Source of the DNA: Flavobacteriaceae bacterium
GTDB lineage: Bacteria; Bacteroidota; Bacteroidia; Flavobacteriales; Flavobacteriaceae
Direction of reading: 5' to 3'
Length of the DNA: 64,000 bases
Assembly: GCA_029238125.1 (NCBI GenBank)
Contig: JAQWGQ010000007.1
Location: 1-64,000 of the forward strand
The notes under the pieces were generated by a model, which searched no databases, had not been told where the DNA came from, and saw nothing but the letters and a program-made list of their open reading frames with translations. Of the stretch, positions 1-64,000 are shown piece by piece (position 1 is the first letter of the stretch; each line of letters starts with the position of its first letter). A program made the translations under genes and the position numbers.

Positions 1-3000
1 GATATCACTAACCGATACATCTGTAAGTGTGGTGTTACCTGTGTTCTCTACTGTGATCGTATAGTTTATCGTATCACCAACACCTACGCTTACATCTGAA
101 TCACTATGGGTGATCGTTGATGTCTTTCTAATATCTATCGATGCGTTGCGGTAAGTGGGAACCACCGTAGGGTCATCTGAGGCCAAGCTTGTGCTGTTTG
201 GATCATCACTCACATCACTGACATCGTCAATTCCGGTGGGACTGTCACCAGTTGCTGTGATAGTATTCGATATACTACCTGTATCTGCCGCTGCTTGTTC
301 TATGGAATAGGTCGCAGAAAGATTTTTAATTTGACCTGGGATCAAGTAAAATGTCCCCCACTCTGATGGCCCGCCAGAAGTCAAGGTAAGCACGTTTCCT
401 GATGCGTCAGTGAGTGTGTCCGTTAGGGAAATATTTTCAATGGTGACATTACCCTTATTTTCAACTGTGATTGCATAAATAATTGTATCCCCTGTTGATG
501 TTTCGCCTTCTGTTCCTGCGACATGGCTAACCGTAGCTGACTTTTTAACTTCAATCGATGCATTCTGTGAAATCTGATCAACAACTGCATCATCAATACT
601 ATCGTTTACAGCAGATACGTTTGGATCATACCCAACCACACTTGCCATATTTGACACCCCACCAGCATCAATTGCTTGTTGGTTCACTACAAATATGGTC
701 GTGAAGTCTGCTGATGCGCCAACTGCTAATGTTCCATCAAAAGTGCCAGTTCCAGCAAATTCTGGTTGAGGAATTGTCAGCCCACCAGTATTTGATGAGA
801 GGTCTGTCAGCACGTCTGAAACGACAATACCAGTCAATGGTGTGTTACCCGTATTTGTAACTGTTATTGTATAATGAATCTCATCATATAGATCTGTTGT
901 AAAGTTTCCAGAATCTTTTTGAACAACAGAAGAAGTCTTGGTAATCTCTATGCCAGGAAGTGGTGCAATGCTTACAACTGTAGCGTCATCAGCAGCAGTT
1001 GTGTTTGGATCATCACTATCATCTGTCACATCAAAAGTTGTGCTTCCAGGACTCTTGGCAGCAACAGATGCTACATTAATTACACTTCCACTATCTGCAG
1101 CAGATTGTCCTATTTCATAGGTTGCTGTATAGGTAATGGATTCTCCTACTTCAATTGTCTGTGGTGTTGATGGGCTTACAGCTGTTGTGAGTGTAAGTGG
1201 TGTTGTTCCATCTGCTTCAGTAAGTGTGTCCGTAATTGTAGCTTCGGTAAGGGTAACATTACCTGTGTTGGTTACCACAATCGTATAAGTAATTGTATCC
1301 CCTAAGCCAATAATCTCATCTGTATTGTCTGTGATTTCAGCTGCCTTTGTAATTTCTATTGAAGGTGTCTTGGTAATAGATAGTGTTGTTGGATCATCCC
1401 CAATGTCTCCGCTGACCGTATCTCCATCATCTGATAGGTCTACAACATTACCATGAGCACTTGTACCTGTTGCAGTTAATGTGTTTGAAATACCTCCTGC
1501 GTCAACATCTGCTTGTCGAATTCTGTAGAAAGCAAGATAATTAGCTGTATCTCCAATGGCGAGTATGCCGTTTGATGCATTGTTGTCAGATCCAATGTAG
1601 TATGGTCCATCAAAGAAGGTAGTATAACTACTTGGATCCGAGGAATCGTAAATCGTTGTGGTTTCGCTAATATCTTTTAGGACATCGACAACACTTAGGT
1701 TTGTGATATCAACATTCCCTGTGTTTTCAACGCTAATGTTGTATTTTATAAGATCCCCTACGCCCAATACACCATCGCCCTCATCGATTACTTGTTGGAG
1801 CTTAATCACCTCTATTTCGGGATTCGGCAACATAAAGGTTACTGTTGGATCATCAGTTGTGTTCCCATCATCGTCTATTCCATCGTCCGAAACATCAGAA
1901 ACTGTTTCTGTACCACCAACTGGAAGTGCATAGAAAGTAACTCTGTTTTCTACCCGACCAGAAACAACTGCTTGGTAATTGATTTCGAAGTCTGCTGTGT
2001 AGGTAACTGTTGCGCCTGGTGCGATAGCAGTCACATCGTCTGTCGTAGAAATATTGGTTGTGTATTGCAAGTCTTGTCCAAATCCATCGGTTAATTTGTC
2101 AAAGAAACTATCAATGCCGACTGTAACGTTTCCAGTGTTTTCAACTGTAATTGTATAAGTAATGATATCACCCTCACTTGCATTATCCACTAGATCTGCA
2201 ACTTTTGTTACTTCAATACTCGGGTTAGCCTGAATGTCAGTGACCGTTGGGTCGTCTAATAGATTTTGGTCCGTATCATCTCCATCATCTGAAATATCAT
2301 TTACCGTAACCGACTGCGGACTAGTTCCAAAGACTTGTATCGTATTGCTGACAGATCCTGAATTGGAAGCTTGGGTGTTGATCGTAAAGCTGGCTGTGTA
2401 AGTCGCGATTTCTCCACTTAATAATGTAAATTCGGCAGAACCATCAGAGTTACTCACAAACACCAGTCCATCTCCATCCGTATCTCCAGTTGCAGTGTCT
2501 AGTGTCAGTGTTTGACCATTGCCATCCGTAATTGTGTCCGTGAAATTGATGCCAGTTAGTGTAACATTCCCGGTATTTTCAAATGTGATGGTATAATTAA
2601 TAACATCTCCCGAACCGTTTTGAACATCTGTGTTGGTGTCTGTGATGGTAAAAGTCTTGGTCGCTTCAATAGACGGATTCGGTGAAATATAAACATCCGT
2701 AGTTGTATTGCTATCGGTTGTATCGCCATCATCAGAATCTTCATCAACATCAAAGGTTGTACTTCCAGGGCTTTTGGCTTTTACATTGGCCTCGTTGTGA
2801 ATTGATCCTGTACTTGCAGCAGTCTGCGTTATAGTATAGTAGGCAATATAACTGGCGGTTTCACCAGTTTTTAGCGCACCTTCTGCTGAACCTTGATTTG
2901 AGCCAGAGAAGAATGGGCCATTTGTAAGTGTAAGTGATCCCCCATCACCATCGGTCAATGTATCGGTTAGGGTGAGTTCTGACAAGTCTACATTACCAGT

Positions 3001-6000
3001 GTTTTCAATTGTGATTGTGTATTGAATGATATCCCCAAAGTCAGTAACCCCATCCTCATTATCAATGATCGTTGCTGTTTTAAGAACAGATATCGATGGG
3101 TTGGCATTCATTTGTGTTACTGTCGGATCCCCTACAACATCAGTGGTGCTTGGATCATCACTTGTGGCAGTTACATCATCTGAGTTTTCAGGACTACTAG
3201 CTGTAACGTTTACCACGTTGGATATAAATCCAGATTCTTCAGCTGCTTGAGAAATCGTATATGTGGCTGTATAGGTTAGGGTTTCTCCACTTTTAAGTGT
3301 GCCGATTGTAGATGCTGGTGTAACCCCAGAGTTGACAGGGTTGGTTAATGTTAAATCTGCATCAAGGACATTGCCATCACCATCTGACAATACATCAACA
3401 GCACTTATATTGGTAAGGGTGACGTTCCCTGAGTTTTCAATCGTAATTGTGTAAGTAACAAGATCTCCATTTCCGACTTCATCGTCAGTACCATCATCTA
3501 CGACTACTGTTTTTTCAACTTTCAATTTGGGGTTTGGTGCAAATAAGACTTCTGTGATGTCATCTGTTTGATTGCCATCGGTATCATCCCCATCATCAGA
3601 AACATCAGAAACTGTAAGGGTTCCAGTTGATGTTTGATAATTGGCAGTGGCAGTAACAGTGTTAGTCAGCTTTCCTGATTCCTCGTCAGCTTGGGTAATT
3701 GTGAAAACAGCTGTATAGGTTGCGATTTCTCCAACAAGTAATGTGCCTGCACTTGACCCTTTATCTGAGGATTGATACTCTGGGATGCCGTCACCATGAT
3801 CAAAGATCAAGTCGGTTTGATTTCCATCCTTAAATGTATCTGCCAGCGATAAGCCTGTAAGAGTTGTGTTCCCTGTATTTTCTACTGTAATTGTAAATGT
3901 AATCACATCGCCTGCTCCTGTTTTTCCATCGCCACTTTCTGTAGTTTTAACAAAGGTCTTTGTCACTTCTAGCGCTGGCACATAGCTTGTCGAAACAACG
4001 GTCGGGTCATTTGTAGGGTCAGTGTCTGTATCTGCATCTGTATCTGTTGTTTCATCCCCATCATCGCTATCATCGGTAACATCAAAAGTTGTACTTCCAG
4101 GGCTTTTTGCCTTAGCAAGTGCAGTATTGACAATACTTCCTGTACTAGCAGCAATTTCTGAAACTGTGTATGTAGCTGTATACGTTTTGGTTTCTCCAAC
4201 TTCTAATGTTGTTGCGTTTGTATTTGAAGTTGATGAGGAGTCTAGCTGCGGATCATTTGCGTTATCGTAGGAAAGGGTATTTCCATCTTGATCCTCTAGG
4301 GTATCTGTTATGTCTAAATCTGAAAGAGATACGTTTCCGGAGTTTGTAACCGTAATTGTGTATGTAATGACATCATCTCCGCCTATGAGATTATCATTGT
4401 TATTGTCAGTTGTTTGAGCTGTTTTTACAACTTTCATTGCTGGTGCTGGAGCGATCACAAATTCTGTTACGTCGTCAACCCCTCCATCATTTGGATCCCC
4501 ATCATCAGAAATATCGGAAACCGAAGTGTTGTCAGGAGAGAACCCTGTAAATGTTGCTATATTATCAAGACCGCCAGCATCGATAGCCGCTTGCGTAATT
4601 GTGAATAGGGCCATATAAGTGGCTGTTTCACCAGGTTTTATAACTCCATCCCCCGATCCTTGATCTGCACCCGTGTAGAAAGGCCCGCTGCTAAAGGTCA
4701 TCGTCTGTGGTGATGCAGAACGGTCTTCAAACGTATCTACATAAGTAAGGTTATCAATCGTGACATTCCCTGTGTTTTCAACACTGATTACATATTGAAT
4801 AATATCATTGGGGTTAATACCTGTAACACCATTTTCAATGATGGTGTAGGTCTTATTCACTTCGATAGATGGTGCCTCGGTTGTGGTTGTGGTGACACTA
4901 TCTGTTCCATTTACATCATTTGTACCAAGGGGTGATGTGGCAACTACATTGATTGTATTTACAATACTACCCGAGTCAGAGGCAAGTGTTTCGATTACAT
5001 AACTCGCGTTATAGGTTGCTGTTTCTCCCACTTTGAGAGTTCCATCTGCTGAGCTAGCGTCTGAAGAAACATGTGTTGGTCCAGCAAATAGCGTAAGGTT
5101 ATCCCCATCGGCATTTTCTAGAACATCAGTAAGAGTAACATTTGATAGGCTTACGTTACCATTATTTGTAACTGTAATAACATAATTAATTATATCGCCA
5201 CGATCTGTAATTGTGTTTCCACTGTTCTCAGTGACAGTTGCTGTTTTAGAAACCGCCAGACTTGGTGATCTTGTAATCGTAATATCGGTTGGGTCATCAG
5301 CAGTATTTCCATCCGTGTCATCTCCATCGTCAGAGGTATCCTGAACATCATTAGTGTTTCCGGGGCTTGAGGCAGTGGCAGTGGCAACATTACGAATACC
5401 ACCCAAATCAACTGCAGTTTGCTGGATATTATAAACAGCAACATAAGTAGCTGTTTCACCTGCTTTTAGAGTTCCTTCAGTGATACCAGTAGCTGGCACA
5501 AAGGTCGGGCCGGAGTTTAAAGTTAAGCTGGTTGTTGCTGAAATATCCGTCAGAACATCTGTAACTGTTAGACCATTTAGAAGAACATTTCCTGTGTTTT
5601 CAACTGTAATTGTATAGGTGATGGTTTCACCAACCTCAGGCACATTATCTCCACCTGATAAACTATAGGTTTTTGTGACTTCAAGTTCGGGCTCATAGGT
5701 TAAACTTGTAATGGTTGGGTCATCAATATTGTTTCCGTCAGTATTGTCTCCATCATCACTTACATCAGAAATTGTGATGGTATTATCTGCCACTGAAGAG
5801 GCCTCAACCAATATTTGGTTGCTGATAAAAGTGGACGTAACATCAGCTTGTGTAATGGTATAGAATGCTTGATAAGCAAAATAATCACCTCGTGTTAAAT
5901 TGGTTTCTGTAGATCCACTATTTAAAGAATTTAAGTTTGTATCTGGGGTAATGGCGCCATCATATTGCATGCCAGTTGCATTGTCACCATTTATCATCGT

Positions 6001-9000
6001 ATCCGTTAGGGTATCGATTTGAAGAACAACGTCTTCGATACTACTATTGTTATAAACAACGATGCTGTATTTGATGATGTCTCCTGCTGCTGTCACCCCA
6101 TCTGAAAGGTTTGGATCTGACGGGGCAGTCGAATCTCGATCTATAATTTGTGCCGTTTTGACAACTTTGATTGAGGCGTCTGAAGTAATGGTTGTGACCG
6201 TTGGGTCATTTGAGGGGTCTGTATCGGCATCGGGGCCATCTGTTGCTGCGTCTCCATCGTCAGATATATCGGTTACATCATCTGTATTCCCAGGACTTGA
6301 AGCTGTAGCTGTAACTGTGTTTGTCAACTTGCCACTATCTGCATCTGTTTCTGTAACAGTATAGAAAGCGCGATAGGTAACAATCTCGTCAATTTTGATT
6401 TCTCCAGGAGGAGAGTTCATCGTAGAGTTTGCATAATATATCCCATCAAGTGCTGGCGTAACAACAGTACCATCTCCATTTGTAAGTACATCCGTTAGGC
6501 TTAATCCTGTAAGGTCTCTGTTTCCTGTGTTGGTAACTGTAATGGTGTATTTGACAATATCACCTTGGTTATTGATTCCATCTCCGTTGTCAACAAGCTC
6601 AAATGTTTTGACAACCTCAATCGATGGAAGAGCAAGCGTGTAAACAACGATTGGGTCATTTGTTGGATCATCATCATCATCTATACCATCAGTTGTTTCA
6701 TCTCCGTCATCACTAACATCTGTTACATTGTCTGTGCCTCCTGCTGTGCTGGCGTAAGCAGTTACCGTGTTGCTGATATATAAAGCATCATAACCTACAG
6801 CGTCTACAGTGTAGGAAACAAGATAATAAGCAATTTCACCCAGTTCAAGTGTGTCCCCATATTGTGTGTTTGATTTTCCAGTACTTGTTGTGGAGAAACT
6901 CGGAACCAGGTTGCCAAGTGACCCTTTTGAGTTCGAAAGATTATCAACAAGATTTATACCAGTTAATCTCGTATCTCCCGTATTCTCAACCGAGATAGAG
7001 TAATTGATGATATCGCCAGACTGAACAGGCGTGCTGATATCAATCGAATTGGTTGATCTAACAATACTAGAAATTGTTTTGGTAACCTTCATAGACGGAT
7101 TGGTCTCAAGCTCAACTACTGTTCGGTCATCAACAGTATTAAAGTCGGTATCGTCTCCATCGTCAGAAATATCTTGAACATCGTTTGTATTTCCTGGAGA
7201 GTCTGCAGTGGCAGTGGCAGAGTTTTCTAAAATTTTATTGTCAATTGCATCTTGGGTAATCACAAAGCTAACTCTATAGGTTTCTATTTCTCCAGGTTCT
7301 AAAGTTCCTTGTGCTGGATCTGTAGTTGGATTGGAAATCAAATAAGATGCGGACATATCAATTGCTCCACCAGCTGTGGTTTGCTCCTCTAAAATAAAGG
7401 TATTGGTCTCCGTATGATCTTGAAGAAGGTCCTGAATTTCAAGATTTGTAAGCGTTACATTTCCTTTATTTTCAACAGTTATATCATAGATGATTTCATC
7501 TCCAATAGCTCCTCCTGAATATGAACTCATCTTAAGTTCAACTAATCCATTATTACTACTTGATGGTTGATACATAAAATGGTAAGACCCATTGGGATCA
7601 AATGCAGTATCCAGATTATAAGCCCTTTCAAATTCAATTGTGGGATCATAGCTTGTATCCAAATTTGCCTTGTTATCTTCTTCTGGGTATTTTGAATACG
7701 TCCAAATCGTAGGCTTTCCGTTTGTGTCAATCCCTATTCGAACCCTTGAAACGCTACGCATTGAATCCTCATGTAGCTCTGCAACTGTATATGAACTATT
7801 TTCTGTACCGTTTGGGTAGATTATTGTAGCGTTTGCTGTTGATCCATCAAGATCTCTCCTGCCGGCCCATTTTATATAATCTATATTTGATTCATAATAT
7901 GCGCCGTCGTATGCAAATTTGTTATGATTTACCTGTACATTTTCTTGGTGTGCAGTATCCATAAAATCCTTAATTTGATCAATACTAAATTCATTAGTAT
8001 TCACAATTGCAAAGCGAAAACCTCTGTCACCATTAGCTTGAAACTCAAAATACTCACCTGGTTTAGAAATGCCCTTGCTACTAATAAATCCATCGTTGTT
8101 TCTATTGTCTGAAAGATGGGTCCAATTTGACATATTCGTTCCCGTGAGTTCACCAAAAGAAACAAAGGGTGGTAAAAGATCCTCAACTCTTGCTGTCTTA
8201 GTGACCTCCAGTATGGGGTTTGGTGTTATTATCGTTTCTGTTGGATCATTTGTTGGATCGGTATCTCCATCTGTATCAACTGTCAGGTCTCCATCTCCAT
8301 CAGAGGTTTCAATGACGTCATCTGTGTTATCTGGACTCGAGGCAGTTACTGTAACTGTATTATACACTCCGCCTTTATTCACATCGTCTTGAGTAAGGGT
8401 GTATTGGGTGCTCCAAGTTTCTATTTCACCTGGTGCTATATATCCCGATCCATTGTTGAGTGGATCATTTGGGGCATCAGCCATCGCGTCTCCCACAAAC
8501 TGCAGAGTCAGACTAGTGATGAGTTCATCGCTTTGATTGTAGATTTTATCATCAAAGCTGAAGTTGTTCAGGGGTAGGTTCCCTGTATTTTCAATTGTTA
8601 TGGTGTAGGTTAAAACATCTGTATCGTTCAGCTCATTGTCAGCGCCATCATCTTCAGTTACTGTTTTAAGAACGACCATTTTTGGATCTGGCGCAAGATT
8701 CACCTCCGTGGCATCATCTCCATTATCGTCTCCTCCAGTAAGTCCATTATCAGAGATGTCAGAAACGTTTGTAAATAAAGTAGGTGTTCCGTTTACATCA
8801 ACCATCGCATCACCACTTACAGTTGCGCTGTTTGAAATAAATGCTGCATTTGCTGAAGATGTTTTAATGACATATTCGACCGTGTACACTTGTACATCAT
8901 TTGGATATAAGGTTCCGCTAAATGGTGTTGTGCTCACCAGAACCCCGTTCACGCTCACAAGTGTTGGGGTTAGTGCTTCCTGGTTATCCCCATTGGAGTC

Positions 9001-12000
9001 AATCACAGTATCCGTGATTTGTATATTTTCAAGGGGCCAGTTTCCTATATTTGTCGCTGTGATTGTGTATTTAATTTTATCACCTACTGCTACAGATCCT
9101 TGAGATACGGTTAACTCATAAGTACCATCATTATCATCATCTCGTAAAATTTCATTTACAGTTTTAATGACTTCGATTCCTGGATATATAATTTCATAAT
9201 CCGTCGTATCATTAACTGTATTCCCGTCGGAGTCATCACCATCGTTACTATCAATATTCAGCTGAGTTCCGTCAGGAGCAGTTGCCGTCAAAGTGGCTTG
9301 GTTTTTAACCCCGCCTGAGTTTACAGCTTGCTGGTTTATCGCGAAACTAACTTTGTAAAGGGCACTTTCACCAGGTGCCAATATCCCCTGGCCAGACCCA
9401 ATCCATGATAAGTCATTGGACTGGTATTGAATCACATAAAACAGCTGGTTGTCTTTGTCTACATCATTAAGCTCATGGGGTGAGGTTAAAGACCAAGCCA
9501 GTGCATCTTGATCATTTAAATCATTCATAAATCCAGAGCTTGTTGCTGTATAATCATTGAAAGTAAATGGGATTTTGTCTCCATCAAACCATGCTCTGTT
9601 CCAAGACCCCTCTGTTTCAATATCGTCACCATTGGCCCATAAGTAACTCTTCGGAGCACTTGCATCCGGATCGTCTTCAGTTATTGATGAGCTAGATAAA
9701 TCGATGCCTCTATAGGAGAGTTTATCAAGAATTTTTGTCATAAACTCCTGCTCATTTGTATTATAAGCAGCGTCCGTATTATCAAGATTCCAGTGCTGAC
9801 CCTTGTATAAATAGCCCCCTCTATTTAACGCAAGTGTTCTTGCCTCTTCATAGGTTTTTGCCTCGGTTATGAGCTCAAACATATCCGTGGTCGATCCTCC
9901 ACCATGTTGGTCGCTAAATACATGTGAAATCTGATCAATATTAGCTGCAGAAATCCCAACGGATCCGTTTAGGGTAAAGGTTGGACCGCTTGTAATGGTT
10001 AGGGGTTGATTAGCAAAATCTAATAAATCATCACTTATATTGATGTTGTTTAGTGTTACATTACCTGTGTTGGTAACTACAATATCATAAACAAGAACAT
10101 CATCAACCCCATCAAGGCCATCTCCGTTGTCAACCAGTTTAACTGTTTTGGTGATTGTTGCACTTGGGGATTGGGGGAAGCTATCAGTTGTAGGCGAAGC
10201 AAGGCTTGCGTCTATTGTTGCTGTATTTCCGTCAATGCCAGTAAAAGTTCCAGTAACTGTCACATCATTATTAATTGCCGTTGAATCAAAAGTTGATTGT
10301 TCAATTGTATAAGTTGCCGTATAAGTTGCAGATTCACCTGGGGTAAGCGTCCCTTCTGTTGAGGATCCCGTAGATGAGCTAAATGCTAATCCATCGTCTG
10401 ATTGGCCAATGATGTCAATGTCGTTCAATCGAGTTACATAATATGTAGCCGAAGGAGGGTTTGTGTCTAAATTGTCAAAATCGATATTTGATCCTATAAA
10501 TCCAATGGTTTGAAAATCTGATTGATCGGTGTAATAATAATTTTCGTCATTAGTCCCGTCATCGCTATTTTCTGCCTCAATGACAGCGATGACAAGATTA
10601 GAGGTCTCATCTAATAAAAATGGCTTGTCAAGAGTCACTCGGATTCTTCTAAGGTTTCTACTAGAGTCAATTGGGTCTTGTAATGTTTGAGCAGGGGTTG
10701 AGGTATCTGACACATAATCCACATTTACATCTGCATCATAGACTTTTGTAAACTCACTAAATGGAACCCAATCTGTATTTGATGTATAACTTGTTTTTGT
10801 TGTAAGGGCCAAATAGATCTGCCAATGATCTGAATTTTTTTCAAATAAACTAAAGCTATCATCCGTATACCAAACAAGCTCACGAACTAATTTTAAATCT
10901 GAAAGTTTATCTTTTGTGATCAGAGATTGGGTATAACTAAACTCATGTTGGGTTGATACTGGATGCTGAGTTGTTACTGCAGATCTTGTGCCCAATTGTA
11001 CCGTTTGATTTTGTTGTGCATTATCAAGAATCAGAGGGTTTCCGTCGGCGTCTGTAAGGGTGTCATCCAGTGTAATTCCTGTAAGGGTTTCACCTCCTTT
11101 ATTGTTCACCTCTATTGTGTAGGTTATTGTGTCACCAGCGCCGATCCCTGTTACTCCATTTGTGTCATCAACTGAAGATGTTTTGACAACTTCTAGATAA
11201 GGAATGATTGTGTCTGTTGGGTCATTTGTAGGATCAGTGTCAGTGTCTGCTTCTGTATCAGCCGCTAAGTCTCCATCTCCATCTGAAACATCTGACACAT
11301 CAAAAGTAGTCGTGTCCTGATTTGCTGGGCTGTTTGCCTGAAAAGTAGCTGAGTTATATATATGACCACCCCCGTTTGTAACTGCGCCAGGTTCAATTGT
11401 ATAAGAAGTAGTATATATTAAGGATTGCCCTGGCGAAATTTGGCCATCAAACTCTGATGGATCACTGTAAGTTACAAGTCCATAATCAGACCATGTATAG
11501 TTTAGATCTTCCCAAAAGAACGGGATATTATCATGATTTTCTGTATTACTGTCAGTAAGATCATTAAAGCCATTTACTCTTGCAGTAGCTGCGTCATAAG
11601 TATCGCCAGCATCATCTTTTCCGACCCAATACCAATCCTCGTGATCATTATAGTGAACACCTATTTTCTTAAGCCCCACCCAGGCTTGCGTGTTTTGAGA
11701 TTTAAGAATATTTCGAACAAACTCAAACTCTTCCATGGAGTCAACAATTTGCATATAAACCTCTGGAATACTCGCTGCATTTGTTCGAGCATTATTCCAA
11801 TAGAAAATATTGTCACTCAAAAAGTAATTATGCCCTTCAAATGTTCCTATGTGAGTGAAACCAAAGAGAGAAGTAAGGTTAAGGTCGTCACTTTCTGCCA
11901 CATATTTAATATATTTGCCGGTATTTGTTGTATCATCAAAATGATAAGTTCCTGAACCACCACTATAGTAATAAGCATAATAAGTGTAGGTACCAGTTCC

Positions 12001-15000
12001 ATTTGGTTCTCCATTCTCCCAAACCGAAGCTAATGATTTCACATTTCCTAGTTTTTTTGAAACAGGAACTAGCGTCGGATCAGTTGGATCAATTGAGCCA
12101 GCAGTTGATAGATTATCTGTGCCCTCAAGGTTATAAAGCGTTACATTTCCTGTGTTTTCAACACTGATTGTGTAGTTAATTGTATCTCCTGAATCTGTTA
12201 TATTATTTGCGTTATTATCAACAATTTCAAAATCTTTTTTGACTTCAAGTTCATTAACAATGTCAAAGGCTACAATGGTTGGGTCATCTTCTGTATTAGA
12301 ATCAGTATCGTCTCCATCATCACTAACATCAGTAACACCTGTGTTTGAAGCTGTAAACGTAGCAGAGTTGGAATAACCCCCTTTATTCATATCCTCTTGT
12401 GTGATCTCCCTTTTATAATTGATGGTAATAGTACTATTTGGAGAAATTTTTTGAAGATCGTATTTCGAATTACTATTTTCAGCAATGTAACCTGTAATGT
12501 CATTTGATTCAGATAAATAATATCCTTCAGGTGTAATTGAGGCGTTCCATTCAATCCCAATCCATGAATTTTCCTGTGAGTCTGTGAATAGGTGATTTAA
12601 TGATGATCGGGTAATTGCCCCATATTGGTTCTTCACAAATTCATTTTCTTGTAAAGAATTAGGATTAAAAAGATAAGCGCCTAAACTATTTGCAAAAGTG
12701 GTGTGATCATTATAGCCTTTAGTCATTTTGCTCAAGAAATAAGTATGCCCATAATACTGCCCCAAAAGGATGGGTTTTTTCATAGGACCATGCCACTTAA
12801 GCTCACTGGTTATTTGGTCTTTGTATCCGCCAGTCCAGTATTTGACACCTATAGGAAGTTGTGTAGTAATGGCATCGAATTCAGCCTCTGTTTCAAATAC
12901 AGCCAAATATGCATCTAAGCTGTTTGTGTCTCTTGCTAAATCATCAATATGTTGATATACTGTTTTTGTATATGTTGTGGGTTCAAGAATAAAGTATGAA
13001 TGCCCATCATACTGACCTACATAAGTTGTATTACTTCCGTCGTGTAATGTAAATGCTGTAATTTCACCATCTACTTCAATTAATGCACCATAATAATCGC
13101 TATAATTTTCTGAATAAAGTGATTTTTCTAGGGAGTTGGAATGTCCTTTTACAGTTATATAATGTTTATTATTAGTTAAATCATCGGTTAAAACAAACTT
13201 ACTTTCTAGCCACTCCTCAGCCACCAAATCCTCCACACGCACAGAGCCACCCAAATTATCTACAAGACCAGGATACTCAATTAATGCATTATATAAATTA
13301 GATCTATTCTCTGTGTCCCATATTCCTAAAGTTCCTAAAGTTGTAGTTGAATCAGAATTTACTGAGCCAGGCATCACAGCTGCATAATCACTTCCAATAT
13401 CAATAAGATCTTCAAAATTATTTGGTATTGTAGATGGATTTAATTTTATATCAAAGGGGTTTAGGCTTTGATTTCTTTGCAAGACTAATGTGCTAGCCTT
13501 AGCGGACTTCTCAAGCTGTAATCCAAAAAATTGAACATATACATAATTGTATGTGCCGTCAGCTTCTTTTGGACTAACAATACCGAATCTAGGGTGTGCT
13601 TCGTATGTGCCTTGGCTGTTGCCCTCAGTGTTTTTGGTATGATCTGGATAATTTACTGGTCCTGTTGTAAATGTAAATTCATACCTTTTAAGCTCTTCGC
13701 TGTCAACAAGAAAATCTTCTGATTTGAATGAGTCATTAATTATATTTTCACTTTGTGAGTGAGTGTGTTGGGCAACTCCGTCATAGGCAAATAAATTAAA
13801 TGTTGCGTCTTCAGAGCTACCAGGGATACTGGCATAAACTGATAGGGTGTAAGTCGTATATGGTTCTAATCTCATAGAGCCATTGTTGAAACTGCTGTTC
13901 CAATAGTCATGCCAGTAGTAATGATCATAATCATTTGCTTCATTGTACAAGGCAAATCCAGAAAAAGAAGCACTATTATTTTTTCCTGTAAAATCGCTGA
14001 CAACCTGAGAATCCCCTGTATTAACAATTCCATAATCTCTGCTGGAAGAATAATAACTAGTCCCAGTATTGGGATGAATAAAAACATCAGTATTACTTGG
14101 TACACCATAGAAGGAAGTATGGGTGTGAGTTGGGCGTCGGCCATATGAAATAGAAGGATCCCCATACAAATGTCCTCCATAATATGCATAGTTTTTTTCG
14201 ATTTTGAATGATGGCGTGAATTCTTCAATTGTTTCAGATTCATCAATCGATTTTAACACGTCATCAAGCTGCAGTCCAATTAGTGATGTTGTTCCTTGAT
14301 TATCAATCGAAATCTCAAAATCAATAACATCTCCGGTATTGATTAAGTCATCATCATTTAGATCAATATGGTTATATGTCTTTGTAACTTCAACACCAGA
14401 AGTTCTTCTGAGATTGGTAACAATAGGGGTTTCGATTTCAGCTGAAAGATCTACCTTAAGTCCTCCTGGAGAGGTTAACACCGCTTCAACTTTAGCTGTA
14501 TTACTTATAAAATCTCCATAATCAATATCATCTTGGGTGATTGTGTATTGAATTGTGTAGGTGATGGTTTCATTTGAATTAATTTCTGAAAATTCATTGT
14601 CCACTGGAAATTTTGAAGGGTCTACACTCAACATTGTTTCTGTCGGGGCTGGAGACCATCGAGATGTATCACCATCAGTATAAAAATCTGTAAATGTTAA
14701 AATATCTGAGGCGGAGGAGGATTTTTCAAGTTGCAACCCGTATAAATAATTGGTTGAAGAGTCATCCCCTGCGGCATTATCAACGCCTAGCTGATAGCCT
14801 CCATTGGCCGAAGTTGTAAATGTCCAGACTTCTCTTTTCCAAGGAGAATTTCCTAATGTTTCAGGGGTGTCGTAACCAACAGTTTCAAAATCTGGCCCAT
14901 ATATATAAGAACTTGTAGATGATTCACGATAAAATGGTCTTAAATCCCCAGAAGATCCATAAGCATAATGTTTATGATAAAACGAAAAAGTGTATGTTGT

Positions 15001-18000
15001 GTTTGGCTCAAGGTTTACGGCTTGATAAAAATCATAGCTATAATATCGAACATAATATGCTTCAAAATCATCAAGAAAGTCAGTATCACCATACCAATCC
15101 CCGCCATTGGAGTAATCATCATAGAAGTTTAAACCCCAGTCAAACCCTGCATTATTCATATCAGCTTGTGAAATATATCCAGCGTTATTCTGATCGAAAT
15201 AAACAGCAATTCCTGGCGGAGGAGGGTCATAGCCCGTGTTAGTCCAGTTTCCAGCCCACCCTCCATTGCTAGGAGTATATCTCCAAAAAGAATCATCTAC
15301 TAAATTTTCAGGAGTAAATGGTAAAGTGTTTGGCCTAGAAGCTAACTCCAAATCAAGCTCCTTATCTTCCACACCATTAGTTTGAATATCCTTTATTGAT
15401 TTAATATTGACTGTAGCTTCATTTGTAGAGTTATTTGTAACCTGAATTGTATATGTTATGATATCCCCTGCATCATAAGTATCATTGTTATCACTTTGGG
15501 TATAAGCTGCTGTCTTTGTGATTAAAATTTCTGGATTTAGACAGGCAATGTCATATGTGGATTGTCTATAATCCAATGTTGAATCGTTGTCCATGTCCTG
15601 TGGTGTCGTATACCCATCCGTTGCACTACTAACTGTTCCGTTAGATGCATATGTATATGGCAAATCATCTCCAAGCTCACCATCGCCATCAGGATCTGAA
15701 TATCCAGCTTCTACAACATCGTTACATAGATCCCCATCTGAATCAATTTCAAATGCATCCATAATTCCATCTCCATCAGTATCTAAAGGGGTATTGTTGT
15801 ACGTTGCATCATTCACAAGATCTCCATTGGTGTCTTGATAGCCAGTATCATTCGCGTCAAGCATCCCATCACCATTGGTGTCATAGTTCTCCAGACCTGC
15901 TTCTACAAGATCATAAATACCATCGTTATCAGAATCTAAATCAAGTTGATTGGGAATTCCATCATCATCAATATCCGGGTCACAATCATCATCTAAATTC
16001 ATGTCTATTGCGTCCAGCTGAATTGATACGTTTAGATTAGGTGCGTAAGGAGAGAACAAAATCGCAACCTGAGTGGTTGAGCTGTCTGTTGTAAATTGAT
16101 ATGATTCTGGGCTCCAGCCATTGGCATCTGTATTTGTGTTTACAGTTGGATCAAATAACTGATACGACTGATCATCGGATTGCATGGACTGCACTTGCAA
16201 TAAGGTTTGACCGCCACCTGCGTGAGTGACATTTAATCGTCCTCCCTCTTTATGCCAAAAATCGATTGAGTAATTTGTGTCGGGGTTTACATCTTGAATG
16301 ACCACAATGCGGTCGTAACTGTAGGTAAAGCTTCCACTTTCATTGATGGCATCGGTATAGCTTTCTTCATTCCACCACTCAAGGTCATTATATCCATTAT
16401 CATTTTGTAGAAGTTCAATGTATTTATTTCCTTCTTTTGGCGCAAAATATGTTCCTGTGTTACTTCCCGCTTGCCAAATCTCTCCATCTCCATTCACAGC
16501 ACTAAACGGAGGTGCTTTTGAAATATCTGGAAACGCAGTGAGTTCATTTGCAGGCGATGAATTGCTTCCAATATATTGCTCAAATGATGAGCCGTTAAGA
16601 ATAAATTCTGCGCATCCCTCATCCTGGTCCAAAATCCCATCATTATCGTCATCTAAATCTGTTGTGTTTGGGATGCCATCTCCATCAGTGTCAAGACCTA
16701 AAAGAACGGTTGTCGGATCATCTGTGGTATTGCCGTCTGTATCATCCCCATCGTCACTGACATCATGCACATCTTTAAATGAGGTGTCTTGATTTCTTGA
16801 TGAGTTTCCAGAAAAACGAATCGAGTTGATAACGCCTCCAGAATCGATATCGTTTTGTGTGATATTATAAGTAAGGCTATAAGTTTCTGTCTCCCCTTCA
16901 CTTAACACACCCGTGGTAGTTAAATTGTCTGTTGTACTTTCAAATTGAAGTGCGGGCACTGGCGTAATGGGAAGGCCATAACCATTGGTCATGGTGTCTA
17001 CATAAGATAGGTCGTTTATTGTACCAGAACCTGTATTGGTTACTGTGATGGTAAACACCACCTGATCACCAACACTGGACCCTGCAACTGAATCAGAATC
17101 ATTAAGTGCGCCCGTTTTTACAACTTCTATCTCTGGCAGATTCCCCGTGTAAATAATCGTTGGGTCATCTGTTGTGTTATTGTCTGTATCATCGCCATCA
17201 TCACTAATATCTGTTGACTGAACATTTGTGCTTGTTGAATCATTGGTGTTTACCTCAATCGAATGAGAAATCCCCCCAGAAGTTACGTCAGCACTTTTTA
17301 CAAGATACCTGACAAAATAATAGGCAATTTCTCCTGATTTAATATAGTTCGAACTTGATCCTTTTGTGCTGTGTAGCCATAATATCTTGTCGCCGTAAGC
17401 TGTTGAAGTGTATTGTTGACCATCGATCTCAAAAGTATAATCCTGCCCAAACTGAAAGGTCTCTAGGGTTAAATTTGCAGTAGTAAAATTGGTGATTGTT
17501 GAGGTTTTGACAACATTTTGTTGTGACACATTCCCTGTGTTTTCAATTGCCAATCGATATACAACAATATCTCCATCTGAATATAATCCATCACTGTCAT
17601 TGTCCTCAAAATAATCTACAATTAATGTGGCCTCAATCTTTGGCTGAGGAGTGATGACAATGACTGTTGGATCTTGCGTGGTGGTGGTGTTGTTCGTTGG
17701 ATCGTCACTAACATCCTGAACAATTTCACCTGATCCAACTGCTTTTACAAGAACACTATTGGATAAGCCGCCATCATCAATGGTTTGTTGAGTGACTGTA
17801 TATGGTGCAGTATATGTAATGGTTTCCCCTGGTAATATCTGAGTCGGGCTTTGAGTCGTGGATGGGGCTTGGTCTAAGGCAAGGTTTCTGTTTCCATTGA
17901 TATTGCTAAAAGTCTCAATAAATTCGAACTGATCGACAGTTACATTGCCAGTATTTGTAATTGATATTGTAAATGTTATAACTTCATCAAGATCAATTTT

Positions 18001-21000
18001 ACCATTAGTGTTTGTGTCTGCCCAAGTGTAGGTTTTTTCCACCTCAATTGAAGGTGTTCTAATCACTGACACAACTGTTGGGTCATCTATATTATTTCCA
18101 TCATCATCAATCCCATCATCACTTGTGTCTGAAACCGGGTCACCAATAAATGTTTGCGCATTGACAACAAATGAGTTTTTAACTCCTCCATCATCCACTG
18201 CTGTTTGATTTACTGTGTAACTGGCGGTGTATGTGATTGTTTCACCGGATTTCAGTTGTGTTGCTGATCCTGAATTATCAGAATTACCTGCAAAAACAAG
18301 ACCTGGACTATTAAGGGTTAAGCCATTATTGTCCAAGGTTTGTAAAATATCAGTTACAGTGATTGAATTTAAATCAACATTCCCTTTGTTTTCAATCGTT
18401 ATTGTATAGTTAAGAACATCGTCTTTTTGTGCGTTCAGTAGATAAGAAATGACAGAGGCCTCTGCTCCCATCGAGGCGTGGTTTGAACAGAAATAGAAAA
18501 CGCTGGTATAACTGCTATCAATTATAATTTCAGTGTAAGCCCCAGCTGTTCCAGGTGTACCCACTGAAGTTGAGGATAAAGACGTGCCAGTCCCATCAGC
18601 TGCAGTACCAAAAGCAATCGGATGCCCAGCGTTTGAGGTATCAGATTGATCAAATCGATAGGTCTTTGTTTTTTCAAGTGTGATTTGATCTTGTAAGATG
18701 CCATTTAAATAATATTTACCTCCTACTACAGTAACAACAACTTCCTCGACATTATTAAAGTCAATGGCAACCGTTTTTGTAACTTCAATTAAACCGTTTT
18801 GAGGAATCACATCTTCTGTATAATCATCGGCATTATTGCCATCAAATACATCTCCATCGTCACTTGTGTCGGTCACCTCATTGTTTCGCGGATCATCAGC
18901 AGTTACAGTCACCCTATTTTTAAGGCCTCCATAGTTTACAATTTCTTGTGTGATAAGAATAGATGCCCTATAATACGCTGTATTTCCTGGAGCGATTTGA
19001 CTAGGGGAATTGACCTGAGTAACCCCATCGGACTCTAAATCATAATAGTAAACAATTGTAGAGAGTTCATCTAAAAATGAAACTGTTTCGCTTCCAGCAT
19101 CTAAAAGGTCATCGACAAAATTAACATTGTCTAAAAATACATTCCCTTTATTTTCGACAGCGATGGTGTAGACTAAGGTTTCGCCAGCATCTAGAACTCC
19201 ATTAGTGTTTGAATCAGAAAAGTCAGAAGTTTTCACAACCTTAATCGAGGCGTTTGTTGCAATGACAATATCTGTAGAGGTTTTTGTCGGATCATCGTCA
19301 TTTCCATCATCAACAGATCCAGAAGCTAAATTGTTTTTGTCTTGTACAGCTACTCCGTTTTGTAAGAGATAGAATTTATTACTTACACCTACATCATTCA
19401 CCGCTGTTTGATTCACCTCAAAAGTGGCCTCATAGGTGGCTGTTTCTCCAACATTTAAACGAGTTGAATCTGTGTTATTCGGTCCATCGGTACCTAGGAA
19501 AGTCGGACCAGTCGTTAGTGAGAAACTTGAGGGGTTTGCATACCCTGTTAAATCATCTTGAACTGTTAAATTGGTCAAATCTACATTCCCTGTATTTTCG
19601 ACAAGCATTGTAAAGGTAAGTGTATCACCAACTCCTACAGGACCACCGGTGCTGGTTGTAACAGATTTAATGATCTTTACTTCAGGATTTTGAGAAATTT
19701 CAACAACAGTTGGATCATCCACATCATTTAAGTCTGTATCATCTCCGTTATCACTCGTGTCTGTAATCGTGTTCCCGCCATAGGTTCCTGATCCATCAAT
19801 CTGATTGATTAGAAACCCTGAACTAATATCGTCAGCTGTTATTGTATAAGAAGATAAAAATGTCAAAACATCTCCTACAAATAAATCAAAAGCAGTTGTG
19901 GTGGGGTCAAAACCAGCAGTGTAACTATTCCCCTGTGCAGAGCTGTCAAATTCGATCGCGGGCTCTGTTAGCCCAAAAGCGTTTGCGCCTTGACTGCTTG
20001 TTGCTCTTTCAAAAACATCGACAATGGTAATTGAGCTAATCCCTACATTTCCTGTATTTTCTACAGTAATTACATAGTCAATTTCATCACCAACACTTGG
20101 GGAGCCAGAATTATCAACATCTATCAGCGTTGCTACTTTTGTGATTTCAAACTCTGGAGATGGAGTAAAACTAGTAATGGTCGCATCATTTACCAGCGCT
20201 GTGTTGGGGTTGTCACTCTCATCGGTTACATCATTGGTGTTTCCTGGCGAGCTGGCCGTAGCTATCGCCCTGTTGTGTAAAGAGCCAAGAGATACATCTG
20301 AATTTGTAATCAGTCTTGAAGCTGAGTAGACGGCAATTTCACCCACTTGTAATGCACCACCTGGAGAAAATTGACCTGGGGTCTCGACGATCTGGACGCC
20401 GTTATCTTCTCTGAATATACTTTTTACAAATGTCGTAGAAAGGGTAGTCACTAAATTTCCGCTACTATCATTTAAATTATCAACAACAGACAAATTCGAT
20501 AGTTGAATCTCTCCATCATTTTTTATTTCAATTTCATAATTAAGTATGTCATTACTCCCAATTTCATTGTTACCATCAACATCGACTGCATTCACTGTCT
20601 TTGTTACCAAGATTGATTTTTGTGCCACCAATGTGGTCTCTGTTCGATCATTTAGTGTGTTTCCATCCGTATCGTCACCATCATCACTTACGTCACTTAC
20701 CGTTACATTTTCAGGACTTTGACCAGATGCTGTTACTTGATTAGTAACACCGCCAGAGTTTGCTGCGAGTAGGCCTACTGTATATGTGGCAAGATATCTG
20801 GCTTTCTCACCGACTTGAAGTGTACCATCTGATGAGCCAAGCGAAGAAGAGTCAAATGTTGGACCTGACAGAGAAGTAATTAAATTATTTCCGCCAAAAT
20901 CTTCAAAATCCTCCGTTAGACTTACCCCAGTTAGGGTCACATCTCCAGTGTTTTCAATAAAAATTTCATAGGTGATTACATCTCCTGTTCCGTTAATCCC

Positions 21001-22395
21001 ATCTCCATTATCAGAGATTGTAGCTGTTTTTGTGGCTTCAATACTTGGAGATTCAAAATAATCTGTATCAACACATGGGTAATCATCCGTTGCTGTGTCT
21101 GTTTCATCGTTTGCGTTAGCAACAGCTACATCAATACAGTTTTGAATTCCGCCAGCATCAGCGGCTGCTTGATCGAAAACTACCGTTGCTGTATATGTTG
21201 TCGTTTCACCTGATAAAAGATCTCCCTCTTTAGAACCTTGGTCTGAAGATATATATATAATGTAAGGAGGCGTAGCTGGTGATTCAAAATCAAGCTTGCG
21301 ACCATCATTATCTGTGACCACATCATTGACAACAATATTTGTCAAATCAGCAGAGCCATTATTGGTTACTGTAATGGTATACGACCACTCTTCGCCAACA
21401 ACAGGCTGTTCGCCCGCATTATCAGCGGATTTCACTACTTCAACGCTAGTGATGGAATCACCAATATTTGTCTGATTAGGATCGTCTGATGTATTTCCGT
21501 CATAATCCCGACCATCATCACTTGTGTCTGTAGCGTTGTCTGTTTCACCTGGCGTGCTTGCTGTTGCTGTTGCGTAAAACTCAACGCCACCAGCAGAAAC
21601 ACCAGCTGCATCAAAGGTATAAGAGGCAACATAGGTTGCCGTTTCACCAACGCTCAAAGTTCCTTGGCTTGATCCTGTATTAGATGACGAAAAAGTAAGC
21701 GCTTCTGTTAACGATAAAGAAGAATTGTCTGCCCCTTGAAAAAATGAGGATATACTCAGAGATGATATCGGAACATTAGAAAGGTTAGTGACATTGACTA
21801 GATACTCAATTTTATCTCCGTTACTAACTATACCACCTCCAGCTGTGCCATCATCATTGTCGATAACATTGGCATAGGATGTTACTTCAATATACTTGGG
21901 CTCGGTTAAAGTTATTGTACCTCCTCCGCCAGAAAAACTTTCATCAAAGTAATATAAAGATGTTGTGCTGATTGGAACCGTTATATCTACATAAGCACCT
22001 GAATTTGCTGGCGTCCCAACATATGTTACACCATCAGTGAAAATTGTACCTCCACCAAATGTGCCGTCTGAAGTTGTACTAAATGCAAAGTCATAAATTA
22101 ATAGTGAACTATCTGATAAGTCAAACCGATATGTTTTTGCTTTTTCTAGGGTTAAAGTAGGCTGTTGTTGGTTGTCAATCATAAATCCAACACCACTATT
22201 ATAGGTAACCGTAAAGATTTGATCCTGAGAGAACAGCGTAAATGAAAAGAGAAAGAAAAAAAGGATTGAAATCAGGAAATGTAAGAGGGTCGTTATCCCT
22301 GTAGTCAATACCGAGTGATGCGGTCTTAACAGTTTTAATAATGTAACCTTTTGTGTAGAATCTATTTGATTTCTCAAATTGCTTTTCTGGTTCAA
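1..22395 (-). CDS. Giant secreted DUF11-repeat (Ig-like) surface protein/adhesin, >=7,400 aa, C-terminus beyond window start
   Basis: Minus-strand codons are in register with every 60-nt line. In the lines checked there is no in-frame tta/cta/tca triplet, and the translation reads as continuous DUF11 repeats ([44 protein letters not shown]...[60 protein letters not shown]). Upstream in-frame stop TAA at 22396-22398. No in-frame ATG precedes the signal peptide ([28 protein letters not shown]); candidate TTG starts at 22395, 22377 and 22308. Confidence 0.92.
   Translation of the reverse strand, partial: [7465 protein letters not shown]
7520..8170 (-). other. Unassigned inserted domain (possibly ConA-like)
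   Basis: [94 protein letters not shown]...[24 protein letters not shown]; interrupts a DUF11 repeat. Confidence 0.4.
9440..9890 (-). other. C-type-lectin-like domain (distinct from the 11.5-13.2 kb copies)
   Basis: [51 protein letters not shown]...[56 protein letters not shown]. Confidence 0.5.
10400..10960 (-). other. Inserted beta-sandwich resembling a module of T9SS-secreted Bacteroidota proteins
   Basis: [74 protein letters not shown]...[32 protein letters not shown]. Confidence 0.55.
11480..11900 (-). other. C-type-lectin-like domain
   Basis: [85 protein letters not shown] (CTLD-like 'W..A...a......l..i.s..E..fv......WvGl......W.Wv'). Confidence 0.7.
12420..13250 (-). other. Cluster of about three divergent C-type-lectin-like modules
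   Basis: Repeated pattern '(Y/L)(V/L)GQYxGHxYFxL...A.....AYL.....E.EF......W.G': [114 protein letters not shown]...SWIGIEW. Confidence 0.55.
13501..14230 (-). other. Jelly-roll/CBM-like inserted domain 3
   Basis: ...[29 protein letters not shown]...YEFTFTTGP...[35 protein letters not shown]; parallels domain 2. Confidence 0.5.
14704..15340 (-). other. Jelly-roll/CBM-like inserted domain 2
   Basis: [23 protein letters not shown]...[25 protein letters not shown]...[17 protein letters not shown]...[15 protein letters not shown]; the '[12 protein letters not shown]' ending resembles CBM_4_9-like modules. Confidence 0.5.
15660..16010 (-). other. Second TSP3-like Asp-rich block
   Basis: [112 protein letters not shown]. 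Confidence 0.8.
16000..16617 (-). other. Jelly-roll/CBM-like inserted domain 1
   Basis: [13 protein letters not shown]...[29 protein letters not shown]...[15 protein letters not shown]...[33 protein letters not shown]; 'NGSFE...Y.l.FwhK' pattern, located between two TSP3-like blocks. Confidence 0.5.
16605..16698 (-). other. Thrombospondin type-3-like Ca-binding repeat
   Basis: [30 protein letters not shown]. Confidence 0.8.
18439..18757 (-). other. Cupredoxin-like domain 2 (putative ligands H...C..H..M retained)
   Basis: [51 protein letters not shown]...[32 protein letters not shown]. Confidence 0.65.
21904..22215 (-). other. Cupredoxin-like domain 1 (metal ligands apparently lost)
   Basis: [56 protein letters not shown]...[34 protein letters not shown] parallels domain 2 but lacks its H, C, H and M. 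Confidence 0.55.
22225..22308 (-). other. Signal peptide of the giant protein
   Basis: [31 protein letters not shown]: hydrophobic core followed by SQ|D, typical of Bacteroidota secreted proteins. Confidence 0.7.
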
Positions 22396-22454
22396 TTACT
22401 GTACTTGTAAATGTAGAAAGAAGAAAAATTGTTTTTCCGTAGTATAGTAACTAG

Positions 22455-22512
22455 GTTATTAACAATGTTATTAAAAACAACAGAGTCGCCAAAACAGAAA
22501 ATTGTTAATAAC
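22455..22512. repeat. Perfect 12-bp inverted repeat GTTATTAACAAT-N34-ATTGTTAATAAC upstream of the giant gene
   Basis: Arms at 22455-22466 and 22501-22512 read directly. Confidence 0.85.
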
Positions 22513-22949
22513 GTGAAAAACTTGTTTTTTAATCAATAAAACCTCAAAACAACCAGTCGTTTTTGAGATATTATATATTTTGTATAATTTATCTAAATAT
22601 AAGTAGATATTGTCCAAACGCCCTAACATTGGAAGTGTATCAAGCAATTCTATCTCTGTTAGTCACATAAATTATATCATTTTCGTATTCTGAAATCGAA
22701 AATGAAGAAAACGGAAAGCATATAACAACAATTTAGCTTTAAATTGAATTCCGACAATTCTTTTGTACGCAGCCAACTAAAGACAGGCCAAATATCGCAA
22801 GCCACAATAAATTAAATATCCAGTTATTTATATAACAAAAAAACACAACATTTTTACAGATACTGATTTTTTTCGTTATCACCCTTACTTCTGTTTTCGC
22901 ACAAGACCAAAATCAATTTGGTTTTGTTTGAGATCGTGAACGAACCTTT

Positions 22950-23675
22950 GTGGCTGGTAGTCAGGAAAGTGTCGCCATTTGGAAGCAGTGGTGTGCGCTA
23001 CACGAAGAAGGCGACGTTGAAGGAATCACTGCACTTGCTTCTGAAAATATCCGCATCGTAGCACCTGGAGGGGAATTTACTATTGACGGAAAAGAAGCGC
23101 TCACTACTTTCTTGACGCAATGGTTTGACGACAATGAGCAAGTTAGTGTGTTTCCTGAATGGGGCGTGCCACTCAAGTTTATCAACGAAGAAGGAAATCC
23201 CATTGATGGAGACTGGGTGTCTTCTGGTTTTTCTCTGCGAATCAACAACGGTACTGAAACAACTGTAGAGCAAAATCATGCCAATGTTTATATTGAAAAT
23301 GAGAAAATTCAATATTTCCAAGTCCTTCAATACAACGTGGACACCCTTGCCCAGGTTACCCTATCCGTTGATCTTTCATCCTATGATGGAAGCTTCTCAA
23401 CCGTTGGCGTTTTTGGATCATTCAACGACTGGTGTGGCTCTTGCAACCCCATGACCGATGAAGACGGTGATGGTGTCTATACAACCACGATTCAAGCTAT
23501 CCCAGGAGAACTACAGTATAAGTTTATCCTCGATGAGCAGGGGGAGGAAGAAAGTTTTGAATCCGGAGACCCGTGTACAACTACCGTTGATATCTATACA
23601 AATCGTATACTGCAAGTCGAAGGCAATATGACCCTAGAACCAGTATGCTTTAACAGCTGTTCGAGTTGCGAATAA
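22950..23675 (+). CDS. SnoaL/NTF2-like domain plus C-terminal glycogen-binding (CBM20/48-like) domain protein; signal peptide lies upstream behind an in-frame TGA
   Basis: ORF 241 aa from GTG; WKQWCALHEEGDVEGITALASENIRIVAPGGEFTIDGKEAL (NTF2-like) and VGVFGSFNDWCGSCNPMTDEDGDGVYTTTIQAIPGELQYKFILD (CBM48-like). Confidence 0.7.
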   Translation: MAGSQESVAIWKQWCALHEEGDVEGITALASENIRIVAPGGEFTIDGKEALTTFLTQWFDDNEQVSVFPEWGVPLKFINEEGNPIDGDWVSSGFSLRINNGTETTVEQNHANVYIENEKIQYFQVLQYNVDTLAQVTLSVDLSSYDGSFSTVGVFGSFNDWCGSCNPMTDEDGDGVYTTTIQAIPGELQYKFILDEQGEEESFESGDPCTTTVDIYTNRILQVEGNMTLEPVCFNSCSSCE

Positions 23676-23700
23676 TTTTTTGTCATTTTTCAACTAAAAA

Positions 23701-23727
23701 AGCGTTGGATTCCAACGCTTTTTTTAT
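23701..23727 (+). terminator. Rho-independent terminator
   Basis: agcgttgg att ccaacgct followed by a T-tract. Confidence 0.85.
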
Positions 23728-23758
23728 CTTTCCAATGCCTTTCTAAAAACTTTCCATA

Positions 23759-24733
23759 ATGCGAACCTTGCTGCTCCTCCTTGTTTTCAGTATCACAACT
23801 TTTATTTCTGCCCAAACCATCGCTTTTGGCTCTTGCCACAAGGTCAATGACCCCAACAGTGATATCATTCTAACGAGCATTTCCGATCAAAACCCCGATG
23901 CTTTTATTTGGCTTGGTGATATCGTTTATGGAAAAGATGGAAACCCCAAACACCTGAGCAAAAAATTTGACCAACTCAAATCCAAATCCAGCTATCAGAA
24001 CCTCTTGCAGTCAACCACCGTTTATGGTACTTGGGACGACCATGATTATGGTCTAAACAACGCTGGACGTGATTACCAACACAAAGATCGCAGTCGAGCC
24101 GATTTGTTTGCCTTTTTAAATGTCCCCAAAGACAGTCCTGCCTATGAGCGGAATGGCGCCTACCAGTCCTATGACCTCAGCCCAAAAATCAAACTCATCC
24201 TACTCGATAACCGATACTTCAAATCAGAATATAGACCCAAACCCTACAATGACCCTTATCTCCCGGATTACGAAGGAACCATCCTCGGAGAGCAGCAATG
24301 GGACTGGTTGGAAAACCTCCTTAAAAGCTCAACCGCCGATGTCCATATTATCGCTTCGGGCATACAAGTCTTATCCCCAAATCATCGCTTTGAAAAATGG
24401 CAGAACTATCCCAAAGAATACAAGCGTTTGATCGGTTTGCTGCAAACCCATACCGTCAAAAACCCTATCGTGCTTTCTGGTGATCGTCATATGTCGGAAC
24501 TCTCCCAAAAAGATATTGGTTACACCGTCCTATACGACGCTACTTCTAGTGGAATGACGGAAGCACTCACCAATAACCTGAACGAAGAAAACCCCTATCG
24601 GGTCGGAAAAAGCATTGGTGTGAATAGTTATGGTGTTCTAAACATTGATTGGGAAAAACGCAATATCAATTTTTCATTTCTAGATATCCACGGCAAATCA
24701 CTTTTTGACTATAACGTCCCTCTAGATAACTAG
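23759..24733 (+). CDS. PhoD-like alkaline phosphatase D family protein
   Basis: Signal peptide; IAFGSCHKVNDPNSDIILTSISDQNPDAFIWLGDIVYG, TVYGTWDDHDYGLNNAG, VLSGDRHMSEL. Confidence 0.9.
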   Translation: MRTLLLLLVFSITTFISAQTIAFGSCHKVNDPNSDIILTSISDQNPDAFIWLGDIVYGKDGNPKHLSKKFDQLKSKSSYQNLLQSTTVYGTWDDHDYGLNNAGRDYQHKDRSRADLFAFLNVPKDSPAYERNGAYQSYDLSPKIKLILLDNRYFKSEYRPKPYNDPYLPDYEGTILGEQQWDWLENLLKSSTADVHIIASGIQVLSPNHRFEKWQNYPKEYKRLIGLLQTHTVKNPIVLSGDRHMSELSQKDIGYTVLYDATSSGMTEALTNNLNEENPYRVGKSIGVNSYGVLNIDWEKRNINFSFLDIHGKSLFDYNVPLDN

Positions 24734-25368
24734 TCCAGCCAAATCACTTGACCTGAATCAAGCTGATAAACACCTCCAACAACAGCAATTTTTTCTGCGT
24801 CGTTAAGCTCTTTTAATATGCTGCTCTTCTCCAAGATACGCGCCATGGTCATACGCACATTTTCAGCAATCGCAGCATTGACAAAGTCACTGTCTTTGCT
24901 CGTGGGAGTTTTGTTTGTCTCCCCTTCTACTTTGCTTACCGCCGGTGCGATAGAGGACAACAAGCCCGTTATGTGACCGAGTTCGACACCATCGCATGCT
25001 GCCTTCACTGCTCCACAACCGGCGTGTCCTAAAACAACAACAAGTTTGCTCCCAGCAACCGCACAAGCATATTCCATACTCCCCAAGATGTCATCGTTTT
25101 CAAAATTCCCTGCAACACGTGCAACAAAAATATCGCCTATGTGTTGGTCAAAAAGCATTTCAACAGGCACACGTGAATCAATACACGACAGTACAACCGC
25201 CTGAGGGTGTTGACCATCAATGGTGTCACTTCGAAGAGACGAAGCATCTACCTGATCAGGAGTGCCACTGACATAGCGCATATTGCCCGCTTGCAATTGT
25301 TCAAAAACATCTTCTGGACTTCGTGCTTGTTGTTCTGTGGCCGTGAGGGCTGTGTTACGATTATTCAT
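24730..25368 (-). CDS. Beta-class carbonic anhydrase
   Basis: AVVLSCIDSRVPVEMLFDQHIGDIFVARVAGN, VVVLGHAGCGAVKAA. Confidence 0.95.
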   Translation of the reverse strand: MNNRNTALTATEQQARSPEDVFEQLQAGNMRYVSGTPDQVDASSLRSDTIDGQHPQAVVLSCIDSRVPVEMLFDQHIGDIFVARVAGNFENDDILGSMEYACAVAGSKLVVVLGHAGCGAVKAACDGVELGHITGLLSSIAPAVSKVEGETNKTPTSKDSDFVNAAIAENVRMTMARILEKSSILKELNDAEKIAVVGGVYQLDSGQVIWLD

Positions 25369-25507
25369 TGTGTTGGATTTACAGCCAAATAATAAATAAA
25401 TTGAAAAAAAAATAAGACGTATTTCATGTTTGAAAGATTTAAGGAGACTTCACAAAGTAACAAATTTTTATATCAAGTTCAAATCTCTTTTTTTTTTGGG
25501 TTTTCAT

Positions 25508-25541
25508 AAAACTTTTTACAACTTTAAGGGTCTAAATCATA
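25508..25541 (+). promoter_or_regulatory. Putative ECF sigma autoregulated promoter AAAACTTT-N13-GGTCTAAATcATA
   Basis: Identical bipartite motif with identical N13 spacing at 26401-26434. Confidence 0.6.
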
Positions 25542-25551
25542 AACTGTTGCG

Positions 25552-26091
25552 CTGAAAGATGTAGAACAACATATCACCGATTGCCTTCGGAAAAACGACA
25601 TCCACGCTGGGTTACGGCTGATTGTGGATCACTTCCACGAACCACTCTACTGGGCCATTAGAAAATGGGTGTTGGTACATGAAGACACTGATGACGTGCT
25701 CCAACTTACCTATGTGCGAATCTATAAAGGGCTTGGTAAATTTGCTTTTAAAAGTTCGATTAAGACCTGGTGCTATCGCATCGCCTACAACGAAGCCATG
25801 CGCTTTTTGAAGTCCAACAAAAAACGAGTTCGAATCTCAGAAGAAGTCATGACATATCGATTGGAAAGTCTGTATGCTGACCCCTATTTTGACGCCGATG
25901 CAACCGATGCGTCCTTACGACAGATTATCGCTCAACTCGATGACAATCAACGAGAAGTGTTTTGTATGAAATATTATGACGAACTCAAGTTTTCCGAAAT
26001 CGCCCAAATCACCAATCGAAATGAAAATTCGGTCAAAACCCTATTTTATAAAGCAAAAGAAATTCTGTCAAATCAAATTGTTCTATCATGA
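25552..26091 (+). CDS. RNA polymerase sigma-70 (ECF-type) factor
   Basis: Frame open upstream of the listed GTG (25624): LKDVEQHITDCLRKNDIHAGLRLIVDHFHEPLYWAIRKWVLVHEDTDDVLQLTYVRIYKGLGKF...LDDNQREVFCMKYYDELKFSEIAQITNRNENSVKTLFYKAKEIL. Start is probably CTG 25552 or GTG 25624; no ATG. Confidence 0.9.
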   Translation: MKDVEQHITDCLRKNDIHAGLRLIVDHFHEPLYWAIRKWVLVHEDTDDVLQLTYVRIYKGLGKFAFKSSIKTWCYRIAYNEAMRFLKSNKKRVRISEEVMTYRLESLYADPYFDADATDASLRQIIAQLDDNQREVFCMKYYDELKFSEIAQITNRNENSVKTLFYKAKEILSNQIVLS

Positions 26092-26402
26092 GTCGAAAAA
26101 CAAATTCACATCAAAAACTGGGCTTTACCGTACCTGAAAACTATTTTACAACCTCCAAAGCGAAAATCCTCGACGCAATCCAAAACGAGAAAAGAACCCC
26201 AACTCCTGTGTTGCGCATCAAACCCTGGGTGCTACAACTGGCTGCCATCTTTGTTATCGCATTGGCAACCACTTGGTTTTTGCGCCAAAGCAATGACGAA
26301 CTCAATAATTTTGACACCTTGCTCCTCGACTCACTCGTCATTGAAGATGATGATTTTGCAGATTGGTACGAAGTAAATTACGTGTTAAATGACATCGACT
26401 AA
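26088..26402 (+). CDS. Small single-TM protein, putative anti-sigma factor
   Basis: ATGA overlap with the sigma gene; one TM segment (WVLQLAAIFVIALATTWFL); 104 aa. Confidence 0.65.
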   Translation: MSRKTNSHQKLGFTVPENYFTTSKAKILDAIQNEKRTPTPVLRIKPWVLQLAAIFVIALATTWFLRQSNDELNNFDTLLLDSLVIEDDDFADWYEVNYVLNDID

Positions 26403-26434
26403 AACTTTCTGACCAAACAACGGTCTAAATGATA
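26401..26434 (+). promoter_or_regulatory. Second copy of the putative ECF promoter AAAACTTT-N13-GGTCTAAATgATA
   Basis: Matches 25508-25541 in both half-motifs and in spacing; 20 nt before the ATG at 26455. Confidence 0.6.
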
Positions 26435-26454
26435 GATACAAAACTTAAAATATT

Positions 26455-26940
26455 ATGAAATCCTTACAATCCCTATTCCTCATCATCGCATTTGTATTTA
26501 GTGGTATGACCTCCGCACAAGATGTCGATGATACCCAACAAGCACAAAGAAACAGCAATAAAGGCATGGAAAAAATCCTCACGCCTGACCAGCTTGCCTT
26601 ATTGGAAGAACAAAACGACTTGGTCAAAAGTCAACGCGAGGCCTTTAAAAACACCTTATCAGATGACCAACTGGCGATTCTCGACAACCAAGACCTCAAT
26701 CGAAAGGAAAGACGAGAAGCCCTTCGCACTACCTTTACCCAAGCCCAACTCGATCTCTTGGACACCCATAAAACCAACGTCCAAGCTCTTAAAGATTCTT
26801 TCCGCGAGTCACTGACCGATGAGCAAAAGCAAAACCTCAAAAAACGCAGACAACGACTAAAAGAGAAAAAGCAGCAGCCCAATCAAAAAAAGCGGCAAAT
26901 CAAAAAGAGAATGAAGAAAAGAAAAAACGCTAATAATTAA
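26455..26940 (+). CDS. Secreted Spy/CpxP/CnrX-like helical sensor protein
   Basis: Signal peptide MKSLQSLFLIIAFVFSGMTSAQ then 'LTPDQLALLEEQ...LSDDQLAILDNQ..DLNRKERREALRTTFTQAQLDLL...LTDEQKQNLKKRRQRLKEK'. Confidence 0.7.
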   Translation: MKSLQSLFLIIAFVFSGMTSAQDVDDTQQAQRNSNKGMEKILTPDQLALLEEQNDLVKSQREAFKNTLSDDQLAILDNQDLNRKERREALRTTFTQAQLDLLDTHKTNVQALKDSFRESLTDEQKQNLKKRRQRLKEKKQQPNQKKRQIKKRMKKRKNANN

Positions 26941-26960
26941 ATCCTTTTTTCTCCAGCAAT

Positions 26961-26990
26961 AAAAGCACCCGTTTTCTGGGTGCTTTTTTT
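26961..26990 (+). terminator. Rho-independent terminator
   Basis: aaaagcaccc gttttctg ggtgctttttttt. Confidence 0.85.
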
Positions 26991-27000
26991 ATATTTACCT

Positions 27001-27842
27001 ATGCGTCATTTTTCTTTTTTTGTTCTGCTGGTCTTCGCTATCTCTTGCACAAAATCTAGAATCTGAAGAACCTTCAGACATCGACGAACTCCTCGACGAA
27101 CTTTTTGTTGTCGACACCCTTGCTGTCCTACAGGCCTATGACGACCTCAAAGGCGGATTTCTATACGCCTCCATCAGCTTTGACGAACAGGCCTATTTTT
27201 CTGGACGGGACTTTGACATTGACCAATTTGGACTCGCTCCGAGTTTGACCTATCTCAGCAGTGGTGGTACCTATCTATTTGCCGGTGGATCCTATTACAG
27301 TGAGCTCGACCCCCACATGGGATTTGTTTGCCCTTGGTGTAGGGCAATTTTGGTCCCTTGGAAAAGAAAAACGATGGTCAGTCAGCGCGAGCTATGCCTA
27401 CTCTTTCCTCGGCGAAGACAGTGAGGGGCTCAACACCCATCGGCTGTCATCGAGTGTGAGTTATAAGCTCGACCCCCTACAACTCCATGTCGCAGGGGGC
27501 TATCTCTTTGGTGACGAACCAAGCTACTACCTCTCCACCTCGATCAACTATGAAACGACCATCGCGCAAATCGGTGCTTTCGAACTCACTTTTGAACCCA
27601 ATCTGTATCTGATGTTTAGCCAGCAAAACATCATCGAACAAGTGTCCTTATTTCGATTTGCGGAGTCAACCGTATTTGATCGGGTCAATAGCCAACTCGA
27701 ACTGCCACTCACCCTCGACAACAATACCTTGGATGTCACCCTGAGCTATACCCGCAACTTCCCCAACAATCTTTTTGAAGATGAAGACCTCTCCTCTTCT
27801 GGCTATGTTTCCATCAGCTTGGGCTGGCTGATTCCCCTCTAA
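27001..27842 (+). pseudogene. Outer-membrane beta-barrel (transporter-like) protein, reading frame broken by two apparent +1 homopolymer events
   Basis: Frame A (27020..) ...GGTYLFAGGSYYSELDP continues in frame B as TWDLFALGVGQFWSLGKEKRWSVSASYAYSFLGED... at C5 27310-27314. The ATG at 27001 is also out of frame with QNLESEEPSD unless the T7 near 27014-27020 is T6. Confidence 0.7.
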
Positions 27843-27894
27843 ATCTACAATACTCTTTGTTGGTTTATGTATCTTCGTTTGATAAACACCCACT

Positions 27895-29277
27895 ATGAGC
27901 CACCCAAATATCGACGAACTCCTTGCCAAAATCCCAGGCAGTTTGACTGCTCACGAAACACAAAGCCGCTTTTCACACATTTGGAAAACCGACGAACCAC
28001 TACACTGCAAGGGCGTGGTGTTTCCACGAACAACAAAACAGGTGTCAACCATTATGCAGTGGTGTTACAAAAACGACCAAGAGGTGGTCGTACACGGCGG
28101 ACTAACCAACCTTGTTGGTGGCACCCAAACCCAAGCCGACCAACTCGTTGTGTCCCTTGAAAAAATGAATCGAGTGCATGCTGTTGATCCCAAAAATCGA
28201 ACGGTTACTGCCGAGGCAGGTGCCATACTCGAAAACGTACTTGAAGCTGCTGAAAAACAAGACCTTTTTCTGCCCTTGAGCTTTGGCGCAAGGGGCTCAG
28301 CACAAGTCGGTGGAGTCATCTCTACCAATGCAGGTGGACTTCGTGTTTTTCGATACGGCATGACCCGAAACTGGATCTTGGGACTCGAAGTTGTACTCCC
28401 CAACGGAACCATTATCGAAAACCTCAAAACCCTTCGCAAAGACAATTCTGGTATTGACCTCAAACATCTCTTTATCGGGGCCGAAGGAATCCTCGGTATT
28501 GTGACCAAAGCCGTCTTTCGTCTTATCGAAAAACCACAGACTCGACATTCGGCCATACTCACCACAAACGACTTCAGCAACCTACTGCAAACCCTTCGCT
28601 ATTTTGACCAAACTCTCGGCGCACGACTCACGGGCTTTGAACTCCTATGGGAAAACACATATTCAACCATCACTGCAGAAGAAACTCACTATAAATCCCC
28701 AATACAAAAACCCGACAATTATGTCATCTTTGTCGAGATGCTTGGCAAAAACGTTGAACGGGATTCCAATGATTTACAAGACGCCTGTGCTCATAGCTTT
28801 GAGCATGAATGGATTAGCGATGCTGCATTTTTTGACTCTGCAAGTGAACAAGAGGAATGTTGGAAAATTAGAGAAGATGTGGCCACACTCGAAGCACATG
28901 CCCCACACAACCAACACTTTGATATCAGCATCCCAATCGATCAAATCGGAACCATCATCAACAATACCATTCAACAACTCCTATCCCTAGACGGGGTGTT
29001 GGGCGTGTATCCCTTTGGCCATGTCGCCGACGGAAATATGCACCTTATTGTCGGCAAACAAAACGATAGCCCCAAACTCACCCAACAAATCAACGAGATT
29101 GTGTACCAACCCTTAGCGGAAGTGAAGGGCTCGATTTCGGCAGAACACGGTATTGGACTCGACAAAAAACCATATCTCCATCTATCCCGTTCCCAAGAAG
29201 AAATCCACATTATGAAAGGGCTCAAACAACTCTTTGACCCCAAAAACATCCTAAACCCTGGCCGGATTGTTGACTAG
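27895..29277 (+). CDS. FAD-binding oxidoreductase (GlcD/D-2-hydroxyacid dehydrogenase family)
   Basis: VVVHGGLTNLVGGTQTQADQLVVSLEKMNRVHAVDPKNRTVTAEAGAILENV, SAEHGIGLDKKPYL, DPKNILNPGRI. Confidence 0.93.
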   Translation: MSHPNIDELLAKIPGSLTAHETQSRFSHIWKTDEPLHCKGVVFPRTTKQVSTIMQWCYKNDQEVVVHGGLTNLVGGTQTQADQLVVSLEKMNRVHAVDPKNRTVTAEAGAILENVLEAAEKQDLFLPLSFGARGSAQVGGVISTNAGGLRVFRYGMTRNWILGLEVVLPNGTIIENLKTLRKDNSGIDLKHLFIGAEGILGIVTKAVFRLIEKPQTRHSAILTTNDFSNLLQTLRYFDQTLGARLTGFELLWENTYSTITAEETHYKSPIQKPDNYVIFVEMLGKNVERDSNDLQDACAHSFEHEWISDAAFFDSASEQEECWKIREDVATLEAHAPHNQHFDISIPIDQIGTIINNTIQQLLSLDGVLGVYPFGHVADGNMHLIVGKQNDSPKLTQQINEIVYQPLAEVKGSISAEHGIGLDKKPYLHLSRSQEEIHIMKGLKQLFDPKNILNPGRIVD

Positions 29278-29304
29278 GGAAAAGGATGATTGATTAACGA
29301 TTTT

Positions 29305-29651
29305 TTACTCCTTCACAAACTGCATGGCAGTTGTGCTGTTGTGGTAGGTTGCTGCAAGGAGATACACTCCCTTGGCCAAACCACTCACATCTACGCTGTG
29401 AGATTGTAGTGTGCATGAGGATAGACATAATAACTTCCTTGATCTGCAGATGTTGGTCCTGTAAACTGCGAGAGACCGACAGGTCTGCTTTTTCTCGTCC
29501 AATCAAAATCATCTGCAGAACTTTGCCTAAAGTTTCCATAGCCACTTTCAAAACTTTCAGTGTAGGGAAGTGTAAGTTGGTTTTGTGCAACTAAAAAGCC
29601 AAGGCCAGCTAAAATAAAACAATTGTAAAAAAACGGGTATATAAACCACAA
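29305..29651 (-). pseudogene. Remnant of a MAM-like/T9SS-sorted secreted protein (internal deletion plus frame change)
   Basis: N-part MWFIYPFFYNCFILAGLGFLVAQNQLTLPYTESFESGYGNFRQSSADDFDWTRKSRPVGLSQFTGPTSADQGSYYVY. A different frame then supplies a T9SS C-terminal motif SHSVDVSGLAKGVYLLAATYHNSTTAMQFVKE*. Confidence 0.75.
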
Positions 29652-29833
29652 GGTGTACGTATAGTCATGAATATAAGATTTGTTGAACCAAAGGAAAACA
29701 CTTTTTGAAAGAATACCAAGACTACCCCCCCCTCCTTTTTTTGGGGAAAAAAGTTTGTTTTTGGTTATATAGGTTTATTCAAATATTAATGAAGAAAAAT
29801 TGAAAAGTTCAATAAAATTTGTACATTATCAAA

Positions 29834-30631
29834 ATGCGTTACCCAATCTACCAAATCAATGCGTTTAGCCAAAGTCCCTTTGGGGGCAATTCGGCCTGTG
29901 TGGTTCCCCTAACATCTTGGCTACCAGAGGAATTGATGCTGGCCATCGCCAAACAAAACGCAGTAGCCGAAACGGCCTTTTTTATCGAGCAAGGCACCAG
30001 CGTTGCGTTGCGTTGGTTTACTCCCGATATCGAAATCGATTTATGTGGGCATGCCACTCTCGCCGCTGCCCATTGCCTGATTGAGCATCGTAACTATACC
30101 ACCCAACCGATTCATTTTACCACCCAAAGTGGGTCACTTTATGTCTCCTATGGGCAAGGGCGTTATCAGCTCGATCTGCCCGCTCGCCCAGGAGCAGTGA
30201 GCGAATTGCCTGAAGTCATCACCCAAGCCCTGTCCATACAACCCAAAGAAGTCTATAAAGCCCGCGACTATTTGTTAGTGTATGACACCCAAGCCGAAAT
30301 CGAATCCCTACGCATTGCCCGCCCGGTGTTTGACCAAATCAATCTTGGCCCTGGTGGGATGATTGTAACCGCCCCGGGTGATACGCACGATTTTGTTTCT
30401 CGCTTTTTTACGCCCCAAGCCACAATATTGGAAGACCCTGTAACGGGCTCTGCACATTGTACACTCGTGCCATACTGGGCCAAACGGCTCAACAAATCCA
30501 CTCTTCATGCCCACCAATGTTCCGCCCGTGGGGGTGAGCTCTGGTGTGAAGATCAAGGTAAGCGTGTACTGGTGAGCGGACTGGCACAGACTTTCTCTGC
30601 AGGTACCTTCTCGATTGCAGACAGTTTATGA
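29834..30631 (+). CDS. PhzF family isomerase
   Basis: YQINAFSQSPFGGNSACVVPL, LRWFTPDIEIDLCGHATLAAAH, DPVTGSAHCTLVPYWA. Confidence 0.95.
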   Translation: MRYPIYQINAFSQSPFGGNSACVVPLTSWLPEELMLAIAKQNAVAETAFFIEQGTSVALRWFTPDIEIDLCGHATLAAAHCLIEHRNYTTQPIHFTTQSGSLYVSYGQGRYQLDLPARPGAVSELPEVITQALSIQPKEVYKARDYLLVYDTQAEIESLRIARPVFDQINLGPGGMIVTAPGDTHDFVSRFFTPQATILEDPVTGSAHCTLVPYWAKRLNKSTLHAHQCSARGGELWCEDQGKRVLVSGLAQTFSAGTFSIADSL

Positions 30632-31092
30632 AACCAACACCCGCTATTGACGCATTTTGGAAGCAGTTTGTAAAGTCCCAAGGAATAAACAACCGCCCTT
30701 GCCCGATTGCCTTTTATTTTTGTGACAATCGACATGATGCCGACAGTTGTGCGGCACTGGTCGTTGCGGGCATCAAACAAGCCACCGCGCCTTCGCAATG
30801 GTGGTTTGACAAACACAAGGAAACACTCCCCCGTATCGGGCAATATTTTGTGGTGACCAACTGGGACGGTGAGCCCCAAGCGGTGATTCAAACCACAGAT
30901 GTTGTGGTCGTTCCCTTTGGTCAGGTCGATGCTGCTTTTGCCTTTGCCGAAAGAGAAGGCGATCGCTCATTGGCCGAATGGCAACGGGAGCATCGCAGTT
31001 ATTATGCCCGCGAAGTGGGCTGTGATGAAAGCGAGATTACAGACGGTTTTACGGTCGTCTGTCATCATTTTCGCTGTATCTTTTCTGACTAG
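30628..31092 (+). CDS. ASCH domain-containing protein
   Basis: FWKQFVKSQG...FYFCDNRHDADSCAALVVAGIKQATAPSQWWFDKHKETLPRIGQYFVVTNWDGEPQAVIQTT; ATGA overlap with the PhzF gene. Confidence 0.85.
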   Translation: MKPTPAIDAFWKQFVKSQGINNRPCPIAFYFCDNRHDADSCAALVVAGIKQATAPSQWWFDKHKETLPRIGQYFVVTNWDGEPQAVIQTTDVVVVPFGQVDAAFAFAEREGDRSLAEWQREHRSYYAREVGCDESEITDGFTVVCHHFRCIFSD

Positions 31093-31110
31093 ACTAATCC
31101 ATTTTCTGCT

Positions 31111-31118
31111 TATATTTG
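31111..31118 (+). promoter_or_regulatory. Bacteroidota -7-like element TATATTTG
   Basis: Matches TAnnTTTG, 19 nt before ATG 31138. Confidence 0.4.
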
Positions 31119-31137
31119 TAACCTAAAACGATTTGCT

Positions 31138-31548
31138 ATGTACCCAGCTGAAATGGTTCAACCGATGAGAGACGAGCTCACAGCCGTAGGTTTTGATGAA
31201 CTTGCCGATGCCTCGGCAGTAGATACTGCCATTGCCAAAGAAGGAACGACTCTAGTCGTTGTCAATTCGGTTTGTGGCTGTGCCGCTGCCAATGCCCGTC
31301 CAGGTGTGCGTATGTCGCTCGCCAATGAAAAAAATCCCGATCAACTCACAACCGTTTTTGCGGGGGTTGATCGTGAAGCCACAGACGCTGCTCGCCAGCA
31401 AATGGTGCCATTCCCTCCCTCTTCACCAAGCATTGCCTTGTTTAAAGATGGAGATTTGGTGCATATGCTGGAACGGCATCACATTGAGGGGCGCCCCGCC
31501 GAACTCATTGCAGAAAACCTCATCGAGGCGTACAACACCCATTGCTAA
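31138..31548 (+). CDS. Bacilliredoxin (BrxA/BrxB, YphP family)
   Basis: MYPAEMVQPMRDELTAVGF...LVVVNSVCGCAAANARPG. Confidence 0.95.
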   Translation: MYPAEMVQPMRDELTAVGFDELADASAVDTAIAKEGTTLVVVNSVCGCAAANARPGVRMSLANEKNPDQLTTVFAGVDREATDAARQQMVPFPPSSPSIALFKDGDLVHMLERHHIEGRPAELIAENLIEAYNTHC

Positions 31549-31554
31549 ACTCCC

Positions 31555-32289
31555 ATGCGCAAAGCGCTGGCTTTTCCGCTAACGACCATCTATTACTTGG
31601 CTTTTTTCACGACCCTGCTCGTGTTTCACGCCATTCAATGGGTTTGCCACTATGGCTTTGGCTATCATGCCCACAAACAAAGTGTTGACGTCCTCAACGC
31701 AACCCTCATCGGTTGCCTGGGTCTGATCGGAACAAGGGTTCGCTTTTCCAACCCCCACAAACTCCAAAACAGCCAACCCCATATTATTGTGTGTAATCAC
31801 CAAAGTTTATACGATATTCCACCCCTAATCTGGTTTTTGCGACACCTACACCCCAAGTTTATCAGCAAAAAAGAACTCGGTCGAGGGATTCCCTCGGTTT
31901 CTTTTAATCTCCGTCACGGTGGGTCATTGTTGATCGATCGTGCCAAAGCCAAAGACGCCCTTGTCGCCATAGAAGACTATGCAAATACGCTCAACATTAC
32001 CAAACACAGCACCATTATTTTCCCGGAAGGCACCCGCTCTGGCTCAGGAACACCTCGTCGATTTCGATTGGGCGGTCTGGTAACTCTGTTCGAAAATATG
32101 CCCGAAGCCGTGGTACTTCCTGTGAGCATCAGCCACTCATGGAAGTTGATGAAATGGGGGAATTTCCCAATGATGCCCGGCGTCACAATGCGGTTTACCG
32201 TACATGAGCCCATCCCTGTCAAAGAGCAAAAAGCAAATGAATTGGCAGCCCGTGTGGAGCAAATTATTGTCGGGGGAGTAGAAGATTAA
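31555..32289 (+). CDS. plsC: 1-acyl-sn-glycerol-3-phosphate acyltransferase
   Basis: VCNHQSLYDIPPL (HX4D variant NHQSLYD), FPEGTRSGSG. Confidence 0.9.
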   Translation: MRKALAFPLTTIYYLAFFTTLLVFHAIQWVCHYGFGYHAHKQSVDVLNATLIGCLGLIGTRVRFSNPHKLQNSQPHIIVCNHQSLYDIPPLIWFLRHLHPKFISKKELGRGIPSVSFNLRHGGSLLIDRAKAKDALVAIEDYANTLNITKHSTIIFPEGTRSGSGTPRRFRLGGLVTLFENMPEAVVLPVSISHSWKLMKWGNFPMMPGVTMRFTVHEPIPVKEQKANELAARVEQIIVGGVED

Positions 32290-33059
32290 AATTTGGGTTT
32301 TCTCTTCTGTAAAAAAGCACTTGTACCTTGCCTAAAATTGTCGGTTTCAAAACAGCTGCCAAACCCCTCTGTTTCTGCTGCATAGCCATCGGTTTGAGGG
32401 TCATAGCCCGCACGAACTGCTGCCAAAAGTTGTTGTTGGGCTTCTGGTGCATTTTTTAGAATAGCTGCTGCAAGTTCTAAAACCTTGGTGTCGAGTTCCT
32501 TTGGCAAACAAACGGCGTTGGCAAGTCCAATTTCATAAGCACGTTGAGCATCGATCATGTCTCCCGTCAAAAGAAGTTCCATCGCGCGGCCACGCCCAAC
32601 AAGCTGTGGCAAGCGTTGGGTACCCCCATAACCTGGAATCAATCCCAAACTCGTTTCGGGCATGCCAACCTTGGCCGTATCGGCAAAAACCCGCAAATGA
32701 CAAGCCATCGCCAATTCCAATCCGCCGCCCAAAGCATAACCATTGACTGCCGCAATCACGGGCTTGTTATAGTGTTCGATATAGTCAAACACCTGTTGAT
32801 TCCCTTGCTGGGCAAGGGCTGCCCCCTGTTCAGTTGAAAGTTCAGCAAGCTCCCGAATATCGGCACCCGCCACAAAAGCAGTGTCCCCTGCTCCACGAAT
32901 CACAAGCAAACGGACGCTATCGTTTTCTTCCAAAATCGCCAACGCATGATGTATTTCGGCGAGGGTTTCCCGATTGAGCGCGTTCAATTTTTTCGGTCGG
33001 TTGATTGTAATCCAAGCTAGCCGCTTTTGGATGTTTACTTTTAGTGTTTTGTATTTCAT
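32286..33059 (-). CDS. Enoyl-CoA hydratase/isomerase family protein
   Basis: AWITINRPKKLNALNRETLAEI, GAGDTAFVAGADIREL, NGYALGGGLELAMACHLRV. Confidence 0.95.
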   Translation of the reverse strand: MKYKTLKVNIQKRLAWITINRPKKLNALNRETLAEIHHALAILEENDSVRLLVIRGAGDTAFVAGADIRELAELSTEQGAALAQQGNQQVFDYIEHYNKPVIAAVNGYALGGGLELAMACHLRVFADTAKVGMPETSLGLIPGYGGTQRLPQLVGRGRAMELLLTGDMIDAQRAYEIGLANAVCLPKELDTKVLELAAAILKNAPEAQQQLLAAVRAGYDPQTDGYAAETEGFGSCFETDNFRQGTSAFLQKRKPKF

Positions 33060-34510
33060 GCCATAGAATTTACTAGGGGTAGCCAAACGCGAAAGCTCGT
33101 TCCTTTGGGCGTACTTGACTCCACTTCAATTTGTCCGTCATAGGTCTGTACAATGTTTTTGACCATGGCCAATCCGAGACCCATTCCACTGGTTTTGGTG
33201 GTAAATTTGGGTTCAAAAATTTTGTCAATATGCTTTTGTGTAATGCCATGTCCATTGTCGATCACGCTAATGCAAACCTTATCATTTTTCTTTTGTACAC
33301 GCACAACAACAGATGGTTTGTGAACTTCATCACAGGCCTGAATTGCATTTTTGACAAGGTTGGTCAAAACGCGAATAAGCTGAGTTCTGTCGAGACGCGC
33401 AAACAAGGGTTCATTTGGGGCTTCAAAAACGATGTATTTCTCCGTAAAAATATCCATGCCAAGCCGGATGATTTTGACCACATCCAATAATTCGGATTCT
33501 TGTGCAGGCATTTCTGCAAAATTGGAAAAGGCAGAGGCAATGGTACTCAGGGTGTCGATTTGATGGATCAGAGTGGAGGAAAACTCTTCAATTTTTTTGG
33601 GCGCCGAGGGGTCTTTGGGGTCAAACTGCTGCTCAAAACTCTGCACACTCAAACGCATGGGCGTTAATGGGTTTTTGATTTCATGCGCCACTTGTTTGGC
33701 CATCTCGCGCCATGCTTGTTCGCGTTCGCTCTTGGCAAGGCGCACCGCACTTTCGGCAAGTTGATCGACCATGTCGTTGTAAGCGTTGATCAGTTTGGAG
33801 AGTTCTTTTCCTGGCGGGTTGAGATCAATTTTTTGATTGGTCGAGCCCAAAGCGGTTTGGGTGATTTTGTCGCTGATTTCCTCCAAAGATTTGGTGATAA
33901 AACGAGAAACCACATAGGCCAGTATGATCGCCACGCCGAGGATAAACAAATACACCTGCATCAACCGAGAGAGAAAGTTTTGTAGCTCCATTGCGCTAAG
34001 CGAATCATCATCGACATAAGACAAGTTGAGTACCCCAATCGCCACTCCGCTATCATTGCTGATAAAGGAATAGGATGAACGGTTTTGACTTTGCCCATCT
34101 TCCGTGATTTCGACATAGTTTGTATTTGGGTTTTGACGAAGTATGGCAAGTGTTGACTCTGTAATCGATGTGTTTCCATCTGTAGGAGGAAGTTGGGTGT
34201 TGGTGATGAGCGTTCCCTCAGTGTTGTAGATGCGAAAGTTGACATTTTGTTCATCCGCAATTTGAAACACCACTTCCCCAAAAATAGAGTCCAAGAATTG
34301 CTCTCGATTGGGAAAGGGCGACTGGCTGAGAATATACTCGATTCTGGTTTTCAACTGGGCTTCTTTGCGCTGAAGTCGTTGTTCGTGATATTGGTTGGAC
34401 TGGTCTCGGTATTGATAGATGGTCACCCCCGCAATGAGAACGGATGCGATGAGCACCAAAGAGATCATTGCTGTGAAAATACGTGCGCGCAAGGACAGTT
34501 TTGGTCGCAT
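33056..34510 (-). CDS. Membrane sensor histidine kinase (HAMP-HisKA-HATPase)
   Basis: MAKQVAHEIKNPLTPMRLSVQ (H-box), LVKNAIQAC (N-box), VIDNGHGI, GMGLGLAMVKNIVQ. Confidence 0.95.
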   Translation of the reverse strand: MRPKLSLRARIFTAMISLVLIASVLIAGVTIYQYRDQSNQYHEQRLQRKEAQLKTRIEYILSQSPFPNREQFLDSIFGEVVFQIADEQNVNFRIYNTEGTLITNTQLPPTDGNTSITESTLAILRQNPNTNYVEITEDGQSQNRSSYSFISNDSGVAIGVLNLSYVDDDSLSAMELQNFLSRLMQVYLFILGVAIILAYVVSRFITKSLEEISDKITQTALGSTNQKIDLNPPGKELSKLINAYNDMVDQLAESAVRLAKSEREQAWREMAKQVAHEIKNPLTPMRLSVQSFEQQFDPKDPSAPKKIEEFSSTLIHQIDTLSTIASAFSNFAEMPAQESELLDVVKIIRLGMDIFTEKYIVFEAPNEPLFARLDRTQLIRVLTNLVKNAIQACDEVHKPSVVVRVQKKNDKVCISVIDNGHGITQKHIDKIFEPKFTTKTSGMGLGLAMVKNIVQTYDGQIEVESSTPKGTSFRVWLPLVNSMA

Positions 34511-34511
34511 A

Positions 34512-35048
34512 TCAATCTTGATTACGCATCCGCTTGTAAAGTCGGATGCCAAGCATCAAAAGAATTCCCAAAGCGAGAAGCCCAACAAGTCCATACACCC
34601 AGTCAAAACTCGTTTTAAGAATCGCCAGGAAAACAATGGCAAACAACAAAATGGTTGCTCCTTCATTCCACAAACGCATAAAGTTGGAAGTGTATCGAAT
34701 CTGATCTCGTTGGAGTGCGCGATACATCTGGTGGGTGATGAGGTGATAGACCAAAAGTAGTCCTACAAATCCGAGCTTGATCAACATCCACTGCACAAGA
34801 AGTAGCCCAGGGTTGAGCACCAAAAGCCAAATGGCAAAGCTAGTGGCGAGTATGGCAGAAGGCCAACAAATAATGGTCCACAAACGGCGCGCCATCAACT
34901 TGAGTTGTGGCACCAGCACCCTTGCTTGATGACTGTCTTTTTGCGTGGCTTCAATATGATAAATAAACAAACGTGGGATATAAAACAGTCCCGCAAACCA
35001 TGTGATGACAAAAATCAAATGTAAGGCCTTGATATAGTTGTACTCCAT
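34512..35048 (-). CDS. hemJ: HemJ-like protoporphyrinogen IX oxidase (UPF0093/CopD-like)
   Basis: YIKALHLIFVITWFAGLFYIPRLFIYHIEA, four-TM pattern; next to hemH. Confidence 0.85.
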   Translation of the reverse strand: MEYNYIKALHLIFVITWFAGLFYIPRLFIYHIEATQKDSHQARVLVPQLKLMARRLWTIICWPSAILATSFAIWLLVLNPGLLLVQWMLIKLGFVGLLLVYHLITHQMYRALQRDQIRYTSNFMRLWNEGATILLFAIVFLAILKTSFDWVYGLVGLLALGILLMLGIRLYKRMRNQD

Positions 35049-35087
35049 CCTTTTGAATTGGATTTAAAAATAGGGATAAATCCGCAA

Positions 35088-36107
35088 CTAAGACGACGAC
35101 GCCCACTCATCAATCCAGCGGCTGAGCACTTTGACCCATTCGTCACGGTCATTGATACAGGGGACGACATGAAGGTTTTCACCTCCATTGTCTTCAAAAT
35201 CTTCAACGGCTTCCATACCAATTTCCTCCAAAGTCTCCAAACAGTCGGAAACAAAAGCAGGAGTTACAACTGCCATATCTTTTGTGCCTGTTTTGGCAAA
35301 GCTTTCGATGATCTTATCCGTGTATGGATCGAGCCATTTGTCGCCCGCCAAACGAGACTGAAAGGAAGTGGAGAAAGTGCCTGGCTTTAACTCCAAATAG
35401 TCCGCGACCAAACGGGTGGTTTCATAACACTGATGGCGATAGCAATATTCGTGCGCCACAGAAGGGGTTTGACAGCAAGATTGGTCGGGCTTACAATGCG
35501 ATTTGGTGATATCCGTTTTCCGTAAATGTCTTTCGGGAATCCCGTGGTAGGAAAACAAGATGTGTTCCCAGTTTTTTTCTTGTAAAAATTCTTGAATCGA
35601 TTGGGATAAAACCCGGATATAATCGGGATGCTTATAAAAAGCAGGGAGATGGGTAAACTCCATATCGGGGTAGTCTTTGGCTCGAATTTGCTCCGCCAAA
35701 ACAATGATGGTTTCCGTTGTTGCCATGGCATGTTGGGGATAAAGCGGCACGAGGAGAACCTCATCAACCCCTTGGCTGTGAAGCTCGGCCAAACCCGTGG
35801 CGATGCTGGGCTTTCCGTATCGCATCGCCAAAGCGATAGGCACCGAGGTGTTTTGTTGGACTTTGGCTTGTAAACGCTCCGACAATACAATGAGAGGCGA
35901 TCCCTCGTCCCACCAGATTTTTTTATAGGCCTTTGCCGATCGGCGAGGACGGGTGTTTAGGATAATCCCCTTCACCAAGAATGTACGCAACCATTTGGGT
36001 GCGTCGATCACGCGTTCGTCCATTAAAAATTCTTCAAGATATGGCTTAACGTCTTTGGGTTCGGGGCTATCGGGTGACCCTAAATTGACGAGTAATACTC
36101 CTTTCAT
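35088..36107 (-). CDS. hemH: Ferrochelatase
   Basis: GVLLVNLGSPDSPEPKDVKPYLEEFLMD, ILFSYHGIPERHL, TAFVSDCLETLEEI-like PAFVSDCLETLEEIG. Confidence 0.97.
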   Translation of the reverse strand: MKGVLLVNLGSPDSPEPKDVKPYLEEFLMDERVIDAPKWLRTFLVKGIILNTRPRRSAKAYKKIWWDEGSPLIVLSERLQAKVQQNTSVPIALAMRYGKPSIATGLAELHSQGVDEVLLVPLYPQHAMATTETIIVLAEQIRAKDYPDMEFTHLPAFYKHPDYIRVLSQSIQEFLQEKNWEHILFSYHGIPERHLRKTDITKSHCKPDQSCCQTPSVAHEYCYRHQCYETTRLVADYLELKPGTFSTSFQSRLAGDKWLDPYTDKIIESFAKTGTKDMAVVTPAFVSDCLETLEEIGMEAVEDFEDNGGENLHVVPCINDRDEWVKVLSRWIDEWASSS

Positions 36108-36116
36108 CGCTTTTTT

Positions 36117-36983
36117 TTACGAAGATAATGACATAATATATTTTTTGGGTGTTGTGCCGTATTTCTTTTTAAAAGCAGAAATAAAATGACTCGAAGTGCT
36201 ATAGCCCAATTTCAAGCCAACTTCATTGACGTTTTGACTTCCATCGCTAAGCATTTGTCGGGCGGTTTCCATCTTATAATCGAGCAAAAACTGGAATACG
36301 GGAGCCCCATAAAGTTGCTTAAAGCCATCCTTAAGCCGTTTGAGACTGATGCCCACTTCCTCGGCTAATGCTGGCAAACTCGGGGGTTCTGCCATACGCT
36401 CAACCACAATTTGTTTGGCGCGGTGAATTTTGCGAACATTTTCCTCATCCGCCAAAAAAGGACATTGGGCAATGTCGGATGGTTTGTCGGGGTTGAAATA
36501 CAAACTAAACAACTCATACACCTTGGCTTTGAGGTAAAGTCGACCCATCAAGGCATCGGGTTCATGCTGGAACATCTGACTCAAAATTACCGCCATTGCA
36601 GGACTGATGATTTGATCTTGATAGTATTTTTTATTGATGTTTTTGTCGTTGAGAAAAGAGATGGTTTCGGCCTCATGCGAAAAAAGCGCGTGAAACTTTT
36701 GAATCGAAATCAAGATGCTAATCATTTTGGTTTGGGGCGTCAATCGAGCTTGCATTGGCAAGGAACGCTGTGGGTTGTACAGAAGTAAGACATGCCCGTC
36801 GGTTAGCGGTAAGTTATAACTTCCATTATTGAAGAAAAAATTCGCCCCACCCTTAAAACAAAAATGAAACTGTATGCAATTGACGTCCACCTCGCGGCTG
36901 ATGGCCTGCTCAGAGGAACTGCTAATGTCGTACTGCAACACCAAAAAACCTGTTTCAATTTGACTGACTTGCTCTACTCCCAT
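36117..36983 (-). CDS. AraC family transcriptional regulator
   Basis: C-terminal double HTH: LAEEVGISLKRLKDGFKQLYGAPVFQFLLDYKMETARQMLSDGSQNVNEVGLKLGYSTSSHFISAFKKKYGTTPKKY. Confidence 0.95.
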   Translation of the reverse strand: MGVEQVSQIETGFLVLQYDISSSSEQAISREVDVNCIQFHFCFKGGANFFFNNGSYNLPLTDGHVLLLYNPQRSLPMQARLTPQTKMISILISIQKFHALFSHEAETISFLNDKNINKKYYQDQIISPAMAVILSQMFQHEPDALMGRLYLKAKVYELFSLYFNPDKPSDIAQCPFLADEENVRKIHRAKQIVVERMAEPPSLPALAEEVGISLKRLKDGFKQLYGAPVFQFLLDYKMETARQMLSDGSQNVNEVGLKLGYSTSSHFISAFKKKYGTTPKKYIMSLSS

Positions 36984-37066
36984 AGCGTTGTTTTTAACTT
37001 ACAAAGTTCATACAAACATAGCTTATTTATATTGAATCTAAGATAATGACATGTTTTGAACCCCAA

Positions 37067-37095
37067 AGCGTTATAAAAAGTCCTTTTAGCGTTAT
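37067..37095. promoter_or_regulatory. Direct repeat AGCGTTAT x2 with 21-bp period between araC-type gene and hemA (candidate AraC-family operator)
   Basis: AGCGTTAT at 37067-37074 and 37088-37095; related AGCGTTG at 36984-36990. Confidence 0.5.
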
Positions 37096-37147
37096 TTATT
37101 TGCTGATCGCCAAAATAATTTTGTATCAAATTCCAAAAATTCCATAG

Positions 37148-38380
37148 TTGACAAACCAGCTATCGTTATCGTGTATCGGGGTAAGCTATAAAAAAGCAGA
37201 TGTTGTCTCTCGTGGACAATTTAGTCTTTCTCTTCGTGCGCAACAAAAGCTCCTAGAAGCTGCCCAAGACAGGCAAATTCAATCCATCACTGTACATTCG
37301 ACTTGTAACCGAACCGAAATCTATGCCCATGGCACCGAAACCAAAGAATTGGTGGAACTGCTTTGTGCGTTTTCGCAAGGAAATCCAAAAGTGTTTTCCA
37401 AGATTGGCTATGTGTTGAAAGACGAAGATGCTCTCAACCATTTGTTTCGCGTGGGAACGGGTCTGGATTCGCAAATTCTCGGTGATTTTGAGATCATCGC
37501 ACAACTCAAAAAAAGCTTTATTCGCTCCAAAAAAATGGGCTTGCTCGATTCCCTATTTGAACGCCTGTTTAACACGGTAATCCAGGCGAGTAAACGCATC
37601 AAAAATGAAACCCAAATTTCGTCGGGAACCACCTCGGTTTCCTATGCCTCTGTGCGTTATATCCTAGACCATATCGACAACCCAGATCAAAAAAATATAC
37701 TATTGTTTGGTATGGGTAAAATCGGAAGGAACACCTGTGAAAACCTGGTCAAACACACCCAAAATGACCATATCGTTCTGATCAATCGAACACGCAAACG
37801 CGCCGAGAAAATGGCAGGGAAATTTAAACTGATCGTAAAAGACTATGCCGATCTGCCTGTCGAAATTCGAAAAGCCGATATTATTATCGTCGCCACTGGC
37901 GCCGAAAAACCAACCCTATCCAAGTCATTGATTCACACCGAAAGCCCACTGCTTATTCTCGACTTGTCGATCCCCAAAAACGTGGATGACGATGTCTTGG
38001 ATCTTTCCAATGTAACACGAATTCACATCGACGAGTTGTCAAGAATCACAGATAATACGCTAGCCGATCGCCAAAAAGAAATCCCAAAAGCGAAAGCCAT
38101 CATTGACGAGGTTGTCGAAGAGTTTACAGATTGGTTGGGTACGCGTTCGTTTGCGCCTACAGTGCAGGCCCTCAAACAAATGATGGAGAAATTGGAGCAA
38201 CAGGCACTTGCCCAACATCAAAAAAAACACCCGCATCTCAAATCAGAAGAAGCCACCTTACTATCTCAACACTTGATTCAAAAAATCACAAATCGCGTGG
38301 CCAATCATATGCGAAATAGTGACAACACTGCGGAAAGTGTAAAAACCATTCAAGACGTTTTTAATATCCCTTCCAAATGA
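37148..38380 (+). CDS. hemA: Glutamyl-tRNA reductase (TTG start)
   Basis: GVSYKKADVVSRGQF, HSTCNRTEIYA, LFRVGTGLDSQILGDFEI, GMGKIGRNTCENL. Confidence 0.96.
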   Translation: MTNQLSLSCIGVSYKKADVVSRGQFSLSLRAQQKLLEAAQDRQIQSITVHSTCNRTEIYAHGTETKELVELLCAFSQGNPKVFSKIGYVLKDEDALNHLFRVGTGLDSQILGDFEIIAQLKKSFIRSKKMGLLDSLFERLFNTVIQASKRIKNETQISSGTTSVSYASVRYILDHIDNPDQKNILLFGMGKIGRNTCENLVKHTQNDHIVLINRTRKRAEKMAGKFKLIVKDYADLPVEIRKADIIIVATGAEKPTLSKSLIHTESPLLILDLSIPKNVDDDVLDLSNVTRIHIDELSRITDNTLADRQKEIPKAKAIIDEVVEEFTDWLGTRSFAPTVQALKQMMEKLEQQALAQHQKKHPHLKSEEATLLSQHLIQKITNRVANHMRNSDNTAESVKTIQDVFNIPSK

Positions 38381-39282
38381 AACCGCTGCGAATTGGAACA
38401 CGCAGCAGTGCACTCGCACTGTGGCAGGCGCATTGGGTGCAAAACACCCTATCGGAAATCGGGCTAACATCCGAGCTGGTGCCGATTCATTCCTCAGGAG
38501 ACACCAACCTCGTTCAACCCCTTTATGAAATGGGCGTTGTGGGCGTATTTACCAAAGAACTCGATCAGGCCTTGCTCCAAAACGAAGTCGACCTCTGTGT
38601 TCACAGTATGAAAGACGTGCCCACCAAACTCCCAGCGGGAATCGCTGCGGGATTTGTGCCAAAAAGAGGGCTTGCTGGTGATGTTTTTGTGTTTCAAGAA
38701 AAGGACTGGAAAGGTCTTCCAGAACGAACCATCGCAACCAGTAGTTTGCGCAGACAAGCACAGTGGCTTTATACATACAAATCCGATCGTGTTGTGCCAC
38801 TTCGCGGGAATATTCAAACCCGCATCGATAAAATCAAGGCCAATAACTGGGACGGTGCCATATTTGCACAAGCTGGACTCGAACGACTCTCGACAAACCC
38901 TGCGATCTATACCCCTATCGACTGGATGATTCCCGCCCCTGCTCAAGGAGCCATCCTCGTGACAACCCGAGTAGAAGAAACCAAACTTCTCGAAAATATA
39001 AAACCACTTTCTCACCTGCCAACACAAGATTGTGTACAAGCCGAACGCGATTTTTTACGTGCCCTTCAAGGTGGATGTTCAGCCCCAATTGGTGCCCATG
39101 CTAGCGTTCAAAACAATCGCATTTCCTTTGTAGGATCTGTGACCGAAACCGACGGATCTCGACATATTGAAGTCCGAGAGTCCTATGATCGTCAAGACCC
39201 CGATATTGGAAAACAAGCTGCTGAAATTCTCGTCCGTAATGGTGGGGAGCAGGTTCTCGATAAGCTAAAAAGCCATGACTAA
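38377..39282 (+). CDS. hemC: Hydroxymethylbilane synthase
   Basis: LRIGTRSSALALWQAHWV, CVHSMKDVPTKLP, ERDFLRALQGGCSAPIGAHA. Confidence 0.97.
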   Translation: MKPLRIGTRSSALALWQAHWVQNTLSEIGLTSELVPIHSSGDTNLVQPLYEMGVVGVFTKELDQALLQNEVDLCVHSMKDVPTKLPAGIAAGFVPKRGLAGDVFVFQEKDWKGLPERTIATSSLRRQAQWLYTYKSDRVVPLRGNIQTRIDKIKANNWDGAIFAQAGLERLSTNPAIYTPIDWMIPAPAQGAILVTTRVEETKLLENIKPLSHLPTQDCVQAERDFLRALQGGCSAPIGAHASVQNNRISFVGSVTETDGSRHIEVRESYDRQDPDIGKQAAEILVRNGGEQVLDKLKSHD

Positions 39283-39937
39283 TCCACTTCTATTGTCGAC
39301 AAAAAAACTCCACTTTCATCAACTTGAACGATTGATAGCTGCTCAATGTGATGTGGTTGATTATGATGCTTTACAGATCGAAATCCAACCCTTTTCGATT
39401 CCAAAAAAACCCAATTATTGGGTGTTTAGCAGTCAGAATGCCGTGCGCTCTTTTCTGGCCAACCCAACAGCTTATGCACATCAAAACCCGATCCTTTGCG
39501 TAGGCGAAAAGACCAAATCACTATTGGAAGAAAATGGGCAAAAAGTGGTCAAAACAGCTCAAAATATGCTAGAATTGGTCGAATTTATTCAAAGAACGAT
39601 GAGAAATGAGCATTTTTTGCATATTTGTGGAAGTCGAAAATTACCTGATTTTGCAGCAGGAATGCAGCAAGCACGGATTTCCTATGCTGAAGTCACTGCC
39701 TACCAAACGCACTTGGTGTCTCGTGTACAGAGACCCGAGCCACAGGGGTTGTTGTTTTACAGTCCAAGTGGGGTAGAAAGTTATTTGCAATCCAATTCGA
39801 TTGGTGCAAGCTGGTGCTTTTGCATCGGAGAAACCACCGCAACTGCTGTTCGCCCCCTGACTGAGCACCTAACCGTTTCACCCAAGCCAGACGCTGACCT
39901 GTTGGTCGCTGCTGCTGCAACACATTTTAGAAGATGA
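39275..39937 (+). CDS. hemD: Uroporphyrinogen-III synthase
   Basis: [39 protein letters not shown]; position in hem operon. Confidence 0.9.
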
Positions 39938-40974
39938 GTACCCTAAAAAACGATATTTTCTTACAGGCCCTTTCGGGTAAAACACTCCGACGACCCCCCG
40001 TTTGGATGATGAGACAAGCTGGACGATATCTGCCAGACTTTATGAAGCTCAAAGAAAAATATGACTTCTTTACCCGATGTCAAACACCCGAACTGGCTTC
40101 GGAAATTACCGTCATGCCCATCGATCAGATTGGAACCGATGCTGCTATCCTGTTTAGCGATATCCTAGTCGTTCCACAAGCCATGGGGGTTGATGTGCAA
40201 ATGAAACCCGACCTAGGGCCATGGTTGCCAAATCCCATTCGCACCCAAGCCGACGTTGACAGGGTTGAAACCCCCGACGTCAACGACCGTTTACACTATG
40301 TGATGGAAGCCATCAAACAGACCTTGGAACGCCTAGACAGTCGCGTACCACTGATTGGTTTTGCTGGAGCGCCTTGGACAATCTTTTGCTATATGATCCA
40401 AGGACAAGGATCCAAAACCTTTGACAAAGCCAAGGCCTTTTGCTTTTCTGAACCTGAAAGTGCACACCAACTTCTGCAAAAAATTACCGATACCACCATC
40501 GCTTATCTGCGGGCAAAACACAAGGCGGGCGTTCATACTATTCAGCTGTTTGACTCTTGGGGTGGGGTGCTTTCACCAGATGATTACACCGCTTTTTCAT
40601 GGAACTACAGTAAGCAAATTATCGATGCCCTCGGCGATGAGGTTCCTGTGATTTTATTTGCCAAGGGCTGTTGGTATGCCCTTCACGATATGTCACAATC
40701 CAAGGTAAAAGCCCTCGGAATTGATTGGACATGTACTGCCAGAAATGCACGCTATCTCACTGGTGGCCAAATGACGCTGCAAGGCAATTTTGACCCCGCT
40801 CGGCTGTTGAGTCCAATCCCAGAGATTCAAAAGCGAACTCGAGAAATGATTGAGCAATTTGGCACAACCAACTACATCGCCAACCTTGGTCATGGCATTC
40901 TGCCCAATATCCCTATCGATCATGCCAAGGCCTTCGTCGATACTGTAAAATCCTATGAGCCAAGAAGATACTGA
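39934..40974 (+). CDS. hemE: Uroporphyrinogen decarboxylase
   Basis: [57 protein letters not shown]. Confidence 0.98.
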
Positions 40975-41882
40975 TGAAACAACGCTTTTCTGCCTATATC
41001 GACCAACTGCAAGACCGCATTAGCTCCGCACTGGAGGAAATCGATGGTGCAGCGCGCTTTCAAATCGATAACTGGGAGCGTCCTGGAGGAGGTGGAGGAC
41101 AGTCGCGAATTCTTGAAAATGGAGCGGTATTTGAAAAAGGAGGTGTCAATGTCTCAAAAGTTTATGGTCAGCTGCCCGAACCCATGAAAGCATACCTTAA
41201 GGTGGAACAGGGTGATTTTTTTGCCTGTGGCATCAGCTTGGTAATCCATCCCAATAGCCCGCTCGTACCAACCGTTCACGCCAACTTTCGCTATTTTGAG
41301 CTTTATGACAACGATAAAAAAGTTGTCGATCAGTGGTTCGGTGGAGGAATCGACCTCACGCCCTACTATCTGTTTGATGAGGATGTGGTGCATTTTCATC
41401 AGCAGTGCAAGTCGGTTTGTGATGCGCATGACCCAGAGTTCTATCAAACCTTTAAGGACAAATGCGATCGCTATTTTTGGAACACGCATAGAAACGAGGC
41501 ACGCGGAGTTGGAGGATTGTTTTTTGACTATTGCCGTACGAGTGATGAACGATCGATAGAACAATGGTTTGACTTTGTCACTGCAGCAGGAGATGCTTTT
41601 TTGGATTGTTATAGCCCCATTGTGAACAGGCGAAAAGACCTCCCGTTTGGTCCCGAACAACGAAACTGGCAAGAGCTGAGACGAGGACGTTATGTCGAAT
41701 TCAATTTGATTCATGACAAAGGCACCCTCTTTGGGCTCAAAACCCAAGGCCGAATTGAGAGTATACTGATGAGTCTTCCCCCTGCTGTGCAATGGAAATA
41801 CAACGTCAGCCCAGCCCCTGACTCAGAAGAAGAACGCCTCGTACATGTATTACAAAAACCCATCAACTGGATAAAACAATAA
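40974..41882 (+). CDS. hemF: Oxygen-dependent coproporphyrinogen III oxidase
   Basis: WERPGGGGGQSRILENGAVFEKGGVNVSKVYG, HANFRYFEL, YVEFNLIHDKGTLFGLKTQGRIESILMSLPP. Confidence 0.98.
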   Translation: MKQRFSAYIDQLQDRISSALEEIDGAARFQIDNWERPGGGGGQSRILENGAVFEKGGVNVSKVYGQLPEPMKAYLKVEQGDFFACGISLVIHPNSPLVPTVHANFRYFELYDNDKKVVDQWFGGGIDLTPYYLFDEDVVHFHQQCKSVCDAHDPEFYQTFKDKCDRYFWNTHRNEARGVGGLFFDYCRTSDERSIEQWFDFVTAAGDAFLDCYSPIVNRRKDLPFGPEQRNWQELRRGRYVEFNLIHDKGTLFGLKTQGRIESILMSLPPAVQWKYNVSPAPDSEEERLVHVLQKPINWIKQ

Positions 41883-41885
41883 GTG

Positions 41886-42860
41886 ATGTATCCCATTCGT
41901 AGAAAAAGACGTTTACGCAAAAGTGCTGCACTGAGAGACTTGGTGCAAGAAACACATATTCACCCCCATGACTTTATCGTTCCCCTATTTGTGGTGGAAG
42001 GTAAGGGGGTAAAAGAAGAGATTCCCTCCATGCCAAACATCTACCGCATGAGCTTGGATGAAATCCAAAAGGAAGTTGGTTTGCTTTGGAAGATGGGGCT
42101 CAAAGGAGTTTTGGTTTTTGCCAAAGTAGAAGACCGCCTAAAAGACAATGCTGGTACAGAAGCCCTCAACCCTGACGGATTGATGCAGCGCGCCATTCAA
42201 ACGATCAAAGCTGCTGTTCCAGAAATGGTTGTCTTTTCCGATGTGGCCCTTGACCCCTATTCTTCATTTGGGCATGATGGCATCGTGGAAAACAATACCA
42301 TCGTCAATGACGCAACCATTGACGTACTGGCGCAAATGGCACGCAGTCATGCGCAAGCAGGAGCCGATGTTGTGGCGCCAAGCGATATGATGGACGGGCG
42401 GGTGCTGCACATTCGAAAGGCACTCGAAAATAGCGGGTTTCCAGACACTTGTATTATGAGCTATGCAGCAAAATATGCCTCCAGTTTTTACGGTCCTTTT
42501 CGAGATGCTTTGGATTCGGCTCCAGGATTTGGAGATAAAAAAACCTATCAGATGAACCCCGCCAATCGAAAAGAAGCCATGGATGAAGTCCTTCTCGACA
42601 TCGAAGAAGGAGCCGACCTTGTGATGGTCAAGCCAGGTCTTGCGTATTTGGATATCCTCCGCGACTTACACGATATCATTGATGTCCCTTTGGCGGTGTA
42701 TCAAGTCAGTGGGGAATATGCCATGCTACGAGCTGCTGCCGAAAAGGGGTGGTTGGATTACGAAACGGTGATGATGGAACAACTCCTCGCTTTTAAACGT
42801 GCCGGGGCTTCAATCATTGCAAGCTATTCCGCCAAAGATGCAGTAGCGTTGTTGGGATAA
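41886..42860 (+). CDS. hemB: Porphobilinogen synthase (ALA dehydratase)
   Basis: PLFVVEGKGVKEEIPSMP, DVALDPYSSFGHDG, APSDMMDGRV, MVKPGLAYLDI. Confidence 0.98.
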   Translation: MYPIRRKRRLRKSAALRDLVQETHIHPHDFIVPLFVVEGKGVKEEIPSMPNIYRMSLDEIQKEVGLLWKMGLKGVLVFAKVEDRLKDNAGTEALNPDGLMQRAIQTIKAAVPEMVVFSDVALDPYSSFGHDGIVENNTIVNDATIDVLAQMARSHAQAGADVVAPSDMMDGRVLHIRKALENSGFPDTCIMSYAAKYASSFYGPFRDALDSAPGFGDKKTYQMNPANRKEAMDEVLLDIEEGADLVMVKPGLAYLDILRDLHDIIDVPLAVYQVSGEYAMLRAAAEKGWLDYETVMMEQLLAFKRAGASIIASYSAKDAVALLG

Positions 42861-42867
42861 GCAAACC

Positions 42868-42889
42868 CAAAAACTTGAAATAGTTTTTG
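42868..42889. other. AT-rich hairpin CAAAAACT-tgaaat-AGTTTTTG downstream of hemB
   Basis: Perfect 8-bp stem in the hemB/serine hydrolase intergenic region; could be a weak terminator or a promoter-overlapping palindrome. Confidence 0.4.
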
Positions 42890-42917
42890 TACATTGGGTC
42901 GTATAATCTAAACTATC

Positions 42918-44078
42918 GTGTTGAAAAAAGTCATTCGTCTTCTTGTTCTTGTCCTTGTTAGTCTCTTTGCTGTTTTATGCCTCACTGGAAATGGTTTTGT
43001 TTTTCAACTCGTTGGCAAAGTACTGGAAACTGGACGCACCACGGCCGGGATCGACGATTATTTGTATTTTGACAATGCAGAAATTCCCCCGAGTGACAAC
43101 CCACAAGCTTGGCCTTTGCACGAAGATTATAATCGCACCGCCAGTCAACCCTCGCTCGATCGTCTTCACAAAGAGCTCGGGACCGTGGCCTTTCTGGTCA
43201 TCAAAAACGACTCGATCTGGCATGAATACTATTTTGACGGCTATGGAATCGACTCTAAAAGCAATTCGTTTTCAATGATAAAAACGATTGTTGCTGCGGC
43301 CTTGTTAAAAGCCGTCGAAGAGGGCGATGTGCAAAGCGAAGACCAGAAAGTGATCGACTTTTTACCTTGGCTCGCAGGAGACTATGCCAAAGAAGTCAGT
43401 ATGGGCGATTTGGCAAGTATGTCCTCTGGTCTGAAGTGGAAAGAAGATTATGAGAATTTACTCACCATTACCCCCAGAACCTATGTGGAGAAGGATATGG
43501 CAAGTTTGATGAAAACCATTCCAATTGAAGCCGAACCGGGACAGCGATTCGTTTACCAAAGTGGGAGTACTCAACTCCTGGCCATGGCACTCCAACAAGC
43601 TACAGGTCAACCGATTCGCACACTGCTTCGTGATTATTTCTGGAACCCGATGGGCGTGGAGCACCCAACCTCTTGGGTTCTCGATAGCAAAACCCATGGC
43701 TTGGAAAAGGCCTATTGCTGTTGGAACGCCAATGCACGTGATTTTGCTCGTTTTGGCAAGCTGTTTAAAAACCATGGCGTATGGAACGGAGAGCAACTCA
43801 TCGACTCAACTTTTACCGCAAAAGCCGTACGCCCTCGTTTTGAAACCAGCCCACAATATGGTTATGGTTGGTGGCTTGGTGATGTGGATGGCAAATCGTT
43901 TTTCAGTATGCGAGGACATTTGGGACAATATGTGATTGTCTTGCCAGCGTACGACTTGATTGTCGTGCGACTTGGTCATCGCAGTATGCCCGATTTACCA
44001 GACTCCGATACGCCCGCTGATCTGCCGTTGTTTGTTCGAGAGGCCGTTCAAATGTTAGCCCTTGACAATGAAACTTGA
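42918..44078 (+). CDS. Serine hydrolase (class C beta-lactamase family)
   Basis: SNSFSMIKTIVAAALLKA (SxxK: SMIK), RFVYQSGSTQLLAMAL, GYGWWLGD. Confidence 0.9.
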   Translation: MLKKVIRLLVLVLVSLFAVLCLTGNGFVFQLVGKVLETGRTTAGIDDYLYFDNAEIPPSDNPQAWPLHEDYNRTASQPSLDRLHKELGTVAFLVIKNDSIWHEYYFDGYGIDSKSNSFSMIKTIVAAALLKAVEEGDVQSEDQKVIDFLPWLAGDYAKEVSMGDLASMSSGLKWKEDYENLLTITPRTYVEKDMASLMKTIPIEAEPGQRFVYQSGSTQLLAMALQQATGQPIRTLLRDYFWNPMGVEHPTSWVLDSKTHGLEKAYCCWNANARDFARFGKLFKNHGVWNGEQLIDSTFTAKAVRPRFETSPQYGYGWWLGDVDGKSFFSMRGHLGQYVIVLPAYDLIVVRLGHRSMPDLPDSDTPADLPLFVREAVQMLALDNET

Positions 44079-44781
44079 AAATATTCTTTTTCTCGATATC
44101 GAGACCGTTCCTCTACACCCCAACTATGACGACCTTTCTGAAGAGGCCCAACAGCTTTTTGCCGATAAAACCAGCTACCAGCGAAAAGAAACCTCCGCTG
44201 CTGATTTTTATGAACGAGCTGGCATCTGGGCAGAGTTTGGTAAAATCATTTGCCTATCGGTTGGATATTTCACCTCCTTACAGTCAAAACCACGGCAGTT
44301 TCGTGTGACAAGTTTTTACGGAGAAGAAATCGAGCTTCTCACAAACTTTTCCCAACTGCTCAACAGCCATTTTTCTCGACCTCATCACCGCCTATGTGCT
44401 CACAACGGCAAAGAATTTGACTTCCCCTATATCGCAAGACGAATGATGGTACACGGTTTGGAATTACCACAAGCACTACAAATCGCTGGGAAAAAGCCAT
44501 GGGAAGTTCCTCATCTCGACACCATGGAGCTTTGGAAATTTGGCGACTACAAACACTACACTTCTCTCAAACTACTCACACATACCCTGAATATCCCCTC
44601 TCCCAAAACAGACATCGACGGAAGTCAAGTTGCCCAAGTGTATTATCGGGATAATAATCTGGAACGCATTGTTCGCTATTGTGAGCAAGATGTATTAGCA
44701 GTGGCTCAAGTCATCTTGCGCTTTGCGCGTCACCCCTTACTTGCCGACAATGAGATTGCACATCTAAGCGCAAAAGAATAA
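44068..44781 (+). CDS. PolB-type 3'-5' exonuclease (RNase H-like fold)
   Basis: ENILFLDIETVPL, LCAHNGKEFDFPYIARRM, YCEQDVLAVAQV. Confidence 0.9.
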   Translation: MKLENILFLDIETVPLHPNYDDLSEEAQQLFADKTSYQRKETSAADFYERAGIWAEFGKIICLSVGYFTSLQSKPRQFRVTSFYGEEIELLTNFSQLLNSHFSRPHHRLCAHNGKEFDFPYIARRMMVHGLELPQALQIAGKKPWEVPHLDTMELWKFGDYKHYTSLKLLTHTLNIPSPKTDIDGSQVAQVYYRDNNLERIVRYCEQDVLAVAQVILRFARHPLLADNEIAHLSAKE

Positions 44782-44790
44782 CTTGCAAAC

Positions 44791-46431
44791 ATGCCGAAAC
44801 AAGCATTGGTGACCGTTGAGCAAATGTCCATTCGATTGGGTGGTGTAAAGGTGGTTTCGGATCTCTCTTTTTCAATCCATCACAATGAAATTTTAGGAAT
44901 CGTCGGCGAGTCGGGAAGTGGAAAGTCGGTAACTGCAATGTCACTGATGGGCTTGCTCCCCAATCAGGGTGATTGTTTACACGCAACCCGTATGGATTTT
45001 GCAGATCAATCCCTAATTCCATTTGACGAAAAGCAGTTTCAAGCACTTCGTGGAAAACAAATGGGCATGGTTTTTCAAGACCCGATGAGCGCACTCAATC
45101 CAAGTATGCGCTGCGGAAAGCAAGTTTTAGAAATGCTCGATTTACACAGTCCACACCCCAAAAATGATCATCAAGCATCTATGCTTTCCCTTTTTGACAA
45201 GGTCAAGCTCCCAGATCCCAAGTCCATTGCCAATCGATACCCACACCAACTTAGTGGTGGACAACAACAGCGGGTGTTGATTGCCATTGCAATCGCCTGT
45301 AACCCGAAACTTCTTATCGCAGATGAGCCCACCACAGCACTCGACCCCGAGGTGCAGGAGGAGATTATGGCCTTGCTCAAATCGATTCAGTCCCAAAACA
45401 AAATGAGTATCGTGCTGATTTCTCACGACTTGAATTTGGTACAGCGCTGGGCCGATCGCGTTTTGGTACTCAACAAAGGGGTCTGCGAAGAAATGGGAAC
45501 CGCCAAACAACTTTTTCAACGCCCACAAACGCCATATACCAAAGGACTGATCAATGCGGTCCCACCGGTCGATCAACGTCCAAAACGCCTGCAAACCGTT
45601 CAAGATTTTATTAACGGGAATGCCAAGCCCACCAACGAAACAGTCGCAAGTCGAAAAAAACGCCACAAACGAATCTATGAACAGCCCCCAATCCTAGAAG
45701 TGAAAGGGCTTGAAAAAACTTTTCGACAAGGAAAACAGTCTCATCATGCGTTGCATGAAATCAACTTTTCTCTCTATCCAGGCGAAACCTTAGGACTTGT
45801 CGGTAACTCGGGAAGTGGAAAATCGACCTTGGGGAATTGTCTGCTGAAGCTCACCCAACCCGACAGTGGGGAGATTTATTATTCCGGAACCAAAATCGAT
45901 ACGCTTAAAGGCGCAGCTCTAAAGAAATATCGCAAAGACGTTCAACTGATTTTTCAAGACCCGTTTTCCTCACTAAATCCCAAGCAAAAGGTTGAGAAAA
46001 TCCTAACGGAACCCATGCTGGTACACAACATTGGGGCCAACACAACAGAACGAATCGATCGTGCTATTCAACTTTTAGAACAAGTGGGGTTGGATGCTGC
46101 TCATATGAATGCCTACCCCCATGTGTTTTCAGGGGGGCAACGTCAGCGAATCGGCATTGCACGTGCTTTGGCAGTCGAACCAAAACTTGTTGTGTGCGAT
46201 GAATCCGTTTCGGCTCTCGACCGTTCGGTTCAAGCCCAAGTACTCAATTTGCTCAACGAGCTCAAAGAAACCTATGGGTTTACTTATTTATTTATTGCCC
46301 ACGATCTTGAGGTAGTGCGCTATATGTCTGATCGGATTCTGCATTTGCAAAATGGCAACATCATGACACTTGATGAAGCCGATGCCGTTTATCAGCAAAT
46401 GCGAGATCATCAAGCCCAAAAAACATCGTAA
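44791..46431 (+). CDS. Fused dipeptide/oligopeptide-type ABC transporter ATPase (two ATPase domains)
   Basis: Two Walker A motifs (GESGSGKSV, GNSGSGKST) and two signature motifs (LSGGQQQR, FSGGQRQR). Confidence 0.96.
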   Translation: MPKQALVTVEQMSIRLGGVKVVSDLSFSIHHNEILGIVGESGSGKSVTAMSLMGLLPNQGDCLHATRMDFADQSLIPFDEKQFQALRGKQMGMVFQDPMSALNPSMRCGKQVLEMLDLHSPHPKNDHQASMLSLFDKVKLPDPKSIANRYPHQLSGGQQQRVLIAIAIACNPKLLIADEPTTALDPEVQEEIMALLKSIQSQNKMSIVLISHDLNLVQRWADRVLVLNKGVCEEMGTAKQLFQRPQTPYTKGLINAVPPVDQRPKRLQTVQDFINGNAKPTNETVASRKKRHKRIYEQPPILEVKGLEKTFRQGKQSHHALHEINFSLYPGETLGLVGNSGSGKSTLGNCLLKLTQPDSGEIYYSGTKIDTLKGAALKKYRKDVQLIFQDPFSSLNPKQKVEKILTEPMLVHNIGANTTERIDRAIQLLEQVGLDAAHMNAYPHVFSGGQRQRIGIARALAVEPKLVVCDESVSALDRSVQAQVLNLLNELKETYGFTYLFIAHDLEVVRYMSDRILHLQNGNIMTLDEADAVYQQMRDHQAQKTS

Positions 46432-46454
46432 AGTGATAACTATTTTGAATTGTT

Positions 46455-46462
46455 TACCTTTG
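46455..46462 (+). promoter_or_regulatory. Bacteroidota -7-like element TACCTTTG
   Basis: Matches TAnnTTTG, 16 nt before ATG 46479. Confidence 0.35.
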
Positions 46463-46478
46463 TGATAAATCATCTGTT

Positions 46479-46910
46479 ATGAGTATCATACAAAATATCC
46501 ATTCTTATTGGGCGTATGTCGTTCTCGCAGTCCTAGTCATTGCTATCTTCAATGCCTTTATTGGACGTTTTTCCAATAAACCATTTACGATCAAAGACTT
46601 ACGCATTTCTCTCTTTGCGCTGATTGTCACCCACATTCAATTGCTTATCGGATTGATCCTCTATTTTGTGTCTCCACGCTTCAGTGCTTGGCAGGAAGGT
46701 ATGGGTGCGGTAATGGGCGATAGCACCCTGCGTTTGTACTTGGTGGAGCACCCGATTACCAATGTCCTTGCTGTGGTTTTGATTACCATGGGCTGGTCGA
46801 TGCACAAACGACAATCTGAAAATGGAAAGCGATTTATGCGCATTGGCTTATTTTATTTATTGGGGCTTGTTCTCTTACTCAGCCGTATTCCTTGGTCTGA
46901 ATGGCCCTAA
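46479..46910 (+). CDS. Four-TM membrane protein (cytochrome-b-like in Bacteroidota annotations)
   Basis: 143 aa, hydrophobic helices with conserved-looking His (THIQLLIGLILYF, EHPITNVLAVVLITMGW). Confidence 0.7.
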   Translation: MSIIQNIHSYWAYVVLAVLVIAIFNAFIGRFSNKPFTIKDLRISLFALIVTHIQLLIGLILYFVSPRFSAWQEGMGAVMGDSTLRLYLVEHPITNVLAVVLITMGWSMHKRQSENGKRFMRIGLFYLLGLVLLLSRIPWSEWP

Positions 46911-47105
46911 AAAAGTAAAGGAGCGCAATGCACTCCTCTACCAACCAACCATATTAAACTATGAAAAACTAATAGTAAGCAAAATTTGTATTTGCCTAAG
47001 GCAAGGTAATGACTAAACAGACGCTTAAATCAAAAACATTTGTTAAAGTTTTTTTACATTTCCATATTCACCATTCCTTTTTATCTAGTTTTGTTGGCTT
47101 CTTAA

Positions 47106-48101
47106 ATGAATAACAAGATGACATTTGGAATCCTCGGCAGTGGGAGTTGGGCAACCGCACTTGCCAAAATCCTTTGTGAGCAAAACGATCCCTTGTTTTG
47201 GTATTTGCGAAACGAAAAAACAATCGCACACCTTCAACAAAAAGGAAGCAATCCAAGTTATTTACAAAATGTAAGCTTTAACCCCAATCAGCTCAAACTA
47301 TCCAGCAATATGCGTGAGATTGTGGAACGAGCTGATATACTGATTTTGGCCATTCCTTCGCCTTTTCTTCATCAAAGTTTACAGGAAGTCAAAGACCTTC
47401 TCCCTTCAAAAATCGTGTTTTCGGCGGTGAAGGGGATCGTCCCCGAAAGCAAAGATGTGGTTGGCAAACACCTACACCACGCCTTTGGGGTGCCCAGAGA
47501 TCAAATCGGAGTTATCATGGGTCCTTGTCATGCCGAAGAAGTGGCACTGGAAAAACTATCTTACCTGACGTTGGCCAGCCAAAATCAAGACACCGCAAAT
47601 TCCGTTGCCCAACAAATGACGTGCAGCTATATCCGCACCAAAGTCACCGACGACATCATCGGAGCAGAATATGCAGGTACCCTTAAAAACATCTATGCGA
47701 TTGCCGTGGGTATTGCACATGGCTTGGGCTATGGCGATAACTTTCAAAGTGTGCTGATGAGCAACTCCATTCGAGAACTCAAACGCTTTCTCAAACAAAT
47801 TCACAAGACCAAACGCGATATGTCGCACTCTGTCTATTTGGGGGATTTACTCGTGACTGGATATTCGCTCTTTAGCCGCAATCGGATGCTGGGAACCCTA
47901 ATCGGGAAGGGCTATACGGTCAAGTCTGCCCTGAATGAAATGACCATGATTTCGGAGGGCTATTACGCCTCACATACGGCACATCTATTGACACAGGAAA
48001 TCGATAAATCCTTTCCGATTATGGAGGCCGTTTACCAAATTCTGTACGAGAAAAAATCTGCCAAAAAAGTCATGGCCCAAGTGGCCGAAGGACTGCACTA
48101 G
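47106..48101 (+). CDS. gpsA: NAD(P)H-dependent glycerol-3-phosphate dehydrogenase
   Basis: GILGSGSWATALAKIL, VFSAVKGIVPES, GVIMGPCHAEEVA, GTLKNIYAIAVGIAHGLGYGDN. Confidence 0.96.
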   Translation: MNNKMTFGILGSGSWATALAKILCEQNDPLFWYLRNEKTIAHLQQKGSNPSYLQNVSFNPNQLKLSSNMREIVERADILILAIPSPFLHQSLQEVKDLLPSKIVFSAVKGIVPESKDVVGKHLHHAFGVPRDQIGVIMGPCHAEEVALEKLSYLTLASQNQDTANSVAQQMTCSYIRTKVTDDIIGAEYAGTLKNIYAIAVGIAHGLGYGDNFQSVLMSNSIRELKRFLKQIHKTKRDMSHSVYLGDLLVTGYSLFSRNRMLGTLIGKGYTVKSALNEMTMISEGYYASHTAHLLTQEIDKSFPIMEAVYQILYEKKSAKKVMAQVAEGLH

Positions 48102-49126
48102 CCCAACGCAGAAAATTGCTGTAAAAAGCGGATGTCATTTTCATAAAACATCCGAATATCCTCAATCCCATAAAGCAGCATCGCCATGCGCTCAAGACCC
48201 ATCCCAAAGGCATAACCGGAATAGATTTCTGGATCGATCTTGCAATTGGTCAGTACATTGGGGTCAACCATTCCACATCCCATGATTTCCAACCAACCCG
48301 TTCCTTTGGTAATGCGATAGTCTGCCTCTGTCTCTAAGCCCCAATAAATATCCACCTCCGCACTGGGTTCGGTAAAGGGAAAATAAGAGGGTCGCAAACG
48401 AATTTTGGATTTGCCAAACAAGCTCTTTGTAAAGTATAAAAGCGTTTGTTTGAGGTCGGCAAAAGAAACGTTTTTGTCAATGTATAAGCCCTCCACTTGG
48501 TGAAACACACAGTGTGATCGGGCAGAGATGTCTTCATTGCGAAACACCCGTCCCGGAGAAAGGGTGCGTATCGGGGGGCTGTTGGCTTCCATATGTCGCA
48601 CCTGTACCGATGAGGTGTGCGTACGCAACAACATATCGGGGTTGGTTTGCACAAAAAAGGTGTCTTGCATATCCCGAGCAGGATGGTGTTCGGGAAGGTT
48701 TAAAGCCGTAAAGTTGTGCCAGTCATCCTCGATTTCTGGTCCAGCGGACAAGGAAAAGCCAAGCTGTGAAAAAATATCGATGACCTGATTTCGTAAAATC
48801 GAAATCGGGTGGAGTGAGCCGACGTCTATGGGCTGTCCCGGACGTGAAAAATCGATGGTCGATGCGGTGTTGCTTGACTTGGTGCCAGACGATTTTTTGC
48901 TCTCTTCCAGCTTGTTGGTCGCTGCGATTTTGAGAGCGTTTAGCTGTTGCCCAAAGGCCTTTTTTTGATCATTGGGAACCTCCTTAAAGGAAGCAAAAAG
49001 CCCTGTTAGGATCCCCTTTTTTCCCAAAAACTTGATCCGAAAATTTTCAATCTCTGTGGGGTCATTCGACTGAAAGGCCTCCACTTCGGAGAGATGCGCT
49101 TGGATTTGATCGATCAACTGTTCCAT
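48098..49126 (-). CDS. pheS: Phenylalanyl-tRNA synthetase alpha subunit
   Basis: GSLHPISILRNQVIDIFSQLGF, HHPARDMQDTFF, RVFRNEDISARSHCVFHQVEGLYID, GMGLERMAMLLYGI. Confidence 0.98.
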   Translation of the reverse strand: MEQLIDQIQAHLSEVEAFQSNDPTEIENFRIKFLGKKGILTGLFASFKEVPNDQKKAFGQQLNALKIAATNKLEESKKSSGTKSSNTASTIDFSRPGQPIDVGSLHPISILRNQVIDIFSQLGFSLSAGPEIEDDWHNFTALNLPEHHPARDMQDTFFVQTNPDMLLRTHTSSVQVRHMEANSPPIRTLSPGRVFRNEDISARSHCVFHQVEGLYIDKNVSFADLKQTLLYFTKSLFGKSKIRLRPSYFPFTEPSAEVDIYWGLETEADYRITKGTGWLEIMGCGMVDPNVLTNCKIDPEIYSGYAFGMGLERMAMLLYGIEDIRMFYENDIRFLQQFSALG

Positions 49127-49206
49127 AATCTGCTACAAAAATACAGCTTTCGATTCAGTCCGTATAGACCCTGACAAAAAAAGGGCGAATATATTCTCAA
49201 TCTTCG

Positions 49207-49740
49207 TTGTACATTTGTGTTGTGGAAGTCAATATCTTGGACTTGGTGTTTGGCGGGCTCATCGTTTATGGGGGCTTTAAGGGCTTTCGTAAAGGGGTCA
49301 TTGTGGAACTGACCTCTCTGCTTGCTTTGGTACTGGGCATCTATGGCGCGATCCACTTCTCTGGCTATGTGGCTGACCAACTCGCGAATTATATCGATTG
49401 GGACAAACGCTATGTGGATTTGGCCGCTTTTGGGCTCACCTCGATCGGGATTGTTTTTGGGGTTTCCCTCCTTGGTAAAATGCTGACATCCCTCGCCAAA
49501 CTGGTCATGCTCAATGGTATCAACCGGATGCTTGGTTTGTTGTTTGGCGGGATGAAACTCGCTGTCTTTTCAGGAGTGATTTTAATCTTTTTGATGAAAG
49601 CCAACGCCCTATTTGGGTTTATCCCCACCGAAATCATCGAACAGTCATTGCTTTGTGACTCCCTTCTCGGCCTTGGGGAATGGATTTTTGATTATGTGCC
49701 CGAAGGTAAGGCGCAAATCGATGGGCTACTGGAAGGCTAG
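49207..49740 (+). CDS. CvpA family membrane protein (start probably GTG 49222)
   Basis: VNILDLVFGGLIVYGGFKGFRKGVIVELTSLLALVLGIYGAIHFSG. Confidence 0.9.
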   Translation: MYICVVEVNILDLVFGGLIVYGGFKGFRKGVIVELTSLLALVLGIYGAIHFSGYVADQLANYIDWDKRYVDLAAFGLTSIGIVFGVSLLGKMLTSLAKLVMLNGINRMLGLLFGGMKLAVFSGVILIFLMKANALFGFIPTEIIEQSLLCDSLLGLGEWIFDYVPEGKAQIDGLLEG

Positions 49741-50492
49741 AATGCGATCCGCTGCACATCGCTTTGGGTAAGCCAGCCAGCCGTGCCATTGGCCAATCGC
49801 ACCTTTACCCATTGCTCGACTTGGTCTTCTACCCTGACCTTGGTGCCTTCATGCAGTTGCACCAAAATCTCAGAACGCAAGTTGGGCTCGGAACGGAAGT
49901 CGGTCGTTTGCGCAAAAATAATTGCTTCGGACTGCTGTGCGTCTCGGGCTTGCCTGTCCAAAGCCAACCCAAAACTGCTAACACTCCCCACCACCAACAA
50001 TAGCGACAAGACAAAAAATTGACGTTTCTGCCGAGACTGCCGGCTTTGCAAATACACCGCAAAAGCCAAACACGCCAATGCCAATAACCCAATCACCAAT
50101 CCACTCCACAGTGGGAGAGGTAAAGCACCTGAAATATTCTTGATAAACAAATCAAAGGCATTTGGTGGTAACTGTTCAATAACGTCTATGGTCATGTTTT
50201 GGGCAAAGCGCAAGTTGTGCTGGATGTCCTCGTTTGTGGGGTCGAGTAACTGTGCCTTTTCATAGTTGAGAATACTCGGCGCAATGCGGTTGAGCTTATA
50301 GTGAGCGTTGCCCATATTAAAGTACAATTCAGAAGAATGCAGTCCGAGCTGTACAATGGAATCATAACCCACCAGGGCTTGCTCATAGCTGCCGAGATTG
50401 TAGTTTTTGTTGGCCCTTGAAAATATAGAATCCGGGTTTTGTGCTTGCAGTTGCACCGCCAGTAAGAACAAAAAAATCATGGGCATTCGCAT
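49737..50492 (-). CDS. BatE-like TPR + SH3 domain protein
   Basis: FSRANKNYNLGSYEQALVGYDSIVQLGLHSSELYFNMGNAHYKL; C-terminal SH3 (VQLHEGTKVRVEDQVEQWVKVRLANGTAGWLTQSDV). Confidence 0.9.
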   Translation of the reverse strand: MRMPMIFLFLLAVQLQAQNPDSIFSRANKNYNLGSYEQALVGYDSIVQLGLHSSELYFNMGNAHYKLNRIAPSILNYEKAQLLDPTNEDIQHNLRFAQNMTIDVIEQLPPNAFDLFIKNISGALPLPLWSGLVIGLLALACLAFAVYLQSRQSRQKRQFFVLSLLLVVGSVSSFGLALDRQARDAQQSEAIIFAQTTDFRSEPNLRSEILVQLHEGTKVRVEDQVEQWVKVRLANGTAGWLTQSDVQRIAF

Positions 50493-50493
50493 C

Positions 50494-52245
50494 CTACAAT
50501 TGTTTATCGATTTGTGTTATCATTTTGGCGGTATTGGCATAGTCTTGCTCCATCGCTTTGACAGAGGACGGGGTATAGCGCGCAAACTCACAGTTTTCGA
50601 GCACCGACACAAAGTCGTTTACCAATGATTCTTCTACCCCGATTTGAGAAAGAATATTTTTGATTTTTTCTTTGCTAAAATCCGCCGTTTCCATTTTGAG
50701 TTTGGCTTTGAGGTAGTTGTGCAACGCACGTTCCAGAGCCACATAAAACTCTTCAGAATTGTTGAGGTTTCGCTTGGCTTCAGACAGGTATTTTCGAGCC
50801 ATTCGATTGGCAGTTCGCATCCGTACCCCCTCTGTATCGCCCAAGTGTTTGCGTTGACGACGGGCATAGATCGCAAAAAGCAGAAGCAGACCTAAGGGGG
50901 ATATCCACAACCCATAAAACATTGACGAACCAAAAAAGACCGAAGGAGTGATCGCAACAAAAGAGGTGTCGAGAGCAATAAATTTAAACGGGGTGTCGAT
51001 CGACACTGCTGCTGCTGGTGTCGTTGGGTTCACCGATCGGTTGACGGACGGGCCTTCAGTAACATCCACCAGTTGTTCGGCAGATTTTACCGTTTTATAG
51101 CGTTTTGTTTTTGGGTTGAAAAAGGAGAATTCAACAGCTGGGATAGGGTATTTGCCTTGGTACTGTGGCACAAGCGTATAGCTTTGCGTTACGGAGCCGC
51201 TCATCCCACTTAGATTGCTGCGTATATTTTCTTTGGATTCGGGCTCATATTGCTCGATGGCACTTGGTGTTTGTAGCTTTGGCAGACCAAACAATCGCAA
51301 ATTTCCCCGTCCAGAGATTTTGATTTTTGCTTGTAGGGATTCGTTGGCTTTTAGTTGCTTTTTTGTGGTGGAAAGGTCAATCGAAAAATCTCCAACTGCT
51401 CCGCTAAAATGATCGGGCTGTCCCTCACTCGGTAAGGGCTTGACATTGATGTTGAGGTTTCCTGCCGAAACGAGTTTGGGTACTTGTGTATAGATCACTC
51501 GTTGGAAAAAGTCTCGCTTGCCAGTGGGCACATTGACCGTTACGTCCAAACTCAAAGGTTTGATTTCCAGTTTGCCTGCCCGCTGTGGGTATAAGACAAC
51601 CTTTCGCCATTCGACAAAGTTGTACCGTTCGCCTTTATAAATTGAAGTTGCTACATCTCGATTGGAAATATCCACACTGTAAGACCAAAAGTCATTGTAT
51701 TTGGGCATGTCCACCACGTCTACGTCGGTGGGGTTAACATTCTGGGCAAAATACAGTTTATACACAATCGTAATCGGCTCATTGATATAAGGGTTTCGTT
51801 TGGAAACCTCAGCCACCAAATGCAGCTTTTCATCCACGATGTTTTTGGGATCATTGGGATCTCTCGGAATGGCAACCGCTTCGGTAACGTTAATCGTTAC
51901 TGGTGTGGTTTTATAGGTGTTTCCTTTATATTCGATTTGTGCTTGTTCGATGTCATACACCCCTTGTTGGAGAGGGGTTAAAAAATAGGTATAGGTCATC
52001 GAATAGGTGCGTTTGCCATTGACAAACACATTGCTCACCGATTGCATCGGTCCTGAAATCACACGGAAAGAAGAAAATTTAGGCGGTCTAAAATTGTCCC
52101 CGGACTTATCGATCTTGAAGTCAACGCGCAAACGTTCATTGAGTCCGAGTTGCTTTTTGCTCACAGACACCTCAAAGTTGATCTGCCCCCAGCCAAAAAC
52201 CGAGAACAACAACAGTCCAAAAAGTAAGTGCTTGCTGTTCATCAC
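50494..52245 (-). CDS. batD: BatD family protein
   Basis: INFEVSVSKKQLGLNERLRVDFKID...; 583 aa with signal peptide, one TM near residue 430 and a cytoplasmic tail; Bat operon position. Confidence 0.92.
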   Translation of the reverse strand: MMNSKHLLFGLLLFSVFGWGQINFEVSVSKKQLGLNERLRVDFKIDKSGDNFRPPKFSSFRVISGPMQSVSNVFVNGKRTYSMTYTYFLTPLQQGVYDIEQAQIEYKGNTYKTTPVTINVTEAVAIPRDPNDPKNIVDEKLHLVAEVSKRNPYINEPITIVYKLYFAQNVNPTDVDVVDMPKYNDFWSYSVDISNRDVATSIYKGERYNFVEWRKVVLYPQRAGKLEIKPLSLDVTVNVPTGKRDFFQRVIYTQVPKLVSAGNLNINVKPLPSEGQPDHFSGAVGDFSIDLSTTKKQLKANESLQAKIKISGRGNLRLFGLPKLQTPSAIEQYEPESKENIRSNLSGMSGSVTQSYTLVPQYQGKYPIPAVEFSFFNPKTKRYKTVKSAEQLVDVTEGPSVNRSVNPTTPAAAVSIDTPFKFIALDTSFVAITPSVFFGSSMFYGLWISPLGLLLLFAIYARRQRKHLGDTEGVRMRTANRMARKYLSEAKRNLNNSEEFYVALERALHNYLKAKLKMETADFSKEKIKNILSQIGVEESLVNDFVSVLENCEFARYTPSSVKAMEQDYANTAKMITQIDKQL

Positions 52246-53042
52246 CAGTCTTTTTTGGATTTTGGTTTAACGGGTTTGGCCTTTTTGGCATTGACCTTGT
52301 CTTGCACTTTTTTCTCCTCGTTGTTCATCGCCTCAAGCAGGTTTTTAATCTGTTGTGGGGAGAGTTTTGTGGGTTGGGCTTTGGGGTCTTGTTGTTGGTT
52401 TTGGGGGTCTTTCTCTTTATCAGATTGATCTTGTTGGTCTTTGTTTTCCCCGTCTTGATCTTGGTCTTTGTTGTCTTTGCTGTCGTCTTTTGGAGACTGC
52501 TTATCACTGTCCTTATTGTCCTGGTTTTGCTGGTCTTGATTTTGTTGGTCTTTGTTGTCCTTGTTTTCTTGATCTTGGTTTTGATCTTGGTTTTGATTTT
52601 CGTTTTCCAACAACTCTTTGGCCAAGGCATAATTGTACCGCGTTTGGTCGTCTTTGGGGTTGTTTCGCAAGGCCTCTTTATAGGTTTCTACCGCTTTGGC
52701 ATAGTCTTTTTGATTCATAAACACATTGCCCAAATTGTGTAACGCACTATGCTTTTCTTCCTTGCTTTGTGCACTCATCGTGGCAGACTTATAGGCGTTA
52801 AAGGCCTCTCCATAATAGGATTCATCAAAGAGCGTATTGCCCAAATTGTGTTGGGCGATGGTGTTTTTGGGTGCGCGGGCCAATGCCTTGCGGTATTTTT
52901 TCTCAGCTTGGGCATAGGTCTCCGATTTGTGGAGTTCGTTTCCATCATAAATCAAATTGTCCTCCACTTTTGTTTGGCTTGTTTGGGCAAAACCCATAAG
53001 CGCAAAAAGCAAGCAACCGACAATCAATAGCTGTTGTTTCAT
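52242..53042 (-). CDS. batC: BatC-like TPR protein with Q/D/K/N-rich low-complexity tail
   Basis: TPR repeats then ENENQNQDQNQDQENKDNKDQQNQDQQNQDNKDSDKQSPKDDSKDNKDQDQDGENKDQQDQ. Confidence 0.88.
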   Translation of the reverse strand: MKQQLLIVGCLLFALMGFAQTSQTKVEDNLIYDGNELHKSETYAQAEKKYRKALARAPKNTIAQHNLGNTLFDESYYGEAFNAYKSATMSAQSKEEKHSALHNLGNVFMNQKDYAKAVETYKEALRNNPKDDQTRYNYALAKELLENENQNQDQNQDQENKDNKDQQNQDQQNQDNKDSDKQSPKDDSKDNKDQDQDGENKDQQDQSDKEKDPQNQQQDPKAQPTKLSPQQIKNLLEAMNNEEKKVQDKVNAKKAKPVKPKSKKDW

Positions 53043-54073
53043 TTGTCGTTGAATAGGTTTAGAGATTTGATCCACTTTGTTTTACGATTCAATAAAAATA
53101 AATCAAAGCAAATGAAAAACAAACCGATGGCAAGCAGCCATTGGTATTGATCCTTAAAGCGAACAAACTGTTTGGCTTCAAACTCTGCTTTATCCATGGC
53201 GACCAAGCGATCGGTAATCGCACTGACAACCTCACTGGTATTGTCGCCAATCAAAAACAAGCCCCCTGTGTTGTCGGCTACGGTTTGTAAAATATCTGTG
53301 TTCATTCGGGTAATGACCACTTCACCTTCTGCATCTTTTTTAAACGACGAAGTTACCCCGTTTTGTTTGAGCGGAATCACATCCCCTTTTTCGGTTCCCA
53401 AAGCAACTGTAAAAATGGTAATGCCCTCCGCTGCTGCTGCGGTTGCTGCCATTTGCCCTCCTTCTTCATGATCCTCCCCATCGCTGAAGATCAACAACAC
53501 CCGATTGGTTTGGTTCTCATCGTCAAAATAGGTTTTTGATAGCTCAATGGCTTCGGCAATGGCGGTTCCTTGCGAAGACAACATGTCCGTGTTGAGGGCT
53601 TGTAAAAAGAGTTTGGCAGACTCATAGTCTGTTGTTATGGGCAGTTGCGGTATGGCGCTCGCTGCATAGGCAATGATTCCAACGCGATCTCCAGATAGCT
53701 TGTTGATCGTTTCCGAAACCAAGCGTTTGGCTTTTTCGAGTCGGTTGGGCGCTATGTCTTCCGCCAACATGCTTTTAGAAACATCAACCGCAAAGACCAA
53801 GTCCACACCCTCCCGCTTGACCGTCTCGAGTTCTGTGCCTATTTTGGGGTTTGCCAATGCGAAAATCAAAGCCATAAACCCAAGGAGTAAGACCGCAAAC
53901 TTCATGTGATTTTTAAAGGAAGAGCTGTCTGGTGCGAGTGCTGCTAACAAGTCGGACGATCCAAAACGATTGCGCGCACGATGCTTCCACAACTGTAAAA
54001 GCCCATAAGCAAGCCCCATCATCGGAAGGAGGATGATAAGGTAAAAATAGTCTGGTGCGTCCCACTGAAACAT
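53039..54073 (-). CDS. batB: BatB, VWA domain membrane protein
   Basis: GVDLVFAVDVSKSMLAEDIAPNRLEKAKRLV (MIDAS DxSxS), IFSDGEDHEEGG. Confidence 0.95.
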   Translation of the reverse strand: MFQWDAPDYFYLIILLPMMGLAYGLLQLWKHRARNRFGSSDLLAALAPDSSSFKNHMKFAVLLLGFMALIFALANPKIGTELETVKREGVDLVFAVDVSKSMLAEDIAPNRLEKAKRLVSETINKLSGDRVGIIAYAASAIPQLPITTDYESAKLFLQALNTDMLSSQGTAIAEAIELSKTYFDDENQTNRVLLIFSDGEDHEEGGQMAATAAAAEGITIFTVALGTEKGDVIPLKQNGVTSSFKKDAEGEVVITRMNTDILQTVADNTGGLFLIGDNTSEVVSAITDRLVAMDKAEFEAKQFVRFKDQYQWLLAIGLFFICFDLFLLNRKTKWIKSLNLFNDK

Positions 54074-55080
54074 TACACTATACTTTTATAAATGGTGATT
54101 CGTAAAATCCATTCCACCAACAACAATGCCATTCCGAGTAAAATAAAAATACGGAAGTGTTCCTCGAAAGTGGTATATGTAAATTCCTCCACTTCGGTTT
54201 TTTCCAGCTTGTTGATTTCATCATAAATCGATGCCAAGCGTTGGTTGTCTGTTGCCCGAAAATACACCCCTCCTGTTTGCTCGGCAATGCTTTTGAGGAG
54301 TTCTTCATCGATTTCAACTCGGGTGAGTCCATAGCGGAAACTCCCATCTCGCTTCATGGCAATGGGTGCCATGGCATTGCCGTTGCTCCCCAAGCCAATG
54401 GTATAGGTTTTGATGCCGTAGGAACTCGCAAGCCCTGCCGCGGTCGTCGGGTCAACAAAGCCCGCATTATTCACTCCATCCGTCAATAGAATAATGACTT
54501 TGCTTAGTGCTTTGGAGTCTTTAAGTCGATTGACAGCCGTTGCCAATCCCATACCAATCGCCGTTCCATCATCAATCACGCCTCGCTCGTAATTTAAGTT
54601 TGACAAGGCATCTGTCACAACGGCCTTATCGCTTGTAATTGGGGTTTTGGTATACGACTCCCCGGCATAAACAACCAGCCCAATTCGATCGTTAATCCGA
54701 TCGGAGACAAAGGTCTGCGCCACTTCTTTTAAAGCCGCCAGGCGATTTGGTCTAAGGTCGCGAGACAACATACTTGATGAGATGTCAATTGCCATGACGA
54801 TATCAATCCCTTTTGTCGTTTTGGTTCGCGTAGATATGTTGGCCGTTCGAGGTCGGGCAAGGGCGACAATCAACAGAGCGATGGCCAGTAATCGAAACCC
54901 CCATAACAAAGGATACATCCGTGTCCAGAAAGTTGGGCTTTCCAAACCTTTCAGGGATGACATCCGCAAAACACTTTGTTTTTGCTGTGGTCGCCAAAAC
55001 AACCATGCTGCCAAAAACGGAATGATGGTTAATGCCCATAGAAAAGATACATTCGCAAAGGTGTAGTCTTGAAAAATCAT
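54073..55080 (-). CDS. batA: BatA, VWA domain membrane protein
   Basis: GIDIVMAIDISSSMLSRDLRPNRLAALKEVA, LLTDGVNNAG. Confidence 0.95.
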   Translation of the reverse strand: MIFQDYTFANVSFLWALTIIPFLAAWLFWRPQQKQSVLRMSSLKGLESPTFWTRMYPLLWGFRLLAIALLIVALARPRTANISTRTKTTKGIDIVMAIDISSSMLSRDLRPNRLAALKEVAQTFVSDRINDRIGLVVYAGESYTKTPITSDKAVVTDALSNLNYERGVIDDGTAIGMGLATAVNRLKDSKALSKVIILLTDGVNNAGFVDPTTAAGLASSYGIKTYTIGLGSNGNAMAPIAMKRDGSFRYGLTRVEIDEELLKSIAEQTGGVYFRATDNQRLASIYDEINKLEKTEVEEFTYTTFEEHFRIFILLGMALLLVEWILRITIYKSIV

Positions 55081-56657
55081 TGGACATCAGTGTTAAAGGC
55101 AAACGAATTGACCAAGCGGTCAATGATGTCCTGTGCATAGCGATCATCGCGATTGCTCACGATTTCGATTTGCTGTAAACCGCTATTCTCAGCAAAGAAA
55201 TAAACGGTGTATTCTTTACGAGTCGAATCGCTTTCCGCGGGCGTCCAGTCAAAAGAACCAGATATGGCAATCCCTTTGATGCCTGTTGGGCTTTCGTATT
55301 CATCCTGCTTTTGGAAAATGTTTGTTGCTCCTCTTGATTCTAAATTCTGAATAAGCCCCTCCGCGCGTGCAGCCAAATCGGCCTCAACCTCTCCTTCCCC
55401 CATTACTTGCTCGACTCGTAGGGTCAACGAAAATGGATCATCTAGTACTCCCAATCGGAAAGTTTGGGTGTTGGGTTTGTCGGAGGGAATTCGGGTCAGC
55501 ACTTCAGGACTCGTCATTCGAATCGGCGTAGCGCCATAGGTGCTCGTGATCCATTCAGATTCTAACAATTGTAATGTAGGGTTCCCCAATAAACGGTCTT
55601 TGACTTGATTGAATCCGTAAACATAGGAAGATATCCCAAATGTCAATACAAGGACCCCAAGTGCAGATAGCATCGCTACTTTAAACTGTTTGCGGCGGCG
55701 TTGCTTTTGTAGTTCTTGCTGATAGGCCTCGTTTTGTAGGCGCTCCTCTTCAGTGGGCTCGGGGATTGCTTTATTGGTTTGAACAACAACAGATTCAATC
55801 GCCGATCGATCAGAGGAGGCCAGACCAACGCCTGGAGCTGCTTTGGCAAATTTGACAAGATCTGCGGTTTCTAACACCTTTTTGAGGTTGGATATGGTTT
55901 CGTGTTGGAGAACCAAAGACCCCGCCGTTCGCAAGAGCTCAAGTTTTTGAATCAACTCTGTTGTTGTGCTTTCCAAGGCATTTACGTTTGCCTCTTCCTC
56001 CAGATAGCTACGAACGATGGCTGTAAGAGATGAATAATACTGTTTGTACGCTTCCTGATCGTTTAGTTCGCTTGCTTCGAGGGCTTGAAGTTCTTGGATT
56101 GCACGATCAAAAGGGGGTAATCTTTTTCGTTCTTCGATTCTTTTTTTGGCACGACCATAAACCATGTACAGGGTAATGAGTCCGATGAGTCCCAGTACAC
56201 CCCAAAGGTAAGGGCGCCACCAACCCGCGTTGTTTTTGTCAATCTCAATGATGGGTTTGATGGGGTGTAATGGCTGTTTGAGCGTGTCCACTTCTACAGA
56301 AAACACTTCGATTTTAAGGGAATCTGTGAGGATTGGAGTTCCATCTACAAAAATCCGCTGACGGGGAATGTGATAGCTTCCAGAGTCAAATTGAATAAGG
56401 GTGTATGAACGTTTCCAAAGGGTTTTGTCTAGCAATTTTTGGATGTCCACTTTGGTCGTGTCAATGATTTCGAAGGGTAAGAAGGTTTGCCCTTGTGGGA
56501 AAACGACTTGGGTTGTCGAATCGGTTTGGACTTCAATTTGATATCGAATATCCTCACCTATGGTCATCGCAATAGTATCTAGACTTGCCGCAATACGGGG
56601 CTGAGCAAGCACGAGAGCTGGCATGAAGAACAACAAGAAAACACAAATTCTACCCAC
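55077..56657 (-). CDS. Bat-operon-associated membrane protein (BatD-like N-terminus)
   Basis: PRIAASLDTIAMTIGEDIRYQIEVQTDSTTQVVFPQG; TM; ERKRLPPFDRAIQELQALEASELND. Confidence 0.85.
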   Translation of the reverse strand: MGRICVFLLFFMPALVLAQPRIAASLDTIAMTIGEDIRYQIEVQTDSTTQVVFPQGQTFLPFEIIDTTKVDIQKLLDKTLWKRSYTLIQFDSGSYHIPRQRIFVDGTPILTDSLKIEVFSVEVDTLKQPLHPIKPIIEIDKNNAGWWRPYLWGVLGLIGLITLYMVYGRAKKRIEERKRLPPFDRAIQELQALEASELNDQEAYKQYYSSLTAIVRSYLEEEANVNALESTTTELIQKLELLRTAGSLVLQHETISNLKKVLETADLVKFAKAAPGVGLASSDRSAIESVVVQTNKAIPEPTEEERLQNEAYQQELQKQRRRKQFKVAMLSALGVLVLTFGISSYVYGFNQVKDRLLGNPTLQLLESEWITSTYGATPIRMTSPEVLTRIPSDKPNTQTFRLGVLDDPFSLTLRVEQVMGEGEVEADLAARAEGLIQNLESRGATNIFQKQDEYESPTGIKGIAISGSFDWTPAESDSTRKEYTVYFFAENSGLQQIEIVSNRDDRYAQDIIDRLVNSFAFNTDVQ

Positions 56658-57516
56658 GGTTTTTAAAATAGGATAATAGTTTTTTTACATAGCTCTCATC
56701 GGTTCGACAAGCGATGGTTCCTGCTCCGCTTTTTCGAAAAGATTCGTCGAAATACGATATGCGTTCACGAATGTGATTTTGGTGATTACGTTGAAGTCTT
56801 TTGGAGCCCGTATGAACCAATTGGTACTTTCCCGTTTCAAGATCGACCATAGGGACTAGGCCTAAATTGGGCAGCTCGACCTCGTGTTTGTCATAAATCC
56901 TTATTCCCGTAAGGTCGTGTTTTTTGGCGGCGATTTTAAGATTGGTGGCATATTCGGCATCCATAAAATCGGAAAGCACAAAGGCAATCGCTCGCTTTTT
57001 TTGCACGTTGGCCATAAACTTAAGTGCCTCCGAGATGTTGGTTTGATGACTTTGGGGTTTACATTCAATCAGCTCACGAATGATTCGGAGAACGTGTGAT
57101 TTTCCTTTCTTGGGAGGAATATACAACTCGATTTGGTTTGTGAATAAAATCACCCCAACCTTATCGTTGTTTTGGAGAGCCGAAAAGGCGAGGGTTGCTG
57201 AAATTTCCGTTAGGATTTCTTTTTTAAACTGCTCATGTGATCCGTATTGGGAAGACCGACTGACATCGACAAGCAACATCAATGTCAGTTCGCGCTCTTC
57301 TTCAAATACTTTAACAAATGGTTCGTTGTAACGAGCGGTTACATTCCAATCGATGGCACGAACATCATCCCCAAATTGGTAAGGGCGCACTTCGCTAAAA
57401 GTCATCCCACGGCCTTTGAAGGTACTGTGATACTCCCCACCAAAAATATGATTGCTCAGGCGGCGCGTCTTGATTTCGATTTTACGAACCTTTTGTAAAA
57501 GGGCCTTCGTATCCAT
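56650..57516 (-). CDS. DUF58 domain-containing protein
   Basis: YHSTFKGRGMTFSEVRPYQFGDDVRAIDWNVTARYNEPFVKVFEEERELTLMLLVDVSRS. Confidence 0.95.
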   Translation of the reverse strand: MDTKALLQKVRKIEIKTRRLSNHIFGGEYHSTFKGRGMTFSEVRPYQFGDDVRAIDWNVTARYNEPFVKVFEEERELTLMLLVDVSRSSQYGSHEQFKKEILTEISATLAFSALQNNDKVGVILFTNQIELYIPPKKGKSHVLRIIRELIECKPQSHQTNISEALKFMANVQKKRAIAFVLSDFMDAEYATNLKIAAKKHDLTGIRIYDKHEVELPNLGLVPMVDLETGKYQLVHTGSKRLQRNHQNHIRERISYFDESFRKSGAGTIACRTDESYVKKLLSYFKNRG

Positions 57517-57547
57517 ACCGTTTTATTCTATCTTTTGTTGGGCTTGG

Positions 57548-58546
57548 CTAGGGAACCTCTACAACATTGACAATCCGATTGATGATGTCTTCCGAAGTGA
57601 TGTTTTCCGCTTCTGCTTCGTAAGTAATTCCGATTCTGTGCCGAAGAACATCGTGTACCACTGCGCGGACGTCTTCAGGAACGACATAGCCACGTCGTTT
57701 GATAAAGGCATAGCATTTGGCAGCGGTTGTCAAATTGATACTTCCACGTGGTGATGCCCCAAAACTGATCAGTGGTTTGAGGTCTTCCAAACCATATTGC
57801 TCTGGATAACGCGTAGCAAAAATGAGATCAATGATATACTTCTCAATTTTTTCGTCCATATACACTTCGCGGGCTGCTTTTTGGGCTTTGATCACTTGAG
57901 CCGTAGTAACAACTGCTTTGATTTTGTTTGTCACACCACTCATGTGGGCGCGCACGATTTGCTGCTCATCTGATTTGCTTGGATAGTCAATGACTACTTT
58001 TAGCATAAATCGATCGACCTGCGCTTCAGGAAGGGGGTAAGTCCCTTCTTGCTCAACAGGGTTTTGGGTTGCCATGACCAAGAATGGTGGTTTGAGTGGA
58101 AAACTCTCGTCTCCAATCGTGACTTGCTTTTCCTGCATTGCTTCAAGCAATGCCGACTGTACTTTAGCAGGGGCACGATTAATCTCATCGGCCAAGACAA
58201 AGTTCGCAAAAACAGGTCCTTTTTTAATACTAAAGTCATTTTCCTTGATGTTGTAAATCATCGTTCCGACAACATCAGCAGGAAGTAAATCAGGAGTGAA
58301 CTGCACCCGACTAAAAGATGCCTTAATCGCCTTACTTAAAGAGTTGATCGCTAGGGTCTTTGCTAGTCCAGGCACTCCTTCCAGTAGGATGTGTCCTTCG
58401 CCCAATAGACCAATCAGTAACCGTTCCAGCATATGTTGCTGACCAACAATTACTTTTCCCAACTCAATATTGAGAAGATCCACAAATGCACTTTCTTTTT
58501 CAATTTTTTCGTTTAGGGATTTAATATCCACTTGTTTATCGTCCAT
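57548..58546 (-). CDS. MoxR-type AAA+ ATPase
   Basis: LLEGVPGLAKTLAINSLSKAI, FANFVLADEINRAPAKVQSALLEAMQEKQVTIG, VMATQNPVEQEGTYPLPEAQVDRFM. Confidence 0.97.
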   Translation of the reverse strand: MDDKQVDIKSLNEKIEKESAFVDLLNIELGKVIVGQQHMLERLLIGLLGEGHILLEGVPGLAKTLAINSLSKAIKASFSRVQFTPDLLPADVVGTMIYNIKENDFSIKKGPVFANFVLADEINRAPAKVQSALLEAMQEKQVTIGDESFPLKPPFLVMATQNPVEQEGTYPLPEAQVDRFMLKVVIDYPSKSDEQQIVRAHMSGVTNKIKAVVTTAQVIKAQKAAREVYMDEKIEKYIIDLIFATRYPEQYGLEDLKPLISFGASPRGSINLTTAAKCYAFIKRRGYVVPEDVRAVVHDVLRHRIGITYEAEAENITSEDIINRIVNVVEVP

Positions 58547-58738
58547 GTGATAAAAATTTGACTTTAAAAATAACGCTTGTTTTTAAGGGCTGCAAGTTGA
58601 TCAAAAAATGTTTTTAAATCTGTTAATGTTTGGTTAAAAAGCGAAGCATACTGGGGTTTTCGTGCGCTAAACAACATCCCGCCTTCCTTTTTTTGCACTC
58701 TGAAAAGGCAATCCCCTCATCATAGATGAGCCCTTGCA

Positions 58739-58763
58739 CAAAAAAACCCTCCGTTTGGAGGGT
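58739..58763 (-). terminator. Rho-independent terminator (minus strand)
   Basis: ACCCTCC gttt GGAGGGT stem; A-tract on + strand gives a U-tract on the minus transcript, just after the stop of the 58787-59929 gene. Confidence 0.8.
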
Positions 58764-58786
58764 GTGTGAAGTGGCATACTAAAAAA

Positions 58787-59929
58787 CTACTCTTTTATAA
58801 AATGGAAATACTTTTCGTCTGTACCGTTTGTCGTTTTGAGCAGATAAGTGCCTCGGCTGAGGTGTGCAATGTCTATAGTATGCACCGCCTCGTCCTGCTG
58901 CTGGGCTTGCCCCAACAACTGACCGCTGAGCGAATAAATTGTGTACTGAGCAGGGGTTGGATATGCGTATTTCAACTGCAACTCCGATTTGGCGGGGTTG
59001 GGATAGAGCGCCACTCTCTGACCCGCAAAGTCTGTTATGTTTGCGGTAAACGGTCCCTCTAGGGTAAAAGCCTCATCGGCATAAATGTGGAGATCCCCAT
59101 TTTCTTGCACTTCGGGTTGTACATAAATTGTAAAGTCCCCTGCAGCATCCTTGATGGCCTGGCCTATGGCAACAGCATCTGCATTGGCTTCTATGGTCAC
59201 CATTGACGTTGCTTCTGTAGACGTTTGCCGAAAGGTGAGCGTTTCCCCATCCGCGTCTCCTAGAAATGCCGCCTCTGAGGCCGTCAAAACTATGGGATCA
59301 CCCTTTTCGCCTATGAAGTACTGACTCTCCTGAATGCCTGCGAAGGAAGTTCTTTGCAGGATATTATAATCTGAGCCAAAGAGAAAGGACGTTTCCCCAT
59401 TTTCTTCTGCTGTATAGGGATCCAAGCTAAGTGTAAAACGAGGGTTGACCGTCCCTGAAACGTCAAGGTTAGGGTCATCGGCGGTCAATACAATCCCCTC
59501 TGTATCTCCATCTTTATAAAGGGTAAGGGTATAATTGGATGTACTAGAGTGTGCAGATACGAAATCCACCTGCTGTGAAGCAGATTTGTATGTCATATCA
59601 AATAATATAATATTGGGGTCAATTAGAACAAATTGTAATAAACGAGGGGGGTTGTCAAAATCAATGATCGCCTCAGCTACGGGGTTATGGCCTGGGTTGT
59701 CCAGAGTCTTGGTGCTTATATATGGGGTAACGCTTTCTTCAGCGCTGGGAGTGGGGTTTGTGCTGTCGTGGCAGGTCTTGTCTGCCTCGTCCACGGTTGT
59801 GAATCCCCCCGTATGGGTAACACCAGCCGTTTTGATCGAAATCAGTGGCGTTTGAGCGGTTAAAAATGATAAAGGAAGCACTAGAAATGCGCCAATAACG
59901 TATCTATAATAAGGTATTATTTTAAACAT
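58787..59929 (-). CDS. Secreted protein with T9SS type A C-terminal sorting domain
   Basis: Signal peptide; C-terminus VALYPNPAKSELQLKYAYPTPAQYTIYSLSGQLLGQAQQQDEAVHTIDIAHLSRGTYLLKTTNGTDEKYFHFIKE. Confidence 0.93.
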   Translation of the reverse strand: MFKIIPYYRYVIGAFLVLPLSFLTAQTPLISIKTAGVTHTGGFTTVDEADKTCHDSTNPTPSAEESVTPYISTKTLDNPGHNPVAEAIIDFDNPPRLLQFVLIDPNIILFDMTYKSASQQVDFVSAHSSTSNYTLTLYKDGDTEGIVLTADDPNLDVSGTVNPRFTLSLDPYTAEENGETSFLFGSDYNILQRTSFAGIQESQYFIGEKGDPIVLTASEAAFLGDADGETLTFRQTSTEATSMVTIEANADAVAIGQAIKDAAGDFTIYVQPEVQENGDLHIYADEAFTLEGPFTANITDFAGQRVALYPNPAKSELQLKYAYPTPAQYTIYSLSGQLLGQAQQQDEAVHTIDIAHLSRGTYLLKTTNGTDEKYFHFIKE

Positions 59930-60107
59930 GATAAGTAAGATTTAGAACATTAAATAAACAAAAAAATATCAACTGTGCAAAACGGTTTTTGTGGGGGTTC
60001 TGCGCCATTGAGTTGTTGATATTCTTTTAAAAAAGGTTGGGTTGGTGTTTATACTAGCCCCTCTGAGTTTGTATCTTTCAAATTGCGTAAACACACCTTG
60101 TCTATCA

Positions 60108-61244
60108 ATGATCAACAAACGCTTATTGGTAAAAAACTTACTGGCTCACAATGATGAGAACAGTTTTTATGACAAAAAGCTACAGCTCAACCTTGGCAAC
60201 AAAGAAGGGAAGGCAAAGTTCCTCAAGCACATCTGTGCCCTTTCCAATTCCAACCCCAAAAACAACTCCTACATCGTGGTCGGCATTATGGATCACGACA
60301 ATGATATCGTGGGTGTCGATTTTTTTGATGATGCCAAGTTGCAAAACCTAATCAATGCCTACCTCGAAAACCCGCCCTTAGTGCTTTATGAAAACATTCA
60401 TTTTCCTCACTTGCCAGAAGGGAAAGTCGTTGGTTTGGTAACGATCAAGCCCACAGAAGCGCTGACGTCGTTGCGAAAAAACATTTGGAAATACTATGGG
60501 GGTTCTGTTTTTTTTCGTGAAGGCAGCACCTCTATGCCCCGAGCGCTTGATGTCGAAATCAAAGACACCAATTCCAGAGTTGTAGCGGAGATTGAAAAAC
60601 ACGCACAAAACAATATCGAGCTCACTCTTGACGGTGTGGTTGATTTTGTACAACGGCATCACGACGGGCTTAACCCTCAGTACAAGGTCTTTAAAGAATC
60701 TTTTGTGGTATGCTGGGCAGGGGTTGAAAAAACGGTTAAGGGAAAGCGTTACTATTCTCGTGTGGACATCGAGTTGGTCAATGAGCATGTGAAGTTGTTT
60801 TACTCTGCCTACGACGAAGTTGAAATCCAGTTTGATGCCAATCATTTTCGATTGATTGAGTATGTCAAACTCGGGCTGAATAATATCGACAAGTATTATC
60901 CTTTAGAGCAGATTGATCTGCAATTTGATAACAACGGGAGCTATCAAATGAGTTCCGTGTTTTTGTTTGAACCGCCTGTTTTTGAGAAAACGCTCCTGCA
61001 CCATATTATGAATACCCAAAAAACGATTGCTCAAAAATTACTGAAAAACAACACCTTGACAAGTGCCCAAAAAAGAGAAGTTGAAACCCTTTCTCCCACT
61101 CTGATGCTGTGCTACCTCAATGGTTTTGAAGAAGCGAAAGAACTTCTCTTTTCGATTCAAAATCCACTTCGTGAATGTAGCAGTGTCGCCTATCAAAACC
61201 ATAAAGACGCCATGCGGATTTTGCGGAAAATCAAATACAATTGA
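60108..61244 (+). CDS. AlbA_2/Schlafen-like putative DNA/RNA-binding domain protein
   Basis: LLAHNDENSFYDKKLQLNLGNKEGKAKFLKHICALSNSNPKNNSYIVVGIMDHDNDIVGVDFFDDAKLQNLINAYLENPP...GSVFFREGSTSMPR. Confidence 0.75.
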   Translation: MINKRLLVKNLLAHNDENSFYDKKLQLNLGNKEGKAKFLKHICALSNSNPKNNSYIVVGIMDHDNDIVGVDFFDDAKLQNLINAYLENPPLVLYENIHFPHLPEGKVVGLVTIKPTEALTSLRKNIWKYYGGSVFFREGSTSMPRALDVEIKDTNSRVVAEIEKHAQNNIELTLDGVVDFVQRHHDGLNPQYKVFKESFVVCWAGVEKTVKGKRYYSRVDIELVNEHVKLFYSAYDEVEIQFDANHFRLIEYVKLGLNNIDKYYPLEQIDLQFDNNGSYQMSSVFLFEPPVFEKTLLHHIMNTQKTIAQKLLKNNTLTSAQKREVETLSPTLMLCYLNGFEEAKELLFSIQNPLRECSSVAYQNHKDAMRILRKIKYN

Positions 61245-61261
61245 TTGGGTGTGTTAGGGGA

Positions 61262-61825
61262 TTATTTGAGGTGTGTTTCGTAGAAAAACGCCGCAACTTC
61301 TTCGGGGACGAGGTGATTGATCTCTTCTTGCTGTTCGACTTTTTGTCGAATCATCGTGGCCGAAATTGATATCATTGGACTATCCAACAGCGTGATTTTA
61401 TCGCTCTCCTGAGGAAGCTGCCATCCCGCACGTGGATAAATCATCAACTCGTGAGATAATATTTCCGCTGCCCCTTGCCAGGTTTTCATTTGCACAAAAA
61501 TGTCTGCGCCCATCAATAGGGTGTGGGTGTTTGAGTCGGGCAAAACATCCAAATGTCTCAGGGTGTTGATTGTGTAATTTGGACGCGACAATTGAAATTC
61601 CACATCGCTACAAGTCATCTTTTCTTCTCTGGAAAGGACCGTTGAAGCCAGGTCTAGGCGTTGTTGTTCTGGAAGTAAATCGACATCGCGTTTAAAGGGA
61701 TTTTGCGGGCTGACGATAAAAATGACTTCTTTGATTTTTCCTGTTTCGATTGCTGCCCGAGCCACGTTGAGGTGGCCATGATGTATGGGATTAAAACTTC
61801 CGAAAAATAAGGCAGTTCGCTTCAT
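61262..61825 (-). CDS. nadD: Nicotinate-nucleotide adenylyltransferase
   Basis: ALFFGSFNPIHHGHLNVARAAIE, LLMGADIFVQMKTW, ISISATMIRQ. Confidence 0.96.
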   Translation of the reverse strand: MKRTALFFGSFNPIHHGHLNVARAAIETGKIKEVIFIVSPQNPFKRDVDLLPEQQRLDLASTVLSREEKMTCSDVEFQLSRPNYTINTLRHLDVLPDSNTHTLLMGADIFVQMKTWQGAAEILSHELMIYPRAGWQLPQESDKITLLDSPMISISATMIRQKVEQQEEINHLVPEEVAAFFYETHLK

Positions 61826-62394
61826 GATTTAATAAATTGAATGACCAGTTCCTCGAGTTCCGCCCCAGCTTCACTGAGAACGTTATTGTGAACAATGTGT
61901 TGGAATTTTGATGCCGATTTCATTTCATTTTCGGCTTTGTCGAGTCGCATTTTCAAACTCTCTGTCGATTCTGTTTCCCGATTGGTCAACCGCTCTTTGA
62001 GTGCTGTCAAGCTCGGTGGCTTTATAAAAATCGTGATCGTTTGTTCGGGAAATTGTTTTTTGATTTGTAAGCCCCCCTCAACGTCTATATCAAAAATAAC
62101 GTGTTTTCCTTCGCGCCACAATCTCTCCACTTCTGATCCTAAGGTGCCGTAAAAAACGTTTGGGTAAACTTCTTCGTGTTCGATAAAATCCCCTTGGTAG
62201 ATGTGTTTTTGAAATTGCTCTGGGCTGATAAAAAAGTAATCCACTCCGTGCTTTTCATTGGCTCTGGGCTCACGAGAAGTTGCCGAAATCGAAAACGCAA
62301 GCTGTAGGGGTTTGTTTTGCAGTAATTGTTTTGCCAAGGTTGTTTTTCCACTTCCCGAGGGCGCTGACAGGACGACGCATTTCCCTTTTTTCAT
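61822..62394 (-). CDS. gmk: Guanylate kinase
   Basis: VVLSAPSGSGKTTLAKQLL, FSISATSREPRANEKHGVDYFFIS, VIFDIDVEGGLQIK. Confidence 0.98.
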   Translation of the reverse strand: MKKGKCVVLSAPSGSGKTTLAKQLLQNKPLQLAFSISATSREPRANEKHGVDYFFISPEQFQKHIYQGDFIEHEEVYPNVFYGTLGSEVERLWREGKHVIFDIDVEGGLQIKKQFPEQTITIFIKPPSLTALKERLTNRETESTESLKMRLDKAENEMKSASKFQHIVHNNVLSEAGAELEELVIQFIKS

Positions 62395-63255
62395 TTAGAG
62401 AATGTTGAGCAGTTGTTCCTTGATTCGTTCTAGAGCATCTTTCATTTGAACGATTTGTTTTTGAAGGGACGCATCGTTGGCTTTGGAGCCAATCGTGTTG
62501 ATTTCTCTTCCGATTTCCTGGGAGATAAACCCGAGTTTTTTTCCTTTTGTTTGCGCTTGGCTGTTCATCACTTCACAAAAATAAAGGAGGTGTTGCCGCA
62601 AACGAACGATCTCTTCATTGATGTCAAGCTTTTCGAGATAAAAGATCAACTCCTGCTCGAACCGGTTTTGGTCAACCTCTACGGCTAAGCTTTTGAGGTT
62701 TTCTTGCAATTTTGATCGTACTTGTTGAATTCGTTGATCCTTCGTGTTGTTGACTTGCTCAAGTCCTTTATCGATGCTTTCGATTTGGGAATTGAGATCC
62801 TTGGTCATGGCTTGTCCTTCAACCGTTTGGTAGTCTATCAACTGCTTTATTGCCTGCTGTACCAAGTCAAATACTTCTTTTTTCTGGTTGTCGTCTGGCA
62901 AAACTTCTGCCGACTGGAGGGCTTCTGGCAAACGCGTCGCAATGGGGAGCAATTCAGCAGGGTTTACGTCAGCAATTTCACGCAGTTGTTGAATATAGTC
63001 GGAAATAACGTCTTTGTTGAGATCAGCGGCTGCCGCTGCGCCTTGCTGTTTTACGTTCAAATTGACATCGACTTTTCCGCGTAACAATTGAGGTTTGATG
63101 GCGGTTCGTAACTCGTCCTCCCAAGATCGATAACTGTATGGCAGTCGAAGGTTGAGTTCAAGATTTTTGCTGTTCAGTGCTCGAATCTCCACGGATATGC
63201 TGATGTCTTGAGATTCGAATGTGGACCGAGCAAATCCGGTCATTGAGCGTATCAT
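62395..63255 (-). CDS. YicC family protein
   Basis: MIRSMTGFARSTFESQDISISVEIRALNSKNLELNLRLPY; C-terminal DUF1732-like QEIGREINTIGSKANDASLQKQIVQMKDALERIKEQLLNIL. Confidence 0.97.
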   Translation of the reverse strand: MIRSMTGFARSTFESQDISISVEIRALNSKNLELNLRLPYSYRSWEDELRTAIKPQLLRGKVDVNLNVKQQGAAAAADLNKDVISDYIQQLREIADVNPAELLPIATRLPEALQSAEVLPDDNQKKEVFDLVQQAIKQLIDYQTVEGQAMTKDLNSQIESIDKGLEQVNNTKDQRIQQVRSKLQENLKSLAVEVDQNRFEQELIFYLEKLDINEEIVRLRQHLLYFCEVMNSQAQTKGKKLGFISQEIGREINTIGSKANDASLQKQIVQMKDALERIKEQLLNIL

Positions 63256-63308
63256 AGTCCCACTTTGGGCAAAGGTACGAAATCAAGATGTTTTTGGCTC
63301 AATCGAAT

Positions 63309-64000
63309 TTACTCGCTGCAAGAAGGATCATCGGGGGTAATGTCCTCGTAAGCATTGAGCGCCAAAACCAAGTCTGATCCATTATAGGTTTTCGTGATAA
63401 TCCCACGAACACGAATAGCACCATTTGGAATTGGCATATCTGAAAAATCAGCAAAACGACTTGTTTCCAGCAAAAAACTTGTTTTTGTGTTTTCTATACA
63501 TTGTGTTATCTCTCGTTGGGTATCATACCAGTCTTTGGCAGCGACAAGTGGTTGTCCGTGTTCCTCGGACAGAAAGTGAACGGATTTCAGCGTGACAAAC
63601 AACCCGATATGCGTCTCCATCAACTCAGTAAGTGTGATCGTTTTTTCACCTATTTCAAAGGTGTTTTTGGTGCGCAATACCCTCTCTATAGACTGCTGTT
63701 CTGACATGACAACAAGCTCATCGTTGTCTTCTCCGCCTCCAATTGCAATCACCCCATCTCCGCGATTTGCTTCCCCAACAAACAAGCCAGAGATGTTGAG
63801 ATAAACCTCTCGACCGATGTTGTACTTGTTGTGAAGTTCCCTTCTGTCAATCATCACTTTGATTCCCTCCGTGGGGTTTGTTGGGTGGTCTTGGATATAG
63901 ATTTCTTTGTAAAAGTTTCCGCTTTCGTCGGACGAAACGACAACCCCACTGATTACCAATTTACCATCGATTTGAGTGGCTTCACGTCCGTTGTACAATT
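63309..64000 (-). CDS. DUF5689 domain-containing protein (N-terminus probably beyond window end)
   Basis: GKLVISGVVVSSDESGNFYKEIYIQDHPTNPTEGIKVMIDRRELHNKYNIGREVYLNISGLFVGE; the ATG at 63998 is probably internal. Confidence 0.85.
   Translation of the reverse strand, partial: LYNGREATQIDGKLVISGVVVSSDESGNFYKEIYIQDHPTNPTEGIKVMIDRRELHNKYNIGREVYLNISGLFVGEANRGDGVIAIGGGEDNDELVVMSEQQSIERVLRTKNTFEIGEKTITLTELMETHIGLFVTLKSVHFLSEEHGQPLVAAKDWYDTQREITQCIENTKTSFLLETSRFADFSDMPIPNGAIRVRGIITKTYNGSDLVLALNAYEDITPDDPSCSE

Follow-up and report, generated by a model that had tools for sequence, protein, structure and literature searches.

We describe here a regulatory cassette of a marine flavobacterium with a small genome which, with rather high confidence, we read as an autoregulated ECF sigma/anti-sigma unit of the envelope response, in which the gene of an LTxxQ-repeat protein bears a promoter of its own and a YHYH lipoprotein gene elsewhere in the genome is a further target. 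Switches of this type are already known in Bacteroidota, and the cassette represents a distinct variant of them. It is set apart by the copied promoter in front of the third gene, by the four-repeat protein and by the YHYH target. The stretch that was analysed (64,000 nucleotides, called the window throughout) is part of a 1.47-Mb, 82%-complete assembly. Sites, gene layout and conservation were read from the sequence, and the following features were located:

25508 to 25541, plus strand: P1, the predicted ECF-type promoter of the sigma/anti-sigma operon, found by pattern match, orthologue conservation and matrix; it reads AAAACTTT-N13-GGTCTAAAT-N-ATA, with the core AAACTTT-N14-GTCTAA at 25509-25535
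25552 to 26091, plus strand: ECF sigma factor with regions 2 and 4, probable CTG start at 25552
26088 to 26402, plus strand: putative anti-sigma factor, 104 residues, single transmembrane (TM) segment
26401 to 26434, plus strand: P2, the predicted ECF-type promoter before the LTxxQ-repeat gene
26455 to 26940, plus strand: secreted LTxxQ-repeat protein, 161 residues
26961 to 26994, plus strand: intrinsic-terminator-like hairpin with a T run, which ends the unit
On another contig of the same genome (L051:1501-2515, corresponding to contig C11, 11784-12799): third promoter site with the YHYH lipoprotein gene

The sigma and anti-sigma genes share four bases (ATGA); at the other end of the anti-sigma gene its stop codon and the -35 element of P2 overlap. 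Both the 104-residue and the 161-residue open reading frames had been called correctly; the sigma frame is longer than the 155-residue GTG frame of the mechanical call.

The original prediction had placed two copies of AAAACTTT-N13-GGTCTAAATnATA, separated by an identical 13-base spacer, at 25508-25541 and 26401-26434, and this is exactly where they lie. In the window the full motif matches twice, compared with no match in 100 dinucleotide shuffles. When the whole genome was searched, the full pattern occurred at these two places only, whether no mismatch or up to three were allowed, and a reversed control pattern gave no match anywhere in the assembly; all genome-wide site counts reported here rest on such pattern searches. 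Its core AAACTTT-N14-GTCTAA has exactly three copies in the genome, the third of which lies on another contig and is also placed like a promoter. The absence of the motif before orthologous cassettes would have counted against a promoter, and in our analysis we found it at both places in orthologues of the same genus; in one of these the second copy has GTCTAT as its -10 element, and the most distant one shows CAACTTT/CAACTAT. Outside the genus AAAC[TC]TTT-N14-GTCTAA precedes the sigma orthologues in 17 of 20 loci with at most 3 of 13 mismatches, and in 14 of 20 with at most two, a level reached by about 2% of shuffled upstream regions. Every one of these sigma-upstream sites has a spacer of 14, although 13-15 was allowed in the search. 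A weight matrix trained on 16 sigma-upstream sites of other genera, none of them from the genus of the window, recovered P1 in each of the eight genus loci tested and a P2-type site in nine of nine (shuffle p 0.001-0.004). Across Flavobacteriaceae the sigma gene is preceded by this -35/-10 pair at unchanged spacing, which makes it very probable that the motif pair is the promoter of the sigma factor itself. Sites, conservation and matrix together support the earlier suggestion of an autoregulated ECF promoter that was copied before the third gene, its activity being predicted, and the AAC / GTC-type elements, as judged by site and conservation, are consistent with membership of the ECF class. 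For one orthologous group of sigma factors the specificity for promoters can here be read directly from conservation alone, and over many genera.

Two neighbouring genes were considered as members of the regulon and rejected. A weaker matrix match of 13.4 bits was noted on the minus strand at 25413-25439, some 45 bases ahead of the carbonic anhydrase gene, which is divergent (24730-25368, minus strand); L019 and L020, both close relatives, lack the GTC of this site. Before the downstream gene of outer-membrane type (from 27001) the matrix found no match in any genus locus. The latter gene is split into frames in this assembly (27001-27842), is intact (about 289 residues) in relatives, L072 and L076 among them, and lies 3' of the LTxxQ gene in another genus as well (L091). 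Its broken frames may be an assembly error or real damage.

That the first two genes encode an ECF sigma factor and a small single-TM anti-sigma factor, as had been proposed, is borne out by Pfam regions 2 and 4 and by the TM architecture, respectively. Over 182 residues the sigma factor matches Sigma70_r2 (3.9e-8) and Sigma70_r4_2 (1.3e-12), and TIGR02937 (sigma70-ECF) scores 78 bits against a cut-off of 42.9. Sigma-70 regions 2 and 4 with little else place the protein in the ECF group (group IV). The conserved frame opens directly behind an in-frame TAA (25540-25542) and closes with the TGA at 26089-26091. From the -10 element to codon 24 the seven orthologues of the same genus contain no in-frame ATG, GTG or TTG, save one TTG in L021 that lies immediately next to the -10 element, where it would precede the transcription start. 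Where translation should begin, at 25552 in the window, a CTG is kept in all seven; the other conserved leucines of the sigma factor use the same codon in all seven orthologues at only two of 12 positions. In the same set the third base of each of codons 0 to 6 is invariant. On the basis of this CTG conservation, the codon invariance and the lack of ATG, GTG or TTG in the conserved frame, translation likely starts at CTG 25552, on what would be a near-leaderless mRNA. We rejected the GTG at 25624, which is the mechanical call, as the start, since two of the seven orthologues have GTA there and the coding sequence upstream of it is conserved. A more distant member of the genus (G009) has TTG at nearly the same position as the CTG of the window, and TTG or GTG starts are frequent in the wider family. 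We also noted an out-of-frame ATGTAG, a start followed by a stop, at 25559-25564; it is present in all seven orthologues, though synonymous changes could break the motif.

The 104-residue protein is a candidate anti-sigma factor of the adjacent sigma factor, a prediction drawn from the gene overlap and the single-TM architecture. Its cytosolic part contains an FTVPENYF segment, the TM segment spans about residues 48-64, and the periplasmic tail has 40 residues with a net charge of -11. The structure model of this protein is weak (pTM 0.25).

Trios of an ECF sigma factor, a single-TM anti-sigma factor and a secreted helical protein are common in Flavobacteriaceae. The typical trio (L026, L028, L031-L046) shares with the window the homologous sigma and anti-sigma factors, the gene order and the promoter of the sigma gene. 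It differs in its FxVPExYF anti-sigma factor, which is longer than that of the window and often has two VPExYF segments, and in its third protein (KIKALKIAFITE..., of the type KIKALKIAFITERLDLS..EAQ.FWP.YN), whose gene usually adjoins or overlaps the anti-sigma gene, with no gap and no internal promoter. By matrix, an internal promoter site was found in one of 18 typical cassettes, compared with 14 of 14 LTxxQ-type cassettes of other genera that have a homologous sigma factor (shuffle p 0.001-0.025). It was found in none of five LTxxQ loci beside an unrelated sigma factor, and the same five also have no site upstream of the sigma gene. In these loci (L081, L085, L105-L107) the LTxxQ protein adjoins a divergent sigma clade that lacks this promoter at either place, which is an independent pairing of LTxxQ protein and sigma factor. 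In the sigma tree the LTxxQ-type sigmas with an internal promoter form one clade (support 97/83) that is nested among the typical ones; the clade comprises 19 sampled rows, and its long inner branches are placed with less certainty. Most simply this would be read as a single exchange of the third gene, accompanied by the gain of its own promoter copy. The comparison of typical and LTxxQ-type cassettes offers a testable reason for the third gene's own promoter. In one set of lineages the two promoter copies differ systematically: the LTxxQ-upstream promoters of L086, L092, L093, L096, L097, L098 and L100 read GTTCTAA, and their sigma promoters mostly GGTCTAA.

The third protein itself has LTxxQ motifs at residues 42, 68, 94 and 120, in an exact 26-residue phase, and a basic C-terminal half. 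Among 18 homologues the only invariant residues are the four motif glutamines, spaced by exactly 26, and a glutamine near the end of the signal peptide. Of 400 genomes sampled from the family, 34 encode the protein; elsewhere in the class it was found in few families. The original prediction had called the protein Spy-like, and in part this stands: LTxxQ motifs, secretion and an all-helical model (core pLDDT about 90) are shared with Spy/CpxP (PF07813). The likeness holds at the level of motifs only. Pfam LTXXQ (PF07813) gives no match for the window protein, which stays below the cut-off, and weak matches in nine of the 18 relatives (best 8e-4); four motifs in strict 26-residue phase and a basic tail set the window protein apart from Spy/CpxP. 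Foldseek against the PDB gave no match at E <= 0.001, none to a solved structure of Spy, CpxP, CnrX or ZraP included, in a type of search that often misses elongated helical proteins. Profile and single-sequence searches of PDB sequences returned nothing relevant, and we found no literature on LTXXQ tandem repeats or on a 'sensor of ECF-type sigma'. Most likely the protein would serve the envelope as a chaperone, independent of ATP, or as a scaffold; no fold match points to a chaperone.

As to its place in the circuit, the LTxxQ protein looks at least as much a response output as a sensor, since its gene has its own promoter and relatives lie away from the sigma gene. It might even be output only, a chaperone or structural protein of the envelope, with the anti-sigma factor sensing alone or through proteolysis; we would put the chance of this only a little short of even. 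An output role is favoured by the promoter and the terminator-like hairpin that delimit the gene, by the typical cassettes, where the anti-sigma factor is of the same kind and the third protein looks unrelated, and by a similar promoter being kept by LTxxQ genes without a sigma gene just upstream. Such genes were noted in L099, L101 and L103, which have neither a homologous sigma gene nor a homologous anti-sigma gene just upstream and yet an AAACCTT...TCATA/GTCTAA-type promoter, and likewise in L162-L164, where the similar promoter is seen by matrix score only. However, the third gene stays beside the anti-sigma gene across many genera, with the typical third protein in the same place, and the anti-sigma tail and the repeat protein are oppositely charged. 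In LTxxQ-type pairs the tail carries -8 to -22, compared with +3 to +19 in the C-terminal half of the LTxxQ protein; this charge pairing is not specific, since acidic anti-sigma tails occur in typical cassettes too.

The most likely mechanism would be the following. As long as the cell is not stressed, the single-TM anti-sigma factor would hold the sigma factor at the membrane by its short cytosolic part, until an envelope signal frees it. The freed sigma factor would then transcribe its own operon, would drive a separate and strongly expressed mRNA for the periplasmic protein with four LTxxQ motifs, and would transcribe the YHYH lipoprotein gene. In a possible further step the basic half of the LTxxQ protein would bind the acidic anti-sigma tail and so reset the switch once clients no longer occupy the protein. 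Binding, signal and chaperone role are what we infer here. That the protein does feed back on the anti-sigma factor we regard as possible, with somewhat more doubt than belief. A bolder and rather doubtful extension would be that a clade of Flavobacteriaceae swapped the usual third protein for a new four-fold, 26-residue LTxxQ family with a private sigma promoter, that the LTxxQ protein is both main product and feedback sensor, with its ratio to the anti-sigma factor setting the switch, and that sigma synthesis in the window's genus is additionally throttled by the conserved CTG start on a near-leaderless mRNA.

The third exact copy of the core lies 43 bases before the ATG of a gene for a lipoprotein of 323 residues with a YHYH domain (PF14240, 1.4e-63). 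This promoter is present in all eight genus genomes that hold the gene, with diverged flanks and with -35 variants that read AAACTTT, AAACTAT or GAACT. A second YHYH-type gene in genome G012 also has the promoter, and three more distant YHYH homologues have no such promoter upstream. In G000, G010 and G012 every exact site belongs to a sigma, LTxxQ or YHYH gene. We therefore propose a candidate regulon of three promoters, predicted from the sites, that would serve the sigma operon, the LTxxQ gene and the YHYH lipoprotein gene. The cassette was not found in G003, G004, G006 and G007, which are 65-78% complete, though the YHYH promoter is present there; from these four genomes it follows that another sigma factor could serve the YHYH promoter. 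It is thus conceivable, if unlikely, that a different ECF sigma factor of the same specificity acts at this gene and that the regulon of the cassette is the cassette itself only. The incompleteness of the four genomes weakens this argument, as do the sites in G000, G010 and G012, which all belong to the same three kinds of gene. The other ECF sigmas of these genomes, moreover, match the query weakly (E 1e-9 to 1e-5), and the ones examined in detail belong to other types. In the preferred three-promoter regulon the YHYH lipoprotein, whose family is named by its sequence motif only, gains a possible regulatory context of envelope stress in the window's genus.

Two further explanations fare considerably worse. 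The motif copies could be sites of another factor or a functionless repeat instead of promoters of this sigma factor, which we consider very unlikely: across genera the spacer length is fixed and the spacer sequence has diverged, the AAC/GTC-type layout is that of ECF promoters, the distance to the gene starts is short and regular, and the presence of the motif tracks the type of the linked sigma factor. It is hardly credible that the third protein binds metal and signals through the small anti-sigma factor to the ECF sigma factor, as in CnrYXH of Cupriavidus metallidurans and as the original prediction had thought plausible: the two systems share the gene types (ECF sigma factor, small single-TM anti-sigma factor with a short cytosolic part, periplasmic helical partner), but CnrX signalling needs the conserved Met123 ligand (PMC7689651), and here the 18 homologues share no His, Cys or Met position except the start Met, the window protein has after its signal peptide no Cys, one His and two Met, there is neither a sequence nor a fold match to CnrX, and in the 82%-complete assembly no efflux pump follows any of the three exact sites.

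ECF sigma/anti-sigma/helical-protein trios are common in Bacteroidota and barely studied, and the closest studied case that we found was published in 2026. At the promoter level a flavobacterial parallel exists in SM6 of Flavobacterium psychrophilum, whose ECF promoters have a conserved CGT box in the -10 element and which is carried by one sigma/anti-sigma operon (PMC9723704). An ECF-type -10 element is common to both, without the sigma factors being equated; SM6 differs in that it serves type IX secretion genes. The closest case is CirYZ-Spy of Phocaeicola vulgatus, in which an ECF sigma factor, an anti-sigma factor and a co-transcribed spy gene are strongly induced in colitis, and where cirY, spy and two genes downstream of them are induced once cirZ is deleted (PMC13114119). 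The likeness, which is drawn from gene types and gene order, consists in the order sigma factor, anti-sigma factor, Spy-type protein, the third protein of the window being Spy-type at the level of motifs only. In P. vulgatus spy is co-transcribed with cirYZ and is followed by two cell-wall genes, whereas the third gene of the window has its own promoter copy, encodes four LTxxQ repeats and is joined by an outside target, the YHYH lipoprotein. Co-transcription of the third gene from the sigma promoter only would set CirYZ-Spy apart from the window, in which the predicted promoter P2 stands directly before the third gene and read-through from P1 is possible as well.
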